Positions 1 to 64,000 of a DNA stretch of 64,000 nt are shown here, in pieces. The stretch covers positions 1 through 64,000 of the forward strand of contig JAUHYP010000009.1 in NCBI GenBank assembly GCA_030426265.1, given 5' to 3'. Made by a program: the position numbers and the translations under genes. The notes under the pieces were generated by a model that worked only from the letters and a program-made list of their open reading frames with translations, was not told the origin of the DNA and did not search any database. The number at the start of each line of letters is the position of its first letter. The stretch's first letter is position 1. This DNA comes from Gammaproteobacteria bacterium. Its GTDB lineage: Bacteria > Pseudomonadota > Gammaproteobacteria > Xanthomonadales > SZUA-36.

Positions 1-112
1 CCATGTGCGGCCGCACTCGTCACTGGAATATCGAACCCCGAAAGAGGTTGCCCGGGCGCATCAGGTGCCCAAAAATGAACCGGAAACTACGTATGGAGCG
101 TGTCTACCCTGA

Positions 113-241
113 GGGGGAAAGGTCAAACGCTACGCCCACCTGGGCGGCAAGCATCTCAAACGGGCTTCGAGGCGGATAGAGGGCACGAACCTGGCACATG
201 ATGCCCGCCAGGACCATGTAAGGCTGATCGTAAGTCGCTGA
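113..241 (+). pseudogene. Possible 3' remnant of a tyrosine recombinase (phage-type integrase)
   Basis: Between an in-frame TGA at 110-112 and a TGA at 239-241 the plus strand reads KVKRYAHLGGKHLKRASRR and then runs to the stop. RYAHL followed by a basic helix is how the C-terminus of many phage-type tyrosine recombinases looks, the Tyr being the catalytic nucleophile. No start codon, and none of the Arg/His catalytic box, is present in this frame, so at best this is a broken 3' end. It stops 7 nt before the 3' end of the minus-strand tRNA-Phe, the usual landing site for integrases. The similarity rests on about 20 residues, so chance cannot be excluded. Confidence 0.35.
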
Positions 242-247
242 AATAGA

Positions 248-323
248 TGGTGCCCAGGGGCGGAATCGAACCACCGACACGCGGATTTTCAATCCGCTGC
301 TCTACCAACTGAGCTACCTGGGC
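248..323 (-). tRNA. tRNA-Phe (anticodon GAA)
   Basis: The minus strand folds into a full cloverleaf. The acceptor GCCCAGG pairs with CCTGGGC, the D arm carries AGCTCAGTTGGTAGAGC, and the anticodon stem GCGGA/TCCGC encloses loop TTGAAAA (anticodon GAA). The T arm is GGTGG-TTCGATT-CCGCC, followed by discriminator A and an encoded CCA (248-250). The 76 nt length equals that of E. coli tRNA-Phe. Confidence 0.97.
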
Positions 324-440
324 ATCTTGACGTTGCGGACCGGTGCGCCACGGGAAGGGCGCGGGAAGGACCGCAAGGCGCGGTATTAAACCCGTTGGGG
401 CGCTCCAAGTCAACCGTGGAGGCGTGCCCCTGAGCCTGGG

Positions 441-1001
441 TCAGCCGGCCGCGTCAAAGGCTTCCTGGAGCCATGCGGCAACTTCGGCATCCACGTCTGC
501 GGCCGATTCCAGCCGAACGCGGTGCGACACCATGGCGTTGAAGCTCCCCGAGGCCTCCAGCCGCCCTTTCGGCGCCTTGCCCTTCAGGTTGATCCCCAGG
601 TCCACCCGGGTCTTCGTCGAGGGCTGCACCAGGGCGAACTGCTTCTTGTGGCGGAGGCTGACGTAGGCTTTTTTGGGCGCCAGTTCAAGCCCGCCGCCGA
701 ACCCCTCGACCACCGCAATCACGGCATCGTAGATCGGCTTCAGGCCCGCCTTGGGGCCGGCGTACTGCGCGGCGACGAGATCGTCGTCGTCGTGCTGGTC
801 GGCGCTGGACTTGAGTGAACGGTGCGCCACGAGGTTGGCGTAGCCGTGGGTGAAACCGTGGTCGGTCTTGAGCATCTTCACGATCTGGCCGTGCTTTTCC
901 AAGCCGGAGGCCTTCACCACTTTCAGCCAGTGGCTGACGGGTTTGCCGGTCTTCTCGGCGATGTTGGCTTCCATGGTGGCGGTCTGTGCGTCGGAATCCA
1001 T
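441..1001 (-). CDS. DUF4287 and DUF5655 domain-containing protein
   Basis: This 186-residue soluble protein has two small domains of unknown function. Residues about 10-65 (IAEKTGKPVSHWLKVVKASG onward, with HGFTHGYANLVAH) match the DUF4287 pattern. Residues about 85-180 (YDAVIAVVEGFG, then KKAYVSLRHKKQFALVQPST) match DUF5655, a domain often described as predicted transport-related. No signal peptide or membrane segment is present. The gene ends 10 nt upstream of nothing else on its own strand but follows the DUF1761 gene, which lies downstream in coordinate and 10 nt away, so the two may be cotranscribed in the order DUF1761, DUF4287/5655. Function is unknown; the domain assignment is from memory of the families. 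Confidence 0.8.
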   Translation of the reverse strand: MDSDAQTATMEANIAEKTGKPVSHWLKVVKASGLEKHGQIVKMLKTDHGFTHGYANLVAHRSLKSSADQHDDDDLVAAQYAGPKAGLKPIYDAVIAVVEGFGGGLELAPKKAYVSLRHKKQFALVQPSTKTRVDLGINLKGKAPKGRLEASGSFNAMVSHRVRLESAADVDAEVAAWLQEAFDAAG

Positions 1002-1011
1002 GTCGTTCTCC

Positions 1012-1407
1012 TTACATCAGGCCGAAAACGAGGCCGTAAACGGTGAACTGCACCACGTGGTAGCCGGCGTTGATCAGCCACAGCTTCACGCTCTTGAGTT
1101 CGAACAGGTAGTTCACGCCGAAGGACGTCGCCACCCAGAACACGCCGATGCCCACGCCGGAGTGGAAGGCCATCATGAAGCTGGGATCGCGGCCGATCAC
1201 CATGGAAAAGGCGATGGCGGCCACCAGGCACAGGACGAAGGAGACGCCGAAGATCAGCGCCTTGTTGGCGGCGGCCAGCTGCTCGTCCGACAGCCCGGTT
1301 TCACGCTGCCAGGCCTTGGCGAACAGCAGGGGCGAGTACCACAGTCCGCCGACGATAAAGGCGGAGAAGGTGGCAATCAGGGTGGGCAACCATTCGATGC
1401 TGCGCAT
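1012..1407 (-). CDS. DUF1761 family small membrane protein
   Basis: The 131-residue protein has four hydrophobic stretches (about residues 5-25, 48-70, 78-98 and 108-130) and the family-typical N-terminus with VGGLWYSPLLFAKAW. DUF1761 proteins are small integral membrane proteins of unknown role. A good GGAG-type ribosome site (complement of ctcctctt at 1412-1419) precedes the ATG. It sits 10 nt upstream of the DUF4287/DUF5655 gene on the same strand, suggesting a two-gene unit. Confidence 0.85.
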   Translation of the reverse strand: MRSIEWLPTLIATFSAFIVGGLWYSPLLFAKAWQRETGLSDEQLAAANKALIFGVSFVLCLVAAIAFSMVIGRDPSFMMAFHSGVGIGVFWVATSFGVNYLFELKSVKLWLINAGYHVVQFTVYGLVFGLM

Positions 1408-1499
1408 GGGAGACTCCTCTTTTTCTCTTGGGGAGCGACGAGCCTACGCGTCGCCGTATTCGCGGTATTGTAAAAATGTCTCATCCGCCTGAAAGGGAT

Positions 1500-1515
1500 C
1501 GGAACCCGGGTTCCG
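1500..1515. repeat. Palindromic GGAAC/GTTCC element, copy 1
   Basis: CGGAACCCGGGTTCCG is a perfect 16-nt palindrome lying just 3' of the AraC-type gene, preceded by CCTGAAAGGG at 1488-1497. Very similar elements occur at 28643-28658 and 56737-56754, also at gene ends. No T-run follows, so it is not a classical intrinsic terminator. It could be a REP-like repeat or a 3'-end stabilising hairpin. Confidence 0.45.
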
Positions 1516-1531
1516 GTCCGGACGGCGGAAC

Positions 1532-2437
1532 TCAGAAATCCTCCACCGTGGCCCCGCCGCCCGGGGCCGCCCGGCGCAGGTACTCCTCGGGCGTGGCGCC
1601 GCAGAACTCCCTGAAGTCGTGCACCAGGTGGGCCTGGTCGTGGTAGCCGTAGTCTTCCGCGAGCGCCGCCCAGGCCTCCGGCCCCTGCGCGGCCAGCTGG
1701 CCCATCAGGGCCTCGATGCGGATCACGCGGGCGTAGGTCTTGGGGGTCAGCCCCACCTGCTCCTGGAAATGGCGGGCCAGGGTCGTGCGGCTGGTGCCCA
1801 GGTCCCGGCAGAGGGTAGCGATCCGCTGGCGGCCGAGGCTGCGGCGAATGCGGCGGGTGGCTTCGACCAGGTCCCCACGCTGGCGCGTGCGCAGGTCCAG
1901 GCGCCGCCGCAGCTGCAGTTCGAGCAGGTCGAAGCGGGCGAAGGGGTTGGGGGCGGCGTGCAGCCGCTCCAGCAGGTCGTCGCCGGCGCGGCCCCAGAGT
2001 TCGTCCGTCTCGGGGACGCGGCCGCTCACCGCCCGCATGGGTTCGCGCAGCAGTCGCCAGGCGCCCCAGGGCTTCAGCCGGGCGGCGACGAAATGGGAGC
2101 CCTCGAAGGTCTCGATCAGCATCCAGCGGCGCTGCATGCCGCTGAGCCAGCCGCCGTTGTGGGTATCGTCGGTTTCGCGCCCGTCCAGGGCCAGGATGCG
2201 GTGCCGGCCGCGGAGATTGAACATCAGCTCGACGTTCTGGCGCGGCAGGATCTTCTCCCGCAGGGGTGGAATGTCACCCCAGCCTTCCCAGTAGCAGTCG
2301 ACCACGTCCGCCAGGTCCGGCGCCGGGCTGGCCTCGATCATGTTCCAGCGCCCGACCGGGGTTTCCACCGACAGGTCCCGGCAGGCGCGGGAAAAGGTCT
2401 GGCCGGGCAGTCGGAACCACTGGCCGGCCGGGTGCAT
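1532..2437 (-). CDS. AraC-family transcriptional regulator
   Basis: This is a 301-residue predicted DNA-binding regulator. The C-terminal third (about residues 195-292) is an AraC/XylS domain with two helix-turn-helix units: IATLCRDLGTSRTTLARHF, then LAEDYGYHDQAHLVHDFREF followed by GATPEEYLRR, the usual end of the domain. The N-terminal part (VVDCYWEGWGDIPPLREKI) resembles the DUF6597-type ligand domain. The start is 3 nt after the yggX stop; an internal ATG at 2341 (MIEASPAP) would give a more typical N-terminus. It may be read through from mutY-yggX. The effector and targets are unknown. Confidence 0.85.
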   Translation of the reverse strand: MHPAGQWFRLPGQTFSRACRDLSVETPVGRWNMIEASPAPDLADVVDCYWEGWGDIPPLREKILPRQNVELMFNLRGRHRILALDGRETDDTHNGGWLSGMQRRWMLIETFEGSHFVAARLKPWGAWRLLREPMRAVSGRVPETDELWGRAGDDLLERLHAAPNPFARFDLLELQLRRRLDLRTRQRGDLVEATRRIRRSLGRQRIATLCRDLGTSRTTLARHFQEQVGLTPKTYARVIRIEALMGQLAAQGPEAWAALAEDYGYHDQAHLVHDFREFCGATPEEYLRRAAPGGGATVEDF

Positions 2438-2440
2438 GGT

Positions 2441-2722
2441 TCAGTCCGCGTCCGGCTCGGGTGGGACGTAGCCCTCCGGCGCCGCGGAGCCCTCGCCGAA
2501 GAAAAACTTTTCCATTTCCCCTTCCAGGAACTTGCGGTGCTCCGGGTTGATGGGGCTCAGGCGGTTCTCGTTGATCAGCATGGTCTGGTGGGCCAGCCAG
2601 CGTTGCCAGCCTTCGGCGCAGATGCTCTCGTAGATGCGTTTGCCGAGTTCACCCGGGTAGGGCTGGAAGGTCAGACCGGCGCCTTCCTTGTCCATCAGCT
2701 GGCAGTGCACGGTGCGTGTCAT
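2441..2722 (-). CDS. yggX: YggX-family oxidative damage protection protein
   Basis: At 93 residues it has the length of E. coli YggX and its signature segments: N-terminal [16 protein letters not shown], the conserved Cys at position 7, then [14 protein letters not shown] and [17 protein letters not shown]. The family is implicated in iron trafficking and protection of Fe-S clusters from oxidants. It lies 7 nt downstream of mutY, the same mutY-yggX pairing known in enterics and pseudomonads. That fits a shared role, since MutY carries a 4Fe-4S cluster and repairs oxidised bases. Confidence 0.95.
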
Positions 2723-2729
2723 GAGTCCC

Positions 2730-3761
2730 TCATTGCGTGGCGTCCAGGATGCGCAGGACCGGCCGTGGCAGGCCGAGTTCCAGGATGTCGTTCGGCGAAA
2801 ACCAGCCCAGGCCCTCGTCCGTGGCGCGCTCCTCTTCTCCTTCCGAGCATAGCGCCAGGGGCGTGATGCGCAAATGCCGGTGCGTCAGGCGGTGCTCGAC
2901 GGGAGACAGATGCTCGAGGGCGGCCGGGTCCAGGCCGAAGCGCTCCGCCAGGGGGGCTGCGCCGTCGTCTTCGGGCAGGCACCAGAGGCCGCCCCAGATG
3001 CCTCGGGGCGGGCGCCGCTCCAGGAGCAGGCGGCCGCGACCATCGCGCCACAGCAGCATGTAACGACGCTTCACCGGAACCTCGCGCCGCGGCTTGCGGC
3101 CGGGCAGTGCCTCCAGGCGGCCACTGATCCGTCCCTGGCAATCGGCCTGCACCGGACAGTGCAGGCAGGCCGGGCGGGCCGCGCTGCACACCGTGGCGCC
3201 GAGGTCCATGATGGCCTGGGTGTAGTCGGCGCCGCGCTCACTCGGCAGGCGCACGGCCGCGGCCTCCCACAGCGCCCGCAGCACGGCGCTCCGGCCCGGC
3301 CAGCCTTCGATGGCCGCGTGCCGGGCCAGCACGCGCTTGGCGTTGCCGTCCAGGATGGGCAGGGGCCGGTCGTGGGCCTGCGAGACGATGGCGTTCGCGG
3401 TGCTTTCGCCGATACCGGGAAGGGCGGCGAGGGCTTCGGGGTCCGCCGGCAATTCGCCGCCGTGCGTTTCCATCACGCGTCGCGCGGTGGCGTGCAGATT
3501 GCGCGCCCGGGCGTAGTAGCCCAGGCCCGCCCAGTGGGCCAGCACCTCGTCCTCCGGCGCCTGCGCCAAGCGGGGCAAGTCCGGGAAGCGCGCCATCCAG
3601 CGCTCGAAGTAGGGCATCACGGTGGCGACCTGGGTCTGCTGCAGCATCACCTCGCTCACCCACACCCGGTAAGGGGTCCGCGGGTGCTGCCAGGGCAGGT
3701 CGTGGCGGCCGTGCCGGTCCCACCAGGCCAGGAGTCGTTCGGCGAAGGGCGCCTGGCTCAC
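2730..3761 (-). CDS. mutY: A/G-specific adenine DNA glycosylase MutY
   Basis: This glycosylase removes adenine mispaired with 8-oxoguanine. All key residues are present at the E. coli numbering: Glu37 (SEVMLQQTQ), the helix-hairpin-helix [12 protein letters not shown] at 114-125, catalytic Asp138 (ILDGN) and the 4Fe-4S ligands Cys192, Cys199, Cys202 and Cys208. The C-terminal part (from about 230, [19 protein letters not shown]) is the NUDIX-like 8-oxoG recognition domain. At 343 residues it is of normal length. Its ATG overlaps the ftsY stop by 4 nt (ATGA), so it is coupled to ftsY and followed by yggX. Confidence 0.97.
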
Positions 3762-4750
3762 TCGATCGGCAGGATGGCGTTGATGAAGCTGCCGGCGTCG
3801 AAGGGGCGAAGGTTGGTGGCCGCCTCGCCCACGCCGATGAAGCGGATCGGCAGCTTCAGGGCCTCCGCGATCGCGAACAGCACGCCGCCGCGGGCGGTGC
3901 CGTCGAGCTTGGTGACGGTGATGCCCGTCAGCGGGATCGCCTCGTTGAACTGCTTCGCCTGGTTCAGGGCGTTTTGGCCGTTGCCGGCGTCGACCACCAG
4001 CATCACCTCGTGCGGGGCCTCGGCATCGACCCGGCTCATGACCCGGTGAATCTTCTTCAGTTCCTCCATCAGGTTGCCCTGGGTGTGGAGCCGTCCGGCG
4101 GTGTCGGCGATCAGCACGTCCACGCCCTTGGCTTTCGCGCTCTGCAGCGCGTCGAAGATCACCGCGGCGGAGTCGGCGCCGGTGGCCTGCGCCACCACGG
4201 GCACGTCGTTGCGTTCGCCCCAGCTCTGGAGTTGCTCCACGGCGGCGGCGCGGAAGGTGTCGCCGGCGGCGAGCATCACGGACAGGCCGTCGTCCTTGAA
4301 GCGACGGGCCAGCTTGCCGATGGTGGTGGTCTTGCCGGCGCCGTTCACGCCGACCATGAGGATCACGTAGGGTTTGCGCGCCTCGTCGACGGCCAGGAAG
4401 CGCTCACAGGGCTCGATGATCTCGAACAGCTCCGCCTGCACCGCGGGCAACACCTGGGCCGGCGTCGTGATGACCTTGTTCTCCACGGCCGCGCGCAGGG
4501 CGTCCAGGATGCGCATCGTCGCGGCGACGCCGACATCGGCGGTGAGCAGGGCCATCTCCAGGTCGTCGAACAGGTCCTCGTCCAGTCGCTCGTGACCGGC
4601 CAGCAGGGTCTGGAGCTGCTGGCCGAACTGGCGCCGTGAATCCTCCAGGCGCTGGTCCAGGGCTTCTTCGCCGGCCTGCTCGACCGGCCGCAGCCGCTCT
4701 TCCTGGAGCGCGCCGGGCTGGTCCTTCTTCTTGCGGAAAATGCGGAACAT
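3758..4750 (-). CDS. ftsY: Signal recognition particle receptor FtsY
   Basis: FtsY is the GTPase docking SRP-ribosome complexes at the inner membrane. The NG domain shows G1 GVNGAGKT (134-141), DTAGR (216-220) and TKLDGTARGG (280-289). The N-terminal A region is short (about 40 residues, basic FRKKK then acidic/Gln-rich), giving 330 residues against 497 in E. coli. This is normal outside enterics. It is divergent from rsmD across about 80 nt, reproducing the common gammaproteobacterial rsmD/ftsY arrangement. Confidence 0.97.
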   Translation of the reverse strand: MFRIFRKKKDQPGALQEERLRPVEQAGEEALDQRLEDSRRQFGQQLQTLLAGHERLDEDLFDDLEMALLTADVGVAATMRILDALRAAVENKVITTPAQVLPAVQAELFEIIEPCERFLAVDEARKPYVILMVGVNGAGKTTTIGKLARRFKDDGLSVMLAAGDTFRAAAVEQLQSWGERNDVPVVAQATGADSAAVIFDALQSAKAKGVDVLIADTAGRLHTQGNLMEELKKIHRVMSRVDAEAPHEVMLVVDAGNGQNALNQAKQFNEAIPLTGITVTKLDGTARGGVLFAIAEALKLPIRFIGVGEAATNLRPFDAGSFINAILPIE

Positions 4751-4833
4751 CAGTCGTCTGATCGGATCGTCGTGGCGACATTATCCTTGAGGTGGGGGTG
4801 CGGTTTCACCCTTGCAACGACTATCCTTCGCGC

Positions 4834-5430
4834 ATGAACCGCAGCGGAAAATCCACGAGGGGCCAGGCGGGCGAGGTCCGCCTCATCGGCGGCGAGTGGC
4901 GCGGCCGCAAACTGCCCGTGCCCGATCTGCCGGGGCTGCGGCCCTCGGGCGACCGTGGCCGCGAAACCCTGTTCAACTGGCTGGCCCCGTACGTGCCCGC
5001 CGCGCGCTGCGTGGACCTGTTCGCCGGCAGCGGCGCGCTGGGGTTCGAGGCGGCCAGCCGCGGCGCCGAGCACGTCGACCTGGTGGAGATCGCCCCGCTG
5101 GCGGTCAGCGCCCTGGTGCAGTCGCGCAGCACCCTGGACGCGAAGCAGGTGGACGTGCACCGGGCCAACGCCGTGGACTGGATCCGGGAGCAGGCCGCCG
5201 ACCGTTTCGACATCGTCTTTCTCGATCCGCCCTTCGACTCCGGCCTGGCGATCCAGGTGCTCTCACGGCTTCAGAAATCGGCTTGCGTGAAGCCCGGCGG
5301 CTTCGTTTACGTCGAGGCCGCCGCCCAGCTGCCGGAACTGGTCATGCAGCCCCCCTTCGAACTGTGGCGGGAGAAGGTGGTAGGGGACGTGCGGATGCGG
5401 GTCTTCCGCAGGGACGACACACCCGCCTGA
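4834..5430 (+). CDS. rsmD: 16S rRNA (guanine-N2)-methyltransferase RsmD
   Basis: RsmD methylates G966 of 16S rRNA during 30S assembly. The protein has the N-terminal VRLIGGEWRGRKL, SAM motif I DLFAGSGALG (61-70), VDLVEI, and catalytic motif IV FLDPPF (129-134). With the ATG at 4834 it is 198 residues, the normal size. An upstream in-frame codon at 4792 would add an atypical N-terminus. A TATCCT hexamer 6 nt before the ATG could be a -10 element, implying a leaderless message. Confidence 0.95.
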   Translation: MNRSGKSTRGQAGEVRLIGGEWRGRKLPVPDLPGLRPSGDRGRETLFNWLAPYVPAARCVDLFAGSGALGFEAASRGAEHVDLVEIAPLAVSALVQSRSTLDAKQVDVHRANAVDWIREQAADRFDIVFLDPPFDSGLAIQVLSRLQKSACVKPGGFVYVEAAAQLPELVMQPPFELWREKVVGDVRMRVFRRDDTPA

Positions 5431-5457
5431 CAGCGAGCCGCGAGGCCGCCCCTGCGT

Positions 5458-6243
<786 letters not shown>

Positions 6244-6263
6244 ACGGTCCCTTTGCCGCTCGC

Positions 6264-7973
6264 ATGGGCCTGGCTGCACGGCGGGGTGGCGTTGCCCTGG
6301 CGGGCGTGGCCCGCGCCGCCGCGCTGGGTGTTCTCCTGCTGGCCTCCGGCATCGCCCTGGCCGCCGACAGGCCCGGCAAGGCCGCCATCGCCAGCGCCCA
6401 CTACCTGGCCACCGAGGCCGGACACGAGGTGCTGGCGGCCGGCGGCAACGCCTTCGATGCCGCAATTGCCGTGTCCGCGACCCTGGCCGTGGTCGAACAG
6501 ACCAGTTCGGGTATCGGCGGCGGCGGCTTCTGGCTGCTGCATCGCGCCGAGGATGGTTTCGAGGTGATGGTCGACGGCCGCGAGCAGGCGCCCGCCGCCG
6601 CCACCCGCGACATGTACCTCGATGCCGACGGCAAGGTGAACCGCGACCTGGCCGTGAACGGCCCCCTGGCGGCGGCCATCCCGGGCGAGGTCGCGGCCCT
6701 GGCCCACATCGCCGAACACTACGGCCGCCTGCCGCTGGCGGCCAGCCTGGCCCCGGCGGTGCGCATCGCCCGCGAGGGCTTTCCGGTCTACACCAAGTTC
6801 CACGAGATGCTGGGCTGGTCCCTGCCGCACATCAAGCGCTGGCCGGCCGCCTCCGAGGCCTTTCTCGTCGGTGGCGAAGTTCCGCCCATGGGTCACGTCA
6901 TCACCCTGCCGGACCTCGCCGTGGTGCTCGAGCGCGTCGGCGCCGAGGGTCCCGGGGTGTTCTACGAGGGCGACATCGCCCGTCAACTGGTGGAGGGTGT
7001 GCGTGCTGCCGGCGGCATCTGGACGATGGAGGACATGGCCGCCTACGAGGTGGTCGAGCGCGAGCCCATCCGCACCGAGTACAACGGCTACGAACTGGTC
7101 ACCGCCTCGCCACCGAGTTCGGGCGGCGTCGCCATCGCGCAGATGCTGAACATCCTGGAGCCGTTTCCGCTGGCGGAGATGGACCGGGCGCAACGCGCCC
7201 ACCTGGTGGTCGAGGCCATGCGCCGGGCCTACCGCGACCGCACGCTCTACCTGGGCGATCCGGATTTCTATCCCGTGCCGGTCGAGCGCCTGACCAGCCC
7301 GTACTATGCGGCCGGCCTGCGTGCCGGCATCCACCCGGAAAAGGCCACGTCCAGCGACATGCTGCCGGGCAACGACGGCTTCCGCGAAGGTGACGACACC
7401 ACCCATTTCTCCATCCTCGACGCCGAGGGCAACATGGTGACCGCCACGCTCACGGTGAACCTGGCCTTCGGCAACCGGTTCATGGTTCCGGGCACGGGTT
7501 TCGTGCTGAACAACGAAATGGATGACTTTTCGGCCAAGGAGGGCGTGCCCAACGCCTTCGGCCTGATCGGCTTCGACGCCAACGCCATCGAACCGCGCAA
7601 GCGCCCGCTCAGCTCCATGAGCCCGACCATCATCCGCGGCGAGGACAAGGTGGGCATCCTCGGCACGCCGGGCGGCAGCCGCATCATCACCATGGTGTTG
7701 CTGGGCATCCTGGACTTCATGGAGGGCAACGACCCGGAGCACTGGGTCTCGCTGCCGCGCTTCCATCACCAGTACGTACCCGACCATGTCTCGGCGGAGC
7801 GGGGTGCGTTCACCGAGGACGAACTCGCCGCGCTGCGGGCCATGGGACACGACGTCCAGGTCAGCGACCGCCAGTGGGGCAACATGCACGGCGTGCTGTG
7901 GAACCGCGAGAGCGGGGCCGTCAGCGCCGGCTCGGACCCCCGTTCCGACGCGGGCCTCGCCACCGTTCGCTGA
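6264..7973 (+). CDS. ggt: Gamma-glutamyltransferase (gamma-glutamyltranspeptidase), exported
   Basis: This periplasmic Ntn-hydrolase cleaves glutathione and transfers the gamma-glutamyl group. From the ATG at 6264 it is 569 residues with a signal peptide (VARAAALGVLLLASGIALA). The hallmarks are NAFDAAIAVSATLAVVEQ, SSGIGGGGFWLLH near the N-terminus, the autoprocessing site DDTTHFSILD (catalytic Thr near residue 379) and RPLSSMSPTI with GTPGGSRI downstream. An alternative GTG at 6240 overlaps the ferredoxin stop. It is probably cotranscribed with the following M20 amidohydrolase. Confidence 0.95.
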   Translation: MGLAARRGGVALAGVARAAALGVLLLASGIALAADRPGKAAIASAHYLATEAGHEVLAAGGNAFDAAIAVSATLAVVEQTSSGIGGGGFWLLHRAEDGFEVMVDGREQAPAAATRDMYLDADGKVNRDLAVNGPLAAAIPGEVAALAHIAEHYGRLPLAASLAPAVRIAREGFPVYTKFHEMLGWSLPHIKRWPAASEAFLVGGEVPPMGHVITLPDLAVVLERVGAEGPGVFYEGDIARQLVEGVRAAGGIWTMEDMAAYEVVEREPIRTEYNGYELVTASPPSSGGVAIAQMLNILEPFPLAEMDRAQRAHLVVEAMRRAYRDRTLYLGDPDFYPVPVERLTSPYYAAGLRAGIHPEKATSSDMLPGNDGFREGDDTTHFSILDAEGNMVTATLTVNLAFGNRFMVPGTGFVLNNEMDDFSAKEGVPNAFGLIGFDANAIEPRKRPLSSMSPTIIRGEDKVGILGTPGGSRIITMVLLGILDFMEGNDPEHWVSLPRFHHQYVPDHVSAERGAFTEDELAALRAMGHDVQVSDRQWGNMHGVLWNRESGAVSAGSDPRSDAGLATVR

Positions 7974-8034
7974 ACCCTCCGCCGGGCAGCGCCCGGTCTG
8001 CTAGGCTTTGCGTCAATCCGACCGAGAGAACGCC

Positions 8035-9324
8035 ATGCGCCTGCTGCCCCTCCCGCTGCTCCTGTTGACGCTCACCGCCCACGCCGAGATCGGCTTCGAC
8101 GACATCGAGCGCGCCGCCACCGAGGTGCAGCCCCAGGTGGTCGAGTGGCGACGCTGGTTTCACGAGAACCCGGAGCTCAGCAACCGGGAGGTCGCCACCG
8201 GGGCCCGCATTGCGGACATTCTCACCGAAATGGGCCTGGAGCCCGTCACCGGCATCGCGCTGACCGGCGTGACGGCGCTGATCGAAGGCGGCAAGCCCGG
8301 CCCGCTGGTGGCCATCCGCGCGGACATGGACGCGCTGCCGGTCACCGAGGAGACGGGCCTGTCCTTCGCTTCCAGGGCGCTGGGCGAATACAACGGCGCG
8401 GAAGTGGGCGTGATGCACGCCTGCGGCCACGACACGCACATGGCGATGGCCCTGGGGGCGGCGAAGATTCTCAACGACATGAAGGCCGAACTGCCCGGTC
8501 GTGTCCTGCTGATCTTCCAGCCGGCCGAAGAGGGGCCGCCGGTGGGCGAGAAGGGCGGCGCCTCGCTGATGCTGGAGGAAGGCCTGTTCGAGCCGGAAAC
8601 ACCCGAGGCGGTGTTCGGCCTCCACGTGGGCATCGGTGTGCCGGGCGGGCGTTTCTCGACGCGTGCCGGTCCCATGATGGCCTCGTCGGACCGCTTCCAG
8701 GTCACCGTCCACGGCCGCCAGACCCACGGCGCGCGTCCCTGGGACGGCGTCGACCCCATCGTCACCGCCGCGCAGATCGTGATGGGCCTGCAGACCATCG
8801 CCAGCCGCCAGCTGGACGTGACCGCCGCGCCGTCCATCATCAGCGTGGGGCGCATCGAGGGTGGCGTAAGGAACAACGTCATCCCGGACCGCGTGGAGCT
8901 GGAAGGCACGATCCGCGCCTTCGACCCCGCCATGCGCGCGCAGATTCACACCGCCATGGAGCGCACGGCGCGGTCCATCGCCGAGGCCAACGGCGCCACC
9001 GTCGACTGGGAACTGGAGCTGGGCAACCCGCCCGTGCGCAATGACGCCGCGCTGTACGAGATGATGATCCCGGCGCTGGAGAACGCTGCCGGTTCGCCAC
9101 TCGTTCCCCTCAATCCGCAGACCGTGGCCGAGGACTTCTCGGAGTACGCAGAGCGCACGCCCAGCCTGTTCGTCTTCCTGGGCAACTGGCCCGAAGGCGT
9201 GGATCCCACCACGCAGCCCACGAACCATTCGCCGATGTTCGACGTTCATGAGCCCTGGATGGAACACGGCGTGCGCGCCTTCGGCAACATGGTCCTGAGC
9301 TACCTGCAGGCGGCGCAGGAGTAG
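8035..9324 (+). CDS. Exported M20-family amidohydrolase (M20D, hippurate hydrolase/IAA-amino acid hydrolase type)
   Basis: The 429-residue metallohydrolase begins with a short signal peptide (MRLLPLPLLLLTLTAHA). Family segments include WRRWFHENPELSNREVATG, AIRADMDALPVTEETGL, the metal-binding VMHACGHDTHMAMALGAA, FQPAEEGPP and VAEDFSEYA. M20D enzymes cleave N-acyl amino acids or aminoacyl conjugates; the substrate cannot be read from sequence. It lies 61 nt after ggt on the same strand, so both may act in periplasmic peptide or glutathione salvage. The ATG at 8035 is chosen because the signal peptide begins there. Confidence 0.9.
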   Translation: MRLLPLPLLLLTLTAHAEIGFDDIERAATEVQPQVVEWRRWFHENPELSNREVATGARIADILTEMGLEPVTGIALTGVTALIEGGKPGPLVAIRADMDALPVTEETGLSFASRALGEYNGAEVGVMHACGHDTHMAMALGAAKILNDMKAELPGRVLLIFQPAEEGPPVGEKGGASLMLEEGLFEPETPEAVFGLHVGIGVPGGRFSTRAGPMMASSDRFQVTVHGRQTHGARPWDGVDPIVTAAQIVMGLQTIASRQLDVTAAPSIISVGRIEGGVRNNVIPDRVELEGTIRAFDPAMRAQIHTAMERTARSIAEANGATVDWELELGNPPVRNDAALYEMMIPALENAAGSPLVPLNPQTVAEDFSEYAERTPSLFVFLGNWPEGVDPTTQPTNHSPMFDVHEPWMEHGVRAFGNMVLSYLQAAQE

Positions 9325-9331
9325 GCCGCCA

Positions 9332-9350
9332 CCGCCGGGCGTTCCGGCGG
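9332..9350. terminator. Hairpin between convergent genes
   Basis: CCGCCGG-GCGTT-CCGGCGG is a perfect 7-bp stem between the convergent M20 gene and the amidohydrolase gene at 9392. There is no T-tract, so intrinsic termination is uncertain. Confidence 0.4.
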
Positions 9351-9391
9351 ACGTCTCGCGTGACGGCCGCGGGAAGCGGCGCCGCCCGGAT

Positions 9392-10660
9392 CTAGGGCTT
9401 CTGGTACGCCCTCGGCATCTCGGAATCCGTGACCAGGTAGCGGTCGCGCAGCTTCGTCTGCCGGCTTTCCAGCGAATCCACCTTGCCGTTGACGATGACC
9501 AGGTCGGGCAGCGACGTCACTTCCAGCGGGTCGCCGCTCCACAGCACCAGGTCGGCGCGCTTGCCTTCCTCCAGGCTGCCGAAGTTGCGGGCGACGCCGA
9601 AGATGCGCGCCGGCTCGATGGTCAGCGCCGCCAGGGCGGCCTCTTTCGGCAGGCCGTAGCTGGCCGCATTGCCGGCCATCTGGCGCAGCTTGCGGGCGTT
9701 GTGACTGGCGCCGTCGTTGAAGGACAGCGTCACGCCGGCCGCGTGCAGCAGGGCCGCGTTGTCCATGCGGGCGCCGATCATGTCGAAGTTGCCGGGCAGG
9801 TTGCGCAGCGGGTCCAGCAGGACCGGAACACCGGCCGCGGCCAGTTCGCCGGCCACCATCCAGGCCTCCGCGCCGCCCTCGATCACCGCGCGCATCTTCC
9901 GCGCCTGGGCGAACCTGATCGTGCGCAGGATGTCGTCGGCCCGGTTGACGCTGAACACCACGGTACTGCCGGTGGCGTAGCCCTGCAGCACCTGGCGGCC
10001 GGCGCGGGTGAGCAGCGCGTCCTCCCCCTGGGCCGGCGGGCGCACGGTTTCCTCGATGGCCTGGTCCAGCAACAGCCACTGTGCGGCGCGACTGCCGCCG
10101 GTGAGTTCAGAGGCGCCCCGGCCCAGGCTGACCTGCAGCACGCCGTTGCCGTGGAAGCTGTCGTAGCCCCCGTCCAGGGCCACCACCCGGCCCTGTCCGG
10201 CAATGATGGAGCCGCCGGAGTTGGCGCTCAGCAGCGTGAAGGTATGCCCCTCCACCCGCGCCACGGGCACCAGGCTGGAATTCGGGTTGTAGGCCAGCGT
10301 GACGTCGAATTCCGGGTACAGGCCCGGCATGGCGTTGGTGGCGTCCATGGACTGCGACACGGCCGGCACTTCGCCGATGCCGATGCCGCTGATGCCGGCG
10401 AACAGCCCGGGCGTCACCGGGCGGCCTTCCGCCGCGACCACCAGCGCACCGTTCGGCGCGGAGAGGTTCGAACCGATGCGGTTGATGGTGTTGTCCGTCA
10501 CCAGGAGGTCGGCGTTCTCCAGCGTGCCCTGGCTGCCCATGGTGAACACGGTGGCGCCGCGGATGAGGACGGTGTCGGCCAGCGCCGTGACGGTCGGTGC
10601 GAGTCCAACCAGGGCGACGGCGGCCAGCAGCGCGAGGCGCCGCGGTGCAAAGGGCTTCAT
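9392..10660 (-). CDS. Exported amidohydrolase-like protein lacking metal ligands
   Basis: This 422-residue protein has a signal peptide (RLALLAAVALVGLAPTVTALA) and the outer beta-sandwich/TIM-barrel frame of imidazolonepropionase-type amidohydrolases: VLIRGATVFTMG at the start, and FGSLEEGKRADLVLWSGDPL at the end. The metal site appears lost. Where active members have HxH it reads TPGLFAGISGIG, and the later His and Asp positions read VFSVNRADD, VIEGGAEAW and FNDGASHN. Strong SD (GGAGGTGA) precedes the ATG, which overlaps the stop of the intact paralogue upstream (ATGA). It may be a non-catalytic partner of that enzyme. Confidence 0.85.
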   Translation of the reverse strand: MKPFAPRRLALLAAVALVGLAPTVTALADTVLIRGATVFTMGSQGTLENADLLVTDNTINRIGSNLSAPNGALVVAAEGRPVTPGLFAGISGIGIGEVPAVSQSMDATNAMPGLYPEFDVTLAYNPNSSLVPVARVEGHTFTLLSANSGGSIIAGQGRVVALDGGYDSFHGNGVLQVSLGRGASELTGGSRAAQWLLLDQAIEETVRPPAQGEDALLTRAGRQVLQGYATGSTVVFSVNRADDILRTIRFAQARKMRAVIEGGAEAWMVAGELAAAGVPVLLDPLRNLPGNFDMIGARMDNAALLHAAGVTLSFNDGASHNARKLRQMAGNAASYGLPKEAALAALTIEPARIFGVARNFGSLEEGKRADLVLWSGDPLEVTSLPDLVIVNGKVDSLESRQTKLRDRYLVTDSEMPRAYQKP

Positions 10661-12021
10661 GGCGTCACCTCCAGGTGTTGACCCAGTTCGAAGTCGGAGA
10701 CGGGCTGCAGGGCCGGGTCCTCGCGGTCGTACACGCGCGCGCCGTCGATGAACACCAGGTCCGCCTTGGCGTAGACGCTGAACGGCGTGCCGTTCCACAG
10801 CACCACGTCGGCCATCTTGCCGGGCTCCAGGGTGCCGGTGCGCTCCAGGATGCCCAGGGACTTCGCGGCGTTGGCCGTGACCCAGGTGATGGCGCGTTCG
10901 GGCGGGATGTCCAGGCCAGCGCGCTGTCCGCGCGCCATGGCCTTGGCGGCCTCCTGGTTCAGGCGCTGGATGCCCTCGGAGGAGTCCGAATGCACGATGG
11001 CGCAGCCGCCCTCGGGGCGGTCCACCAGGGCGATGTTTTCCTGGATGCCGTCGTAGGCCTCCATCTTGAAGCCCCACCAGTCGGCCCAGAGCGCGCCGCA
11101 CACGCCGGCCTCGGCCAGTTCGTCGGCGATCTTGTAGGCCTCCACGCCGTGGTGGAAGGTACCGACCCGGTAGTCGAACTCCTCGGCCATGTCGAGAATG
11201 GTCAGCATCTCATCGGCGCGGTAGCAGTGCATGTGGACGAGGATCTCGCCCTTCAGCGCACCGGCCAGGGTGTCCAGCTTGAGGTCCCGTTTGGGCGGCT
11301 TGGCGTCTTCGTCGCCGCTGGCCTGCTTCTCCTCGTAGACGGCCCAGTCCTCGACGTACTTGCGCGCTTCGATCCACTCCGTGCGGTAGCCCGCCACGTT
11401 GCCCATGCGCGTGCTCGGGGCGCGGCCCTTGCTGCCGTAGAAGCGCTTCGGGTTCTCGCCGCAGGCCATCTTCAATCCGTGCGGTGCGCCGGGGAATTTC
11501 ATGCCCTGGTAGCTGGTCGAGTAGACGTTCTTCAGGGTCACGCCGCGCCCGCCCATGAGGTTGGCGGAGCCGGGCAGGACCTGCAGGCTGGTCACGCCGC
11601 CGGCCAGGGCCCGCGCGAAGCCCGGGTCCTGGGGCCAGATGCTGTGCTCGGCCCAGACGTTGGCCGTGACCGGATTGGTGAGTTCGTTGCCGTCGCTGTG
11701 GGCGTCCACGCCGGGGCTGGGGTATACGCCCAGGTGCGAGTGCACGTCGATCAGGCCCGGGGTCACCCAGCGTCCGGCGGCGTCGACGATGACGGAATCC
11801 TCCGGCGCTTCGCCTTCGCCCACCCACTCGACCACGCCGCCGTTCATGAACACCGAGGCGCCGTCGAGGCGCTCACCCGTGCCGGTGAGCACGATGGCGT
11901 TGGTGATCAGGGTCGGTTGCGAGGGGAGGGGTTCGTAGGTCGAAGGGAAGGGCTCGGCCCCGGCTGCGACGGCCGTACCTGCGAGCAACAGGCCGGCCAG
12001 GAAGCGCTCGATGGCTGCCAT
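10657..12021 (-). CDS. Exported amidohydrolase (imidazolonepropionase-like metallohydrolase)
   Basis: A 454-residue periplasmic enzyme with signal peptide (FLAGLLLAGTAVAAGA). Metal-binding positions are present: TPGLIDVHSHLG (HxH), ILVHMHCYRADEM, VGTFHHGVEAYK and AIVHSDSSEG. The family is broad (dipeptidases, deaminases, enamidases), and the substrate is not evident. The C-terminal GTLEPGKMADVVLWNGTPF is typical. It is translationally coupled to the metal-ligand-less paralogue. A TGCTAAAGT extended -10-like element (minus strand, 12056-12064) lies about 35 nt upstream. Confidence 0.9.
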   Translation of the reverse strand: MAAIERFLAGLLLAGTAVAAGAEPFPSTYEPLPSQPTLITNAIVLTGTGERLDGASVFMNGGVVEWVGEGEAPEDSVIVDAAGRWVTPGLIDVHSHLGVYPSPGVDAHSDGNELTNPVTANVWAEHSIWPQDPGFARALAGGVTSLQVLPGSANLMGGRGVTLKNVYSTSYQGMKFPGAPHGLKMACGENPKRFYGSKGRAPSTRMGNVAGYRTEWIEARKYVEDWAVYEEKQASGDEDAKPPKRDLKLDTLAGALKGEILVHMHCYRADEMLTILDMAEEFDYRVGTFHHGVEAYKIADELAEAGVCGALWADWWGFKMEAYDGIQENIALVDRPEGGCAIVHSDSSEGIQRLNQEAAKAMARGQRAGLDIPPERAITWVTANAAKSLGILERTGTLEPGKMADVVLWNGTPFSVYAKADLVFIDGARVYDREDPALQPVSDFELGQHLEVTP

Positions 12022-12129
12022 TGATGGTTCCTTTGTCCAACACGCGAAACGAAGTACTTTAGCAGAGGCCCGCCGGGGCCGTTACACTGGCTATTCCCCG
12101 CGTTCAAGGCATTGCGCACCGGCACACCG

Positions 12130-12798
12130 ATGACCGAATTCGACCTTCCCAGGGGCCTCGCTTCCTGGGCCGAAGCCAGCCTGGCGGGCGATCGCAACAT
12201 CCTCGCCCGGAGCAACCAGGGCACGGTGCTCCTGTTTCGCGAGGCCGGCATGGAATTCGTGATCAAGACGGCGATGGGGCGGGGCACGGTCCTGCACGCA
12301 CGGCGCGCCACCCTGGAGCGCGAATGGGGCGCCTATCGCCGCCTCGAAGGTGTCGAGGGAGTGCCGAAGTGCTACGGCATGCTCGAGGGCCGTTTCCTGG
12401 TGCTGCAGCACATCCGCGGCACGCCCTACCGCGAGGCGGAGATCGCCGACCGGCCCGCCTGGTTCGCCCGCCTGCTGGACACCCTGCGCGCCTGCCACGA
12501 GCGCGGAGTCGCCCACGGCGACCTCAAGAACAAGTCCAACCTCATGTCCGACAGCCTGGGCCGGCCCTGCATCATCGATTTCGGCACCACGGTGCTGCGC
12601 AAGGATGGCTTTCACCCCGTCAACCACCGGTTTTTCGACTTTCTGCGCCAGCTCGACCTGAACGCCTGGTGCAAGCACAAGTACGAGGGGCGTTTCGAGG
12701 ACATGTCCAGCGAAGACCGGGCGATCTACCACGACAGCCTGCTGGAGCGACTGGCGCGCCGATGGCGCCAGAGCAAGGGGCTGCAGGGCCCCCGGTGA
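12130..12798 (+). CDS. Small protein kinase-like (RIO/Kdo-kinase-like) protein
   Basis: This 222-residue soluble protein has a minimal kinase fold. The glycine loop region (SNQGTVLLFREAG) is followed by a candidate ATP-binding Lys (FVIKTAMG), catalytic loop HGDLKNKSNLM (H129, D131) and DFG-type IIDFGTT (D150). The lack of a normal activation segment and APE motif resembles RIO, Kdo kinase and InaA-type proteins rather than Hanks-type Ser/Thr kinases. The ATG at 12130 is preferred over an upstream TTG at 12112. It has no obvious operon partner, and the substrate is unknown. Confidence 0.75.
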   Translation: MTEFDLPRGLASWAEASLAGDRNILARSNQGTVLLFREAGMEFVIKTAMGRGTVLHARRATLEREWGAYRRLEGVEGVPKCYGMLEGRFLVLQHIRGTPYREAEIADRPAWFARLLDTLRACHERGVAHGDLKNKSNLMSDSLGRPCIIDFGTTVLRKDGFHPVNHRFFDFLRQLDLNAWCKHKYEGRFEDMSSEDRAIYHDSLLERLARRWRQSKGLQGPR

Positions 12799-12834
12799 AT
12801 CAGTCCATCGGGGGTCCCGTTCGGGTGACTGCCC

Positions 12835-12840
12835 TATACT
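12835..12840 (+). promoter_or_regulatory. Probable -10 element for the M23 peptidase gene
   Basis: TATACT at 12835-12840 is 36 nt before the ATG at 12876, with GGAGGGGG at 12861-12868 as ribosome site. The -35 region is not recognisable. Confidence 0.4.
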
Positions 12841-12875
12841 GTTCGAAGCAACATCAGCGCGGAGGGGGATCCGCC

Positions 12876-14843
12876 ATGACCCGTTTCAACACACACTCGT
12901 TCCTGCCCATGCTGGCGGGCCTCGTCGTCACTGCCTTTGCCTGCGTCCCGGCCGACTCGGTGGCGGCGGAACCCACGCCCCCATCCGGCGTGCTGCGCCT
13001 GGAATCCTTCGAGCCGATCGAGGGGCCGCGCCACGGTGACGATCGCCACTTCATCGAGGCCGCCTTGCGGCGCGCCCGGGTGCGCAGCCTGCAGGCGGAC
13101 AAGTCCGTGGCGGACCGGCTGCAGGTGGAGGACCACACCGTCGAACTGCACTGGCCGGTGCGCGAATCGGTCGGCTTCGCCCAGCCCACGGTCCAGGCCA
13201 TTTCCAATTTCCTCGACCAGGATCCGGCCGAGGACGACCTGGAGGACTGGAACTGCGGCGGCGAGAACGCCCGCACCTACGACGGCCACAACGGCCTGGA
13301 CATCTTCCTGTCGCCCTTCAGCTGGTACCAGATGGAACAGGACTCCGGCATCGTGGTGGCGGCCGCGGGCGGCGTGATTCTGGACAAGGTCGGCGACCAG
13401 CCGGAGCGCTCCTGCGAGATCAACGACGACGGCGGCGACAACAACCAGATCATCATCGAACACGCCGACGGTTCCTGGGGCATCTACGCCCATATGCGCA
13501 CCGACTCGCTGACCGCCAAGCCGGTCGGCGCCGTGGTCGAGGCCGGGGAGTACCTGGGCGTGATCGGCAGCTCCGGGCTGTCCACCGGGCCGCACCTGCA
13601 TTTCGAGGTCGGTTTCTGGGAAAACAACCAGTGGACCCCGCAGGACCCCTACGCCGGCCAGTGCAACGACATCAACACCGGGACCTGGTGGGAAACGCAA
13701 CCCGCCTATTACGAACCGGCCATCATGTCGCTGGCCACGCACAGCGCGCAGCCCGAGCACCCTACGTGCCCGGAAACCGAGACGCCCCACTATTCCGATG
13801 ATTTCGGGTCCGGTGACACGATCTACTTCAGCTTCGTGGCGCGCGACCTCCGGATGGGCGAGACCGTCGGCGTCGAAATCCGGGAACCCGACGGGAGCCT
13901 CATCGCCTCGTCCGGCTACACGGAGGAAACCAACGAGCACGTGGCCTCCGCGATGCTCATTTTCAGCATCGAACTCCCCACCAGCGCCATGCCCGGCAAC
14001 TGGGAATACCGTGTCAGCTTCGCCGGCGAGACCTATACGCACCCCTTCCGCGTCGACATCGCGTCGCCGGATCCGGCCGTTCTGTCGGCCTCGAACAATG
14101 CCTACAACGGCCTGTGGTACGACCCCGCCCTGGATGGCGAGGGCTACAACATCGTCACCACTCGGGGTGGCACGGTTCTGTATTTCTACGGCAGCGACCG
14201 CAACGGCCGGCGCTTGTGGCTGATCTCGGAACTGGTGACGCAGCCCTTCAGCAACGGGCAGCAACAGCGCATCGTCATGTACGAATCCACCGGCGGGGTG
14301 CACGACATGCCGGTGCCCAGCGGGCGGGGCCTGTCGATCTGGGGCGAGCTGCGCCTGACCTTCAGCGCCTGCGACGCGGGTTCGGCCCGGCTCATCGGCG
14401 AGGACGGCGACAAGCTCTCGGCCCTGGTGAAGATCGCCGGCGTGCCGGGCAGCAACTGCGTCAGCACGCCGCTCGGGCCCACCTCCCCGTATGCGGGCCT
14501 CTGGTACGACCCGGGGCTCGACGGGGAAGGGTTCAACCTCATCGTCGCGCCGCCCGGGTCCGTGCTCTACTACTACGGCTTCGACGCGGACGGGAACCGC
14601 CTGTGGCTGGCCACGGCGCCCTTCGATTTCAGCTACGCCAACGGCGCGCAGATCACCGTGGAACTGCTCCGGTCGGGCAGCGGCACCTTCGCGGCGCCCG
14701 TGTCCGGCGCGCTCGAGTCCTGGGGCACGGTGACCATCACCGGCAATACCTGCAACCGCATGGACTACGTGCTCGACACCAACGAGGGCGACAAGACCAT
14801 GGACGCGCGAAGGCTCGTGAGCGTCGTGGGCATCGACTGCTGA
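12876..14843 (+). CDS. Exported M23 (LytM-type) metallopeptidase with duplicated C-terminal GLWYDP repeats
   Basis: The predicted protein is 655 residues with a signal peptide ending near SVAA. A peptidoglycan-endopeptidase-type M23 domain spans about residues 120-270: HNGLDIF (His near 137), IYAHM (near 204) and GPHLHFEVG (near 237-245). Two copies of a repeat follow: AYNGLWYDPALDGEGYN from about 408, and PYAGLWYDPGLDGEGFN from about 538, each continuing with a VLYFYG/VLYYYG and RLWL pattern and ending in a Cys. The repeat is of unknown function and tends to occur in exported gammaproteobacterial proteins. A strong SD precedes the ATG. Confidence 0.88.
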   Translation: MTRFNTHSFLPMLAGLVVTAFACVPADSVAAEPTPPSGVLRLESFEPIEGPRHGDDRHFIEAALRRARVRSLQADKSVADRLQVEDHTVELHWPVRESVGFAQPTVQAISNFLDQDPAEDDLEDWNCGGENARTYDGHNGLDIFLSPFSWYQMEQDSGIVVAAAGGVILDKVGDQPERSCEINDDGGDNNQIIIEHADGSWGIYAHMRTDSLTAKPVGAVVEAGEYLGVIGSSGLSTGPHLHFEVGFWENNQWTPQDPYAGQCNDINTGTWWETQPAYYEPAIMSLATHSAQPEHPTCPETETPHYSDDFGSGDTIYFSFVARDLRMGETVGVEIREPDGSLIASSGYTEETNEHVASAMLIFSIELPTSAMPGNWEYRVSFAGETYTHPFRVDIASPDPAVLSASNNAYNGLWYDPALDGEGYNIVTTRGGTVLYFYGSDRNGRRLWLISELVTQPFSNGQQQRIVMYESTGGVHDMPVPSGRGLSIWGELRLTFSACDAGSARLIGEDGDKLSALVKIAGVPGSNCVSTPLGPTSPYAGLWYDPGLDGEGFNLIVAPPGSVLYYYGFDADGNRLWLATAPFDFSYANGAQITVELLRSGSGTFAAPVSGALESWGTVTITGNTCNRMDYVLDTNEGDKTMDARRLVSVVGIDC

Positions 14844-14917
14844 GCGGGGGTCGAGAGGTCGGTGCGGTGAAGGTACGGGTTCGCTGATCCACCGGTCGGC
14901 GGATCGAAAGATCTGCC

Positions 14918-15937
14918 CTACGGTGTTCCCGACGATTCCCTGTTCGCTCCGTTCGCGGCGCCCAGGCGCCGCAGGCCCTCGCTGATGGAGATGTCGACCC
15001 GGTAACCGAGGTCGCGCCGGGCGGCGGAGAGGTCGTACCAGTGCGCCGTGGACAACTGCTCCGCGGACCAGCGGGTGACCGGGGGTTCGCTGTCCAGGCG
15101 CTGACGCCGCCACCACCACTCGGCCATCATTCCCACGACCTGGGCGACGCGCGGTGAGATCGGGCGGATTTCCGCCTCGACACCGACCGCCTCGAGCAGC
15201 GCGGCGATGATCCTGCCCTGCGGCCAGGGTTCCCCGTTGGAAATGAAGTAGGCCTTGCCGTGGCAGGCCGGGCGCTCCTCCAGCGCGTCCAGGGCGTCGA
15301 GGTGCGCCTGGGCGGCGTTGTCGATGTACACCGTGTCGATGAGCTTGTCCGCGCCCGGCAGCTTCAGGGGCCCCTGGCGGGCGCGCTCCACCAGCCGTGG
15401 CAGCAGGTGGTTGTCGCCCGGGCCCCACACCAGGTGGGGGCGCAGGGCCACGGTGCGCAGAGTCGCGCCGTTGGCCGCCAGCACGTCCTGCTCCGCGCGC
15501 GCCTTGGTCTCGGGATAGGCGGCCTTGAAGTGCGCCGGGTAGGGCAGGGATTCATCGCCGCCTTCGATATCGCCTCCGCCGTGCACCACGCTGGGCGAGG
15601 AAGTGTGCACGAGCCGCTCGATCCCGAGCGCGCGGCAGGCCGCAATGACTTGCCGCGTGCCGTCGACGTTGATGGCCTCGTACTCGGCGGGGTCGCCCCA
15701 GGGTCCGGCCTTGCCCGCGGTGTGAATGACCGCCTGGCAGCCGGCCGCGGCCTGGCGCAACTGATCCGCGTCGCGGATGTCGCCGCGGGCGATCTCGATG
15801 CCGGTGCCCGCCAGCGCCTCCCCGGCGCCGCGCTGGAAGGCGACCGCCTGGTCGCCGCGCGCCGCCAGGGCGCGGCACACGGCCTGGCCCACGAATCCGC
15901 CGCCGCCGGTGACCAGGACCCTCACGGCCCGCGCCAC
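14918..15937 (-). CDS. oleD: OleD-type NAD(P)-dependent 2-alkyl-3-oxoacid reductase (olefin biosynthesis)
   Basis: OleD reduces the 2-alkyl-3-ketoacid made by OleA to the 2-alkyl-3-hydroxyacid. The 339-residue extended SDR has TGGGGFVGQAV (10-20), HTAGKAG, HTSSPSVVHGG and the active-site Tyr141-x3-Lys145 (YPETK). The start is GTG at 15937, 40 nt after oleC, making it the last gene of a minus-strand oleA-B-C-D series. Out of context it could be called a 3-beta-HSD or generic epimerase; the cluster fixes the assignment. Confidence 0.9.
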   Translation of the reverse strand: MARAVRVLVTGGGGFVGQAVCRALAARGDQAVAFQRGAGEALAGTGIEIARGDIRDADQLRQAAAGCQAVIHTAGKAGPWGDPAEYEAINVDGTRQVIAACRALGIERLVHTSSPSVVHGGGDIEGGDESLPYPAHFKAAYPETKARAEQDVLAANGATLRTVALRPHLVWGPGDNHLLPRLVERARQGPLKLPGADKLIDTVYIDNAAQAHLDALDALEERPACHGKAYFISNGEPWPQGRIIAALLEAVGVEAEIRPISPRVAQVVGMMAEWWWRRQRLDSEPPVTRWSAEQLSTAHWYDLSAARRDLGYRVDISISEGLRRLGAANGANRESSGTP

Positions 15938-15977
15938 CTAGGGTCGGGCGCCGGGTCGCGGCCGGGTGCGCCGGGCA

Positions 15978-17651
15978 TCATTTCGCAGTCTCCTTTTCGA
16001 GGGTTTCCGCCGCCCAGGCCGCGAGGGCCTCGCGGCCGATCTTGGCGTTGTGGCGGATGTCCACCGGGAATCCGGGGTGGAACAGCACCTGGCGGAGCCC
16101 GGCCAGGGAAGGGTGCCCTGCGGCATGGTCCAGCAACGCCCGGCGCAGCGCCTCGTGATCGGCGTCCGGCGCCTCCACGCACAGCACGGGGGCCTGGGCG
16201 CCGCCGTCGGGCACGCCGACCAGGGCGGTGCGTTCGACGCCTTCGATGTCGTTGAAGATGGCCTCGACCTGGTCGGCAAACAACGGGCCCTGGACGGTTT
16301 CCACGCGCTGGGATTTGCGCCCGCAGTACCAGAGCCGGCCCTCCTCGTCGAAACGGCCGATGTCGCCCATGCGGTGCCAGGTGGTTCCGTCGTCATCCCG
16401 TGTCTTGGCCAGGCGCGTCTGTTCCTCGCGCCGCCAGTAGCTGTCGGTGGCGGTGGGACCGGTCACGATGATCTCGCCGGTCTCGCCCTGCGGCAGCAGG
16501 TCCTCGGGGTGCAGGACCTCGGCCGGTTCGTCCAGCAGGCGCAGGATGGCGACGCGGTTCGGGGCCACGGGACGGCCCACGCAGATGCCCGCGCCGGCGC
16601 GCGTCCTGGCCTGCAGGTCGCCGCTGAGTTCAGCGCTGGAAATGCTGGCGACGGGCAGGCACTCCGTGGCGCCATACGGGGTGTGCACCCGGCCGCCCTC
16701 GCCCAGCGCCGCCTGCATCATGCCGACGGTCTCCGCCGGTACGGCGGCCCCGGCCGACAGCACGCGACGCACCGTCGGGAAGCGCAGGCCCTGGTCGCGG
16801 GCGTGGCGGCCCAGCACTTTCAGCAGCGCCGGGGAGCCGAACAGGTTGGTCACGCCGAAGCGCTCGATGGCTTGCACCAGCAGTTTCGGGTCGGCCTGGG
16901 CCGGCCGGGTGGGGTCCATGTGCGGCACGACGGTGGTCATGCCCAGCGCGGGATCGAACAGGGCGAAGGGCGGAAAGGTGGCCAGGTCCACTTCCCCGGG
17001 CTCGATCCCGAAGGTGTCGCGCAGCATGTCGACCTGGGCGGTGAAGTGCCGGTGGCGGTAGACCACGCCCTTGGGAACGCCCGTGCTGCCGGAGGTGAAC
17101 AGGATGGCGGCCATCTCGTCGGGACGGGTGTCCGCCAGCACCGGCGGACCGGTCTCCCCGCCGCGACGGGCCAGGCCGCGCAGCGTCACGCCGCCCCAGC
17201 CCAGGCGCGGTCCGACGGTCACCTTGCGGCGGATGCTCCCGGGCGCCCAGCGCAGCAGCACGCGCGCCAGGTGGGCCCGGGTGACGCCGATGAAGGCGTC
17301 CGGCGCCGCTTCGCCCAGGCAGGCCTTGAGGTTCTTCAGCCCGATGCCCGGATCGATGAGCACCGGCACGGTGCCGGCCTTGAACAGGGCGAAGAACAGG
17401 GCGAAGAAGTCCAGCCCGGGCGGCACCATCAGCGCCACGCGCGTGCCACGGCCGATACCCATGGCGGCCAGGCCGCGCGCGTAGCGGTCGCTCAGGCCGT
17501 CGAGTTCGCCATAGCTGGCGCTGCGATAGCGTACCTCGCCGCCGCGGACTCCGGCCGGATAGTGGATCGCCGCGGCATCGGGCCGCAATCGGGCCTGTTC
17601 GGCCAGGGCGGCGGCGACGTTGCAGCGTTCAGCCGGCGTGCCCGAAGTCAT
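15978..17651 (-). CDS. oleC: OleC-type beta-lactone synthetase (acyl-AMP ligase family)
   Basis: OleC adenylates the 2-alkyl-3-hydroxyacid and closes it to a beta-lactone. The 557-residue ANL-superfamily protein shows A3 ILFTSGSTGVPKG (183-195), YGATECLPVA and the A8-type hinge region GDIGRFDEEGRLWYCGR. The final residues contain NAKIGREALAAW, the catalytic-Lys type segment. Its start overlaps the oleB stop by 23 nt, so translation is likely coupled. In some bacteria oleB and oleC are fused, which this overlap recalls. Confidence 0.92.
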   Translation of the reverse strand: MTSGTPAERCNVAAALAEQARLRPDAAAIHYPAGVRGGEVRYRSASYGELDGLSDRYARGLAAMGIGRGTRVALMVPPGLDFFALFFALFKAGTVPVLIDPGIGLKNLKACLGEAAPDAFIGVTRAHLARVLLRWAPGSIRRKVTVGPRLGWGGVTLRGLARRGGETGPPVLADTRPDEMAAILFTSGSTGVPKGVVYRHRHFTAQVDMLRDTFGIEPGEVDLATFPPFALFDPALGMTTVVPHMDPTRPAQADPKLLVQAIERFGVTNLFGSPALLKVLGRHARDQGLRFPTVRRVLSAGAAVPAETVGMMQAALGEGGRVHTPYGATECLPVASISSAELSGDLQARTRAGAGICVGRPVAPNRVAILRLLDEPAEVLHPEDLLPQGETGEIIVTGPTATDSYWRREEQTRLAKTRDDDGTTWHRMGDIGRFDEEGRLWYCGRKSQRVETVQGPLFADQVEAIFNDIEGVERTALVGVPDGGAQAPVLCVEAPDADHEALRRALLDHAAGHPSLAGLRQVLFHPGFPVDIRHNAKIGREALAAWAAETLEKETAK

Positions 17652-18573
17652 GATGGGGGTCAGGGCCGTCAGCGTGGCGGTCCAGGAAGTCAGCGATCAC
17701 GCCCCGCAGGTCCGCGCCGCCGTCTTCCAGCACGTAGTGGCCGCAGTCGGGCAGGGGATGGCGTTCGGCCTGGGGGAGGCGGCGCTGAAACTCCCGGTAA
17801 AAGGTCTCGTCGAAGACGAAATCCTTCAGGCCCCAGGCCAGCAGGGCCGGCGTTTTGGTGAAGGCCTCGAGTCGATCGGCCGTGCCGGACACGATGTCCC
17901 AGCCCCGGTCGCCGGGCTTCAGGGGAATGTCCTGCACGAAGCGCAGGGTGGCGATGCGGTGGTCCCAGCTGTCGTAGGGGCCGGTGTAGCCGGCACGCAC
18001 CTCGGCACTGACCGGCTTCTTGAAGGCCACGCGCGCCGCCATGCCGGAAAAGGCGTTGAGGCTGCGGATCAGCAGTGCGCCCACCGGCGTGCGCCCACCC
18101 AGCCAAAGGGCGAACGGGAATCGCTTGTCCTCCGGCATGGGAAAGGCGGCGGTGTTGAGGATGACGCAGCGCCGGATGCGCTCCGGGCGCTGGGCCGCCC
18201 AGCCGAAGCCGATCATGCCGCCCCAGTCGTGCACCACCAGCGACAGGGGCGCTTCCGGGCCGATGGTGGCCTCGACCAGGGCCCCGACATCGGCGATGCG
18301 CCGTGCGAGATGGTAGTCGTAGTCCGCGTCATCCGGCTTGTCGGACAGGCCGCAGCCCACGTGGTCGGGCACGATGCAGCGGTAACGATCGCGCAGCGCC
18401 AGCACCAGGTCCCGGTAGTAGAAGGACCAGGTGGGATTGCCGTGCAGCATCAGCAGCACGGGCGCGTCGCGGGGGCCCTCGTCCAGGTAATGAAGGCGGA
18501 TGCCGCCTTCGAGCTCCAGCCAGTGCGATTGGAAGGGGTAGAGCGCCTCCGGGGGGCGGTAGGGGCCGGCCAT
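17629..18573 (-). CDS. oleB: OleB-type beta-lactone decarboxylase (alpha/beta-hydrolase)
   Basis: OleB decarboxylates the beta-lactone to the final cis-alkene. The 314-residue protein belongs to the haloalkane dehalogenase-like group: HGNPTWSFYYRDL (44-56) for the oxyanion hole, nucleophile Asp116 in VVHDWGGMIG, and the late His in LPDCGHYVLEDG. By sequence alone it would be annotated as haloalkane dehalogenase. Position between oleA (7 nt) and oleC (23-nt overlap) supports OleB. Confidence 0.92.
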   Translation of the reverse strand: MAGPYRPPEALYPFQSHWLELEGGIRLHYLDEGPRDAPVLLMLHGNPTWSFYYRDLVLALRDRYRCIVPDHVGCGLSDKPDDADYDYHLARRIADVGALVEATIGPEAPLSLVVHDWGGMIGFGWAAQRPERIRRCVILNTAAFPMPEDKRFPFALWLGGRTPVGALLIRSLNAFSGMAARVAFKKPVSAEVRAGYTGPYDSWDHRIATLRFVQDIPLKPGDRGWDIVSGTADRLEAFTKTPALLAWGLKDFVFDETFYREFQRRLPQAERHPLPDCGHYVLEDGGADLRGVIADFLDRHADGPDPHHDFGHAG

Positions 18574-18580
18574 GGCCGCC

Positions 18581-19597
18581 TTACCAGACCACCTCGGCCA
18601 TGGAGCAATTGAGGCCGGAGCCGATGCCCAGCAGCGCCACGCGGTCGCCCTTGCGCAGCTTGCCTTCCTCGACGGCCTTGGCCAGCGCGATCGGCACCGA
18701 AGCCGGGCCGATGTTGCCCATCTGCGGGTAGATGGCCTGCACCTTTTCCGGGGCCAGGCCCAGCATGTTGACCACCGACTCGGTGTGCACCTTGCTGATC
18801 TGGTGGATGATGATCTGGTCCAGCTCCGAGGCGACCCAGCCCAGGGCCGAACAGGTGGCCTGCCAGGTGGCGGCAGCGAGCTTGAGGCCTTCGCTCAACA
18901 GGATGCGCGTGTCGGTGACCATGCGGTCCATGTTGCCGCGGCAGAGATTGTTGAACTGCGTGGCGGCGCGGGTCACGCTGCCGCGGTAGACGTGTCCGTC
19001 CGGCGCCAGTTCCTTGCGGGCCATGATCATGGCAGCGGCACCGGAGCCCAGGGTCAGGGAGGCGAACTCCTCGCGGAACTGGGTCTCGGAGACGGACGGG
19101 TCCAGCAGGCGTTCGATCGTCGATTCGGTGATCTGCCGGCTGGTTTCGCCGTTCACCAGCAGGGCGTAGTCGACCTCGGTCCGCTCGATCATGCGCGCTG
19201 CGATGTCCATGCCGTTGAGAAAGGCCAGGCAGGCATTGCCGACATCGAAGTTCACGCAATGCGGCGCCAGGCCGAGGTTGCCGTGCACGATGCAGGCGGT
19301 GGAGGGTTCCAGCCAGTCGCGCGACACCGAAGTGTTGATGATCACGCCGATGCGTTCGCGGTCGATGCCCGCCTCCTCGATGGCCTTTTCCCCGGCCAGC
19401 GTGGCAGCGTCGGAGGGCTGGGTGCCTTCCTTCCAGATGCGCCGTGCCTGGATGCCGGAGACTTCCTCCAGCAGGTTCTCGCGGATGCCCAGTCGCTTCA
19501 TGGTCGGCGCCAGGCGCTGGCAGATTTCCTGCGAGGTCACCCGGATGGGCGCTTCGACGGCGGCGAGGGACTGGATCACGACGTTCTTGAAATGCAT
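18581..19597 (-). CDS. oleA: OleA thiolase (3-oxoacyl-ACP synthase III family), olefin biosynthesis
   Basis: OleA condenses two long-chain acyl-CoAs without prior decarboxylation, committing fatty acyl chains to olefin synthesis. The 338-residue KASIII-like enzyme has nucleophile Cys123 (VGNACLAFLNG), His265 (IIHQISKVHTE) and Asn295 (GNIGPASVP), and also the Glu in SRDWLEPST characteristic of OleA where the second chain's alpha-carbon is deprotonated. It heads the oleABCD operon. A TATAAC hexamer (minus strand, 19635-19640) about 38 nt upstream may be its -10. Confidence 0.93.
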   Translation of the reverse strand: MHFKNVVIQSLAAVEAPIRVTSQEICQRLAPTMKRLGIRENLLEEVSGIQARRIWKEGTQPSDAATLAGEKAIEEAGIDRERIGVIINTSVSRDWLEPSTACIVHGNLGLAPHCVNFDVGNACLAFLNGMDIAARMIERTEVDYALLVNGETSRQITESTIERLLDPSVSETQFREEFASLTLGSGAAAMIMARKELAPDGHVYRGSVTRAATQFNNLCRGNMDRMVTDTRILLSEGLKLAAATWQATCSALGWVASELDQIIIHQISKVHTESVVNMLGLAPEKVQAIYPQMGNIGPASVPIALAKAVEEGKLRKGDRVALLGIGSGLNCSMAEVVW

Positions 19598-19724
19598 GGG
19601 GATTCTCTGCAGCGTTGGCCCCGTCCCGGGGCTCGTTATAGGAATGATGTACGCCCTAGGTGGGGGGACAGTCGTGGCGCTTCAAGCACCGCGGGCATTG
19701 CGTGGCCCGGCACTCCAGCTTTCG

Positions 19725-19752
19725 TTAGACTGGTCCGGACGCCGCGTAGACT
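19725..19752 (+). promoter_or_regulatory. Possible promoter of the phosphopantetheinyl transferase gene
   Basis: TTAGAC (19725-19730) and TAGACT (19747-19752) are separated by 16 nt and lie 17 nt before the ATG at 19769, in the gap divergent from oleA. The match to consensus is partial. Confidence 0.35.
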
Positions 19753-19768
19753 AGCAACGCCGGGAAAG

Positions 19769-20506
19769 ATGGGCAACGTAGGGATGAGCGAACTCACCTT
19801 GACCGAGCGGCGGCTGCCGCTGCGCGAACTTGCGCCGCCGCCGCCCGGAACGGCCCATTTGTGGCTGCTGGACCTGGTCGCCCTGGGTTCCCCGCTGCAG
19901 CCGGACGAGGCCATCGACCGGGCGTCTTTTTCACCGCGCATGCAGCGCACCCTGCGTCGTTTCTATCTTCGGTTGCTGCTCGGCGACTACCTGGGGCTGC
20001 CGGGCAAGGACGTGATCCTGGACCGCTCGGAGCGCGGCAAGCCCACGCTCGACGCCCGCCACGGCGATTCCCTCCACTTCAGCATCGCGGCCAGTTCCGG
20101 ATGCTGCCTGGTGGGCGTGACCAGCGGATCGGTGATCGGCGTCGACCTCGAGCCTCTCGGCCGGCGCGCCGGCAAACCCCTGGCCCTGGCGCGGCGGTAT
20201 TTCAGCGCCCATGAGCTGGGTGAGTTGCAGGGCCTGGATTCCGAGGCCCTGGACGAGGCCTTCCTGCACACCTGGGCCTGCAAGGAGGCGGTCGTGAAGG
20301 CCGGTGGCACCGGCATCGCCAATGCCCTGTGCCGTTTCACGGTCAATGTCCGGCCCGGCGAACCGGCCGCGGTGCTGGCCATGGATGACGACCAGGCCGA
20401 GGCCTGGCAGTTGCGGTCCTTCAGTCTGCCGGGGGGATTGGTGGGTGCGGTGACGGTGCGTCACCCGGAGCTGGCGCTGGAGCCGTTCCGGCTGGCCCCG
20501 CCATGA
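19769..20506 (+). CDS. Sfp-type 4'-phosphopantetheinyl transferase
   Basis: It transfers phosphopantetheine from CoA to carrier-protein serines. The family fingerprint is present: SGSVIGVDLEPLGRR (Mg-binding Asp/Glu), then HTWACKEAVVKAGGTGI (WxxKEAxxKA). It is 245 residues with the start at 19769; a second ATG at 19784 is possible. It is divergent from oleA. Ole enzymes use acyl-CoA and need no carrier protein, so the gene is either a genome-wide PPTase or tied to another carrier-dependent pathway. Its 3' end overlaps the convergent metalloprotease gene by 86 nt. Confidence 0.88.
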   Translation: MGNVGMSELTLTERRLPLRELAPPPPGTAHLWLLDLVALGSPLQPDEAIDRASFSPRMQRTLRRFYLRLLLGDYLGLPGKDVILDRSERGKPTLDARHGDSLHFSIAASSGCCLVGVTSGSVIGVDLEPLGRRAGKPLALARRYFSAHELGELQGLDSEALDEAFLHTWACKEAVVKAGGTGIANALCRFTVNVRPGEPAAVLAMDDDQAEAWQLRSFSLPGGLVGAVTVRHPELALEPFRLAPP

Positions 20507-21884
20507 TCGCGGCGCGGACGCCGGCCAGTGGCGCCTCGTCCGTCAGGCGGACAGCGCCCCGGTCCACGGAAATCCCCATCCGCGCGTAGAGTTCGTCGAG
20601 TTCGGGAAAGGCCGCTCGTTCGATGTTGTCCCGGTAGACCGTCATGAACACCTCCGTGTCCGAGACGCGGTCGAGGGCCTCCAGCACTTCCCGGGCGGAC
20701 CAGCGTCGACCGTCCTCGTGACAGCAGTGACTGAAGGCGGCCAGCGCGGTGTCCAGTGACTGGGCGCCTCCCGATTCGCGCCGCAGCGCCGCGTCGGCCT
20801 GCAGCATCATCGCCGCGCCGGTCCAGTACACCCGCATGATGCTGCCCCAGCCGTCGCGCATGGCGCGGTTGAGCGTTTCACGGCGGGTGGCGCGGCGCCC
20901 GCGCCCGAAGCCCGCTTCGAGTTCCTGCCAGGCCTGCCGCTCGTCGAGACGCCCGTCGCGGGCGCGCAGCACGTTCTGGTAGTACGAGGCCAGTCCCTCG
21001 GACAGCCAGCGGTCCTCGCGGGCCACGAAGGGCAGCAGCAGGTGGCTGAACTCGTGGGTCGCGGTCCAGTCCGCATCGAACTCGGCCAGCGGCCGGTCGG
21101 GGTCCACGTAGAACTGCACCGAGGCGCCACCGCCGCGCAGTACGTGCGCCCAGGGTACGGGTTCGTCCCGCGCGCCGATGGGCGTGACCACCACCTGGAC
21201 ATGCGCGCGGGGGAAGCGGCCGAACACCGGCACGGTCGCCGCCGCCGAACGTTCGACGAACCGCGTCAGCCGGTCGCTCTGAGCCGCGTCCAGTTCGCCT
21301 AGCAGGGCGAGGTGGATCGTACCGCCCGGCAGGTCGAGGACGCGGGTTTCGAACCGGCCCACGGCGCTGCGTGTCGCCCAGCCCGAGGGCGTGGGAACCG
21401 GGTGATAACGGCCGGGGACTTCAGAGTCCGGGGTCCAGGGCACGGACAGTGATGCGCCTTCCGGCAGGTCGACTTCCGCCACCAGCGTCCGCCGCCAGGG
21501 CCCCTTCCAGTACCACAGCCCCGTCACCGCGAGCACGTCGTCGCCGACCCTCAAGGCCATCCGTTGGTCCCCCGCATCGGCCGCCGCGCCCAGGTCCACC
21601 GTCCAGTCCAGGCAGGCGTCCTCGGGCAGCGGTGGCAGGTCGAGGCGGCTGCCCCGGTCACGCGTGTCGAGTTCCCTGCCCTCGAACCGGAGCTGGGAGG
21701 CATGGTTGGCCGCCGCCGAATGCCGGTACAGCCGGCCCGGCGCCGCGCCGTCGAAACAGATGCCGGCCTCCACGCTCCGCAGATCCTCGCTGAACCGGGC
21801 GTGAAAACGGTCCTGTGCGGCTGCCGAAGCGGCGAGCAGGAACAGCACGGGAGACAGGAACGGCAGCAGCGGCTTCGGCGTCAT
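20421..21884 (-). CDS. Exported gluzincin-like metallopeptidase (M1/M61-like)
   Basis: The 487-residue protein has an N-terminal signal peptide (PLLPFLSPVLFLLAASAAAQ), a beta-rich N-terminal half and a zinc site: HEFSH at 277-281 and the downstream Glu at 296 in WLSEGLASYYQNVL. HExxH-(14)-E is the gluzincin pattern, as in aminopeptidase M1 and glycyl aminopeptidase M61. Substrate is unknown. The last 40 residues are Ala/Pro-rich and lie in the overlap with the phosphopantetheinyl transferase gene, so the C-terminus may be recently extended. Confidence 0.78.
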   Translation of the reverse strand: MTPKPLLPFLSPVLFLLAASAAAQDRFHARFSEDLRSVEAGICFDGAAPGRLYRHSAAANHASQLRFEGRELDTRDRGSRLDLPPLPEDACLDWTVDLGAAADAGDQRMALRVGDDVLAVTGLWYWKGPWRRTLVAEVDLPEGASLSVPWTPDSEVPGRYHPVPTPSGWATRSAVGRFETRVLDLPGGTIHLALLGELDAAQSDRLTRFVERSAAATVPVFGRFPRAHVQVVVTPIGARDEPVPWAHVLRGGGASVQFYVDPDRPLAEFDADWTATHEFSHLLLPFVAREDRWLSEGLASYYQNVLRARDGRLDERQAWQELEAGFGRGRRATRRETLNRAMRDGWGSIMRVYWTGAAMMLQADAALRRESGGAQSLDTALAAFSHCCHEDGRRWSAREVLEALDRVSDTEVFMTVYRDNIERAAFPELDELYARMGISVDRGAVRLTDEAPLAGVRAAIMAGPAGTAPAPAPGDAPSPHPPIPPAD

Positions 21885-21950
21885 GGCCGCATTATCGCCC
21901 GGGGGGCATGAAGAGCCCGGGAGTGGACGGGGAAACCTCGGGCGGGAGAC

Positions 21951-23597
21951 CTACTTTCGCGCTGAGCGGAAGAAGATCAGGGCCGACAGGCCCATCAGGG
22001 ACAGCCCCAGGACGGAGAGTCCCCCCACGTACCAGGGCCCGGTCTGCAGCCCCGTGAGCAGGGCGCCGGCAATGCCGATGGCGCCGGCGGCCAGCACGCC
22101 GAGCGTGCGGCGGTGCGAGATCGCGTGTTCCGCCCGCAGGCTGGCCAGGTCCTCGGAAGCGATGCGCGTCTGCAGTTCGCCCTTCACGGCCTGGGACAGG
22201 TAGTCGCGCACCAGCCCGGGCATGTCCGGGGCCTGGGCGATCCACATCGGAAGCTGGTCGCGCAGGTCGCGCGCCACGTGCTGGACGCTGTACTTCTCCT
22301 GCATGATCTTCTCGAGTTCCGGCTTGGCCACCCCCCAGATATCGAGTTCCGGGTGCAGCTCGCGCCCCACGCCCTCGATGTTCAGAAGGGTCTTCTGCAG
22401 CATGATGAGCTGCGGCTGGATGTCGAGATTGAAGCGCCGCGCCACGCGGAACAGCTTGAACAGCAGCTCGCCGAAAGAGACTTCGTTGAGCGGCCGGGTG
22501 AACGTCGGTTCACCGACCGTGCGCACCGCGGCTTCGAGTTCGTCCACGCGCGTGTCCGCCGGCACCCAGCCCGCGTCGATGTGCAGCTGGGCCACGCGCC
22601 GGTAGTCGCGGCGGAACAGGGCGAGAAAGTTTTCGGAGATGTAGTGCAGGTCCTGCGTGGTCAGGCTGGCGACGATGCCGAAGTCCAGGGCGATCCAGGT
22701 GGGGTCGGCCGGGTCGGTGGCGTCGACCAGGATGTTGCCCGGGTGCATGTCGGCGTGGAACAGGTTGTCGCGGAACACCTGCTGGTAGAACACCCTCACG
22801 CCGCGCACGGCCAGCTTGGGCAGGTCCACGCCGGCGGCGCGCAGGGCCTCGAGATCGCCGGAGTGGATGCCGGACACCCGCTCCATGACCATCACGTTCT
22901 GCTTGCACAGCGGCCAGTGCACCTCGGGGATGTACAGGTAGGGCGAATCCTCGAAGTTGCGCCGCAGGCTGGAGGCGTTGGCGGCTTCGCGTTGCATGTC
23001 CAGCTCGTCGAAGACGAAGGTCTCGAACTCGCGCACGATCTCCAGGGGATGCACCCGGTGCGCACCCTCCCAGTAGCGGTCGGCGAGCCCGGCCACCGCC
23101 TTGAGCAGGTCCACGTCCCGGCGCAGCTGGTGCTCGATGTCCGGCCGCACCACCTTGACCACCACCTCCTGTCCGTCGGGCAGGGTGGCCGGGTGGACCT
23201 GGGCGATGGACGCCGAGGCCAGGGGTTCGATGTCGAAGCTCGCAAAGGCCTCCTCGACGGGCTGGCGAAGGGCTTCCTCGATGATGGCTTTCGCCTGCTC
23301 ACCCGGGAAAGGAGGCACGCGGTCCTGCAGCAGGGCGAGCTCCTCGGCGACGTCGCGAGGCAGCAGGTCCCGGCGGGTGGACAGGATCTGGCCGAATTTC
23401 ACGTACACCGGGCCGAGTTCCTGCAGGGCCAGGCGCAGGCGCTCGCCGCGGGGACGCTTCGCGGCTTCGCGCGCGCCGGGCACCAGGTTCTGGAGCCAGC
23501 CCATGGGCCGGTACAGGTGCGTGGCCCTGAGCAGGTCGTGCAGGCCGTAGCGCGCCAGGATGGCGCTGATTCGCAGCAGGCTGAGGAACTGGCGCAT
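21951..23597 (-). CDS. ubiB: Ubiquinone biosynthesis ATPase/kinase-like protein UbiB
   Basis: UbiB is a membrane-bound ABC1/ADCK atypical kinase needed for coenzyme Q synthesis. The 548-residue protein has the KxGQ-type motif (VYVKFGQILSTRRDLLP), the Ala-rich loop replacement (LASASIAQVHPATL), VVKVVRPDIE, and the catalytic NLFHADMHPGNILV with ALDFGIVASL. Two C-terminal membrane helices (GVLAAGAIGIAGALL and VLGLSLMGLSALIFF) match the family. It is the last gene of ubiE-ubiJ-ubiB, 8 nt after ubiJ. Confidence 0.97.
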   Translation of the reverse strand: MRQFLSLLRISAILARYGLHDLLRATHLYRPMGWLQNLVPGAREAAKRPRGERLRLALQELGPVYVKFGQILSTRRDLLPRDVAEELALLQDRVPPFPGEQAKAIIEEALRQPVEEAFASFDIEPLASASIAQVHPATLPDGQEVVVKVVRPDIEHQLRRDVDLLKAVAGLADRYWEGAHRVHPLEIVREFETFVFDELDMQREAANASSLRRNFEDSPYLYIPEVHWPLCKQNVMVMERVSGIHSGDLEALRAAGVDLPKLAVRGVRVFYQQVFRDNLFHADMHPGNILVDATDPADPTWIALDFGIVASLTTQDLHYISENFLALFRRDYRRVAQLHIDAGWVPADTRVDELEAAVRTVGEPTFTRPLNEVSFGELLFKLFRVARRFNLDIQPQLIMLQKTLLNIEGVGRELHPELDIWGVAKPELEKIMQEKYSVQHVARDLRDQLPMWIAQAPDMPGLVRDYLSQAVKGELQTRIASEDLASLRAEHAISHRRTLGVLAAGAIGIAGALLTGLQTGPWYVGGLSVLGLSLMGLSALIFFRSARK

Positions 23598-23605
23598 GGG
23601 CGTTG

Positions 23606-24244
23606 TCAGTCCGCGGGCGCGTTGCGGCGGCGCTCGATGCGCGCCAGGCGCGTCTCCAGCCGGTCCACACCGTCGCGCAGGTCGTCGACGGCGGTGTTGA
23701 AGGCGTCGATGTCTTCCCGCGGCGCGAGCACATCGGACTCGTCACGAAGGTAGCGCCCGCCCATGTCCAGGGCGCCGCGAAAGGCGTCGCGCAGTCCGGC
23801 GGCGCCACGGCGCAGGCCCTCCGACAGCTGGTACCCCAGGGTGTCGCCGAACAGTTCGTCCAGGGGCGCCTGCCAGTCGGGGTCGAGCTTCGCGAAGACC
23901 TTGCCGAGGTCGCGCGCCAGCGCTGCGTCACCTTCGATGCGCACCCTGGAGCCCTCGCTTTCCCAGGCGCCGGCTTCCTCGGCCGCCAGGTCGAACAACG
24001 CCGCAGGCGTGCCGGACACTTTCGCGTCCGGTGCGCCGGGCGCATCGAGCGTGACCGCCACGTTGCCGTAGGCGAAGCGGAAATACAGCGTGATGGCCAG
24101 GCCCTCGAGGTCGAGTTGCAGCACCTTGCCCTCGAGCTTCTCCAGGCGTGCGACCGACTGGCCGTCCAGGGCCAGGACGCGATTCACCGCCGCCTCGAGG
24201 GCGCCGGCGAGCAGTGCGGGCAGGGGGGTTCGGTACTCAGCCAC
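23606..24244 (-). CDS. ubiJ: Ubiquinone biosynthesis accessory factor UbiJ (SCP2 domain)
   Basis: UbiJ is a lipid-binding factor that helps organise the soluble Ubi complex. The 212-residue protein has an N-terminal SCP2-like region ([20 protein letters not shown]) and a C-terminal coiled-coil-like segment ([21 protein letters not shown]). It begins with GTG overlapping the ubiE stop by 8 nt and is followed 8 nt later by ubiB. Sequence conservation in the family is weak, so operon position carries much of the assignment. Confidence 0.92.
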
Positions 24245-24992
24245 GGCGGCCCCGGTGGATGGCGACGATGCCGCCGGACAGGTTGCGGAAGTGCACCTGT
24301 TCGAAGCCGGCCGTGCGCATCATCTCCGCCAGTTCCTGCTGCGGCGGGTGCTGGCGGATGCTTTCGGCCAGGTAGCGGTAGCTGTCTTCGTCCCCGGCCA
24401 CGAATTTGCCCAGGCGAGGCAGCAGGTCGAAGGAGTAGCGGTCGTAGAGCCGGCGCAGGGTTTCGGGGCGTACTTCGGAGAACTCCAGGATGTGCGCCTG
24501 GCCGCCGGGACGCAGTACGCGCAGCATCTCCTTGAGCGCGGCGGCCTTGTCCGTGACGTTGCGCAGGCCAAAGGCGATGGTCACGTGGTCGAAGGCGCCC
24601 CGTTCGAAGGGGAGTTCCTCGGCATTGGCCAGCGAATAGCGGATGTTGCCGACGATGCCGCGATCCTCGAGGCGCCGCCGCCCCACGCGCAGCATGGCGT
24701 GGTTGATGTCGGTGAGCACCACCTCGCCGGAACCGCCGACGCGGGCGCTCAGCAGGGCCGCGATGTCGCCCGTGCCCCCGGCCAGATCCAGCACGCGCTG
24801 GCCCGTGCGCACGCCGGCGGTGGCCACGAAGTGCCGCTTCCACAGGCGGTGCACGCCCAGCGACATCAGGTCGTTCATCAGGTCGTAGCGCTCGGCCACG
24901 GAATCGAACACGCCACGCACCAGGGACGCCTTCTCCTCGAGGGGAACCTCGCGGTAGCCGAAGTGGGTGGTCCTGGATTCGGAATCGCTCAT
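24237..24992 (-). CDS. ubiE: Ubiquinone/menaquinone C-methyltransferase UbiE
   Basis: UbiE carries out the C-methylation of the benzoquinol ring in ubiquinone synthesis (and demethylmenaquinone where present). The 251-residue protein has [23 protein letters not shown] motif [16 protein letters not shown], and the family signature [12 protein letters not shown] with [12 protein letters not shown]. The ATG at 24992 fits the family N-terminus ([16 protein letters not shown]); an in-frame upstream extension to 25067 does not. It is the first gene of ubiE-J-B. Confidence 0.97.
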
Positions 24993-25094
24993 GAACGGGT
25001 CGCTGGCATCAGGGTCCGGGCCGGAACGCTCCATTGTACGGGCGGGGCTGCGCCATGGCGACGCCAAGGCGCCGGGCCACCCCGGGACGCATGC

Positions 25095-26432
25095 TCACAG
25101 GATGTAGCGGCTGAGGTCCTCGTTGCCGGCCAGTTCATCGAGGTGGGCGTCGACGTACTCGGCTTCCACCGTGATGGTGTCACCGGAGCGATCGGGCGCC
25201 TCGTAGGACAGGGTGTCCAGCAGGCGTTCCATCACCGTGTGCAGCCGGCGCGCGCCGATGTTCTCGGTCGACTCGTTCACCTGGAAGGCGATTTCGGCGA
25301 CGCGCCGGATGGCGTCCGGCGCGAACTGCAGCGTGACGCCTTCGGTCTTCATCAGCGCGCTGTACTGCTCCACCAGCGAGGCGCGAGGCTCGGTGAGGAT
25401 GCGCTCGAAGTCGGCCGCGTCCAGGGCGCGCAACTCCACGCGGATGGGCAGCCGGCCCTGCAGTTCGGGGATCAGGTCCGAGGGCCGGGACAGGTGGAAG
25501 GCGCCGGAGGCGATGAACAGGATGTGGTCGGTCTTGATCACGCCGTGGCGCGTGGACACGGTGCAGCCCTCCACCAGCGGCAGCAGGTCGCGCTGCACGC
25601 CCTCGCGGGAAACGTCGGCGCCCTGGTACTCGGAGCGCTTGGCCACCTTGTCCAGCTCGTCGATGAACACGATGCCGTTCTGTTCGGCATTGGCCAGGGC
25701 CTGCTGCTTGATCTCCTCCTCGTTGACCAGCTTCGCGGCTTCCTCTTCCAGCAGCACGGGGAAGGCTTCCGAGATCTTCATCCGGCGCTTCTGGGTCTTC
25801 TGGTTGCCGAGGTTGCGGAACATGCCCTGCAGCTGGCTGGCCATCTCCTCCATGCCCGGCGGGGTCATGATCTCGACGCCCAGGTTGGAGGACACTTCGA
25901 ATTCGATCTCGCGGTCGTCCAGCTCGCCGGCATGCAGCTTGCGGCGCATCTTCTGGCGCGTGGCGGCGTCCGAGTCGTTTTCCGGCTGGGGCTCGTTGGC
26001 GAAGCCGATGCCCTTGGCCCGCGGCAGCAGGATGTCCAGGATCCGGTCCCAGGCGGCGTCTTCGGCGCTGGACTTCACGCGCTCCATGGCCTGTTCCCGG
26101 GTCATCTTCACGGACATGTCGACCAGGTCGCGGATGATGGATTCCACGTCCTTGCCAACGTAGCCCACCTCGGTGAACTTGGTGGCCTCGACCTTGATGA
26201 AAGGCGCGTTGGCCAGCTGCGCCAGGCGGCGGGCGATCTCGGTCTTGCCCACGCCGGTGGGCCCGATCATGAGGATGTTCTTCGGCGTGATCTCGTTGCG
26301 CAGTTCCTCGGATACCTGCATCCGCCGCCAGCGGTTGCGCAGGGCGATGGCGACGGCGCGCTTGGCGTCGGCCTGGCTGATGATGTGACGGTCCAGTTCC
26401 TGGACGATCTCGCGGGGGGTCATCTGGGACAT
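25095..26432 (-). CDS. hslU: HslU, ATPase subunit of the HslVU protease
   Basis: HslU is a Clp/Hsp100-type unfoldase feeding substrates to HslV in the cytoplasm. The 445 residues carry N-terminal [20 protein letters not shown], Walker [10 protein letters not shown] (57-65), the long I-domain (about 110-240), Walker [15 protein letters not shown], and the C-terminal sensor 2 region [16 protein letters not shown]. The last residues ([12 protein letters not shown]) are the tail that inserts into HslV. It lies 19 nt after hslV. Confidence 0.98.
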
Positions 26433-26451
26433 GTTCGTGGTTCGCTCCGGG

Positions 26452-26994
26452 TCAGTCGCTTTCCAGCGTTTCGATGACCAGGTTGTCGTTGGTGTAGATG
26501 CAGATTTCGGCGGCGATGCCCAGCGAGCGGCGCACGATGGCTTCCGCGTCGAGCTCGGTTTCGGCCAGCAGCGCCATGGCGGCGGACTGGGCGAACGGCC
26601 CGCCCGAACCGATGGCGATCAGGCCCTGCTCGGGCTCGACCACGTCGCCGTTGCCGGTGATGAGCAGGGAGTTGTCCTTGTCGGCGATGGCCAGCAGCGC
26701 CTCCAGGCGCCTCAGCACCCGGTCGGTGCGCCAGTCCTTGGCCATCTCGACCGCGGCGCGCACGAGATGGCCGGAGTGCTTCTCCAGCTTGCCTTCGAAG
26801 CGCTCGAACAGGGTGAAAGCGTCGGCGGTCGCCCCGGCGAAGCCGGCGAGCACCTGGTCGCGGTACAGCCGGCGTACCTTGCGGGCGTTGGCCTTCATGA
26901 CGGTGTTGCCCAGCGTGACCTGGCCGTCACCGCCCATGACCACCTGCTTGCCCCGACGCACGGAACAGATCGTCGTTCCCCGGTATTGCTCCAC
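26452..26994 (-). CDS. hslV: HslV, proteolytic subunit of the HslVU protease
   Basis: HslV is the threonine-protease core. Catalytic Thr follows a short propeptide (EQYRG then TTICSVRRG). [25 protein letters not shown] is represented by successive family segments, and [15 protein letters not shown] and [14 protein letters not shown] follow. A GTG at 26994 is chosen because GGGAG lies 7 nt upstream; a GTG at 27015 would give a longer propeptide without a ribosome site. The protein has 180 residues. It precedes hslU in one operon. Confidence 0.95.
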
Positions 26995-27124
26995 GGTTTC
27001 GCTCCCGCCTGTCACTGACTGTGAGTGTTCCGATATCGGGGCCTGCCCAGGTCATTGCAAGTTGCATGGCCGGCAGGGGCGGGCGGGACTGGACCGGGGC
27101 GCCCGCTCCGCCTACGCTCGGGTG

Positions 27125-27757
27125 ATGGACCTTTCCGACCTCTTTCGCGCCGTCACCATGGCCCTGCTGCCGATGTTCATCCTGTCCTTCGCACTGGTCT
27201 GGTGGGCCCTGCACCGGGGAAGGCTCCAGGGCGCGTCGGTGAGCGAGTTGCAGCGCAGCATCGAGGCCCTGGGCAAGAGCCGCAAGAAAAAGAAGAAACA
27301 GGCGGGTGACAGCGGCGACGGCGAGGACGAGGCGAGCGGGCTGGCGGACGCGGTCGACCCGGAGAAGCTCGACCCGGTGCTGGGCAAGTGGTTCGCCTTC
27401 GGCGGCGGGTTCTACGGCCTGGTGGCCCTCTACACCTGGCTGCTGATCGAATGGGACGACGTCGCGAACTTCCTGGGCGGACTGGGCGACATCGTGATGC
27501 GCTTCGATATCGGTTCCCTGATCTCCCTGGCGATCAACCTGCTCATCGAATCCATCATGAATTTCGTGGCCGCCATCGCCTGGCCGGCATACTGGCTGGG
27601 CGAGGCGAACAACCCCTGGCTGTGGATTGCGCTCGCCTACGCCGGCTACTGGCTGGGCATCGAAACGGCACGGCGGGCCGGCCGGGCCCGCTTCGGCGCG
27701 GAATCGCCCGACCTGCAGCGGACCATCACCGGCCAGGACGACGACGAGCCTTCCTGA
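27125..27757 (+). CDS. Uncharacterised membrane protein
   Basis: Not recognised. The 210-residue protein has an N-terminal membrane helix (LLPMFILSFALVWWALH), a highly basic-then-acidic linker (SRKKKKKQAGDSGDGEDEA, about residues 58-80), and a C-terminal half with further hydrophobic segments (FYGLVALYTWLLIEW, LISLAINLLIESIMNF and WLWIALAYAGYWLG). It is divergent from hslV and 172 nt before aqpZ. No motif suggests an enzyme. Confidence 0.7.
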   Translation: MDLSDLFRAVTMALLPMFILSFALVWWALHRGRLQGASVSELQRSIEALGKSRKKKKKQAGDSGDGEDEASGLADAVDPEKLDPVLGKWFAFGGGFYGLVALYTWLLIEWDDVANFLGGLGDIVMRFDIGSLISLAINLLIESIMNFVAAIAWPAYWLGEANNPWLWIALAYAGYWLGIETARRAGRARFGAESPDLQRTITGQDDDEPS

Positions 27758-27929
27758 GCCGCGCCCCCGCCGGCCTGGCGGAAGCGGGTGAAGCCACGGC
27801 CAGGCCCCGGGCGAAGTCGAAAACCCTGGACTAGACTGGGTGGGCGTCAAGGGCTTCAAACTGCCGGGAGGAGAGGCCGGAATGGCCGGGCTCCCCGATT
27901 CCGGTCAGTGGCAAGGGAGGAAAACAAAG

Positions 27930-28604
27930 ATGAGTCTCGCCCAACGTTCTGTCGCCGAGTTGATCGGCACCTTCTGGCTGGTGCTCGGGGGCTGCGGCGC
28001 CGCCGTGCTCGCCGGGACCGGTATCGGCACTCTCGGGATCTCCTTCGCGTTTGGTCTCACGGTGCTCACTATGGCCTTCGCGATCGGGCATATCTCGGGT
28101 TGCCACCTCAACCCCGCGGTGACCCTGGGCCTCAGCGTCGCCGGCCGCTCGCCCTGGAGCGATGCATTGCCCTACATCCTCGCGCAGGTTGTCGGCGCCT
28201 GCCTGGCCGCCTGGCTGATCGGCTTCATCGCCGGCAGTTTCGAATCGCTGGCCTCCAACGGCATGGGCGAGCATTCTCCCGGGGGCTTCGGCATGGGGCA
28301 GGGTATCGCCACGGAACTGGTGATGACCTTCATGTTCCTGCTGATCATCCTGGGCGCGACGGACAAACGCGCGCCGGCCGGCTTCGCGCCCATCGCCATC
28401 GGCCTGGGACTCACCCTGATCCACCTCATCAGCATTCCGGTGACCAACACCTCCGTGAACCCGGCCCGCAGCGCCGGCCCCGCCATTTTCGAAGGCGGCA
28501 TCGCGCTGCAGCAGCTGTGGCTGTTCTGGGTGTTCCCCATTGCCGGGGCCGTCCTGGCGGGCCTGGTCTGGCGCTGGTTCGAGAAGGAGCCGGCCGCGGG
28601 CTGA
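27930..28604 (+). CDS. aqpZ: Aquaporin Z-type water channel
   Basis: This inner-membrane channel has six helices and two half-helices carrying the NPA motifs HLNPAVTLG (first) and VNPARSAGP (second). The selectivity-filter Arg follows the second NPA. N-terminal [20 protein letters not shown] is characteristic of AqpZ rather than glycerol facilitators. At 224 residues its length is normal. The SD GGGAGG at 27914-27919 is strong. A TAGACT at 27832-27837 may be a distant -10. An intrinsic terminator follows at 28678. Confidence 0.95.
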
Positions 28605-28642
28605 ACCGCCTGACCGGGGCCTGAAAGGGCCAACAGGCCGGG

Positions 28643-28658
28643 CGGAACCGGGGTTCCG
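28643..28658. repeat. Palindromic GGAAC/GTTCC element, copy 2
   Basis: CGGAACCGGGGTTCCG (7-bp arms, GG centre) lies downstream of aqpZ, preceded by GCCTGAAAGGG at 28619-28629. The same arrangement, GAAAGg then a CGGAAC palindrome, occurs near 1488-1515 and 56720-56754. Confidence 0.45.
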
Positions 28659-28677
28659 TCCGGGCCGCTGACCGAAA

Positions 28678-28709
28678 GCCGGTGGGGCTCAGTCCCCGCC
28701 GGCTTTTTT
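28678..28709 (+). terminator. Intrinsic terminator of aqpZ
   Basis: The stem GCCGGTGGGG pairs with CCCCGCCGGC (one G-T wobble) around a 6-nt loop, followed by six T residues (28704-28709). The 3' arm and T-run are also the last codons of the convergent xerC gene, so the element doubles as coding sequence. In the opposite direction the stem is followed only by CTTTC. Confidence 0.85.
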
Positions 28710-29588
28710 CTTGGCCCGCGGGTGGGCCCGGTCGTAGACCTCGGCGAGGTGCTGGAAGTCCAGGTGCGTGTACACCTGGGTGGTGGCGATGTCCGCGTGC
28801 CCGAGCAGTTCCTGCACCGCGCGAAGGTCGCCGGAAGACTCCAGCATGTGGCTGGCGAAGCTGTGGCGCAGCAGGTGGGGGTGCACGTGTCGCGGCAGCC
28901 CCTGGTGTTTGGCCCAGTGCGTGATGCGCGCCTGGATGCTGCGCACCGCCAGCGGCTTGCCCTGCAGGCTGACGAAGACGTGGGGTTCGGACCAGTCCGC
29001 GATGGCCGCGCGTTCCGCACGCCATTCCTTCAGCGCCGCCACCGCTTTGCGGCCCACCGGAACCATGCGCTGGCGGTTGCCCTTGCCCTGCACGGTCACC
29101 ATGCCCGACCCCAGGTCCAGGCGGTCCCAAGTCAGCCCGGCCACCTCGGACAGGCGCAGGCCCGAAGAGTAGAACAGCTCCATCATGGCCTTGTCGCGCA
29201 CGGCCACGGGCTTGTCGGTGGGGAAGGCGAGCAGGCTGTCCAGCAGGTCCGGATCCAGCGTGGCGGGCAGCTTGCGGCCGGATTTGGGCGCGCGCACGCC
29301 CTGGGCGGGGTTGCCCCGGGCGGCGCCTTCGCGCAGCAGGTAGCGGTAGAAGCTGCGCAGGGCCGACAGCATGCGCTGCAGGGAGCGGCCGCCGAGGCCG
29401 CGCCGGTGCAGGCTGGCGATGAACGCGCGTACGTGGTGTTCGGTGACCCGGGACGGGTCGGTGAGGCCCTCGGCCAGGCAATGGTCGCGAAAGGCGGCGA
29501 GGTCGCGCCCGTAGGCGGCGAGGGTTCTCGGGGAGACGCCGCGCTCCTCCGCCAGGTGGCGTTCGAAGCGCTTCAGCCAGTCGTCCAT
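28689..29588 (-). CDS. xerC: Tyrosine recombinase XerC
   Basis: XerC resolves chromosome dimers at dif together with XerD. The 299 residues have the N-terminal SAM-like core-binding domain (FERHLAEERGVSPRTLAAYG) and the catalytic set Arg145 (GLRLSEVAGL), Lys169, His238-x2-Arg241 (HPHLLRHSFASH), His264 (LLGHADI) and Tyr273 (TQVYTHLD). The lptM-dapF-DUF484-xerC order is the standard gammaproteobacterial one and identifies XerC rather than XerD or an integron or phage integrase. Confidence 0.96.
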   Translation of the reverse strand: MDDWLKRFERHLAEERGVSPRTLAAYGRDLAAFRDHCLAEGLTDPSRVTEHHVRAFIASLHRRGLGGRSLQRMLSALRSFYRYLLREGAARGNPAQGVRAPKSGRKLPATLDPDLLDSLLAFPTDKPVAVRDKAMMELFYSSGLRLSEVAGLTWDRLDLGSGMVTVQGKGNRQRMVPVGRKAVAALKEWRAERAAIADWSEPHVFVSLQGKPLAVRSIQARITHWAKHQGLPRHVHPHLLRHSFASHMLESSGDLRAVQELLGHADIATTQVYTHLDFQHLAEVYDRAHPRAKKKAGGD

Positions 29589-29622
29589 GGATTGCCGGCG
29601 GCGCCTGCGCGCGGACCGGCCG

Positions 29623-30315
29623 TCAGGCCGTGCGGCGCTGTTGCTCCGGCACTTCCAATTCCAGGCGGGCGACGATGACCCGTGCGAGCAGGTCCAGGAA
29701 CAGGGTGCCCATGCCGGGGTAGAAGCGGGCCGGGTCGCTGCTGCCGATGGCCAGGAAGCCCCGCTCGCCGATCGGCACCAGGGCGGTCGACTGCACCCAC
29801 TGGGCGCGGCTGCGGAACAGGGCGTCGAGCTTGTTGCGGCCGAGGCGGCCGCAGGTGGACTCGCCCTTGTCGAGCTGGGGACGCAGGCCCTGCCATTCAG
29901 GCTCCTCCGGGTCCACGCTGAAGATCGGTGTCCGGTCGCCGGCGTTGACCGGCTGGTCGTACAGGGAAATGTTGAGCACATCCGCTTCGAACTCTTCCTG
30001 CAGCACCTCGGCGAGGCGGTCGAAGAAGGCGCCCAGATCGCCCAGGGCCATCAGTTCCAGGGTGAGCTCGTGAAGCCGGGTCATCAGGGTCTCGTTGTCA
30101 CCCGCCACCTTGATCAGCTGGTTCAGCTGGCTGGTGAGTTTCTCGTTGCGCGAACGCAGCTGGTCGACCTGCCGCTCGATCAGCGACACGGCCTCGCCGC
30201 TCTCGTGGGGGAGCTGGAGGCTGGTGAGGACTTCGGGGTGTTCGTGGAGGAATTCGGGGTGGTCGAGCAGGTACCGGGCGACGGCTTCGGCGGTCGTCGG
30301 ATTGTCGTCGTTCAT
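29623..30315 (-). CDS. DUF484 family protein (GAF-like)
   Basis: At 230 residues it has the family pattern: an N-terminal EAVARYLLDHPEFLHEHPEVL, then a coiled-coil-prone stretch (SLIERQVDQLRSRNEKL, about residues 41-60) and a GAF-like C-terminal domain with ALVPIGERGFLAIGSSDPARF. Function is unknown. The ATG overlaps the dapF stop (ATGA) and xerC follows after 34 nt, the conserved dapF-yigA-xerC organisation. Confidence 0.92.
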   Translation of the reverse strand: MNDDNPTTAEAVARYLLDHPEFLHEHPEVLTSLQLPHESGEAVSLIERQVDQLRSRNEKLTSQLNQLIKVAGDNETLMTRLHELTLELMALGDLGAFFDRLAEVLQEEFEADVLNISLYDQPVNAGDRTPIFSVDPEEPEWQGLRPQLDKGESTCGRLGRNKLDALFRSRAQWVQSTALVPIGERGFLAIGSSDPARFYPGMGTLFLDLLARVIVARLELEVPEQQRRTA

Positions 30316-31166
30316 TCAATCGTCCCTTCAAACACGTGGACCGCCGGGCCGGTGAGGGTCACCGGGCCGACGCCCCCGTCGGTTTCGACCCACAGCGTAC
30401 CACCGCCCTGTTCGACACGCACCTTGCCGGCCACGCGGCCCTGGCGCGCCAGCCAGGCCACGGCCGCGCTGGCCCCGGAGCCGCAGGCCAGGGTCTCGCC
30501 AGAGCCGCGTTCGAGCACGCGCAGGCGAATGGCGCCGGGGTCGAGCACCTGGGCGAAGCCCACGTTGCAGCTGGATGGAAAGGCGCCGCTGTCGCGCAGC
30601 GCGCGGCCCACCGACTCCACCGGCGCGGTGGCGACATCGTCGACCTCGATCACGGCATGGGGGTTGCCCATGGACAGGGCGCCGAAGCGCACCGCCGCGC
30701 CGTCGAGGTCGAGGCTGAACCACTGCCCCGGTTCGGCCCGCGCACCCATTTCCTCCAGCGGCACCTTCTCCGGGTCGTACTCGGCGCGGCCCATCCCGAC
30801 GCTGACCTGGTCGCCGCCCTCGTGGCGCACGGGAATATCGGCCACCGGTCCCTGCAGCAGCCAGGCGCCGCCTGCCTCGCCCGACTGCCGGGCCAGGTAC
30901 AGGCCGATGGCGCGCATGCCGTTGCCGCACTGCTCGGCGTGGCTGCCGTCGGCGTTGAAGATCTCGATGCGCGCGGCCACCTCCGGGCGTTCGCTGGGGT
31001 GCAGCACGAGCAACTGGTCGAAGCCGATGCCCGTGTGGCGGTCGGCCCAGCGCCGAGCGCTGTCCGCGTCCGGGGTGGGCGCGCCCCCGGCCCCGCCATC
31101 GGGGCGCAGGTCCAGCAGCATGAAATCGTTGCCGGCGCCGTGCATCTTGTGAAAGGTCCAGGCCAT
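30312..31166 (-). CDS. dapF: Diaminopimelate epimerase DapF
   Basis: DapF interconverts LL- and meso-diaminopimelate for lysine and peptidoglycan synthesis. The two catalytic cysteines are in place: Cys80 (GSHAEQCGNGMR) and Cys228 (GETLACGSGASA). The N-terminus FHKMHGAGNDFMLLDL is diagnostic and fixes the ATG at 31166. The protein has 284 residues. It lies 7 nt after lptM and is coupled to the DUF484 gene. Confidence 0.98.
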   Translation of the reverse strand: MAWTFHKMHGAGNDFMLLDLRPDGGAGGAPTPDADSARRWADRHTGIGFDQLLVLHPSERPEVAARIEIFNADGSHAEQCGNGMRAIGLYLARQSGEAGGAWLLQGPVADIPVRHEGGDQVSVGMGRAEYDPEKVPLEEMGARAEPGQWFSLDLDGAAVRFGALSMGNPHAVIEVDDVATAPVESVGRALRDSGAFPSSCNVGFAQVLDPGAIRLRVLERGSGETLACGSGASAAVAWLARQGRVAGKVRVEQGGGTLWVETDGGVGPVTLTGPAVHVFEGTIE

Positions 31167-31173
31167 GGGCGCC

Positions 31174-31404
31174 TCAGCCGTCGCCCTCGTCATCGCCACC
31201 GACTTCGTCCTCGTCGTCGGCGGGGTCGCCGTCCGTCCCCGGCGCCGCTGTTTCATCGTCCGCGGCGGCCTCGGCGGCCACCGTCTGGTCCGGCGTCTCG
31301 TCGGGCAGGTAGAGCGCCCCGCGGTTACCGCAACCGGCCAGGCCAAGGAGCAGTGACAGCAGGAAGGCAATGGCCGTCGAGGGGTGAATTCGGGGTGTAT
31401 TCAT
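31174..31404 (-). CDS. lptM: LptM/YifL-type small lipoprotein
   Basis: The 76-residue lipoprotein precursor has a signal peptide and lipobox LAGC (lipidated Cys25), followed by GNRGALYLPDE, the conserved CGxRGpLYLP signature of YifL. YifL, renamed LptM, assists maturation of the LptD-LptE lipopolysaccharide translocon. The rest is an unusually long acidic, probably disordered tail (DDETAAPGTDGDPADDEDE). Position directly upstream of dapF is the classical one. Confidence 0.88.
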   Translation of the reverse strand: MNTPRIHPSTAIAFLLSLLLGLAGCGNRGALYLPDETPDQTVAAEAAADDETAAPGTDGDPADDEDEVGGDDEGDG

Positions 31405-31431
31405 GGGTGCGGGAAGGGGCGTGGGCACTGG

Positions 31432-31437
31432 TAGACT
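31432..31437 (+). promoter_or_regulatory. Possible -10 element giving a leaderless carboxylesterase message
   Basis: TAGACT (31432-31437) ends 7 nt before the ATG at 31445, so transcription would start at or next to the start codon. There is no ribosome-binding sequence in the gap, which fits a leaderless mRNA. Confidence 0.35.
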
Positions 31438-31444
31438 ATACGCC

Positions 31445-32158
31445 ATGCGCAACCCCGAATCAGCCGGCGCGGCCGGCCCGCAGCAGGTCGCACCGGCGCT
31501 GCCACAGACCGTGGAAGTGAGCACCGGGCCCAACCCCGATTTCAGCGTGATCTGGCTGCATGGCCTCGGCGCCGATGGCCACGATTTCGAGCCTGTCGTC
31601 CCGATGCTCGGCCTGCCACAGGGCGCCGCCGTGCGCTTCGTGTTTCCCCATGCGCCGGTACGCCCGGTAACGCTCAACGGCGGCATGCCCATGCGCGCCT
31701 GGTACGACATCGTGAGCCTGTCGGCGAGCCGCGACCAGGACGAAGCCGGCATCGCCGCCAGCGCCGCCATGGTCGAAGCCCTGATCGAGCGGGAGACCGG
31801 ACGCGGCGTCCCGCCGGGGCGCATCGTGGTCGCGGGCTTCAGCCAGGGCGCGGCCATGGCCCTGCACGCGGGACTGCGCCACCGTGAACGCCTGGCCGGC
31901 ATCGTCGCCCTGTCGGGCTATCTCCTGCTGCACGAGCGCCTCGAGGCGGAGGCCGCGCCGGCGAACCGGGATCTTCCCCTGTTCATCGGCCATGGCACCC
32001 AGGACCCGGTGGTGGCCTGCGCCTTCGGCGAACAGTCGGCGCGCCATCTCGAGGCCCTGGGCTGGCCCGTCGAGTGGCGTACCTATCCCCTGCCGCATTC
32101 GGTCAGCGCCGAGGAGTTGCTGGACATCGGCCGCTTTCTCGGGGCGCGGCTGGGCTGA
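31445..32158 (+). CDS. Alpha/beta-hydrolase, phospholipase/carboxylesterase family
   Basis: This 237-residue serine hydrolase belongs to the carboxylesterase 2 group: WLHGLGADGHDF (oxyanion region), nucleophile elbow GFSQGAAMAL, catalytic Asp in GTQDPVV and His in PLPHSVSAEEL. These proteins hydrolyse short acyl esters or lysophospholipids. No signal peptide is seen, so it is cytosolic. It precedes the algZ-like gene by 10 nt and may be the first gene of that operon. Confidence 0.93.
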   Translation: MRNPESAGAAGPQQVAPALPQTVEVSTGPNPDFSVIWLHGLGADGHDFEPVVPMLGLPQGAAVRFVFPHAPVRPVTLNGGMPMRAWYDIVSLSASRDQDEAGIAASAAMVEALIERETGRGVPPGRIVVAGFSQGAAMALHAGLRHRERLAGIVALSGYLLLHERLEAEAAPANRDLPLFIGHGTQDPVVACAFGEQSARHLEALGWPVEWRTYPLPHSVSAEELLDIGRFLGARLG

Positions 32159-32168
32159 CGGCGAATCC

Positions 32169-33242
32169 GTGAAGCGCTGGCGAGGGGACGGCGGACCGGG
32201 CGGCGAAGCCTGGGTCGCGCTGGAACGCAGCGCAGGTCCTCCCGGCCTTTGCCGCTGGCAGTCCGTGCTCGGCGTGGCCGCCGTGTCCCTGCTGGCCGCC
32301 TGGATGGTGCTGCTGGGCACCGCCTGGCCCATGGATGCGGGTTCGGTGTTCCGGGTGCTGGTCCATGCCCTGATTCTCGGCCTGGTCTGCGCCTACTGCG
32401 TTTGCGCCTTTCGCGGCATCCTGTCGCGGCTCTCCACCCGATCGGCCTGGACCGGCGCATGGTGCGTCGTGATGGTGGCCGCCCTGGCGTATTCCTGGGT
32501 GGCCGGCCTGGTCGGCGCCGTGCTCGGATTCGGCCCGGCGCCCGAGGCGCATGGGGAATTCGTGGCCAAGAGCGCGCTGGGCGCGGGCATCGTCGCCCTG
32601 GCCTTGTTCCGTTACCTGCACGTGCGCACCCAGTGGCAGGCCGAAATGCTTTCCGAGTCCGAAGCCCGGGTGGAGGCGCTGCAGGCGCGCATCCGGCCCC
32701 ATTTCCTGTTCAACAGCCTCAACACCATCGCGAGCCTGATTCACGACGACCCGCGCGGCGCCGAGCGGGCCACCGAGGACCTGGCGGCGCTGTTCCGCGG
32801 AGGCATGCGCGCCAGCGACGACCTGGTTCCCCTGGCGGACGAACTCGAATTGGCGCGCAAGTACCTGGCCATGGAGGAGCGCCGCCTGGGCCAGCGATTG
32901 CAGGTGGAATGGGAGGTCACCGACCTGCCCAGCGACGAGCCCGTCCTGCCGATGCTGCTGCAGCCCCTGCTGGAAAATGCCGTGGCCCACGGCATCGCGC
33001 CGAGCCCGGGGGGCGGAACGGTCCAGGTCTTCGGCCGTCGCGAGGGCGAATCCCTGGTGATCACCGTGACCAATCCGCTGGCCCCTGCGGGCAGCAAGCC
33101 CGGCCAGGGAATGGCCCTGGGCAACATCCGATCGCGACTGGTGCTGGCCTACAGTTCGCTGGCCAGCCTGTTGACCCACGAGGATGGCGCGCGTTTCTAC
33201 GCCGTGCTGACCCTGCCCCATGCTCAAACTGCTGATCGTTGA
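32169..33242 (+). CDS. algZ: LytS/AlgZ-like sensor histidine kinase
   Basis: The 357-residue membrane sensor has about four hydrophobic segments in residues 30-150, then a short linker and the His_kinase (PF06580-type) motif RIRPHFLFNSLNTIASLI with phospho-acceptor His178. The ATP site follows (LLQPLLENAVAHGI, then GMALGNIRSRL). The start is a GTG at 32169. It overlaps the LytTR regulator by 23 nt, and hemC follows, the arrangement known for AlgZ-AlgR in pseudomonads and xanthomonads. The stimulus is unknown. Confidence 0.88.
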   Translation: MKRWRGDGGPGGEAWVALERSAGPPGLCRWQSVLGVAAVSLLAAWMVLLGTAWPMDAGSVFRVLVHALILGLVCAYCVCAFRGILSRLSTRSAWTGAWCVVMVAALAYSWVAGLVGAVLGFGPAPEAHGEFVAKSALGAGIVALALFRYLHVRTQWQAEMLSESEARVEALQARIRPHFLFNSLNTIASLIHDDPRGAERATEDLAALFRGGMRASDDLVPLADELELARKYLAMEERRLGQRLQVEWEVTDLPSDEPVLPMLLQPLLENAVAHGIAPSPGGGTVQVFGRREGESLVITVTNPLAPAGSKPGQGMALGNIRSRLVLAYSSLASLLTHEDGARFYAVLTLPHAQTADR

Positions 33243-33924
33243 CGACGAGCTGCCGGCGCGATCGCGCCTGCGGCGCCTGCTGGGCGAACAGCCCGGGTGC
33301 GAGGTCGTGGGCGAGGCCGGCTCGGGACAGGAGGCCAGGAGCCTGGTCGGACGCCTGGCACCGGACGTACTGCTGCTCGACATCTCCATGCCGGGGCTGG
33401 ACGGCCTGGACCTGGCCGCCGAGCTCAAGCGCCGTGACGATCCGCCCGCCGTGGTGTTCTGCACGGCCTACGACGAACACGCCCTGAAAGCCTTCGAGTT
33501 CGACGCCGTGGACTACCTGGTCAAGCCGGTCAGTCCCGAGCGCCTGGGCCAGGCCCTGGACCGCGTGCGGCGATTCCTGGGCATGGAGCGCCCGGAGGCC
33601 TTCCTGGCGGCGACCCTGGGCGGCTCCACCGAGCTGATCGACCTGGGCGACGTGAGCTGCCTGGTGGCCGAGGACAAGTACACTACGGTCTACCTTCCCG
33701 GCCGCAGCCTGATGATCAATCACTCGCTCAACGAGATCGAGCTCGCTCACCCCGAGCGGTTCATCCGTGTGCACCGCAGCGCACTGGTGGCCCGTGACCG
33801 CATTCGTGGCCTGGAGCGAGGTGACGGCGGCATGCATGTCCTGGTGGAGGGTTGCAGCCTGCGCCCGGTGGTCAGCCGACGCCAGCTCCCGGCGGTCCGG
33901 CGGCTGCTGAAGGCCATGCAATGA
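33220..33924 (+). CDS. algR: AlgR-like LytTR-family response regulator
   Basis: The 234-residue regulator has a receiver domain (LLIVDDE with Asp8/Asp9, phospho-acceptor Asp54 in LLLDISMPGLDG, Lys in DYLVKPVSPE) and a C-terminal LytTR DNA-binding domain (VAEDKYTTVYLPGRSLMINH, then FIRVHRSALVARDRI). It probably activates its targets when phosphorylated by the adjacent kinase. Its stop overlaps the hemC start (ATGA), so heme genes and the regulator are cotranslated. Confidence 0.93.
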   Translation: MLKLLIVDDELPARSRLRRLLGEQPGCEVVGEAGSGQEARSLVGRLAPDVLLLDISMPGLDGLDLAAELKRRDDPPAVVFCTAYDEHALKAFEFDAVDYLVKPVSPERLGQALDRVRRFLGMERPEAFLAATLGGSTELIDLGDVSCLVAEDKYTTVYLPGRSLMINHSLNEIELAHPERFIRVHRSALVARDRIRGLERGDGGMHVLVEGCSLRPVVSRRQLPAVRRLLKAMQ

Positions 33925-34835
33925 CGCAGCGCATCCGCATCGCCACGCGCCGCAGCGCCCTGGCCCTGTGGCAGGCGAACCATGTTCGCGATGCCCTGCT
34001 CGCAGCGCACCCCGGCCTCGAGGTCGAGCTGGTGCCCATCGTGACCCGCGGCGACCGGATCCTGGACCGGCCGCTTGCCGAGATCGGGGGCAAGGGCCTG
34101 TTCCTGAAGGAGCTGGAAGTGTCCATGCTCGACGGCGAATCCGATCTCGCCGTCCACTCGATGAAGGACATGCCGGTGGAGGAGACCCCGGGGCTGGCCC
34201 TCGTGGGCGCCCTGCCGCGTGCCAATCCCTTTGACGCCTGGCTCAGCCGGGACGACGCCGGCCTTCACGACCTTCCTCCGGGCGCCCGCGTCGGCACCTC
34301 CAGCCTGCGCCGGCGTTGTCAGGTGCTGGCCGCGCGACCGGATCTCGACGTGGTCGAACTGAGGGGCAACGTGGACACGCGCCTGGGCAAGCTCGACGCC
34401 GGTGACTACGACGCCATCATCCTCGCCTGTGCCGGCCTGGAACGCCTGGGGCTGGGGCAGCGCATCACCGCCGAGCTGGGTCCGCCGGACTGGTTGCCCG
34501 CCGGCACCCAGGGCATCATCGGCCTGCAATGCCGTGACGGGGACGACGCCGTGATCGAGGCCATCGCCCCGCTGCAGGACGCCGACGCCATGCGCCAGGC
34601 CCGCGCGGAACGCACCGTGCTCGACCGGCTGCAGGGCAGTTGCCAGGTGCCCCTGGCGGCCTACGCCCGCATCGAGGGCGAGACCCTGCACATGTCGGGC
34701 CTGGTCGGCACGCCCGACGGCCGCCGCGTGCTGCGTGCCGAGGCCTCGGGCAGCGATCCCGAGGCCACCGGCCTGGCGCTGGCCGCTCAACTCGAATCCC
34801 AGGGCGCGATGGACATCATCGCCGCCCTGTCCTGA
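33921..34835 (+). CDS. hemC: Hydroxymethylbilane synthase HemC
   Basis: HemC polymerises four porphobilinogens to hydroxymethylbilane. The 304-residue enzyme has IRIATRRSALALWQANHV, the GGKGLFLKELE loop, SLRRRCQVLAARPDLDVVEL, RGNVDTRLGKLD and the dipyrromethane cofactor Cys241 (LQGSCQVPLAAYA). It is coupled to algR by a 4-nt overlap. Unlike most gammaproteobacteria it does not abut hemD: a 350-nt gap follows. Confidence 0.97.
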   Translation: MTQRIRIATRRSALALWQANHVRDALLAAHPGLEVELVPIVTRGDRILDRPLAEIGGKGLFLKELEVSMLDGESDLAVHSMKDMPVEETPGLALVGALPRANPFDAWLSRDDAGLHDLPPGARVGTSSLRRRCQVLAARPDLDVVELRGNVDTRLGKLDAGDYDAIILACAGLERLGLGQRITAELGPPDWLPAGTQGIIGLQCRDGDDAVIEAIAPLQDADAMRQARAERTVLDRLQGSCQVPLAAYARIEGETLHMSGLVGTPDGRRVLRAEASGSDPEATGLALAAQLESQGAMDIIAALS

Positions 34836-35185
34836 GTCCGAAGCATCCCGAAGCTCCAGCGGGCCCTCCCGGACCCCTCACCGAACCGCCCGTCACCCCG
34901 GTTGCGCTTCGGAATCATTTACGATAGTGTTCGTACTAAGAGGCCCGTAAGTTGACGGCCGGACAGGAATCAACCGGCGTCCGGCGGGCCGACGGTTCAC
35001 CCGGGTGGCTCACAAGGTGCGTTCGGCGGAGCGCTAACCCTACTTCGCCAACACGCAAGCCCCTCAGCGCGTCGACCGTGCGCATCTTCACCCGGGTTCT
35101 CGCACGCCCTGTCCGGCCGCCACCCCTGGCGGCGGCCGGACTGAGCGGGGTGCTAAACTCGATGCAACCTCGCATCGGCACATCC
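34836..35185 (+). other. Gene-free 350-nt gap with hairpins between hemC and hemD
   Basis: No convincing ORF exists on either strand. The segment has a locally AT-rich patch (34917-34940) that may hold a promoter, then three inverted repeats: GCCGGAC/GTCCGGC at 34958-34985, GCGTTC/GAGCGC with a 4-nt loop at 35019-35034, and a perfect 11-bp stem GTCCGGCCGCC/GGCGGCCGGAC at 35111-35141. TTCACCCGGGT occurs twice (34996-35006 and 35087-35097). An extended -10-like TGCTAAACT at 35151-35159 is close to hemD. It could be a structured leader or a small RNA. Confidence 0.4.
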
Positions 35186-35926
35186 ATGGTCTACACCCAT
35201 GCCCTGGTCACCCGGCCCCGGCCGCTGCTCGACGAGCTGGCGGGCTGGCTGGAGTCGACCGGAATGAAACCGGTGGCCATGCCCGCGTTCGATTTTGCGT
35301 CCACGGATGAAGTCATCGCCGCGGACGATGACTGGCGCGCCGCCGGCAGCCGGCTCCTGTTGTTCACCAGCCCCAGGGCCGTCCACTTCGGCTTGCCAGC
35401 GCTGGCCGGACCCATGCTCTGGGGCAGCCGCATCGCCTCCATCGGCCCGGCCACCACGCGATCCCTGTCGGACGCCGGCCTGGCCTGCGTGCAGGCGCCC
35501 GGCCCGGCCTTCGACAGCGAAGCGCTGCTCGAGCACCTGGCGCACAGCCTGGAGCCGGGCGCGGCGGTCATCCTCACCGCGCCGGGTGGGCGGGGGGCCC
35601 TGCAGCCCGGCCTGGAGGCGCTCGGCTGGCGGGTCCGCCTCGTTCCCGTGTACCGGCGCGTTCCGCTGGACCCCACCAGCGAAGCCATCGCGAAGCTGGA
35701 GAAGGCGGACCGCGTGCTCAGCGTCTGGACCAGCGGGCAGGCCCTGGAGCATCTCTATGCCAGGGTGCCCGAAAAAGTGCAGCGGCGACTGAGGCATGGA
35801 ACGGCCATCGTGGTCTCCGATCGCCTCGCGGAGGTGGCGCGCGGCCTCGGGCTGCGGGACGTGCGCGTGGCCGAGGGCCCGTCCAATGGAGACATCCTCA
35901 AGTGTTTCCACGGCCTGGGCGGATGA
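35186..35926 (+). CDS. hemD: Uroporphyrinogen-III synthase HemD
   Basis: HemD cyclises hydroxymethylbilane with inversion of ring D. The protein (246 residues from 35186) has the loosely conserved family pattern: HALVTRPRPLLDELAGWL at the N-terminus, LLLFTSPRAVHFGLPAL, SIGPATTRSLSDAG, and GRGALQPGLEALGWRVRLVPVYRR. An ATG at 35162 is in frame, but a TGCTAAACT -10-like element just before it and the family N-terminus favour 35186. HemX and hemY follow. Confidence 0.9.
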   Translation: MVYTHALVTRPRPLLDELAGWLESTGMKPVAMPAFDFASTDEVIAADDDWRAAGSRLLLFTSPRAVHFGLPALAGPMLWGSRIASIGPATTRSLSDAGLACVQAPGPAFDSEALLEHLAHSLEPGAAVILTAPGGRGALQPGLEALGWRVRLVPVYRRVPLDPTSEAIAKLEKADRVLSVWTSGQALEHLYARVPEKVQRRLRHGTAIVVSDRLAEVARGLGLRDVRVAEGPSNGDILKCFHGLGG

Positions 35927-36007
35927 GTCCGCCCCGACTTCACGCCGGTGCAAAGGCCGCCCCGATTGGTTAGCATCGTCGCATTCAACGCTTGAGGGCA
36001 GCCCCTC

Positions 36008-37318
36008 TTGGACAAGGACAAAACCGCCCCCGAGTTCGACCCCTTCGAGACCGAGACCCGCAGCCCCCGCCGGGGCGGGGCCGTGCTCGCCGCGCTCGCC
36101 CTGCTGCTGGCCCTGGCCGTGGCGGCCTGGAATGGCTGGGAGTGGTGGCAGGCACGAAACGCCGCATCCGACGAGGATGATCTGAGGACCGCCCTTTCGC
36201 GCATCGATGCCGGACAGGCGCAGTTGCTTGACGCCCAGGAAGCGCAGTCACGGCGCCTGGCCGCGGTGGAACAACTGGAAATCCAGGCCGGTCTCGCGCG
36301 CCTGGACGAGGCCATCGACCGGGCGCAGGGGGTGGCCGGCTCCGACCGGGCGCGCCTGGCGACGCTGGAGACCTCCCAGGGCGAAATCATGGCGCGCATC
36401 GACGGCCTCGAGTCGCGCATTGCCGCCCTGGTGACGCGGGGCGAGTCGCCGCGGCAGGGGCTGGACCTGGCCGAGGTGGACTACCTGTTGCGCACGGCCA
36501 ACGAGCGCCTGCGGCTGTTCGGGGACGCCCGGGGCGCCGACGAGGCGCTCGCGCTGGCCGATGCCCAACTCGCCGAACTCGACGACCCCGTGTACCTGCC
36601 GGTACGCCAGGCCATTGCCAGCGCCCGTGGCGCCCTGGCGGATACGCAGCGCCCCGACGCCATCGCCCTGACCGAGAACCTTTCCCGGCTGCAGGCGCGC
36701 ATTCCCGGCCTGCCCTTCCCGGGCGAGGTGTCCGTGGCTTCCCCGTCGGCGGCAACGGCCACGGATGGGTCGCCCGCCGTGGAAACCGTCGAAGACCCCG
36801 GCGTTTGGGCGCGCCTGAAGGCCACTTTCTCCGGCCTGGTGAGTGTCCGCCGCCGCGACCTGGGCGATGCCGTGATCAGCCTGGAGGACAAGGACTACCT
36901 TCGCCAGGGGCTCTGGCTGCAACTCGAATCCGCCCGCCTGGCGCTGCTGCGCGAGGACCCGGAAGCCTGGAGCACCGCGCTCGGCCGGGCCGGCGACACG
37001 CTGTCCGCCCATTTCGAGCCCGAGTCCCCCGTCGTGCAGCGTTTTGGCGCCGACCTCGATCAAATGGCCGACACGTCGCTGGAGACCGAATGGCCGGACA
37101 TCGCGGAGCCCTGGGCGCGCCTGCGCAGCATACGGCAGGCGCCGGTGGCGTCCGGCGGCGGTGCGCAGGCCGAAGCACGGCCCGCGCCGCAGCCCGTCGA
37201 GGCCGATGCCAGCGAATCCGCGCCGCCGGACGACGGGGCCGCGAATGCGGACGCGCCACCGGAGGAAGGGGACGCTCCGGATGAGACCGACGATGACGGA
37301 GGCCCGGACCCGGCATGA
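36008..37318 (+). CDS. hemX: HemX (uroporphyrinogen-III C-methyltransferase-like membrane protein)
   Basis: HemX is an inner-membrane protein with one N-terminal helix (about residues 25-46) and a large periplasmic part rich in coiled-coil (about 55-150, with LAAVEQLEIQAGLARLDEAI) and an acidic Ala/Pro/Asp tail. Despite its usual name no methyltransferase SAM site is seen, and its role is unclear. The start is a TTG with GAGGG 8 nt upstream; no ATG or GTG fits. HemY overlaps by 4 nt. The length of 436 is typical. Confidence 0.88.
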   Translation: MDKDKTAPEFDPFETETRSPRRGGAVLAALALLLALAVAAWNGWEWWQARNAASDEDDLRTALSRIDAGQAQLLDAQEAQSRRLAAVEQLEIQAGLARLDEAIDRAQGVAGSDRARLATLETSQGEIMARIDGLESRIAALVTRGESPRQGLDLAEVDYLLRTANERLRLFGDARGADEALALADAQLAELDDPVYLPVRQAIASARGALADTQRPDAIALTENLSRLQARIPGLPFPGEVSVASPSAATATDGSPAVETVEDPGVWARLKATFSGLVSVRRRDLGDAVISLEDKDYLRQGLWLQLESARLALLREDPEAWSTALGRAGDTLSAHFEPESPVVQRFGADLDQMADTSLETEWPDIAEPWARLRSIRQAPVASGGGAQAEARPAPQPVEADASESAPPDDGAANADAPPEEGDAPDETDDDGGPDPA

Positions 37319-38541
37319 AACGCTCGGTCATGCTGCTGACCGCCCTGGGCCTGTTGCTGCTCACCGCGGCGCTGGCCCCGGTGTTCAGGAACGATCCAGG
37401 CCTGGTGCAGATTCATTTCCTGGGCTGGACCCTGGAGACCAGCGTGCTGGTGTTAATCGGCGGCCTGGTGCTGCTGTGGGCGCTGGTGCAGTTGCTGTTC
37501 TGGCTCTGGAAACTGCCGGCCGAAACCGCCCGGAAAGTGGCCGAGCGCCGTGGCCTGGCCCAGCTCGAAAAGGGCCTGCTGGCGCTCACCGAGGGGGACT
37601 TCAAGACCGCCGAGAAGGCGCTCGGCAAGTCTGCCGCCTTGCCCGGCAAGACCACCGCGCGCTACCTCGCCGCGGCGCAGGCCGCCTCGCGCCTGGACGA
37701 GACCGAGCGCCGCGAATACTACCTCGAACAGGCCGATAGTGGCGGGCGGCGACGCAGTTTCATCGTCGAACTCACCCGCGCACGCCTGCTGCTGCAGAAC
37801 GGGCAGCGCGCGGAAGCCCTCACGCTGCTCGAGGACCTGCACTCCCGGCGCAAGCAACACGTCCAGGTCCTCACCCTGCTGGCCCGCTGCCTGAAGGAAC
37901 TGGGGCGCTGGGACCGGCTTCGCGACCTGCTGCCCCAGCTGCGCAAGGCAGGGGTGATGAGCGAGGAGGAAATCGCCGATCTGCAGCTGGAAATCGCCCG
38001 GCGGCAATTGGCGGACGCGCCGGATGCGGCAGCCCTGGAATCCGCCTGGAAGGCCCTGCCGAAGACCATGAAGCGCGACGCGCGAACGGTGGAAGTGTTC
38101 GCCGAGCGCGCCGGGCGCCTCGAGCGGGCCGACCTGGCGGAGGCGGTGCTGCGCAGCAGCCTGAAGGACAGCTGGGACCCCGCGCTGGTGTTGCGCTACG
38201 GCGACCCGGGCGCCGGCGACGCCGGCCAGCGACTGAAGCAGTGCGAGCAGTGGCTGCTCAAGCACCCGGAAGACCCGGCCTTGCACCTGGCCCTGGGCCG
38301 GCTGTGCGCCAGCCAGTCACTGTGGGGCAAGGCGCGCACGCACCTGATCAAGAGCCTGGAGAAGGAGCCCACGGCCGCCGGCTACGACGCCCTCGGCCAG
38401 TTGTTGGAGCGACAGGGTGAACTCGAGATGGCGATGGCCTGCTTCCGCAACGCCCTGCGCATGACCCAGGGCCGCGCCCCGGAACCCCTTCCGCTGGAGC
38501 CGGGCCGCCTCGCGCCGCCGGCCGGCAAGGCCCGCGCCTGA
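37315..38541 (+). CDS. hemY: HemY-type TPR membrane protein of the heme operon
   Basis: The 408-residue protein has two N-terminal membrane segments (about residues 4-22 and 40-62) flanking HFLGWTLETS, the HemY N-terminal domain, and then TPR-like helical repeats up to residue about 380 (AEKALGKSAALPGKTTARYL, EALTLLEDLHSRRKQHVQVL). Gammaproteobacterial HemY is not the protoporphyrinogen oxidase of the same name. It is probably a scaffold for late heme synthesis. It overlaps hemX by 4 nt and ends the operon. Confidence 0.93.
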   Translation: MKRSVMLLTALGLLLLTAALAPVFRNDPGLVQIHFLGWTLETSVLVLIGGLVLLWALVQLLFWLWKLPAETARKVAERRGLAQLEKGLLALTEGDFKTAEKALGKSAALPGKTTARYLAAAQAASRLDETERREYYLEQADSGGRRRSFIVELTRARLLLQNGQRAEALTLLEDLHSRRKQHVQVLTLLARCLKELGRWDRLRDLLPQLRKAGVMSEEEIADLQLEIARRQLADAPDAAALESAWKALPKTMKRDARTVEVFAERAGRLERADLAEAVLRSSLKDSWDPALVLRYGDPGAGDAGQRLKQCEQWLLKHPEDPALHLALGRLCASQSLWGKARTHLIKSLEKEPTAAGYDALGQLLERQGELEMAMACFRNALRMTQGRAPEPLPLEPGRLAPPAGKARA

Positions 38542-38598
38542 TCAACCGACCCCGACGCCGGGTCTGAATCCCGGGCCAGGGCCCCGGGGCCCGGAGCC

Positions 38599-39663
38599 CT
38601 AGTGAGGCTGGGCGAGAATGCTGACCGGTACGTCCGAACCGAACTCGAAGGAATCGTAGTAGAGGCGGTCCTCGCGCACGCCCTTGTCCGCGAAGGCATG
38701 GCGCGCCGCGTCGATCATCGCCGGCGGCCCGCTCATGTAGACGTCATGGTGGGCGAGGGTCTGGTAGGCATCGAGGACGGCCTCGTGGACGTAGCCGGCG
38801 AAACCGGACTGGACGCGCAGGTCGCCCGGCTCCGAGATCGCCGGGGTGTATTCGATGTGGGTGTGGGCGTCGACCCATTCGTGGATCAGCGGCTCGAGGT
38901 AGAGCTCACCCGGTGTGCGCGCCCCCCAGAACAGGTGGATGGGCCGCGTGTCGCCATGCGCCAGCAGGTCCTCGATCATGGACTTGAGCGGTGCGATGCC
39001 CGTGCCGCCGCCCATCAAGATCATGGGACGCTTCTCGTCATCGTGGCGCACGAAAAAGGTTCCGAGCGGTCCCTCGATCCTCAGGATGTCCTTGAGCTTC
39101 AGCTCGTCGAACACCCAGCCGGTGAAATCGCCGCCCTCGACGTGGCGGATGTGCAGTTCGATCTCGTCTTCCCGCGACGGCGGGCTGGCGATCGAGAAAG
39201 CGCGGCGCTTGCCGCCCCGCACGAGAATGTCGATGTACTGACCAGCGAGGAACTGCAGGCGCTGGGCCTTGGGCAGGCGCAACACCAGTTTCACCACGTT
39301 GTCGGCCAGCAAGGCCTTGTCCACCACGCGGGCGGGGAGGGTGAGCACGGGGATGTCGCGGATCGCCTCGATCTCGCGCGCTTCGATCACCAGGTCGGTT
39401 CGCGGCGAGGCCTGGCACAGCAGGACATCACCGGCGGCCTGTTCCTTTTCTTCCAGCGCCAGCGGCGGATGGAAGGGGTAGTCCACCCGGCCCTCCACAA
39501 GCCGGCCGCGGCAACTGCCGCAGGTGCCGTTCTTGCAGCTGTAGGGCAGCATGACCGCCTGGCGCAGCGCCGCCGAGAGTACCGACTCGTCCTCACGCGC
39601 CGTGAACGTCCGGCCACTGCCGGTGATCGTGACGGAATGTGAAGAAGGTTTTTCGGAGGACAT
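38599..39663 (-). CDS. 2Fe-2S ferredoxin/NAD(P)H-flavin oxidoreductase fusion (CDP-6-deoxy-delta-3,4-glucoseen reductase-like)
   Basis: The 354-residue electron-transfer protein has an N-terminal plant-type 2Fe-2S domain (Cys43, Cys48, Cys51, Cys83; SCKNGTCGSCRG). A flavin domain follows (RRAFSIASPPS with LHIRHVEGG), then an NAD(P) domain (LMGGGTGIAPLKSMIED, DVYMSGPPAMIDA). This architecture matches AscD/RfbI-type reductases and oxygenase reductase subunits. No sugar-deoxygenation genes are nearby, so the partner is unknown; electrons could go to a hydroxylase. It stands alone, convergent to hemY. Confidence 0.88.
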   Translation of the reverse strand: MSSEKPSSHSVTITGSGRTFTAREDESVLSAALRQAVMLPYSCKNGTCGSCRGRLVEGRVDYPFHPPLALEEKEQAAGDVLLCQASPRTDLVIEAREIEAIRDIPVLTLPARVVDKALLADNVVKLVLRLPKAQRLQFLAGQYIDILVRGGKRRAFSIASPPSREDEIELHIRHVEGGDFTGWVFDELKLKDILRIEGPLGTFFVRHDDEKRPMILMGGGTGIAPLKSMIEDLLAHGDTRPIHLFWGARTPGELYLEPLIHEWVDAHTHIEYTPAISEPGDLRVQSGFAGYVHEAVLDAYQTLAHHDVYMSGPPAMIDAARHAFADKGVREDRLYYDSFEFGSDVPVSILAQPH

Positions 39664-39866
39664 CGTGTGCGCCTGGGGTCTTGTTATGGGCGGGCGCCGG
39701 GATGGCGCAGGTCCCCAATATGGGTGCGGGAAGGCGTGCATGCAAGGCAGGGCAGGGTATGGTGGGCGGCGGGCATTGGGGCCGCGAGCGTGTCCTGTGC
39801 TAACCTCTCCCGCTTCCCGCAATTCCACGGGATCACTCCATGGACATCGAACCAACGGCCTGACCC

Positions 39867-40658
39867 GTGTGGCATGACGTATTCACTCCCCTGCGCTGGC
39901 TGGTGCGCGGCTGCGGCTTCGTGCTGCACTTCACCCTGGGCGTCATTCCCACGGTGCTGGCGCAGAGTCGCCTGGGCCGCGCGATCCGCGTGGGCGGGCG
40001 CGGACTCGACGCCGTGATGCTGGCCTGGTGGTCGCGCTGGACCTGCCGGATCTTCGGCCTCGAGCCGACGGTGACCGGCGCGCCCATCGAAGGCCCCGTG
40101 CTCATCGTCGCCAACCACCTGTCCTGGGCCGACATCCAGGTGCTGCACAGCGTGGCGCCGATGAGCTTCATCGCCAAGGCCGAGATCGCGCGCTGGCCAC
40201 TGGCGGGCTACCTGGCCAACGCGGGCGGGACCATCTACCACCAGCGCGGCAGCCATGACTCCGCCCGGGGGGTGTCCGAGCAGGTCTCCGAACGCTTTGC
40301 CGCCGGCGGCCGCGTGGCCATCTTTCCCGAGGGCGGCATCCTGCCGGGCACGGAGGTGAAGCGCTTCCATGCACGCATGTTCAAACTGGCCCAGGAGGCG
40401 GGCTGCCCGGTGCAGCCGGCCATGATTCGCTACCTGCGCGATGGCCGGCGCGACGAGGCGGTGACCTTCCTGCCGGGCGAGCACTTCATCGGAAACCTCG
40501 TGCGTTTCATGGGGCGGCCGACCTGCCGCGCCGATCTCGTTTTCCTGGAGCCCTTCGACAGCATCGACGTGCCGCGCAATGCGCTCGCCGCGCGCGCCGA
40601 GGCGGCGGTCAGGGCGGCCTACGACGCCCCGGTGCACACCCTGGCGGAGGCGGCATGA
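39867..40658 (+). CDS. PlsC-like lysophospholipid acyltransferase
   Basis: The 263-residue membrane-associated acyltransferase has the catalytic HX4D block NHLSWADIQVLH (His84, Asp89), the glycerophosphate-binding FPEGGILPG and an N-terminal hydrophobic helix (CGFVLHFTLGVIPTVLA). It starts with GTG. It is coupled (ATGA) to the next alpha/beta-hydrolase gene, so they may act together in lipid remodelling. It is likely a 1-acylglycerol-3-phosphate or ornithine-lipid O-acyltransferase type; the specificity is not evident. Confidence 0.88.
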   Translation: MWHDVFTPLRWLVRGCGFVLHFTLGVIPTVLAQSRLGRAIRVGGRGLDAVMLAWWSRWTCRIFGLEPTVTGAPIEGPVLIVANHLSWADIQVLHSVAPMSFIAKAEIARWPLAGYLANAGGTIYHQRGSHDSARGVSEQVSERFAAGGRVAIFPEGGILPGTEVKRFHARMFKLAQEAGCPVQPAMIRYLRDGRRDEAVTFLPGEHFIGNLVRFMGRPTCRADLVFLEPFDSIDVPRNALAARAEAAVRAAYDAPVHTLAEAA

Positions 40659-41662
40659 ACGATTTCGTCGCGCCACTGGGGCTGCGCAGCCCGCACACGC
40701 AGTCCATTCTCAACTCCAGCATCCTGCGCAAGAAGGTGGTGCGCCGGCGCGCCGCGCGCCTGCTGGCGGCGGAGGAGGAACTGTTCCTGGACGGCGGTGA
40801 CGGCGTCCGTCTGCTCGGCCACCTTTCGCGCCAGCCCGGTGACCGTCGCGGCGTGGCGGTGCTGCTGCACGGCTGGGAGGGCAGCGCGCATTCCAACTAC
40901 ATGCTCGCCGCGGGCATGCACCTGTACGACGCCGGTTTCGACGTGTTTCGCCTGAACTTCCGGGACCACGGCGAAACGCATCACCTCAACCCCGGAATCT
41001 TTCACTCCTGCCGCCTGGACGAGGTGATCAACGCCCTGGGCGACATGCAGCGACGCCTGGACACCGGCGCCTGGCAGATCGCCGGCTATTCACTGGGCGG
41101 GAACTTCGCCCTGCGTGTGGCCCGGCACGGACCGGAGCGCGGGCTGGACATTCGCCAGGCCTTCGCCGTCTGCCCGGTCATCGATCCGTCCAACGTGCTG
41201 AAGGCCATGGAGTCGGGGCCGGTCTTCTATCACAACTACTACGTGCGCAAGTGGTCGCGATCGGTACGCGCCAAGCAACGGAACTTCCCGGACCGTTACG
41301 CCTATGACGAGTGGTACGAGCTGCCCGGGCTGCGCGAGCGCACGGAATACTTCGCCACGCGCTACTACAACTTCGGATCGCTGGAGGCGTACCTGCAGGG
41401 ATACTCCGTGGCCGGCGAGCGGCTGAAGGCGCTGGAAGTGCCCAGCGTGCTGCTGACCTCGAGGGACGATCCGGTGTGCCCGGTGACCGACCTGGAACTG
41501 CTGCCCGACAATCCGAATCTGGACATCCGGGTCACGCGCCACGGTGGGCATTGCGGCTACCTCAAGAACTGGAAACTCGACAGCTGGGCCGAGGACCGCA
41601 TCGTGGAAGCCTTCCTTGCCGGAGCGGAGACGCCCCTGAACGGGCACCAGGCGTTGCCGTGA
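40655..41662 (+). CDS. YheT-like alpha/beta-hydrolase
   Basis: The 335-residue putative esterase belongs to the AB-hydrolase 4 (UPF0017) group: N-terminal RSPHTQSILNS, oxyanion LLHGWEGSAHSNYM, FRLNFRDHGETHHLN, and nucleophile Ser146 in AGYSLGGNFALRV. Late Asp and His are in SRDDPVCP and TRHGGHCGYL. The substrate is unknown; animal relatives act on lipids. Start codon overlap with the acyltransferase implies one transcript. Confidence 0.88.
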   Translation: MNDFVAPLGLRSPHTQSILNSSILRKKVVRRRAARLLAAEEELFLDGGDGVRLLGHLSRQPGDRRGVAVLLHGWEGSAHSNYMLAAGMHLYDAGFDVFRLNFRDHGETHHLNPGIFHSCRLDEVINALGDMQRRLDTGAWQIAGYSLGGNFALRVARHGPERGLDIRQAFAVCPVIDPSNVLKAMESGPVFYHNYYVRKWSRSVRAKQRNFPDRYAYDEWYELPGLRERTEYFATRYYNFGSLEAYLQGYSVAGERLKALEVPSVLLTSRDDPVCPVTDLELLPDNPNLDIRVTRHGGHCGYLKNWKLDSWAEDRIVEAFLAGAETPLNGHQALP

Positions 41663-41734
41663 ACCGGAACTTCAGTGGCGCGGCTGATCCGCGTTGCTGA
41701 AACGAGGGTCCGACGAAGCGCCGTTTCCGGAAAG

Positions 41735-41808
41735 TGGAGCGGGTGATGGGAATCGAACCCACGTCATCAGCTTGGGAAGCTGAGGTTCTACCATTGAACT
41801 ACACCCGC
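41735..41808 (-). tRNA. tRNA-Gly (anticodon CCC)
   Basis: The minus strand gives acceptor GCGGGTG paired with CACCCGC, D arm AGTTCAATGGTAGAAC, anticodon stem TCAGC/GCTGA enclosing TTCCCAA (anticodon CCC), T arm GTGGG-TTCGATT-CCCAT, discriminator T and encoded CCA (41735-41737). It is 74 nt in all. Confidence 0.95.
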
Positions 41809-41868
41809 CTCGGAGGGCGATTCTAAGCGCCCCGCCGTCCGCCGTCACCCCACCCATCAGCCCGTCGT

Positions 41869-42795
41869 TCAGCTCACCGTGGCGAGCGCACCGGCATGGG
41901 CGCGCGCGGCGCTGGCCAGGGCCTCCAGGTCGTACCCGCCTTCGAGAATCGACACCATCCGGCCACCCGCGTGGTCATCGGCAATCGCCATGATCTCCCG
42001 GGTGATCCATTCGTAGTCCGCGTCCCGGACCTCCAGGTGGCCGAGTGGGTCGCGCTCGTGCGCGTCGAACCCCGCGGAAACCAGGATGAAGTCCGGCGCA
42101 AAGGCGTCCAGGGCCGGCAGGGCCTTGCGCGACCAGGTGGCGCGAAAGGCCGCGCTGCCCGATCGTGGCTTCAGGGGGAGGTTGAGCACGTTGCCCACGC
42201 CGGTCTCCCCGGGGTGGCCGCTGCCGGGGTAGAGCGGCATCTCGTGGCTGGAGATGAACAGCACGTCGGGGTCGTTCTCGAAGATCTGTTGCGTGCCGTT
42301 GCCGTGATGCACGTCGAAGTCCAGCACCGCGACCCGGGCCACGCCTTCGTGCGACAGCGCCTGTCGCGCCCCCACCGCCACGGCGTTGTAGAGGCAAAAG
42401 CCCATGGAGAAGTCCGTACCCGAGTGATGGCCGGGGGGACGTGCCGCGACGAAGGCGTTGGGCGCGCGGCCCCCGAATACCTCGTCCACGGCGAAACAGA
42501 TGCCACCGGCAGCGCGGGCGCTGGCGGCCAGCGAACCGGGGTTCATGAGCGTGTCCGCTTCGGTCAGCGGCACGCGGCCCTCGGCGGGTTCCATGGCGGC
42601 GAGCCAATCGGTGTATTCACCGGTGTGCACCCGCGCGAGCTGCTCCGACGTGGCCAGGGGCGCCGGCAGGAATTCGAGGCCCTTCAGGCTCTCCACCCCG
42701 GCGAGCACCGCCTGGAGACGCCGCACCTGCTCCGGGTGCCCGGGGCCCGGGTCATGCCGGAGGCAGTCGTCGTGGTGGATGATCAGGGTGGCCAT
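41869..42795 (-). CDS. Class II-type histone deacetylase family protein
   Basis: The 308-residue zinc deacetylase-fold protein shows RHDPGPGHPEQVRRL, the active-site PPGHHSGTDFSMGFCLYN (His123, His124), zinc ligands in LDFDVHHGNGTQ (Asp161, His163) and SAGFDAHERDPLG (Asp), and the late EGGYDLEAL. Bacterial members include acetylpolyamine amidohydrolases and acetoin-utilisation proteins. The substrate is unknown. It stands between tRNA-Gly and the Lrp gene, with a 64-nt gap to the latter. Confidence 0.92.
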   Translation of the reverse strand: MATLIIHHDDCLRHDPGPGHPEQVRRLQAVLAGVESLKGLEFLPAPLATSEQLARVHTGEYTDWLAAMEPAEGRVPLTEADTLMNPGSLAASARAAGGICFAVDEVFGGRAPNAFVAARPPGHHSGTDFSMGFCLYNAVAVGARQALSHEGVARVAVLDFDVHHGNGTQQIFENDPDVLFISSHEMPLYPGSGHPGETGVGNVLNLPLKPRSGSAAFRATWSRKALPALDAFAPDFILVSAGFDAHERDPLGHLEVRDADYEWITREIMAIADDHAGGRMVSILEGGYDLEALASAARAHAGALATVS

Positions 42796-42859
42796 GGCGG
42801 GCTCGCGTGGAAAGGCCAGAGCATACTCCCCGGGCCAAGGCCGGCGCCAGTTCGGAAAA

Positions 42860-43357
42860 TCAGCGGGGCGCGCGGTCCAGCGGCAGGCGGGTGCTCTCCT
42901 TCACCTCCTCCATGACCACGTAGCTGCGCGAGCCGTTCACGCCGGGCAGGGCGAGCACCTTCTCGGCCAGGAAGGCCCGGTACTCCTGCATGTCGCGCAC
43001 GCGGGCCTTGATCAGGTAGTCGAAGTTGCCGCTGACGAGGTGGCAGTCGAGGATCTCCGGCAGCTTGCGCGCTTCCTGGCGGAAGTCCCGGAACACATCG
43101 CGCGCGGTGTGCGTCAGGCTGATCTCGGCGAACACCAGCAGCCCGGCGTCCACCTTTTCGGGATCGAGCAGGGCCGTGTAGCCGCGGATGTAGCCGTCCC
43201 GCTCCAGCCGGCGCACACGTTCGAGGCAGGGCGTGGGGGTGAGGTTCACTTTTTTCGCCAGCTTGACGTTGGAAATCCGGCCGTCGTCCTGCAGCACCTC
43301 GAGGATGCGGCGGTCGATGCGGTCGAGGTCCGCCAGTCGCTTTTCGCTCGTTGCCAT
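42860..43357 (-). CDS. Lrp/AsnC-family transcriptional regulator
   Basis: This 165-residue regulator has an N-terminal winged HTH (DRIDRRILEVLQDDGRIS with TPTPCLERVRRLERDGYI) and a C-terminal RAM ligand domain (HLVSGNFDYLIKARVRDM). It is divergent from ald across 117 nt, the layout of Lrp-type activators of alanine dehydrogenase (AldR/BkdR). It probably senses alanine or a branched amino acid and controls ald-aminotransferase-dehydrogenase and itself. Confidence 0.93.
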   Translation of the reverse strand: MATSEKRLADLDRIDRRILEVLQDDGRISNVKLAKKVNLTPTPCLERVRRLERDGYIRGYTALLDPEKVDAGLLVFAEISLTHTARDVFRDFRQEARKLPEILDCHLVSGNFDYLIKARVRDMQEYRAFLAEKVLALPGVNGSRSYVVMEEVKESTRLPLDRAPR

Positions 43358-43474
43358 GGGGCGCCCTGAAAACCTGCCAGACGGCAGCATAAAACACCGT
43401 AAATGGCCTATCAATGGCGCAATATGCTGGAAGTCGCTCATTAAAATAGTCGAACGATTTGTCGGAGAGCGGAT
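43358..43474 (+). promoter_or_regulatory. Divergent lrp-ald control region
   Basis: The 117 nt are clearly more AT-rich than the surroundings (runs such as CATAAAACACCGTAAATGG and TTAAAATAG). TAAAAT at 43442-43447 is a probable ald -10, and GGAGAG at 43463-43468 is the ald ribosome site. The Lrp protein would be expected to bind here. No exact operator can be assigned by eye. Confidence 0.55.
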
Positions 43475-44596
43475 ATGAAGATTGGTGTGCCTAAAGAGAT
43501 CAAGAATCACGAGTACCGTGTGGGCCTGGTGCCCGGCTCCGTGCGCGAGCTGGCCAGCCGCGGACACGAGGTGTTCGTCGAGACCAGTGCCGGCGAAGGC
43601 ATCGGCATGCACGATGCCGACTACGAGGCGGCCGGGGCGACCATCCTGCCCGACGCGCAGGCGGTGTTCGAAGCGGCCCGCATGATCGTCAAGGTCAAGG
43701 AACCGCAGGCGGTCGAGCGGGCCATGCTGCGCGAGGAGCACATCCTCTACACGTATCTTCACCTTGCCCCGGACGCGCCACAGACGGCCGACCTGGTGAA
43801 TTCCGGCGCCACCTGTATCGCCTACGAAACGGTGACCGACGACCGGGGCCGCCTGCCCCTGCTCGCACCCATGTCGGAAGTGGCCGGCCGCCTGTCCATC
43901 CAGGCCGGCGCTGCCTGCCTCGAGAAGGCGAAAGGCGGCTCCGGCGTGCTGCTGGGCGGCGTGCCCGGCGTGCAACCGGCCAAGGTGGTCATCATCGGTG
44001 GCGGCACCGTGGGCCTGAACGCGACCCAGATGGCCGTGGGCATGGGCGCCCGGGTGATCCTGCTCGACCGCAGCGTGGACGTGCTGCGCCAGTTCGACCA
44101 GGTCTTCGGCAGCCAGGTGGAGACGGTCTACTCCAGTGCGGACGCCATCGAAACGCATGTCGCCAACGCGGACCTCGTGATCGGCGGCGTCCTGATTCCC
44201 GGTGCGGCTGCGCCCAAGCTGGTCACCCGCAAGCACCTCGCCCTGATGCGGCCCGGCTCGGTGCTGGTGGACGTGGCCATCGACCAGGGGGGCTGTTTCG
44301 AGACCTCGAAGCCCACCACCCACGCCGATCCGACCTACGTGGTCGACGACATCGTGCATTACTGCGTGGCGAACATGCCCGGCGCGGTACCGCGCACCTC
44401 CACGTTCGCGCTGAACAATGCCACCCTGCGCCACGCCATCGCGCTGGCGGACAAGGGCGCGCGGGCTGCCCTGCTGGACGACCGGAACCTGCTGGCCGGC
44501 CTGAACGTGCACCGCGGCATGGTGACCTACGAAGAGGTGGCCCGGGACCTGGGCTACGACTACACCCCGGCGCGGGAGGCCCTGCAAACCCCCTGA
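43475..44596 (+). CDS. ald: Alanine dehydrogenase
   Basis: The 373-residue enzyme oxidatively deaminates L-alanine to pyruvate and ammonium with NAD. The family N-terminus [18 protein letters not shown] is exact in character; the catalytic Lys75 (VKVKEP) and His96 (YTYLHLAPD) and the NAD motif [20 protein letters not shown] are present. It begins the plus-strand operon with the aminotransferase 107 nt downstream. In context it regenerates pyruvate from the alanine that the aminotransferase makes. Confidence 0.97.
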
Positions 44597-44703
44597 TCGG
44601 CTACCATGAGGGGTCCCGCCGCCCGCGCGGCGGCGGCCGGATGACCCGGGGGGTGGAGACGCCGCCCCGGAACGCACCACGACGACAGGAACTGGGCTCG
44701 ACG

Positions 44704-46008
44704 ATGAAAAAAATGGATTCCTTCTGGATGCCTTTCACCGGCAACCGGATTTTCAAGGACAACCCCCGCCTGCTGCAGACCGCCCGCGGCATGCATTACA
44801 CCAAGCCCGATGGCAGCCAGGTCCTGGACATGGTCGCGGGCCTCTGGTGCTGCAACGCCGGCCACAACGACCCGCGCATCGTCTCGGCCATCCAGGGCCA
44901 GGCGGCGGAGATGGACTACGCGCCGCATTTCAATTTCGGGCACCCGGCGGCCTTCGACCTGGCGGAGCAGCTGGTGGAAATCACCCCGCCGGGTATCGAC
45001 CACGTGTTCTTCACCAACTCCGGATCCGAGTCCGTGGACACGGCCCTGAAGATCGCCCTGGCGTACCAGCGAGAGCGGGGCAAGGGCACGAAGACGCGAT
45101 TCATCGGACGCGAGCGCGCCTACCACGGCGTGGGATTCGGCGGCATTTCCGTGGGCGGAATTCCCTACACCCGCCAGCAGTTCTCCGGCGCCATGCTGCC
45201 CGGCGTCGACCACCTGCCGCACACCCACCTCATCGACCGCAACGCCTTCTCGCGCGGCCTGCCGGCGCACGGCGCGGAGTTGGCGGATGAACTCGAGCGC
45301 ATCGTCGCGCTCCATCACCCGGACAACATCGCCGCGGTGATCGTGGAGCCGGTATCGGGATCGGCCGGCGTGCTGATTCCGCCGGTGGGCTACCTCAAGC
45401 GGTTGCGCGAGATCTGCGACCGCCACGACCTGCTGCTGATCTTCGACGAGGTCATCACCGGCTTCGGCCGGCTCGGTTCACCGTTCGCGGCCCAGGAGTT
45501 CGACGTGGTCCCGGACATGATCACCACCGCCAAGGGCCTGACCAGTGGCGCCGTGCCCATGGGGGCGGTGTTCGTGGCGGACCGGATCTGGCGCGAGTTC
45601 ATGGACAAGCCCGGCAGCGCCATCGAGTTCTTCCACGGCTATACCTACTCGGCGCATCCCCTGGCGGTGGCCGCCTGTGGCGCCACGCAGCGGGTCTACC
45701 GGGAAGACGGCCTGTTCGAGCGGGCCAGGGCCATGGCGCCGGTGTTCGAGGAAGGCCTGCATTCGCTGAAGGATGCGCCGCACGTCATCGACATCCGCAA
45801 CTATGGCCTGATGGGCGCGGTCGAGCTGGCGCCGGAAGCCGGCGCGCCGGGCGCCAAGGCCATGCGCGCCCTGCAGGCGGCGTTCGACGCCGGCGTCATG
45901 ATCCGCGTCACCGGCGACACCATCGCCTTCAGCCCGCCGTTGATCATCGAGGAATCCCACATCGGCCAGGCCGTCGATACGGTGCGGCGGGTGCTGGAAG
46001 AGCTGTGA
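44704..46008 (+). CDS. bauA: Class III omega-amino acid:pyruvate aminotransferase (beta-alanine--pyruvate type)
   Basis: The 434-residue PLP enzyme has [20 protein letters not shown] at its N-terminus, typical of omega-amino acid:pyruvate transaminases. It also has [35 protein letters not shown] and PLP-Lys277 (TTAKGLTSG). Expected reaction: beta-alanine (or similar omega-amino acid) plus pyruvate to malonate semialdehyde plus L-alanine. The ATG at 44704 is chosen over 44641. It overlaps the dehydrogenase gene (GTGA). Confidence 0.9.
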
Positions 46009-47543
46009 GCGCCGCCGGCGACGGCGCCGCCAGGGCCGGCCAGGACCTCCCGGTCCTGCGGCACTGGATCGGTGGCAAGGCCGTCCCGGACCTCAGCGGC
46101 CGTCGCGGCGACGTCTTCGACCCGGCCACTGGCAGGGTGCAGGCCCGTGTGCCGTTCGCCGATGCGGTCGAACTCGATGCCGCGGTGCAGGCGGCAAAGG
46201 CGGCGTTTCCCGCCTGGGCCGCCTGGCCCGCCCTGCGGCGGGCGCGTTGCCTGTTTCGTCTCAAGCAACTGATCGAACAGCGCGCGGACGATCTGGCCGC
46301 CATCATCACCCGTGAACACGGCAAAGTGCTGGACGATGCCCGCGGCGAGGTCCAGCGGGGCCTGGAGGTGGTGGAGTTCGCCTGCGCCGCCCCGCAGCTG
46401 CTCAAGGGCGAATACTCCGACCAGGTCGGGAGCGGCGTGGACAGCTGGTCCCTGCGCCAGCCCCTGGGCGTGGCCGCCGGCATCACGCCGTTCAATTTCC
46501 CCGCCATGGTGCCCCTGTGGATGGCGCCCCTGGCCCTGGCCTGCGGCAATGCCTTCATTCTCAAGCCTTCGGAACGCGACCCGGGCGCCTCGATGCTGCT
46601 GGCGGAACTGTTCGCCGAGGCCGGCGTGCCCGAAGGCGTGTTCAGCGTCGTGCATGGCGACGCCGAAACGGTCGACGCCCTGCTGGCGCATCCCGACATC
46701 GCCGCCGTCAGTTTCGTGGGCTCCACGCCCATCGCACGCAAGATCGCGGAGACCGCGATGGCCAGCGGCAAACGCGTGCAGGCCCTGGGTGGCGCGAAAA
46801 ACCACCTCGTGGTCATGCCCGATGCCCCCATCGACCGTGCGGCCGACGCCCTGGTCGGCTCGGCCTTCGGCGCCGCCGGGGAACGATGCATGGCCGTTTC
46901 CGTGGCGGTGGCGGTGGGCGATGAAGTCGCCGACGCGCTGATCGCGGCGCTGGCGCCCCGTGTCGCCGCCCTGAAGATCGGGCCGGGCGACGAGCCCGGG
47001 GTGGAGATGGGGCCCCTGGTCACGGCGGAGCATCGTTCCCGGGTGCTCGGATACGTCGAGTCCGGCGTGGCCGAAGGCGCCGAACTCGTCGTGGACGGGC
47101 GTGGGTACTCGAACGAGCGCCACCCGGAGGGTTTCTTCCTGGGCGGCTGCCTGTTCGATGGCGTGACCCCGGCCATGCGCATCTACCGGGAGGAGATTTT
47201 CGGACCGGTGCTCTGCGTGGTCCGCGCGGCCAGTTACGCCGAGGCCCTGGCCCTGGTGAACCGCCACGCCTACGGCAACGGTGCGTCCATCTTCACCCGC
47301 GAAGGCGACTGTGCGCGGGATTTCGCGCAGAGGGCGCAGGCGGGCATGGTCGGCGTGAACGTGCCGATTCCGGTGCCCATGGCCTTCCACAGCTTCGGCG
47401 GCTGGAAGCAGTCCCTGTTCGGTGACCACCACGTCTACGGCCCCGAGGGAGTCCGCTTCTACACGCGCCTGAAGACCGTCACGCAGCGCTGGTTCGAGGG
47501 TGAGCGCGAGGGGGCGGACTTCCACTTCCCGCAATTGGGTTGA
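46005..47543 (+). CDS. mmsA: CoA-acylating methylmalonate/malonate-semialdehyde dehydrogenase
   Basis: This 512-residue aldehyde dehydrogenase of the MmsA/BauC/IolA group has [20 protein letters not shown], the family-specific [20 protein letters not shown] and catalytic Cys295 in [12 protein letters not shown]. It converts malonate semialdehyde to acetyl-CoA, CO2 and NADH. The GTG start overlaps the aminotransferase stop by 4 nt. In this context beta-alanine degradation is more likely than valine catabolism, as no other valine genes are near. Confidence 0.92.
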
Positions 47544-47616
47544 ACCCGGGGCGGTTCACCACAATCCAATGCTTCGGCCAACCACGGCCCCGAATTCCCC
47601 ACGGGAGGATTGAACG

Positions 47617-48513
47617 ATGACGCGCATCCTGTTGTTCCTGGCCACCAACGCGGCCGTCCTGGTGCTGATTTCCGTCGTGTTCCAGGTGCTCGGCATCGAG
47701 GGCATTCTGGCTGAGAACGGCGTGGACCTGAACCTCCAGGCGCTGCTGGTGATGTCGGCGGTGATCGGGTTCGCCGGTTCCTTCATTTCGCTCGCCATGT
47801 CCAAGTTCGCCGCCAAGCGGGGTATGCGGGTCCAGGTCATCGAACAACCGAGGAACCAGGCGGAACAGTGGCTGGTGGACACCGTGCGCCGCCAGGCCGA
47901 GGCCGCCGGGATCGGCATGCCGGAAGTGGGCGTGTTCGATTCGCCGCAACCCAACGCCTTCGCGACGGGCATGCGCCGGAACGATTCCCTGGTGGCGGTG
48001 AGCACCGGGTTGTTGCGGCACATGAGCCAGGACGAAGTCGAGGCCGTGCTCGGCCACGAGGTGGCGCACGTGGCCAATGGCGACATGGTCACCATGGCCC
48101 TGATGCAGGGCGTCGTGAACACCTTCGTCATCTTTCTTTCGCGGGTCATCGGCCACACGGTCGACCGCGTGGTCTTCAAGACCGAGCGCGGCTACGGCCC
48201 CGCTTACTACATCGTGAGCATCCTGGCCCAGATCGTCCTCGGCATCCTGGCCAGCATGATCGTCATGTGGTTCTCGCGGCGTCGCGAATTCCGCGCGGAC
48301 GCCGGCGGCGCGCAGTTCGCCGGCCGCGAAAAGATGATCGGCGCCCTGCGCGCCCTTCAGCGCCAGAGCGAGCCGGAGGACCTGCCGGGGCAGTTCGCCG
48401 CCTTCGGGATTTCCGGCGGTATGGGGCAGGGCATCAAGCGCCTGTTCATGAGCCACCCGCCGCTGGCCGAACGCATCGCGGCCCTGGAATCCGGGCGGGG
48501 CGTGAATGTTTGA
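47617..48513 (+). CDS. htpX: Membrane zinc metalloprotease HtpX
   Basis: HtpX is an inner-membrane quality-control protease. The 298 residues have two N-terminal membrane helices (5-24, 43-62), the zinc site [13 protein letters not shown] (His147, Glu148, His151) and [10 protein letters not shown] supplying the third ligand, then two further helices around 160-220. The final [13 protein letters not shown] is family-typical. SD GGGAGG lies 8 nt before the ATG. Confidence 0.96.
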
Positions 48514-48558
48514 GCGCGTGCCTACAATGCATCACGGGAAACGATAAGCTGCAAACCC

Positions 48559-49311
48559 ATGAGTGATCCCATCCAGGTCGAAACCAGGGCGACAGGCCTT
48601 CACGACATCCTGCGCGAGTTTGGCGCCGTTGTCGTACCGGGCGTGTACACGGCGGACGAGATTGCCGAGGCGCGCAAAACGGTGCTCGAACACCGCCACC
48701 TGATGCACAACACGCGCAGTACGCCGTCCTCGCGCCATTTGGCCGGATTCCACCGCTTTCCGCGGCTGGAGGGACTGCACCGTTTGATCACGGCCCAGCC
48801 GGTGCTGCGCGCCCACATGGAGGCGTTGTGCGGGGCCGAAGTGCGAACCATCGGCCTCAGCGACATCACCGTGAACCGCTCCCAGCAGTGGCACAAGGAC
48901 CTGTTGAGAGGCGAGTTCACGGACGTACTGGACCACGCCACGCCCTGCGCCGCCTGGCACGGGAACGTGTTCAAGGTCATCGTCTACCTGCAGGATTCGC
49001 AGTCGCTGAAGATCCTGCCCGGTTCGCACCGCCAGGACATCTGCCTTGAGAACGACACCCACGCGATTCCGATGGAGGGCACCGAAGTCACGACGCTGTC
49101 GGCCCGCGCCGGTGATGCCGTGATCATCGACATCTGCACCACCCATCGCGGCTCGCCCGAATCGGCCTTTGCCGGCGAGGAAGCGGAGCGCGACCCGAAG
49201 ATTCTCGTGTCGACCGTGTTCGGCAATCCGGCATCCGCGCTCACCCGGCGCATGGAAGTGGGCAACATGAAACGCATGGCGGCCTGGATGGAGCGCCACG
49301 CGCACCACTGA
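48559..49311 (+). CDS. Phytanoyl-CoA dioxygenase (PhyH)-family Fe(II)/2-oxoglutarate oxygenase
   Basis: The 250-residue predicted hydroxylase has the iron ligands His112-x-Asp114 (QQWHKDLL) and the distal His196 followed by Arg (ICTTHRGSPES) for 2-oxoglutarate. The N-terminal FGAVVVPGVYTADEIAEARK is common to PhyH proteins. KILPGSHRQD is also diagnostic. The substrate is unknown. It converges on the unrecognised gene at 49317 with only 5 nt between, next to sulfotransferase and glycosyltransferase genes, so a small-molecule or glycan substrate is possible. Confidence 0.85.
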   Translation: MSDPIQVETRATGLHDILREFGAVVVPGVYTADEIAEARKTVLEHRHLMHNTRSTPSSRHLAGFHRFPRLEGLHRLITAQPVLRAHMEALCGAEVRTIGLSDITVNRSQQWHKDLLRGEFTDVLDHATPCAAWHGNVFKVIVYLQDSQSLKILPGSHRQDICLENDTHAIPMEGTEVTTLSARAGDAVIIDICTTHRGSPESAFAGEEAERDPKILVSTVFGNPASALTRRMEVGNMKRMAAWMERHAHH

Positions 49312-49316
49312 GCGCC

Positions 49317-50417
49317 TCAGCGATACCGGTCGCGAACCCCGGGGCGGAACCGGCCCCCGCTGAGCCGGTTGAGCAGGTGGTACAGCAGGTCTTTCCAGGG
49401 GGCGTGGTACACCGACACCGCCCTCAGCTTCCGGGCCCGGGCCAATGCCTTGTTCGCACGCCTCAATTTCGACTTTGGCACCGTCTCCCGGGCGGTCCAC
49501 TCGTCGTCGAGCCGGTACAGCGGGCCGATGACCGCGGCGTTGATGGGTGAGCGGTAGAAGCCGCCAAGGTCGGCCGGCTCCCGGATGTCGCCTTCCACGC
49601 CCAGCCGACCCTGGCGTTGCAGCCGGGATTGCCGCAAGTCGTCGTCACGCACCAGCCGGGACAGCGAAAACAGCACCAGTTCGCCGATGTCCCGGGCCAG
49701 CAGCTGCCGGTAGAGGCGCTCGTGGTCCGCATCCGTGCCGGTCGCCAGTTCGTCCCGGGAAACGGCCGTCTGCACCTGCAGGCCGCTGAACACCGCGCTG
49801 CGCGGTGCGGACTCCCCGTCTTTCGCGCCCAGCCAGATCCGCAGGCCCCAGGGCAGGGCTTCGGCGCCGAGGGCGACCTGTTCCGGCAGGGCGTCCAGGC
49901 GCAGGACCACCACGTCACCGCCCGCGGAAACCGGGGCCAGCGAGTGGGCGCCCGCCGGGGACCACTCCGGCTCGCCGGATTCCATCGGCATCCACACGGC
50001 GGAATCGCCGACGACCGGTGAACGGAGCATGCCTGCGCCGGAGTTCCACTGTTGGCGATGACGGACCAGCCCGCCGATGAGATCGTAGGTCCCGGCGTCC
50101 AGCCATGTGAACGCGGCACGCAGTCCGGCGGCCCGTGTCATGACGCCGCCACGTGGCCAGAGGGCCAGGCGGCTCGCCGTCGGCGTGCTGGCGCGAAGGT
50201 GCCGGCGCAGGCTGAACGTGGCATGGCATTCGGGCAGGTACACCAGGTCCACGTTGTCCTGGCGGGCCACCCGGTCCAGGTCGGGGTCGCGCGCGAAACC
50301 GGCCAGGATGCACAGCCGGGCCTCGATATCGTCCAGGCCCCCGAAGCCGTGCATGGCGGACAGGGCCTCACCGACGTCCAGGGCGTAAGTGACCAGCACG
50401 GTGTCCGGCGTGCTCAT
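49317..50417 (-). CDS. Uncharacterised protein of the sulfotransferase/glycosyltransferase group
   Basis: Not recognised. The 366-residue soluble protein lacks a signal peptide and clear catalytic motif. It reads as an alpha/beta domain first (DTVLVTYALDVGEALSAM, VDLVYLPECHATFSLRRHL), then a beta-rich middle (SGEPEWSPAGAHSLAPV, DVVVLRLDALPEQVALG), and a strongly basic C-terminus (KSKLRRANKALARARKLR). The gene overlaps the sulfotransferase gene by 4 nt (ATGA) and ends the minus-strand series. The early beta-strand/helix alternation could be glycosyltransferase-like, but this is a guess. Confidence 0.65.
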   Translation of the reverse strand: MSTPDTVLVTYALDVGEALSAMHGFGGLDDIEARLCILAGFARDPDLDRVARQDNVDLVYLPECHATFSLRRHLRASTPTASRLALWPRGGVMTRAAGLRAAFTWLDAGTYDLIGGLVRHRQQWNSGAGMLRSPVVGDSAVWMPMESGEPEWSPAGAHSLAPVSAGGDVVVLRLDALPEQVALGAEALPWGLRIWLGAKDGESAPRSAVFSGLQVQTAVSRDELATGTDADHERLYRQLLARDIGELVLFSLSRLVRDDDLRQSRLQRQGRLGVEGDIREPADLGGFYRSPINAAVIGPLYRLDDEWTARETVPKSKLRRANKALARARKLRAVSVYHAPWKDLLYHLLNRLSGGRFRPGVRDRYR

Positions 50418-51214
50418 GCGCCGAACTCCGCGGCGACGGCATCCATCAGTTCGTAATCCTGTCGATAGACCTCGCGAACCGATCGTTCCAGTTCCGGTGT
50501 CAGGGCGGGTGGTCGCGGGTCATTGGCGGGCGAGGCATTGAGCCGTTCGCCCTCGAATCGGTAGTGCGCCGCGGCGCCGGTGCGCTCCGCCACCCGCGCC
50601 AGCCCGTCGGCCAGCGAACCGACGTTGCCGATGTGGTCGTAGCGGATGAGGTCACGCGCGAGGATGCGCGATTGCGGGACCCAGTGCCGGTCCATTTCCC
50701 AGGGATGTTGCCGGCACACGGCGCGGACGAAACATTCGAAGGAGACGTCTTCATTCAGCGCACGGCGGTAGCCGATGCGCCTTCGGCCACCCTCCGAAAG
50801 CGCCCACTGGCGGTTGAGAATCCATTCCCGGCGCATCGGTCGGGGGTCGTCGTAGGGCTCGGCGCCCAGTCGTCGGATGCGGTTCCGGAAGCAGGACACC
50901 AGCCGCTCCATCGGGTCGCGCACGAAGGAGAAGGTGAACACGCGCTCATCCAGCAGCCAGTCGAGAAACTGGCGCTCGGGCACGTCCGAGGGCCCCAGGA
51001 AGCCCATCTCCCGGCGATTGTGGGGGCTCACCCCCTCGGGCCGCGCCGTTCCGTGCGCCATGCGGTACAGCTCCGACTTGACCAGGGAACAGGCGTTCTT
51101 GCTGATGGCCACGTAGATGGCATTGAGCCCGGGGATATAGAGCAGGTCGTTGTCGACCGTCCGGGGGCAGTAGTGCCGGGATCGGAGTTCGTGAAAATAG
51201 GCGTCCGCCGACAT
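50414..51214 (-). CDS. Sulfotransferase family protein (carbohydrate sulfotransferase-like)
   Basis: The 266-residue protein has the two PAPS-binding elements: IYVAISKNACSLVKSEL (5'-phosphosulfate loop, about 33-49) and FTFSFVRDPMERLVSCFRN (3'-phosphate loop, about 93-111). This is the Sulfotransfer_2 pattern of carbohydrate sulfotransferases. The ATG at 51214 shares TGATG with the glycosyltransferase stop and has GGAG 9 nt upstream; a GTG at 51229 is less likely. It is coupled on both sides. It probably sulfates a glycan made by the neighbour. Confidence 0.82.
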   Translation of the reverse strand: MSADAYFHELRSRHYCPRTVDNDLLYIPGLNAIYVAISKNACSLVKSELYRMAHGTARPEGVSPHNRREMGFLGPSDVPERQFLDWLLDERVFTFSFVRDPMERLVSCFRNRIRRLGAEPYDDPRPMRREWILNRQWALSEGGRRRIGYRRALNEDVSFECFVRAVCRQHPWEMDRHWVPQSRILARDLIRYDHIGNVGSLADGLARVAERTGAAAHYRFEGERLNASPANDPRPPALTPELERSVREVYRQDYELMDAVAAEFGA

Positions 51215-52896
51215 CAGGGCTTTCTCCACCAGCGGTCGGTGGTCCTCTGTACGCCGGCTTCGGACCGCAGTTCCTGCCGCTTGCCGGGGAATCGGAATTC
51301 CGACTTTTCCAGCAGTTCGAGGACCCGCTGGAAATCATTCTTGCCTAGTCTCGAGCTTTCAAAGGCGGGATTGCTCCGCCGGTGGTGCTGCGTCAGCAGG
51401 AGGTTGGTGTAGAAGATCTTCAGGCGGTTGCCCACCAGCCGCCGGTAGTCGATGAAAAAGAGTTCATGCTGTCCGGAGAAGCGGCACTCCGGGTCCCAGC
51501 GGAGACCGTATTCGCTGAACAGGCTCGGGCGCATCAGGGCGAAATTGTTCACCGTGTCCATTTCCTGCAGGAAAAAGGTCTCGTCCAGGAAAATGCGCGG
51601 CAGATCCAGGTACTGGGCAGGCAGGAAGTCGAGACGGTCCGGTTCCTCCAGGAGCAGGTGATTGAAAGCGGTCGGAACCGGTTCCGGGACTTGCCGCCCG
51701 GATTCGTCATAGTTGAAGTTTTCACACAGACCGGCCAGCACCCCGATGTCGGGCCGGTCCGACATGACGTCCAGGGCGCGCTGGAACTCCAGGCGTTCGT
51801 CGAACAGGAAGTCGTCGTCGCAGAGGAACACGATGGGCCGCTCACAGGCCTCGACCAGGTGGTTGCGTGACACGCTGACCCCGGCGTTCTCGTCCAGGTA
51901 GCTGACCCGGCAGCCATGACGCTCGGCCGCCTCGGCGTAGGCGTCGTGGGGCGCACCCTGGACGGCGAAATGCACGTGGATGGCGTCGCCGAGCACTTCG
52001 CGAATGGAACGCACGAAGGCCAGGCAACTGTCCGGGCGATGCACGGTGGTGAAGACGAGTTCGACATCGCCGGGCGTATAGCGGGGTCTGGGTGTCGAGG
52101 GCGTTTCCAGGCGCGGAATGCCCAGTCCGCGCCGGATCGCCTGGCTCGCCAGGCAGGATCCGTTCAAGACCTGCCGGCGGGTACGGGATTTCTGGTCGTC
52201 CGAGGAACGCTTGTTGAAGAGCATCAGCAGCTTGGCATCCGGCGCGACGAGGTCGGCGAGCCGTTCCCGGTCGGATGGAACCCACCAGCGGTGTGATTCC
52301 TCGAAGTGCAGGGGGTGAAAGTGCTTCTCGGGCTCCAGGTGCAGGGTGTCCGGGAACTGATCCGCTACCGGCCCGAGCAGGCTCGCGCCCAGCTCCGTCC
52401 AACGGAAGCCCTCGTTCGCCGCCAGCTTCCGGTGGATCATTTCGTCCTGCCGGCGCAGGACCTCGCTGACGATGGCGCCGCCGGCGACGGAAGCGATGGC
52501 GCCGTTGGACAGGTTGCCGCTGGTCTCGGTCTTGCGCATTCCGTAGAACTCATGCGCTTCCAGCGCCTCGCGCATCACCGGTCCCAGGTCGACCAGGGGG
52601 ACGCAGTCGCTGTCCAGCCACATGCCGCCGAATCGCTGCAGCAGGGCGATGCGCAGGTAGTCGGCCTTGAGGGCGATGGCCGGCGCGGTGTTTCCCTTCA
52701 GTCGTATCCGGTCGAGGTCGAAGGGAAGGTCCGGCAGGTAATCGGCCAGGTTTTCCGGCGTGACCACGATGACCTCGCAGCTGGCGCACATGCGGCGTAC
52801 CGCTTCCTGGCACAGGGTGATGTAGGCCGGCTTGTGCCGTCCGGGCGGCGTTTCCCAGTATTGCCAGATGACCGGTGTGTCCAGGCCGGGACTCAT
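51214..52896 (-). CDS. Two-domain glycosyltransferase (capsular polysaccharide-type plus GT-A domain)
   Basis: The 560-residue predicted bifunctional transferase has two parts. Residues 1-250 resemble the GT32/capsular polysaccharide synthesis type: PVIWQYWETPPGRHKP, ALKADYLRIALLQRFGGMWL and DXD Asp95-x-Asp97 (WLDSDC). Residues about 275-540 look like a GT-A fold of another family: ELVFTTVHRPDSCLAFVRSI, acidic IVFLCDDDFLFDE (360-366) and a late GQHELFFIDYRRL. A start at 52896 (MSPGLDT) is chosen over an in-frame codon at 52944. It heads a coupled series with the sulfotransferase and the unknown gene. Confidence 0.78.
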   Translation of the reverse strand: MSPGLDTPVIWQYWETPPGRHKPAYITLCQEAVRRMCASCEVIVVTPENLADYLPDLPFDLDRIRLKGNTAPAIALKADYLRIALLQRFGGMWLDSDCVPLVDLGPVMREALEAHEFYGMRKTETSGNLSNGAIASVAGGAIVSEVLRRQDEMIHRKLAANEGFRWTELGASLLGPVADQFPDTLHLEPEKHFHPLHFEESHRWWVPSDRERLADLVAPDAKLLMLFNKRSSDDQKSRTRRQVLNGSCLASQAIRRGLGIPRLETPSTPRPRYTPGDVELVFTTVHRPDSCLAFVRSIREVLGDAIHVHFAVQGAPHDAYAEAAERHGCRVSYLDENAGVSVSRNHLVEACERPIVFLCDDDFLFDERLEFQRALDVMSDRPDIGVLAGLCENFNYDESGRQVPEPVPTAFNHLLLEEPDRLDFLPAQYLDLPRIFLDETFFLQEMDTVNNFALMRPSLFSEYGLRWDPECRFSGQHELFFIDYRRLVGNRLKIFYTNLLLTQHHRRSNPAFESSRLGKNDFQRVLELLEKSEFRFPGKRQELRSEAGVQRTTDRWWRKP

Positions 52897-52944
52897 GAGC
52901 GCGGGACGCCGCGCCACGCGAGCACGCCCAGGACCCGCGGCCAT

Positions 52945-53502
52945 TCAGCCTTCGCGCTGGTCTCCATGGATCCAGAGCACTTCCTTGCCGCCCTCGGCCC
53001 GGGCCAGCACGCGCCCCGCCACGAACAGGAAGTCCGAGAGGCGGTTGAGGTAACGGATGCTGACCGGGTTCACCGACTCCTCGCGCGCCAGGGACACCAC
53101 GCGGCGCTCGGCGCGGCGGCACACCGTGCGCGCCACGTGACAGCGGGCCGCGGCCTCGCTGCCGCCGGGAAGGATAAAGTCCTTCAGCGCCGGCAGGTCG
53201 GTGTTCAGGGTGTCGAGGTCGCCCTCCATCGCGGTGACGTAGGACTCGGGAATGAGGGTGACGCCGGGCATGCACAGCTCGCCGCCGAGGTCGAACAGCT
53301 CGTGCTGCACGCGGTCCAGGATGGGGCGGACGGTGGCCGGCATGTCCGCGGCCAGCAAGAGGCCGACGCAGGCATTGAGTTCGTCCACGGTGCCGTAGGC
53401 TTCGACGCGCAGGCTGTCCTTGTCGACGCGCTCGCCGTCGCCCAGGCCGGTGGTTCCGGAGTCACCCGTACGGGTGTAGATCTTGGAAAGTCGGTTGCCC
53501 AT
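52945..53502 (-). CDS. Cob(I)yrinic acid a,c-diamide adenosyltransferase (PduO/MMAB type)
   Basis: This 185-residue ATP:cob(I)alamin adenosyltransferase is of the PduO type: SKIYTRTGDSGTTGLGDGER for ATP binding, VEAYGTVDELNACVGLLLA, LPGGSEAAARCHVARTVCRR and LNRLSDFLFVAGR. It makes adenosylcobalamin for mutases or other B12 enzymes, none of which is in the window. It precedes the glycosyltransferase by 48 nt on the same strand. Confidence 0.95.
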   Translation of the reverse strand: MGNRLSKIYTRTGDSGTTGLGDGERVDKDSLRVEAYGTVDELNACVGLLLAADMPATVRPILDRVQHELFDLGGELCMPGVTLIPESYVTAMEGDLDTLNTDLPALKDFILPGGSEAAARCHVARTVCRRAERRVVSLAREESVNPVSIRYLNRLSDFLFVAGRVLARAEGGKEVLWIHGDQREG

Positions 53503-53660
53503 GGGGTGATGAATTCAGGTCGTGAAAGCGGTGCGGGGAACAGGTCGCCAACATAGACGATTTGCCGGGGAAGGTCACTTCAGTTCGAGAGTGCGCAGTG
53601 TGACCGTGCCCGGCGGCCGACGGCACGATGGTCGAACGGATGGGTCCGGGCGCCCGGATC

Positions 53661-54995
53661 TCAGGGGCGCTGGTGGCGCAACTGGCCGGCCACCCAGGTG
53701 GCCTGCACCGCCCGGTCGTCGCCCAGGGTGATCTGCACGAACAGGGCCTCTTCCAGGCTGTCGACGAACGCCATGCGGTGGGTGACCAGGGGCGTGGACT
53801 TCATGTCCAGGACCACGAGGTCGGCCTCCATGCCCGGGGCGATGTGGCCGACCCTGTCTTCCAGGCACATCGCGCGCGCCGAGCCCCGCGTAGCGAGGTA
53901 GAAGGCCTCGCCGGCGGTGAGCGCTTGGCCGTGCACCCGGGCCGCCTGGTAGGCCTCGCTGAGCGTCTGCAGGATCGAGAAGGACGTACCGGCCCCCAGG
54001 TCCGTGCCGATGCCGACGTTGACGGGCCGCTCCTGGTTCACGGCACGGAACAGGTCCAGCGCGCCGCTGCCCAGGAAGGCGTTCGAAGTGGGGCAGTGCG
54101 CGATGGCCGCGCCGCAGTCGTGCAGGCGGCCCAGTTCCGGTTCGGACAGGTGGATGCCGTGGCCGAAGAGGGCGCGCGGCCCGCACAGCCCGGCGTGGTC
54201 GTAGACGTCGAGATAGCCCGCCCGCTCGGAAAAGAGCTGCCGGACCCATTCGATTTCGCCCGGGGTTTCCGAGAGGTGCGTCTGCAGGTAGCAGTCCGGG
54301 AACTCACGCCAGAGCTCACCGGCCGCGGCGAGCTGTTCGGCGGTGCTCGTGGGTGCGAAGCGCGGTGATATGGCGTACATCAGCCGGTCCTGGCCGTGCC
54401 AGCGTTCGATCAGGGCCTTCGAGTCGTCGTAGCCGGACCGGGCGGTGTCGAGCAGGTCCTCCGGCGCATGGCGGTTCATCAGCAGCTTGCCCGCCGCCAG
54501 GCGAAGACCCAGGCGCTGCGCCTCCTCGAACAGGGCGTCGACCGATTCGGGATGGACGGTGCAGTACACGCAACTGGTGGTCACGCCGTTGCGCAGGCAC
54601 TCGGCGAGAAACACCCTCGCGACCGTGCTCGCGAAGGCCTTGTCGGCGAACCGGCGTTCGGTGGGATAGCTGTAGCGCTCCAGCCATTCGAGCAGCCCTT
54701 CGCCGAAGGCCCCGATCATCGGCACCTGGGGGAAGTGGACGTGGGTGTCGATGAACCCGGCGGAAATCAGGGCGTCGGGCCCGTAGTCGTGAATGTCGAT
54801 GCCTGGCGGCAGTTCCGGCAGGATTGCGTCGGCCGGGCCGAAATGGGTGACGAGGCCGCCGCCCATCGCCACGATGGCGTCCGGTTCGTACACCAGGGTG
54901 TCCTCGACGCCGTGCGCGAAGGCATCGCCGGTGAACGTGATGGCGGGGCCACGAATGGCCCGGTCGGGCGCGCCGGGGGTCGCTGTCGCTTGCAT
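53661..54995 (-). CDS. guaD: Guanine deaminase
   Basis: The 444-residue amidohydrolase converts guanine to xanthine. It has GFIDTHVHFPQ (His85, His87), the guanine-deaminase segment RFADKAFASTVARVFLAECL with NGVTTSCVYCTVHPES, KLLMNRHAPEDL, and metal or proton residues in QTHLSETPGEIEWV, HGIHLSEPELG, and IGTDLGAGTSFSILQTL. The length is normal. It stands about 160 nt upstream of the cobalamin adenosyltransferase gene and is divergent from gcvT. Confidence 0.95.
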   Translation of the reverse strand: MQATATPGAPDRAIRGPAITFTGDAFAHGVEDTLVYEPDAIVAMGGGLVTHFGPADAILPELPPGIDIHDYGPDALISAGFIDTHVHFPQVPMIGAFGEGLLEWLERYSYPTERRFADKAFASTVARVFLAECLRNGVTTSCVYCTVHPESVDALFEEAQRLGLRLAAGKLLMNRHAPEDLLDTARSGYDDSKALIERWHGQDRLMYAISPRFAPTSTAEQLAAAGELWREFPDCYLQTHLSETPGEIEWVRQLFSERAGYLDVYDHAGLCGPRALFGHGIHLSEPELGRLHDCGAAIAHCPTSNAFLGSGALDLFRAVNQERPVNVGIGTDLGAGTSFSILQTLSEAYQAARVHGQALTAGEAFYLATRGSARAMCLEDRVGHIAPGMEADLVVLDMKSTPLVTHRMAFVDSLEEALFVQITLGDDRAVQATWVAGQLRHQRP

Positions 54996-55096
54996 ACACC
55001 GATGCTACTCCAATGGGCGCGCGCACGGCGTCGGCACATCCGCCTTCGGAGGCGTCGTTCACCGGCCTGAAAGGGCGCTTTGCTGACGCCCGGGGA

Positions 55097-55124
55097 TTGA
55101 ATCCGCGCGCCCGCGGCGTATAGT
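55097..55124 (+). promoter_or_regulatory. Sigma70-type promoter of gcvT
   Basis: TTGAAT (55097-55102), a 16-nt spacer and TATAGT (55119-55124) make one of the best consensus matches in the window, 46 nt before the gcvT ATG. No glycine-riboswitch aptamer is evident in the short leader. Confidence 0.7.
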
Positions 55125-55170
55125 GGCGGCCCCTGACGACGACCCGCGCCACGCCCCGAGGAGCCCGACC

Positions 55171-56259
55171 ATGGCCCAGACCACGCCCCTGCATGCCGCC
55201 CATCTCGCCGCCGGCGCCCGCATGGTGGATTTCGGCGGCTGGGACATGCCCATCAACTACGGGTCCCAGATCGAGGAGCACCACGCCGTGCGCCAGGACG
55301 CGGGCATGTTCGACGTCTCGCACATGACCATCGTCGACCTGCGCGGCGACCGCACGCGCGCCTTCCTTTCCTACCTGCTGGCCAACGACGTGGCGAAGCT
55401 GCAGGTCCCGGGCAAGGCGCTGTACAGCTGCATGCTGCGCGAGGACGGGGGCGTCATCGACGACCTGATCACCTACTACCTGGCCGAGGACTTCTTTCGC
55501 CTGGTGGTCAATGCCTCGACGCGCGACAAGGACCTGGAATGGATCGAGGACCAGGCCGGCGACTTCGGTGTGTCCGTGACGGAGCGGCCCGAGCTGGCCA
55601 TGATCGCCGTGCAGGGTCCGAACGCGCGTGAGAAGGCCGCGGGCCTGCTCGATCCCGAAGCCGCCCAGGCGGCCCTGGCGCTCAAGCCATTCAACGCCCT
55701 TTCCGCCGGCGACTGGTTCATTGCCCGCACGGGCTACACCGGTGAGGACGGCTTCGAGATCGCCCTGCCGGGCGCGGTCGCCGAAGCGGCCTGGAACGCG
55801 CTGGCGGCCGCCGGGGTGCGACCCTGTGGCCTCGGTGCGCGTGACACGCTGCGCCTGGAAGCCGGCATGAACCTCTACGGCCAGGACATGAACGAAAACG
55901 TCACACCCCTGGAGTCCGGCCTGGCCTGGACCGTGGCTCTGGACGGCGAACGCGACTTCATCGGCCGCGCCGCGCTCGAGCAGCAGAAGGCTTCGGGCGT
56001 CCAACGCAAGCTGGTCGGCCTGGTGCTTGAGGATCGCGGCGTGCTGCGCCACGACCAGGTCGTGCTGAGCGATGCGGGCAAGGGCGTGGTCACCAGCGGG
56101 ACTTTCTCACCGACGCTGTCGAAGGCCATCGCCCTGGCGCGCGTGCCGGTGGGTACCGGCGCCGCGGTGGAAGTGGACATCCGCGGCCGCAAACTCGCGG
56201 CCCGCGTGGTACGCCCGCCCTTCGCGCGCAACGGCCAGGTCTGCGACGGCATCGTCTGA
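55171..56259 (+). CDS. gcvT: Aminomethyltransferase (glycine cleavage T protein)
   Basis: T protein transfers the methylene group from lipoyl-bound aminomethyl to tetrahydrofolate. The 362-residue protein has [52 protein letters not shown] and [20 protein letters not shown], all characteristic. SD GAGGAG lies 9 nt before the ATG at 55171. gcvH follows after 68 nt; gcvP is not in the window. Confidence 0.97.
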
Positions 56260-56262
56260 GGC

Positions 56263-56290
56263 TTGCACCCGCAGGCTCAGCGTCTAGAAT
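56263..56290 (+). promoter_or_regulatory. Probable promoter of gcvH
   Basis: TTGCAC (56263-56268), 16-nt spacer, TAGAAT (56285-56290), 37 nt before the gcvH ATG. It suggests gcvH can be expressed apart from gcvT. Confidence 0.6.
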
Positions 56291-56327
56291 TTCAGCGACA
56301 ACCCCACCGAGAACGGCGACATCTCCC

Positions 56328-56711
56328 ATGAGCAACGTGCCCGACAACCTGCGCTACACCGAGTCCCACGAATGGGTCGACGACGAGGACGCCAATGCCA
56401 TCCGCATCGGCATCACCGACCACGCCCAGGAGCAGCTGGGGGACCTGGTCTACATCGAGTTGCCGGCCGTCGGTGACGAGTTCGACCAGGGCGACACCTG
56501 CGCCACGGTGGAATCGGTGAAAGCCGCCAGCGACATCTACGCGCCCATCGCGGGCGAAGTGGTGGCGGTGAACGAAGACCTCGAGAACTCGCCGGAACTG
56601 GTCAACAACGACCCCTACGGCACCGGCTGGCTGTTCGCCATCAAGCCGGCCGACCCGTCCGACGTGGACGACCTGCTCGACGCGGAAACTTACGCGCAGC
56701 AGCAGGACTGA
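56328..56711 (+). CDS. gcvH: Glycine cleavage system H protein
   Basis: This 127-residue lipoyl carrier has [35 protein letters not shown] and the lipoylated Lys65 in [14 protein letters not shown]. It also has [20 protein letters not shown]. It shuttles the aminomethyl group between P and T proteins. The gene follows gcvT and has its own likely promoter. It ends 57 nt from the convergent Mpo1-like gene. Confidence 0.98.
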
Positions 56712-56736
56712 TCGGGGCCGGAAAGCGGGCGACAGG

Positions 56737-56754
56737 GCGGAACTTCGGTTCCGC
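56737..56754. repeat. Palindromic GGAAC/GTTCC element, copy 3 (TTCG loop hairpin)
   Basis: GCGGAAC-TTCG-GTTCCGC, a perfect 7-bp stem with a stable UUCG-type loop, sits between convergent gcvH and the Mpo1-like gene. It is preceded by GGCCGGAAAGCGGG at 56717-56730, recalling the flank of copy 2. It could act as a bidirectional 3'-end structure. Confidence 0.45.
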
Positions 56755-56768
56755 GAGGCCTCTGGCGC

Positions 56769-57239
56769 TCAGAAGTTCAAACCCACACGCCGGTAGACAA
56801 AGGACATCAGCCACGCCGGGCCGATGAGCAGGAACTGCAGGTCCTTGAAGAAGGACGGCTTCTTGCCCTCGATCCTGTGGCCGATGAACTGGCCGATCCA
56901 GGCCAGCACGAACAGCACCAGCGCCACCTGCCACAGCGGCCAGGGGGCATGGGTGTCGACCCAGGCCGCGATCCAGAGCATGGCCAGGTTGTAGGCCAGC
57001 AGCCCCAGGCCGAGAGACACCGAGAGGCTGAAGTAGTAGATCTGCGCCAGGACCAGCACCACGACGGCCCAATTGACCGGCACCGGCCCGACGGACAGGT
57101 CGCCGGGGAATGGAAGGGCCCACAGCAGGGCTACCACCGTCCAGACGATCACCGGCACGCAGATCCAGTGCACCGCCTTGTTGGTGGGGTTGCGGTGGCT
57201 TTCGCCGTATTCGTCCAGCAGGGCGGCCAGGCGGCTCAT
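56769..57239 (-). CDS. Mpo1/DUF962-family membrane protein
   Basis: The 156-residue integral membrane protein has the family's His motifs: [18 protein letters not shown] near the N-terminus and [20 protein letters not shown] towards the C-terminus, with four hydrophobic helices between. Yeast Mpo1 is a dioxygenase acting on 2-hydroxy fatty acids with Fe bound by such histidines. A similar role in bacteria is inferred. Its ATG overlaps the purC stop (ATGA). Confidence 0.88.
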
Positions 57240-58120
57240 GCCAGCCCCTCCATCACCTGACCCTCCATCAGTTGCACCACCTTTTCGTACTGCTGCCGCG
57301 TGTGTTCGATCAGCTCCGCCGGCACGCTTGGCCCCGGGGGCGTCTTGTCCCAGTCCAGCGTCTCCAGGTAGTCGCGGATGATCTGCTTGTCGAAGCTCGG
57401 CGGGCTGGTGCCCGGCGCGTAGGCGTCCGCAGGCCAGTAGCGAGAGGAATCAGGCGTGAGCACCTCGTCCATCACGTGCAGGACGCCGTTCGCGTCCAGG
57501 CCGAACTCGAACTTGGTGTCGGCGATGATCACGCCCCGGGCCTCGGCGTGGCGGGCGGCGGTGTCGTACAGGCGGAGACTCACATCCCGCACCTCATTCG
57601 CGCGTTCTTCGCCGACCAGGCTCACGATGTGTTCGAAGCTCACGTTCTCGTCGTGGTCGCCCACGGCGGCCTTGGTGGAAGGCGTGAACAGCACCTCCGG
57701 CAGCCGGTCTGCCTGGCGCAGGCCCTCCGGCAAGGGGATGCCGCAGAGCGCGCCGGTGGCCCGGTAGTCCTTCCAGCCCGAACCGATCAGGTAGCCGCGA
57801 ACGATGGCCTCGACCGGCAGGGCCTGCAGCCGCTTGACCAGCATGGAGCGGGGGGCCAGCCGCGCCGCGAGTTCCGCATCGCCCAGCACCTCCGCGAGAT
57901 CGAGGTCGTGGGCCAGGTGGTTGGGGACGATGTCGCCCAGCAGTTCGAACCAGAAGCGCGAGATGTGCGTCAGCATCTCGCCCTTGCCCGGAATCGGGTC
58001 CGGCAGCACCACGTCGAAGGCCGAAAGCCGGTCGGAGGCCACCATCAGCAGGTGGTCCTCGCCCACGGCGAAGCAGTCGCGCACCTTGCCCTGGTGGACC
58101 AGGGGCAGGGTGGTGATCAT
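57236..58120 (-). CDS. purC: Phosphoribosylaminoimidazole-succinocarboxamide synthase PurC
   Basis: PurC joins CAIR and aspartate in purine synthesis. The 294-residue protein belongs to the longer yeast-like type: [89 protein letters not shown]. The ATG at 58120 matches the family N-terminus; in-frame codons up to 58240 are upstream of it. It is coupled to the Mpo1-like gene, an unexpected partner. Confidence 0.97.
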
Positions 58121-58244
58121 GGCGGTGTCGTAGGGGGCGTGCACGGCGTCGGGATCCCGGGGCGTCGGTGCGGGGATTATAGACGCAAGGGCCGCGGAAC
58201 GAGCCCGCATCGCGGCGCGACGCAGCCTCGCCTGGAACATGGGC

Positions 58245-58832
58245 TCAGACCACTTCCAGCCAGTCCGGCCGGTGCACCAGGCACAGGGCCACCACCAGCA
58301 GCAACAGCGGCAACAGCACCACGGCGGTGAAGGAGAAGATCACGGTCAGCTCCATGATCCCGAGGATCAGGCTGAGCGCGCCCAGCAGCGTGAACAGGGC
58401 CGGCAGCTGGGCGCGGTCACGCAGCAGGAGCACGGCGATCACGATGTCGACGAGGCCGAACAGCACCAGCAAGGGCAGCCAGAACGCCATGGCCAGGACC
58501 GTGACGACGTCTCCGTCCAGGAACCAGCCCGTGAGGGCGATGAAGAAGAGGCCGAAGTGGAACAGCAGCGTCAGGCCGACCAGCACCAGCAGCGGAATGT
58601 CCAGCGTCCGGTAACTCAAGCGCTCGCGAAGGTAGTCGCGCAGGGCGAGGTAGGCCCAGGCGGCGGCCAGGCCCAGGGCCAGGAACAGCAGATCCGCGAA
58701 GCTGGGACCGCCGTCGAGCGGGTGGCGACCGGTCAGGCCCACCCGGACGAGATCCTGCAGCCACAGCAGCGGCAGGCCGATGGCGGCGGCCAGTGCGGCC
58801 ATTGCGGGGAGTCGGAAGTCACGATCGGTCAT
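58245..58832 (-). CDS. Small multi-pass membrane protein (partner of YozG-like regulator)
   Basis: A 195-residue protein with about five or six hydrophobic segments ([91 protein letters not shown]). There is no enzyme motif. Pairing of a small helical membrane protein with a YozG-like HTH protein resembles the DUF2975-XRE modules of many bacteria, but its sequence is not clearly DUF2975. SD GGAG is 8 nt before the ATG. It follows the HTH gene by 36 nt. Confidence 0.72.
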
Positions 58833-58868
58833 GGCAGTCTCCGGTTCAGGGTCGGGCGTCACGTTGCG

Positions 58869-59087
58869 TCAGTCGGGCGCGCCGTCATCGACGTATTCGA
58901 GGAGGTCGCCGGGTTGGCAGTCCAGTGCCCGGCAGATGGCCTCGAGGGTCTGGAAGCGAATGCCACGCACCCGGCCGTTCTTGAGCAGCGACAGGTTGGT
59001 GAGGGAGATGCCCACCTGCTGGGACAACTCCGTCAGGGACATCTTGCGCCGCGCCATGGCCACGTCCAGGTTCACGATGATGGGCAT
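58869..59087 (-). CDS. YozG-like XRE-family HTH regulator
   Basis: The 72-residue protein consists almost only of a Cro/CI helix-turn-helix: MARRKMSLTELSQQVGISLT, NLSLLKNGRVRGIRFQTLEA then ICRALDCQPGDLLEY. This matches the HTH_26/YozG family. It probably represses its own promoter, which contains a striking AT palindrome (59124-59135), and controls the downstream membrane protein gene. Confidence 0.9.
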   Translation of the reverse strand: MPIIVNLDVAMARRKMSLTELSQQVGISLTNLSLLKNGRVRGIRFQTLEAICRALDCQPGDLLEYVDDGAPD

Positions 59088-59095
59088 CCATTCTT

Positions 59096-59150
59096 CCGAA
59101 TTATTTACGCAAAACAGTTATTATTTTATATAAAACATAAAACATGGGTT
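59096..59150 (-). promoter_or_regulatory. AT-rich promoter/operator of the XRE-membrane protein pair
   Basis: This is the most AT-rich patch in the window. It contains the perfect 12-nt palindrome TTTTATATAAAA (59124-59135), beside ATAAAACATAAAAC (direct repeat of ATAAAAC, 59130-59143). On the minus strand it would supply -10-like TATAAAAT or TAAATAAT about 20-45 nt before the regulator ATG at 59087. The palindrome is a candidate operator for the HTH protein. Confidence 0.55.
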
Positions 59151-59269
59151 TGCAAGCACCCATGATTGCCGCGTGCGGCCCGCTGCGGCTGACGTTGCCC
59201 CCGAACTCGACCGTGAAGGTGGCGGCCCGCCGGCTTTGAACCCGGGCCGGCGGCCCCCACATCTGGCGG

Positions 59270-60097
59270 ATGAGCGCTTCGTCCTTCCCCATTCCCCGCC
59301 ACTGGTGGGGAAAGATCATTCTCGGCCTGTTTGGCCTGGTCAAAGGCGGCCTGTCGGGCGCCTTCATCGGTGTGTTCCTGGGCCATTTCGTCGACAGGAT
59401 GATCTTCGGCGTCACCGGCAAGGAGCGCACCCGGCGCATCTTCTTCACCTCACTGTTCGCCTGCCTGGGCCGCGTGAACAAGGCCGACGGCCGGGTGACG
59501 GAAGCGGAGATCGCCTCGGCGCAGAACCTGATGCAGCGCCTGGAACTCGATGCCGACGAACGGCGCATGGCCATCGAGGCCTTCAACCTGGGGAAGGCTG
59601 CGGACTTCGACCTGGAAGGCGAACTGCAGGAATTCATCGGCTACACGCGCATGCGCGGCGACCTCAGGCAGATGTTCATGGAGGTGTTGCTGGAGGGCGC
59701 GGCCCTGGACGGGCAGATCTCGGCCGCCGAGCGCGACGTACTGGTGCGCGTGGCCAACGCCATCCAGATTCCGCCGATGATCTTCCACGCCATGTACAAC
59801 GCATTCACCGCCAGCCACGGGCCCGGCGGCCACGGCTGGGGAGCGGGCCACGGCCATGCGCGCGGCCCGGCGAGTTCCGCGCCCAGTCTCGACCAGGACT
59901 ACGCCGCCCTGGGCATCACCCGCGAGGCCAGCGAGCCGGAAATCAAGCGGGCTTATCGCAAGCTGGTCGGCCAGTACCACCCCGATCGTCTCGTATCGCA
60001 GGGCCTGCCCGAGGAGATGATGGAGAAGGCCAAGGAACGGGTGCGCGACATCAACCTCGCCTACGACCGCATCAAGGCGGCGCGCGGGATCAAGTGA
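59270..60097 (+). CDS. djlA: DjlA-like co-chaperone (TerB plus DnaJ domain)
   Basis: The 275-residue membrane-anchored J-protein has an N-terminal glycine-zipper-like hydrophobic segment ([20 protein letters not shown]), a TerB-like helical domain ([18 protein letters not shown] and [19 protein letters not shown]), a His/Gly-rich linker ([17 protein letters not shown]) and a C-terminal J-domain with HPD at 237-239 (YHPDR). It stimulates DnaK at the inner membrane. The order of domains is that of DjlA. Confidence 0.92.
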
Positions 60098-60197
60098 CCG
60101 GAGTGGGTCGAGCCCCCGCCGCGGCGAAGGCCAATCCCCGGTTCCATCAAGTACACTGTGCGCGCCGCGCCGCCCCGACACACTGGAACGTCCGATC

Positions 60198-60863
60198 ATG
60201 AAGCAGACACCGGTCATCGCGCCCTCGATCCTCTCCGCCGATTTCGCCCGCCTGGGCGAGGACACGGCCGCCGTACTGGCCGCCGGCGCGGACTGGGTCC
60301 ACTTCGACGTGATGGACAACCACTATGTCCCCAACCTGACCTTCGGGCCGATGATCTGCAGTGCGCTGCGCGACTACGGCATCGAGGCGCCCATCGACGT
60401 CCACCTGATGGTGGAGCCGGTGGACGCCATGATCGAACAGTTCGCGAAGGCGGGCGCCACCCGGATCAGCTTTCATCCCGAAGCCACCCGCCATCTCGAC
60501 CGGTCCATTGAACTGATCCGCGACCTGGGCGCCCAGCCCGGCCTGGTGCTGAACCCGTCCACCCCGGTCGGCGTGCTGGAATGGGCGCTGGAGCGCCTGG
60601 ACATGGTGCTGCTGATGACGGTGAACCCCGGCTACGGGGGCCAGTCCTTCATTCCCTACGTCATGGACAAGATCCGTTGCGTGCGCGCGCTGATCGACGA
60701 GTCAGGGCGGGACGTCCGCCTCGAGGTCGACGGCGGGGTGAAGGTCGACAACATCGGCGAGATCTTCGAGGCCGGCGCCGACACCTTCGTCGCCGGATCA
60801 GCCATTTTCGGCAGCGACGACTACGCGGCGACCATCGCCGCCATGCGTGATCAGTTGGGCTGA
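60198..60863 (+). CDS. rpe: Ribulose-phosphate 3-epimerase
   Basis: This 221-residue TIM-barrel enzyme interconverts ribulose-5-phosphate and xylulose-5-phosphate. Signature segments are [66 protein letters not shown] and [19 protein letters not shown]. Metal ligand His and catalytic Asp pairs are in place. A TACACT hexamer at 60152-60157 could be its -10. Confidence 0.97.
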
Positions 60864-60869
60864 CCCGCC

Positions 60870-61466
60870 CTACAAGCCGCTCCTGGGTCCGGTGACGGCC
60901 ACCACCTCGTCGCCATCGATCGGCACCGCCGTCACCACCAGCCGCAAGGGCCCGCCCGCCGTCGGCGCGTCGAAGGGATAGCAGGTCACCAGCGTGAGCT
61001 GGTCCCGGTCCTGGCGCGTGGCGAGTTCCTGGTAGCGGCTGTCGACAATGTCCATCCAGGCCACCCGGTAGGCGCGCAGCCGCGCCCCGTCCCACAACGT
61101 CAGCCGGTCGCCGGATTCCAGGTCCCGCAGAGCGGTGAAATGCGTGTCGCGGTGCCCGCTGAGAATCACGTCCTTGCCCGAGACCGGGGTCAGCGTCGCC
61201 GGCCCCCAGGCGAGATTGCGGCCCGAAGCGCCCTCCAGGACGAGCTGGCGCAGGCCCAGTCGCGGAATCTCCAGCACGCCCACGGGCGCGGTGTCGGCCC
61301 AGGGCCAGGGTTTCGGCGCAACCTCACCCGCCTGGCGGGCCTGCCAGGATCGCTCCAGCAGGTACTGGCCCAGCGCGGCCTTGGCGGGCACCCAGGCGGC
61401 CTGGGCCGAGAAGAAAAATGCGGCGGCGAGAACCGCCGCCGCGAAGGGCCGGTGGCGAATGTTCAC
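60870..61466 (-). CDS. Class GN-type sortase of the proteobacterial dedicated sortase system
   Basis: This 198-residue membrane-anchored transpeptidase has an N-terminal signal anchor (AAAVLAAAFFFSAQAAW) and the catalytic triad: His105 (SGHRDTHFTAL), Cys162 (LTLVTCYPF) and Arg175 (GPLRLVV). It begins with GTG overlapping the stop of its substrate gene by 4 nt (GTGA). Gram-negative GN sortases come as a one-sortase, one-substrate pair with a two-component system, as seen here. Confidence 0.93.
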   Translation of the reverse strand: MNIRHRPFAAAVLAAAFFFSAQAAWVPAKAALGQYLLERSWQARQAGEVAPKPWPWADTAPVGVLEIPRLGLRQLVLEGASGRNLAWGPATLTPVSGKDVILSGHRDTHFTALRDLESGDRLTLWDGARLRAYRVAWMDIVDSRYQELATRQDRDQLTLVTCYPFDAPTAGGPLRLVVTAVPIDGDEVVAVTGPRSGL

Positions 61467-63748
61467 GGACGGGGCAGGAGGAGGCCCCGGAACCAGGACA
61501 CCGGCGAGCGGAACGGGGGGCGGCCAGGCGCATCCGGAGCGCCGCGACGCAGCCAGGCCACGTTGCCGAAGGGCCGCAGGAACAGCCCGCCGGACACGGC
61601 CAGTACCAGCAGTGACAGCGCGAGCTGCGTTTTCCAGCCGGTCGCCGTGGCGGGAAAGGCCGATCCCTGCGTGCTGCCGGCCGGCAACAGGCTGGGTACG
61701 TCGACGCCGGCGAGCGGCGCGCCCTGGGGGCGGGCCGGGGTGCGGTCGACGGCCACCAGGCTGGTCCACGGAGTGAGCAGGCCATGGGCGAGGGCGACCG
61801 TGGTGATTTCCTGTTCCATGACCGCGGCATCCGCGCCGAACATCATGCTGTCCTGCAGGGACTCGACCTTGCGCCGGGCCCAGAGGGTGGCGAGCGTCTC
61901 GGGACCCTGCTGCGTTTCCGGCCACGCCGCGTGCGCCCAGGGCTGGCCGTTGAGTTCGCCGCACAGTTGCACCTGCTCCGGAACCTCGGGCAACCGCGCG
62001 ACCACCCACAGGGGCTGGCCGGCGTACAGGTCGGGAAGGACTTCGGGGTAGTACTCCGCGTCCACGCCCCAGTCGATGCACAGGTCCGAGACGGCCGGAA
62101 GGCGGATGTAGGCCCACAGGTCGCTCATGCTGTGGGCGACATCCTCCAGTCGGCCGATGTGCGTGTGGTGGCCGCGCCCGATCTCCGCGGCCTTGCGCAT
62201 GAACCAGCCGTTCGGCGCCGACCCGATGCCCACGGTGAACAGGCGGCTGTCGCCGAGCCTGTCGGCGATCTCGGCCAGCAGTTCACGCTCGTTGCCCACG
62301 CTGCCGTCGGTGATGAACACCACCTGGCGAATGCCGTCGGCGCCGGCCTGGGCGTTGCCGGAGTGGGCACGCGCGCCCGTGGCGGAGCCCGAAGATTGCC
62401 GGGGGGGCTGCTTGAGCGCCTGGCGCAGCGCCGGCGCCATCTCCGTGCCGCCGTCCGCGTGCAGTTTGCGAATCCAGGCGCGGGCTTCGGCAAGGTGGCG
62501 CTCGGTCACCGGCACCGACTCGGCGAACAGCGGTTCGGTGATCGAGTTGAACTGCACGAGATTGAACCGATCCCCAGGCTGCAGTTCCTCAAGGGCTTCC
62601 AGCAGGGCGGCGCGGGCCTGTTCGATGGACGCGCCCTGCATGGAGCCGGAGGTGTCGATGACGAAGACCACTTCGCGGGACATGGGGCGCAGGGCCTCGT
62701 CCCGCGGTGGCACGAGCATCAACTGGGCGTAGACCTCGTCGCCGTCGGACCAGGTGGACAGGGCCGATTCCGGGAACAGCCCCAGTTCCGGCGTCCAGCG
62801 CAGTTCGAAGGTTCGGTCCGGGCGCTCTTCCGGGTTCAACAGGGTCACCTGGTAGCCGGACGCCAGGGCCTGGATGTCGACGTCGTGGTGCAGGCTTTCC
62901 ACGGTGGCGAGCGGTACACCGGCCTCGAGGTCCACCTGCAGGTGCAGGCGGTGAGGGTTCCCCTGTTGCAGTGACACGAGTTGGGGGTGGGGGGCGCTGA
63001 CGCCGCTGCCGGGTTGCCGCTCGCTGCCCCAGCGCGGCGTGAAGGTGGTGGGCAGGGCCAGGTGGAAGCTGCCGTCACGCCATTCGACGTTGGCCAGGAA
63101 GCCGATCATCACGTGCACCGTCTCGCCGGGGCCGATGTTGGCCAGGCGCGTGCTGAACTGGTTCTCGCGTTCCTGGCTCACCAGGCTGGCGGTCCGGCCC
63201 TCGGAGCGGGCCTGCTGGTACACCCGTTGCGCGGATTCCCGCTCACGAATCTCACCCTTCAGGACGCGGTCGCCCACCTGGATGGTCAGGCGGTCCACGG
63301 CGGCGCCATCCGGCAGGGGAAAGCGGTAGGTGCCCTCCACCCAGTCGTTACCGTCGTTGCGGAAGCTCTGCAGCACGTGAACCCGCGCCACAAGTCCCGC
63401 CACCTCGGCGTGCAGGGTGGTGTCCAGGGCCAGCACGGTGCGGGCCTGTTCGCCGGCTTCCAGGGTGAGGCCCCAGGCCGCCGCATCCTGGGCGTGGGCG
63501 CTCACCGAGCGCAGCGCCAGCAGGAGCAGGAACACGCCCGCCAGGGTCAGCAGGACGTGGTCCTGCCAGCGCAGGCGGTTGCGGGGCTCGTGCGCTGCCA
63601 CCCGGCGCGGCGATCCGGCACTCGAATCCGGCCAGGGCCCGGCGGTCGGTCCCTGTCGCTGGTAGCGATCCAGGTACTGCTGGGGATGGCGCCGGCGGCT
63701 GTCCGCCTCCAGGCGTTGGAGAATGGTGGGGTGGCGACGGTCGTTCAT
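61463..63748 (-). CDS. VIT/VWA-domain sortase target protein
   Basis: The 761-residue exported protein has a long cytoplasmic N-terminus and an internal signal-anchor (HVLLTLAGVFLLLLALRS, about 70-90). A VIT domain follows (about 95-225, VHVLQSFRNDGNDWVEGTY), then a VWA domain with MIDAS DTSGS at 365-369. The C-terminal sorting signal is FPATATGW (698-705), a membrane helix (LALSLLVLAVSGGLFL) and basic residues. The sorting motif resembles LPXTG. SD GGAG is 8 nt before the ATG. It is coupled to the sortase. Confidence 0.92.
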   Translation of the reverse strand: MNDRRHPTILQRLEADSRRRHPQQYLDRYQRQGPTAGPWPDSSAGSPRRVAAHEPRNRLRWQDHVLLTLAGVFLLLLALRSVSAHAQDAAAWGLTLEAGEQARTVLALDTTLHAEVAGLVARVHVLQSFRNDGNDWVEGTYRFPLPDGAAVDRLTIQVGDRVLKGEIRERESAQRVYQQARSEGRTASLVSQERENQFSTRLANIGPGETVHVMIGFLANVEWRDGSFHLALPTTFTPRWGSERQPGSGVSAPHPQLVSLQQGNPHRLHLQVDLEAGVPLATVESLHHDVDIQALASGYQVTLLNPEERPDRTFELRWTPELGLFPESALSTWSDGDEVYAQLMLVPPRDEALRPMSREVVFVIDTSGSMQGASIEQARAALLEALEELQPGDRFNLVQFNSITEPLFAESVPVTERHLAEARAWIRKLHADGGTEMAPALRQALKQPPRQSSGSATGARAHSGNAQAGADGIRQVVFITDGSVGNERELLAEIADRLGDSRLFTVGIGSAPNGWFMRKAAEIGRGHHTHIGRLEDVAHSMSDLWAYIRLPAVSDLCIDWGVDAEYYPEVLPDLYAGQPLWVVARLPEVPEQVQLCGELNGQPWAHAAWPETQQGPETLATLWARRKVESLQDSMMFGADAAVMEQEITTVALAHGLLTPWTSLVAVDRTPARPQGAPLAGVDVPSLLPAGSTQGSAFPATATGWKTQLALSLLVLAVSGGLFLRPFGNVAWLRRGAPDAPGRPPFRSPVSWFRGLLLPRP

Positions 63749-63939
63749 GACGGGCTCCTTCGATCGTGGCGCCCATTGCAACCCCGCCCCGTGGCCGCGC
63801 CATGCCGCTTTCGGACACGCCGCGGGCGAGATTCGGGCGAAGCGGTGGCAGCGGTGCCGTTCGGCCCTGCGTCTGCCTGCGCTTTGCCGGGACAGGCCGT
63901 ATCATTCGCGCTGGAAACATGGATGCCCGGGAGCCCACC

Positions 63940-64000
63940 GTGCAAAGAACCATCGCCATCGTCGAAGACGAAGTCGCCATCCGCCAGAACTACGCGGAGG
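63940..64000 (+). CDS. Response regulator, partial (dedicated sortase system type)
   Basis: Only the first 20 codons lie in the window (GTG at 63940, GGGAG 7 nt upstream; an ATG at 63919 is also in frame). QRTIAIVEDEVAIRQNYAE is the start of a receiver domain with the acidic pair ED. Similar regulators with a companion histidine kinase flank GN sortase loci, so it probably belongs to the sortase system and is divergent from its substrate gene. The DNA-binding domain is beyond the edge. Confidence 0.8.
   Translation, partial: MQRTIAIVEDEVAIRQNYAE

Follow-up and report, generated by a model that had tools for sequence, protein, structure and literature searches.

Gene content of the locus

The window (the whole stretch of DNA that was analysed, 64,000 nucleotides) contains a block of three closely packed genes on the minus strand, encoding a two-domain glycosyltransferase (GT), a putative PAPS-dependent sulfotransferase (ST) and an orphan protein, and a fourth gene, for a PhyH-type oxygenase, that converges on them (Table 1). 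The stop codon of GT and the start codon of ST have one base in common (TGATG), the stop of ST and the start of the orphan have four (ATGA), and 5 nt separate the stop codons of the oxygenase and orphan genes. An ORF check confirmed these overlaps and the gap, as well as the positions of the frames, all of which had been reported in the initial annotation. GT starts 48 nt from the end of pduO, or directly at it (0 nt) if the alternative ATG is used; since GT follows so closely, the block may be transcribed from the pduO side. We infer that GT, ST and the orphan are co-transcribed, the orphan probably being produced from the same message as the other two. Among the ORFs of the window, no PAPS-synthesis, sugar-nucleotide or export genes were found at the site.

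Table 1. Genes of the block and its flanks, with positions in the window.
Feature	Position	Strand	Family match or remark
htpX protease, left-hand flank	47617-48513	+	NF003965, E 4e-130; near the same spot in two genus mates (synteny)
PhyH-type Fe(II)/2-oxoglutarate oxygenase	48559-49311	+	PF05721, E 5e-8, 34 bits (cut-off 22)
Orphan protein of unknown family, 366 aa	49317-50417	-	No family match
ST, Sulfotransfer_2 protein, putative PAPS-dependent	50414-51214 (ATG start) or to 51229 (GTG)	-	PF03567
GT, two-domain glycosyltransferase	51214-52896, or from ATG at 52944	-	PF05704, PF04488, PF00535
pduO-type cob(I)alamin adenosyltransferase, right-hand flank, upstream and on the same strand as GT	52945-53502	-	PF01923, E 2e-61; adjoins mmsA in relatives

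Insertion site and base composition

Synteny was used to examine the site in related genomes. The spacing between mmsA and pduO is only about 50-75 bp in four relatives (G003, G004, G010 and G014). At the same spot, two others (G001 and G005) carry htpX together with a prolyl-oligopeptidase-like gene, and another (G002) has a two-component system and a further gene there. The mmsA-pduO interval (window 47543-53502) is thus near-empty in some relatives and filled with differing genes in others, and for this reason we regard the spot as variable and the block as a lineage-specific insertion. It is free of mobile-element marks: no tRNA was found at the site, and the flanking repeats occur at chance level only. 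On the other side of pduO, guaD (window 53661-54995) separates it from gcvT; in G002, G003 and G004 the latter two genes lie closer together, leaving no room for guaD.

Close counterparts of the four genes were absent from all genus and family relatives searched. For the oxygenase and the orphan no counterpart of any kind was found in these genomes, ST had a distant match (29% identity) in one genus mate only, and GT had partial matches (at most 33% identity) in a few relatives.

The initial annotation had proposed acquisition of the block from a lower GC content of ST and GT. Acquisition is supported by the adjacency of mmsA and pduO in the four relatives, and the difference in composition is true, though small. 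Overall GC is 0.648 for GT, 0.662 for ST, 0.649 for the oxygenase and 0.707 for the orphan, and GC at third codon positions is 0.83, 0.82, 0.85 and 0.87, respectively, compared with approximately 0.90 in the adjacent metabolic genes. However, htpX (0.663) and gcvH (0.654) are equally low in overall GC, and composition alone is therefore insufficient to show acquisition; it is the synteny that shows the insertion.

Sulfotransferase and glycosyltransferase

A Pfam profile search placed ST in PF03567, Sulfotransfer_2, with an E-value of 7e-23 and 82.4 bits (curated cut-off 22). In an alignment of nine sequences, residues K44, R104, R109, S112, H182 and W183 were invariant. We take K44 to be the 5'-PSB lysine and R104, R109 and S112 to be the 3'-PSB Arg/Ser residues, that is, the two PAPS loops. 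An AlphaFold2 model, built from an alignment of five sequences, had a pLDDT of 75 and a pTM of 0.75. Its top match with VIA-align was heparan sulfate 6-O-sulfotransferase (Z 9.3, rmsd 4.0, 183 residues aligned), followed by heparan sulfate 2-O-sulfotransferase (Z 8.5), and all 50 of the matches listed were sulfotransferases. Foldseek gave weak E-values with the same model, the best being 0.19; most of its ranked matches were sulfotransferases as well. The modelled structure thus has a sulfotransferase fold, and both the PAPS-type motifs and the PAPS fold that had been proposed for ST are borne out by the family profile, the alignment and the model. ST resembles the heparan sulfate 2-O- and 6-O-sulfotransferases, which are carbohydrate sulfotransferases of PF03567, in family profile, PAPS-site motifs and fold, but its identity to the solved enzymes is just 12-16%, and a carbohydrate is its presumed acceptor. 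The phage search found no match for ST.

The two-domain composition of GT was likewise upheld, with all profiles above their cut-offs. The N-terminal half matched PF05704, Caps_synth (E 4e-11, 43.4 bits, cut-off 24.5), and PF04488, Gly_transf_sug (E 4e-5, 24.7 bits, cut-off 23), and contains a DXD motif within WLDSDC. The C-terminal half is of the GT2 type (PF00535, E 5e-7, 30.3 bits, cut-off 23.3), with a DXD motif in CDDDF, and is 27-29% identical to GT2 genes from two other genomes, where these lie in glycan loci. Both types of profile and the DXD motifs are shared with enzymes of capsule loci, but in GT, unlike in these enzymes, the two types are joined in a single chain of 560 residues. 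Searches of the relatives and class genomes found no relative of GT over its full length, and the viral contigs gave no match to it.

Related gene pairs and known sulfated-capsule systems

Among 369 genomes of the class, the best relative of ST (E 3e-23) and the best relative of GT (E 1e-21) turned out to be adjacent genes of a single genome, G159, which belongs to another family. Identities are 28% to ST and, for the GT2 gene of the pair, 27% to GT; the two genes have the same order as in the block and overlap. Next to the pair lie genes for two KpsC/KpsS proteins (Capsule_synth) and for an APS kinase (PF01583, E 3e-67), together with a GT2-type and a KdsB-like gene, the predicted layout of a sulfated capsule locus. 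This was the only conserved neighbourhood of a GT and an ST that we found. Of the four plasmid-borne relatives of ST, three (from Leisingera, Paracoccus and Pseudosulfitobacter) have sugar-nucleotide or glycosyltransferase genes as neighbours. Identities between the proteins of the block and their relatives were only 22-30%. The three genes had been expected to recur as a string in other genomes; the GT and ST pair does recur, in G159, but none of the other genomes searched had the string that includes the orphan.

Sulfated capsule clusters that combine glycosyltransferase, sulfotransferase and PAPS genes have been described for Vibrio sp. KMM 8419, where the cluster was assigned to group 3 (PMC11641403), and for Cobetia marina KMM 1449, where it is of the group-2 type (KpsC/KpsS) and includes an APS kinase (PMC11766843). 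Pairs of a GT and a sulfotransferase in capsule or exopolysaccharide loci are a known kind of arrangement, and the block is not the undescribed gene group that it had been called. It has in common with the group-2-type loci carrying an APS kinase, those of G159 and C. marina, the combination of glycosyltransferases with a putative PAPS-dependent sulfotransferase, and with G159 also the order of GT before ST and the overlap of the genes. Unlike these loci, it consists of GT, ST and the orphan only and lies at a metabolic locus; the PAPS-synthesis genes, sugar-nucleotide genes and export machinery that accompany sulfated capsule or exopolysaccharide clusters are missing alongside it, and the host has no KpsC/S.

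Capacity of the host for a sulfated glycan

In the host genome, an APS kinase forms part of a 631-residue frame away from the block, and three Poly_export/Wza-type proteins are encoded on other contigs; a Wzt/Wzm-like ABC exporter is present on contig C55. With an APS kinase and export genes in the host, routes for PAPS supply and export would therefore exist. A search of the host genome for KpsC/KpsS-type proteins found none, and a capsule of the G159 type therefore cannot be the acceptor here. Another contig, C27, carries a Wzx flippase and a protein that resembles Wzy but scores under the family cut-off, a GDP-mannose dehydratase and an initiating sugar transferase, as well as a PAPS reductase and a sulfotransferase of the Sulfotransfer_3/1 type. 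Judged from these genes, the host may already make a sulfated exopolysaccharide. The region C27:1-20000 also contains a partial NAD-dependent epimerase that by eye resembles sulfoquinovose synthase, and is possibly a second, larger locus for a sulfated or sulfonated glycan. Across the 3.6-Mb genome, Sulfotransfer_1 (PF00685) had eight matches, seven of them over the cut-off (C20, C27, C95, C101, C55 and C8). The type of its HtpX and the breadth of the class sample would point to a gammaproteobacterial host.

These data bear on whether the block could be a decaying or non-functional import that finds no acceptor pathway in its host and is on its way to being lost. The restriction of the block to a single genome of the genus, the lack of relatives of the orphan and the lack of Kps capsule genes in the host would fit such a history. 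But the frames are all intact and overlapping, their codon use is near-native, and the host has a PAPS supply, export genes and another polysaccharide locus that bears a sulfotransferase. We therefore consider decay improbable.

The orphan protein

The orphan had no match in Pfam, even at an E-value of 10, or in NCBIfam, PHROGs or PADLOC, and a single match, at E 0.51, among PDB sequences. Homologs were found in none of the 151 relatives, the 369 class genomes, the plasmids or the viral contigs. In blastp, phmmer and hhalign comparisons, the orphan resembled no neighbour of the related loci more closely than expected by chance, and single-sequence structure prediction reached a pLDDT of only 31. 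One match among the genome contigs (L078, a Micrarchaeota contig) was rejected as chance, as it falls on the plus strand where no frame of at least 100 aa is listed.

The absence of homologs everywhere searched and of a confident structure model might suggest that the frame downstream of ST is spurious and not a gene. We think this very unlikely: the frame spans the entire gap between ST and the oxygenase gene, it begins with an ATG inside the 4-nt overlap, and its GC content at the three codon positions (0.74/0.51/0.87) follows the coding pattern typical of this DNA. As far as sequence comparison can tell, the protein is a real orphan. It probably belongs to the ST/GT pathway, because its start overlaps the stop of ST; the likeliest identity is a transferase, either accessory or highly diverged. 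A more far-reaching proposal, that it is a new type of enzyme or an acceptor-recognition partner which, with ST and the fused GT, makes an undescribed sulfated glycan, is in our view a long shot.

The oxygenase and the nature of the acceptor

The oxygenase translation contains HKD and a later THRG. The initial annotation had grouped this gene with the glycan genes. The convergent orientation and short gap stand, but its tie to their pathway consists of its position and the shared absence from relatives (no homolog was found in the 40 relatives searched for it). In the literature, a search for PhyH in combination with sulfotransferase, glycosyltransferase and capsule yielded no report. The oxygenase could have a tailoring role or be a passenger that has nothing to do with the glycan genes.

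Instead of a polysaccharide, the block might modify a secreted small molecule, a glycolipid or a glycoprotein with a sulfated sugar, the oxygenase then serving as a tailoring enzyme. The oxygenase gene adjoins the block and is, like it, missing from relatives, and the site has no polysaccharide export gene. The location of the oxygenase gene on the opposite strand speaks against this, as do the structural matches nearest to ST, which are enzymes acting on a polysaccharide, heparan sulfate, and the capsule locus in which the GT and ST neighbourhood is conserved. A target of this kind is unlikely, if somewhat less so than decay of the block.

A sulfated surface glycan had been predicted as the product. 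The protein families, the modelled fold of ST and the relative of the pair in a locus of the sulfated-capsule type support this; a surface glycan as the acceptor, and the sugar that is sulfated, are what we infer from them. We judge it reasonably probable that the block is a strain-specific accessory add-on, placed between htpX and pduO, that lengthens a surface glycan and adds sulfate to it. The bifunctional GT would extend a glycan, either lipid-linked or of the LPS type, by one or two sugars, and ST would then move sulfate from PAPS onto one of these sugars. PAPS would come from the host's own APS kinase, and the finished glycan would exit via the existing polysaccharide export systems of the host. 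Evidence that weighs against this reading is the lack of PAPS-synthesis, sugar-nucleotide and export genes at the site, the lack of KpsC/KpsS in the host, the low identities to relatives, the orphan and the weak Foldseek E-values for ST.

The add-on is best read as transferable and, apart from the orphan, as an ordinary case of bacterial surface-glycan variation. It would represent a small glycan-sulfation add-on that lies at a variable spot among housekeeping genes, outside a polysaccharide locus, the kind of change by which close relatives come to differ in their cell surface. Should the glycan be sulfated, the locus would provide a compact GT and ST pair to assay; otherwise it would be a case of routine surface-glycan variation.
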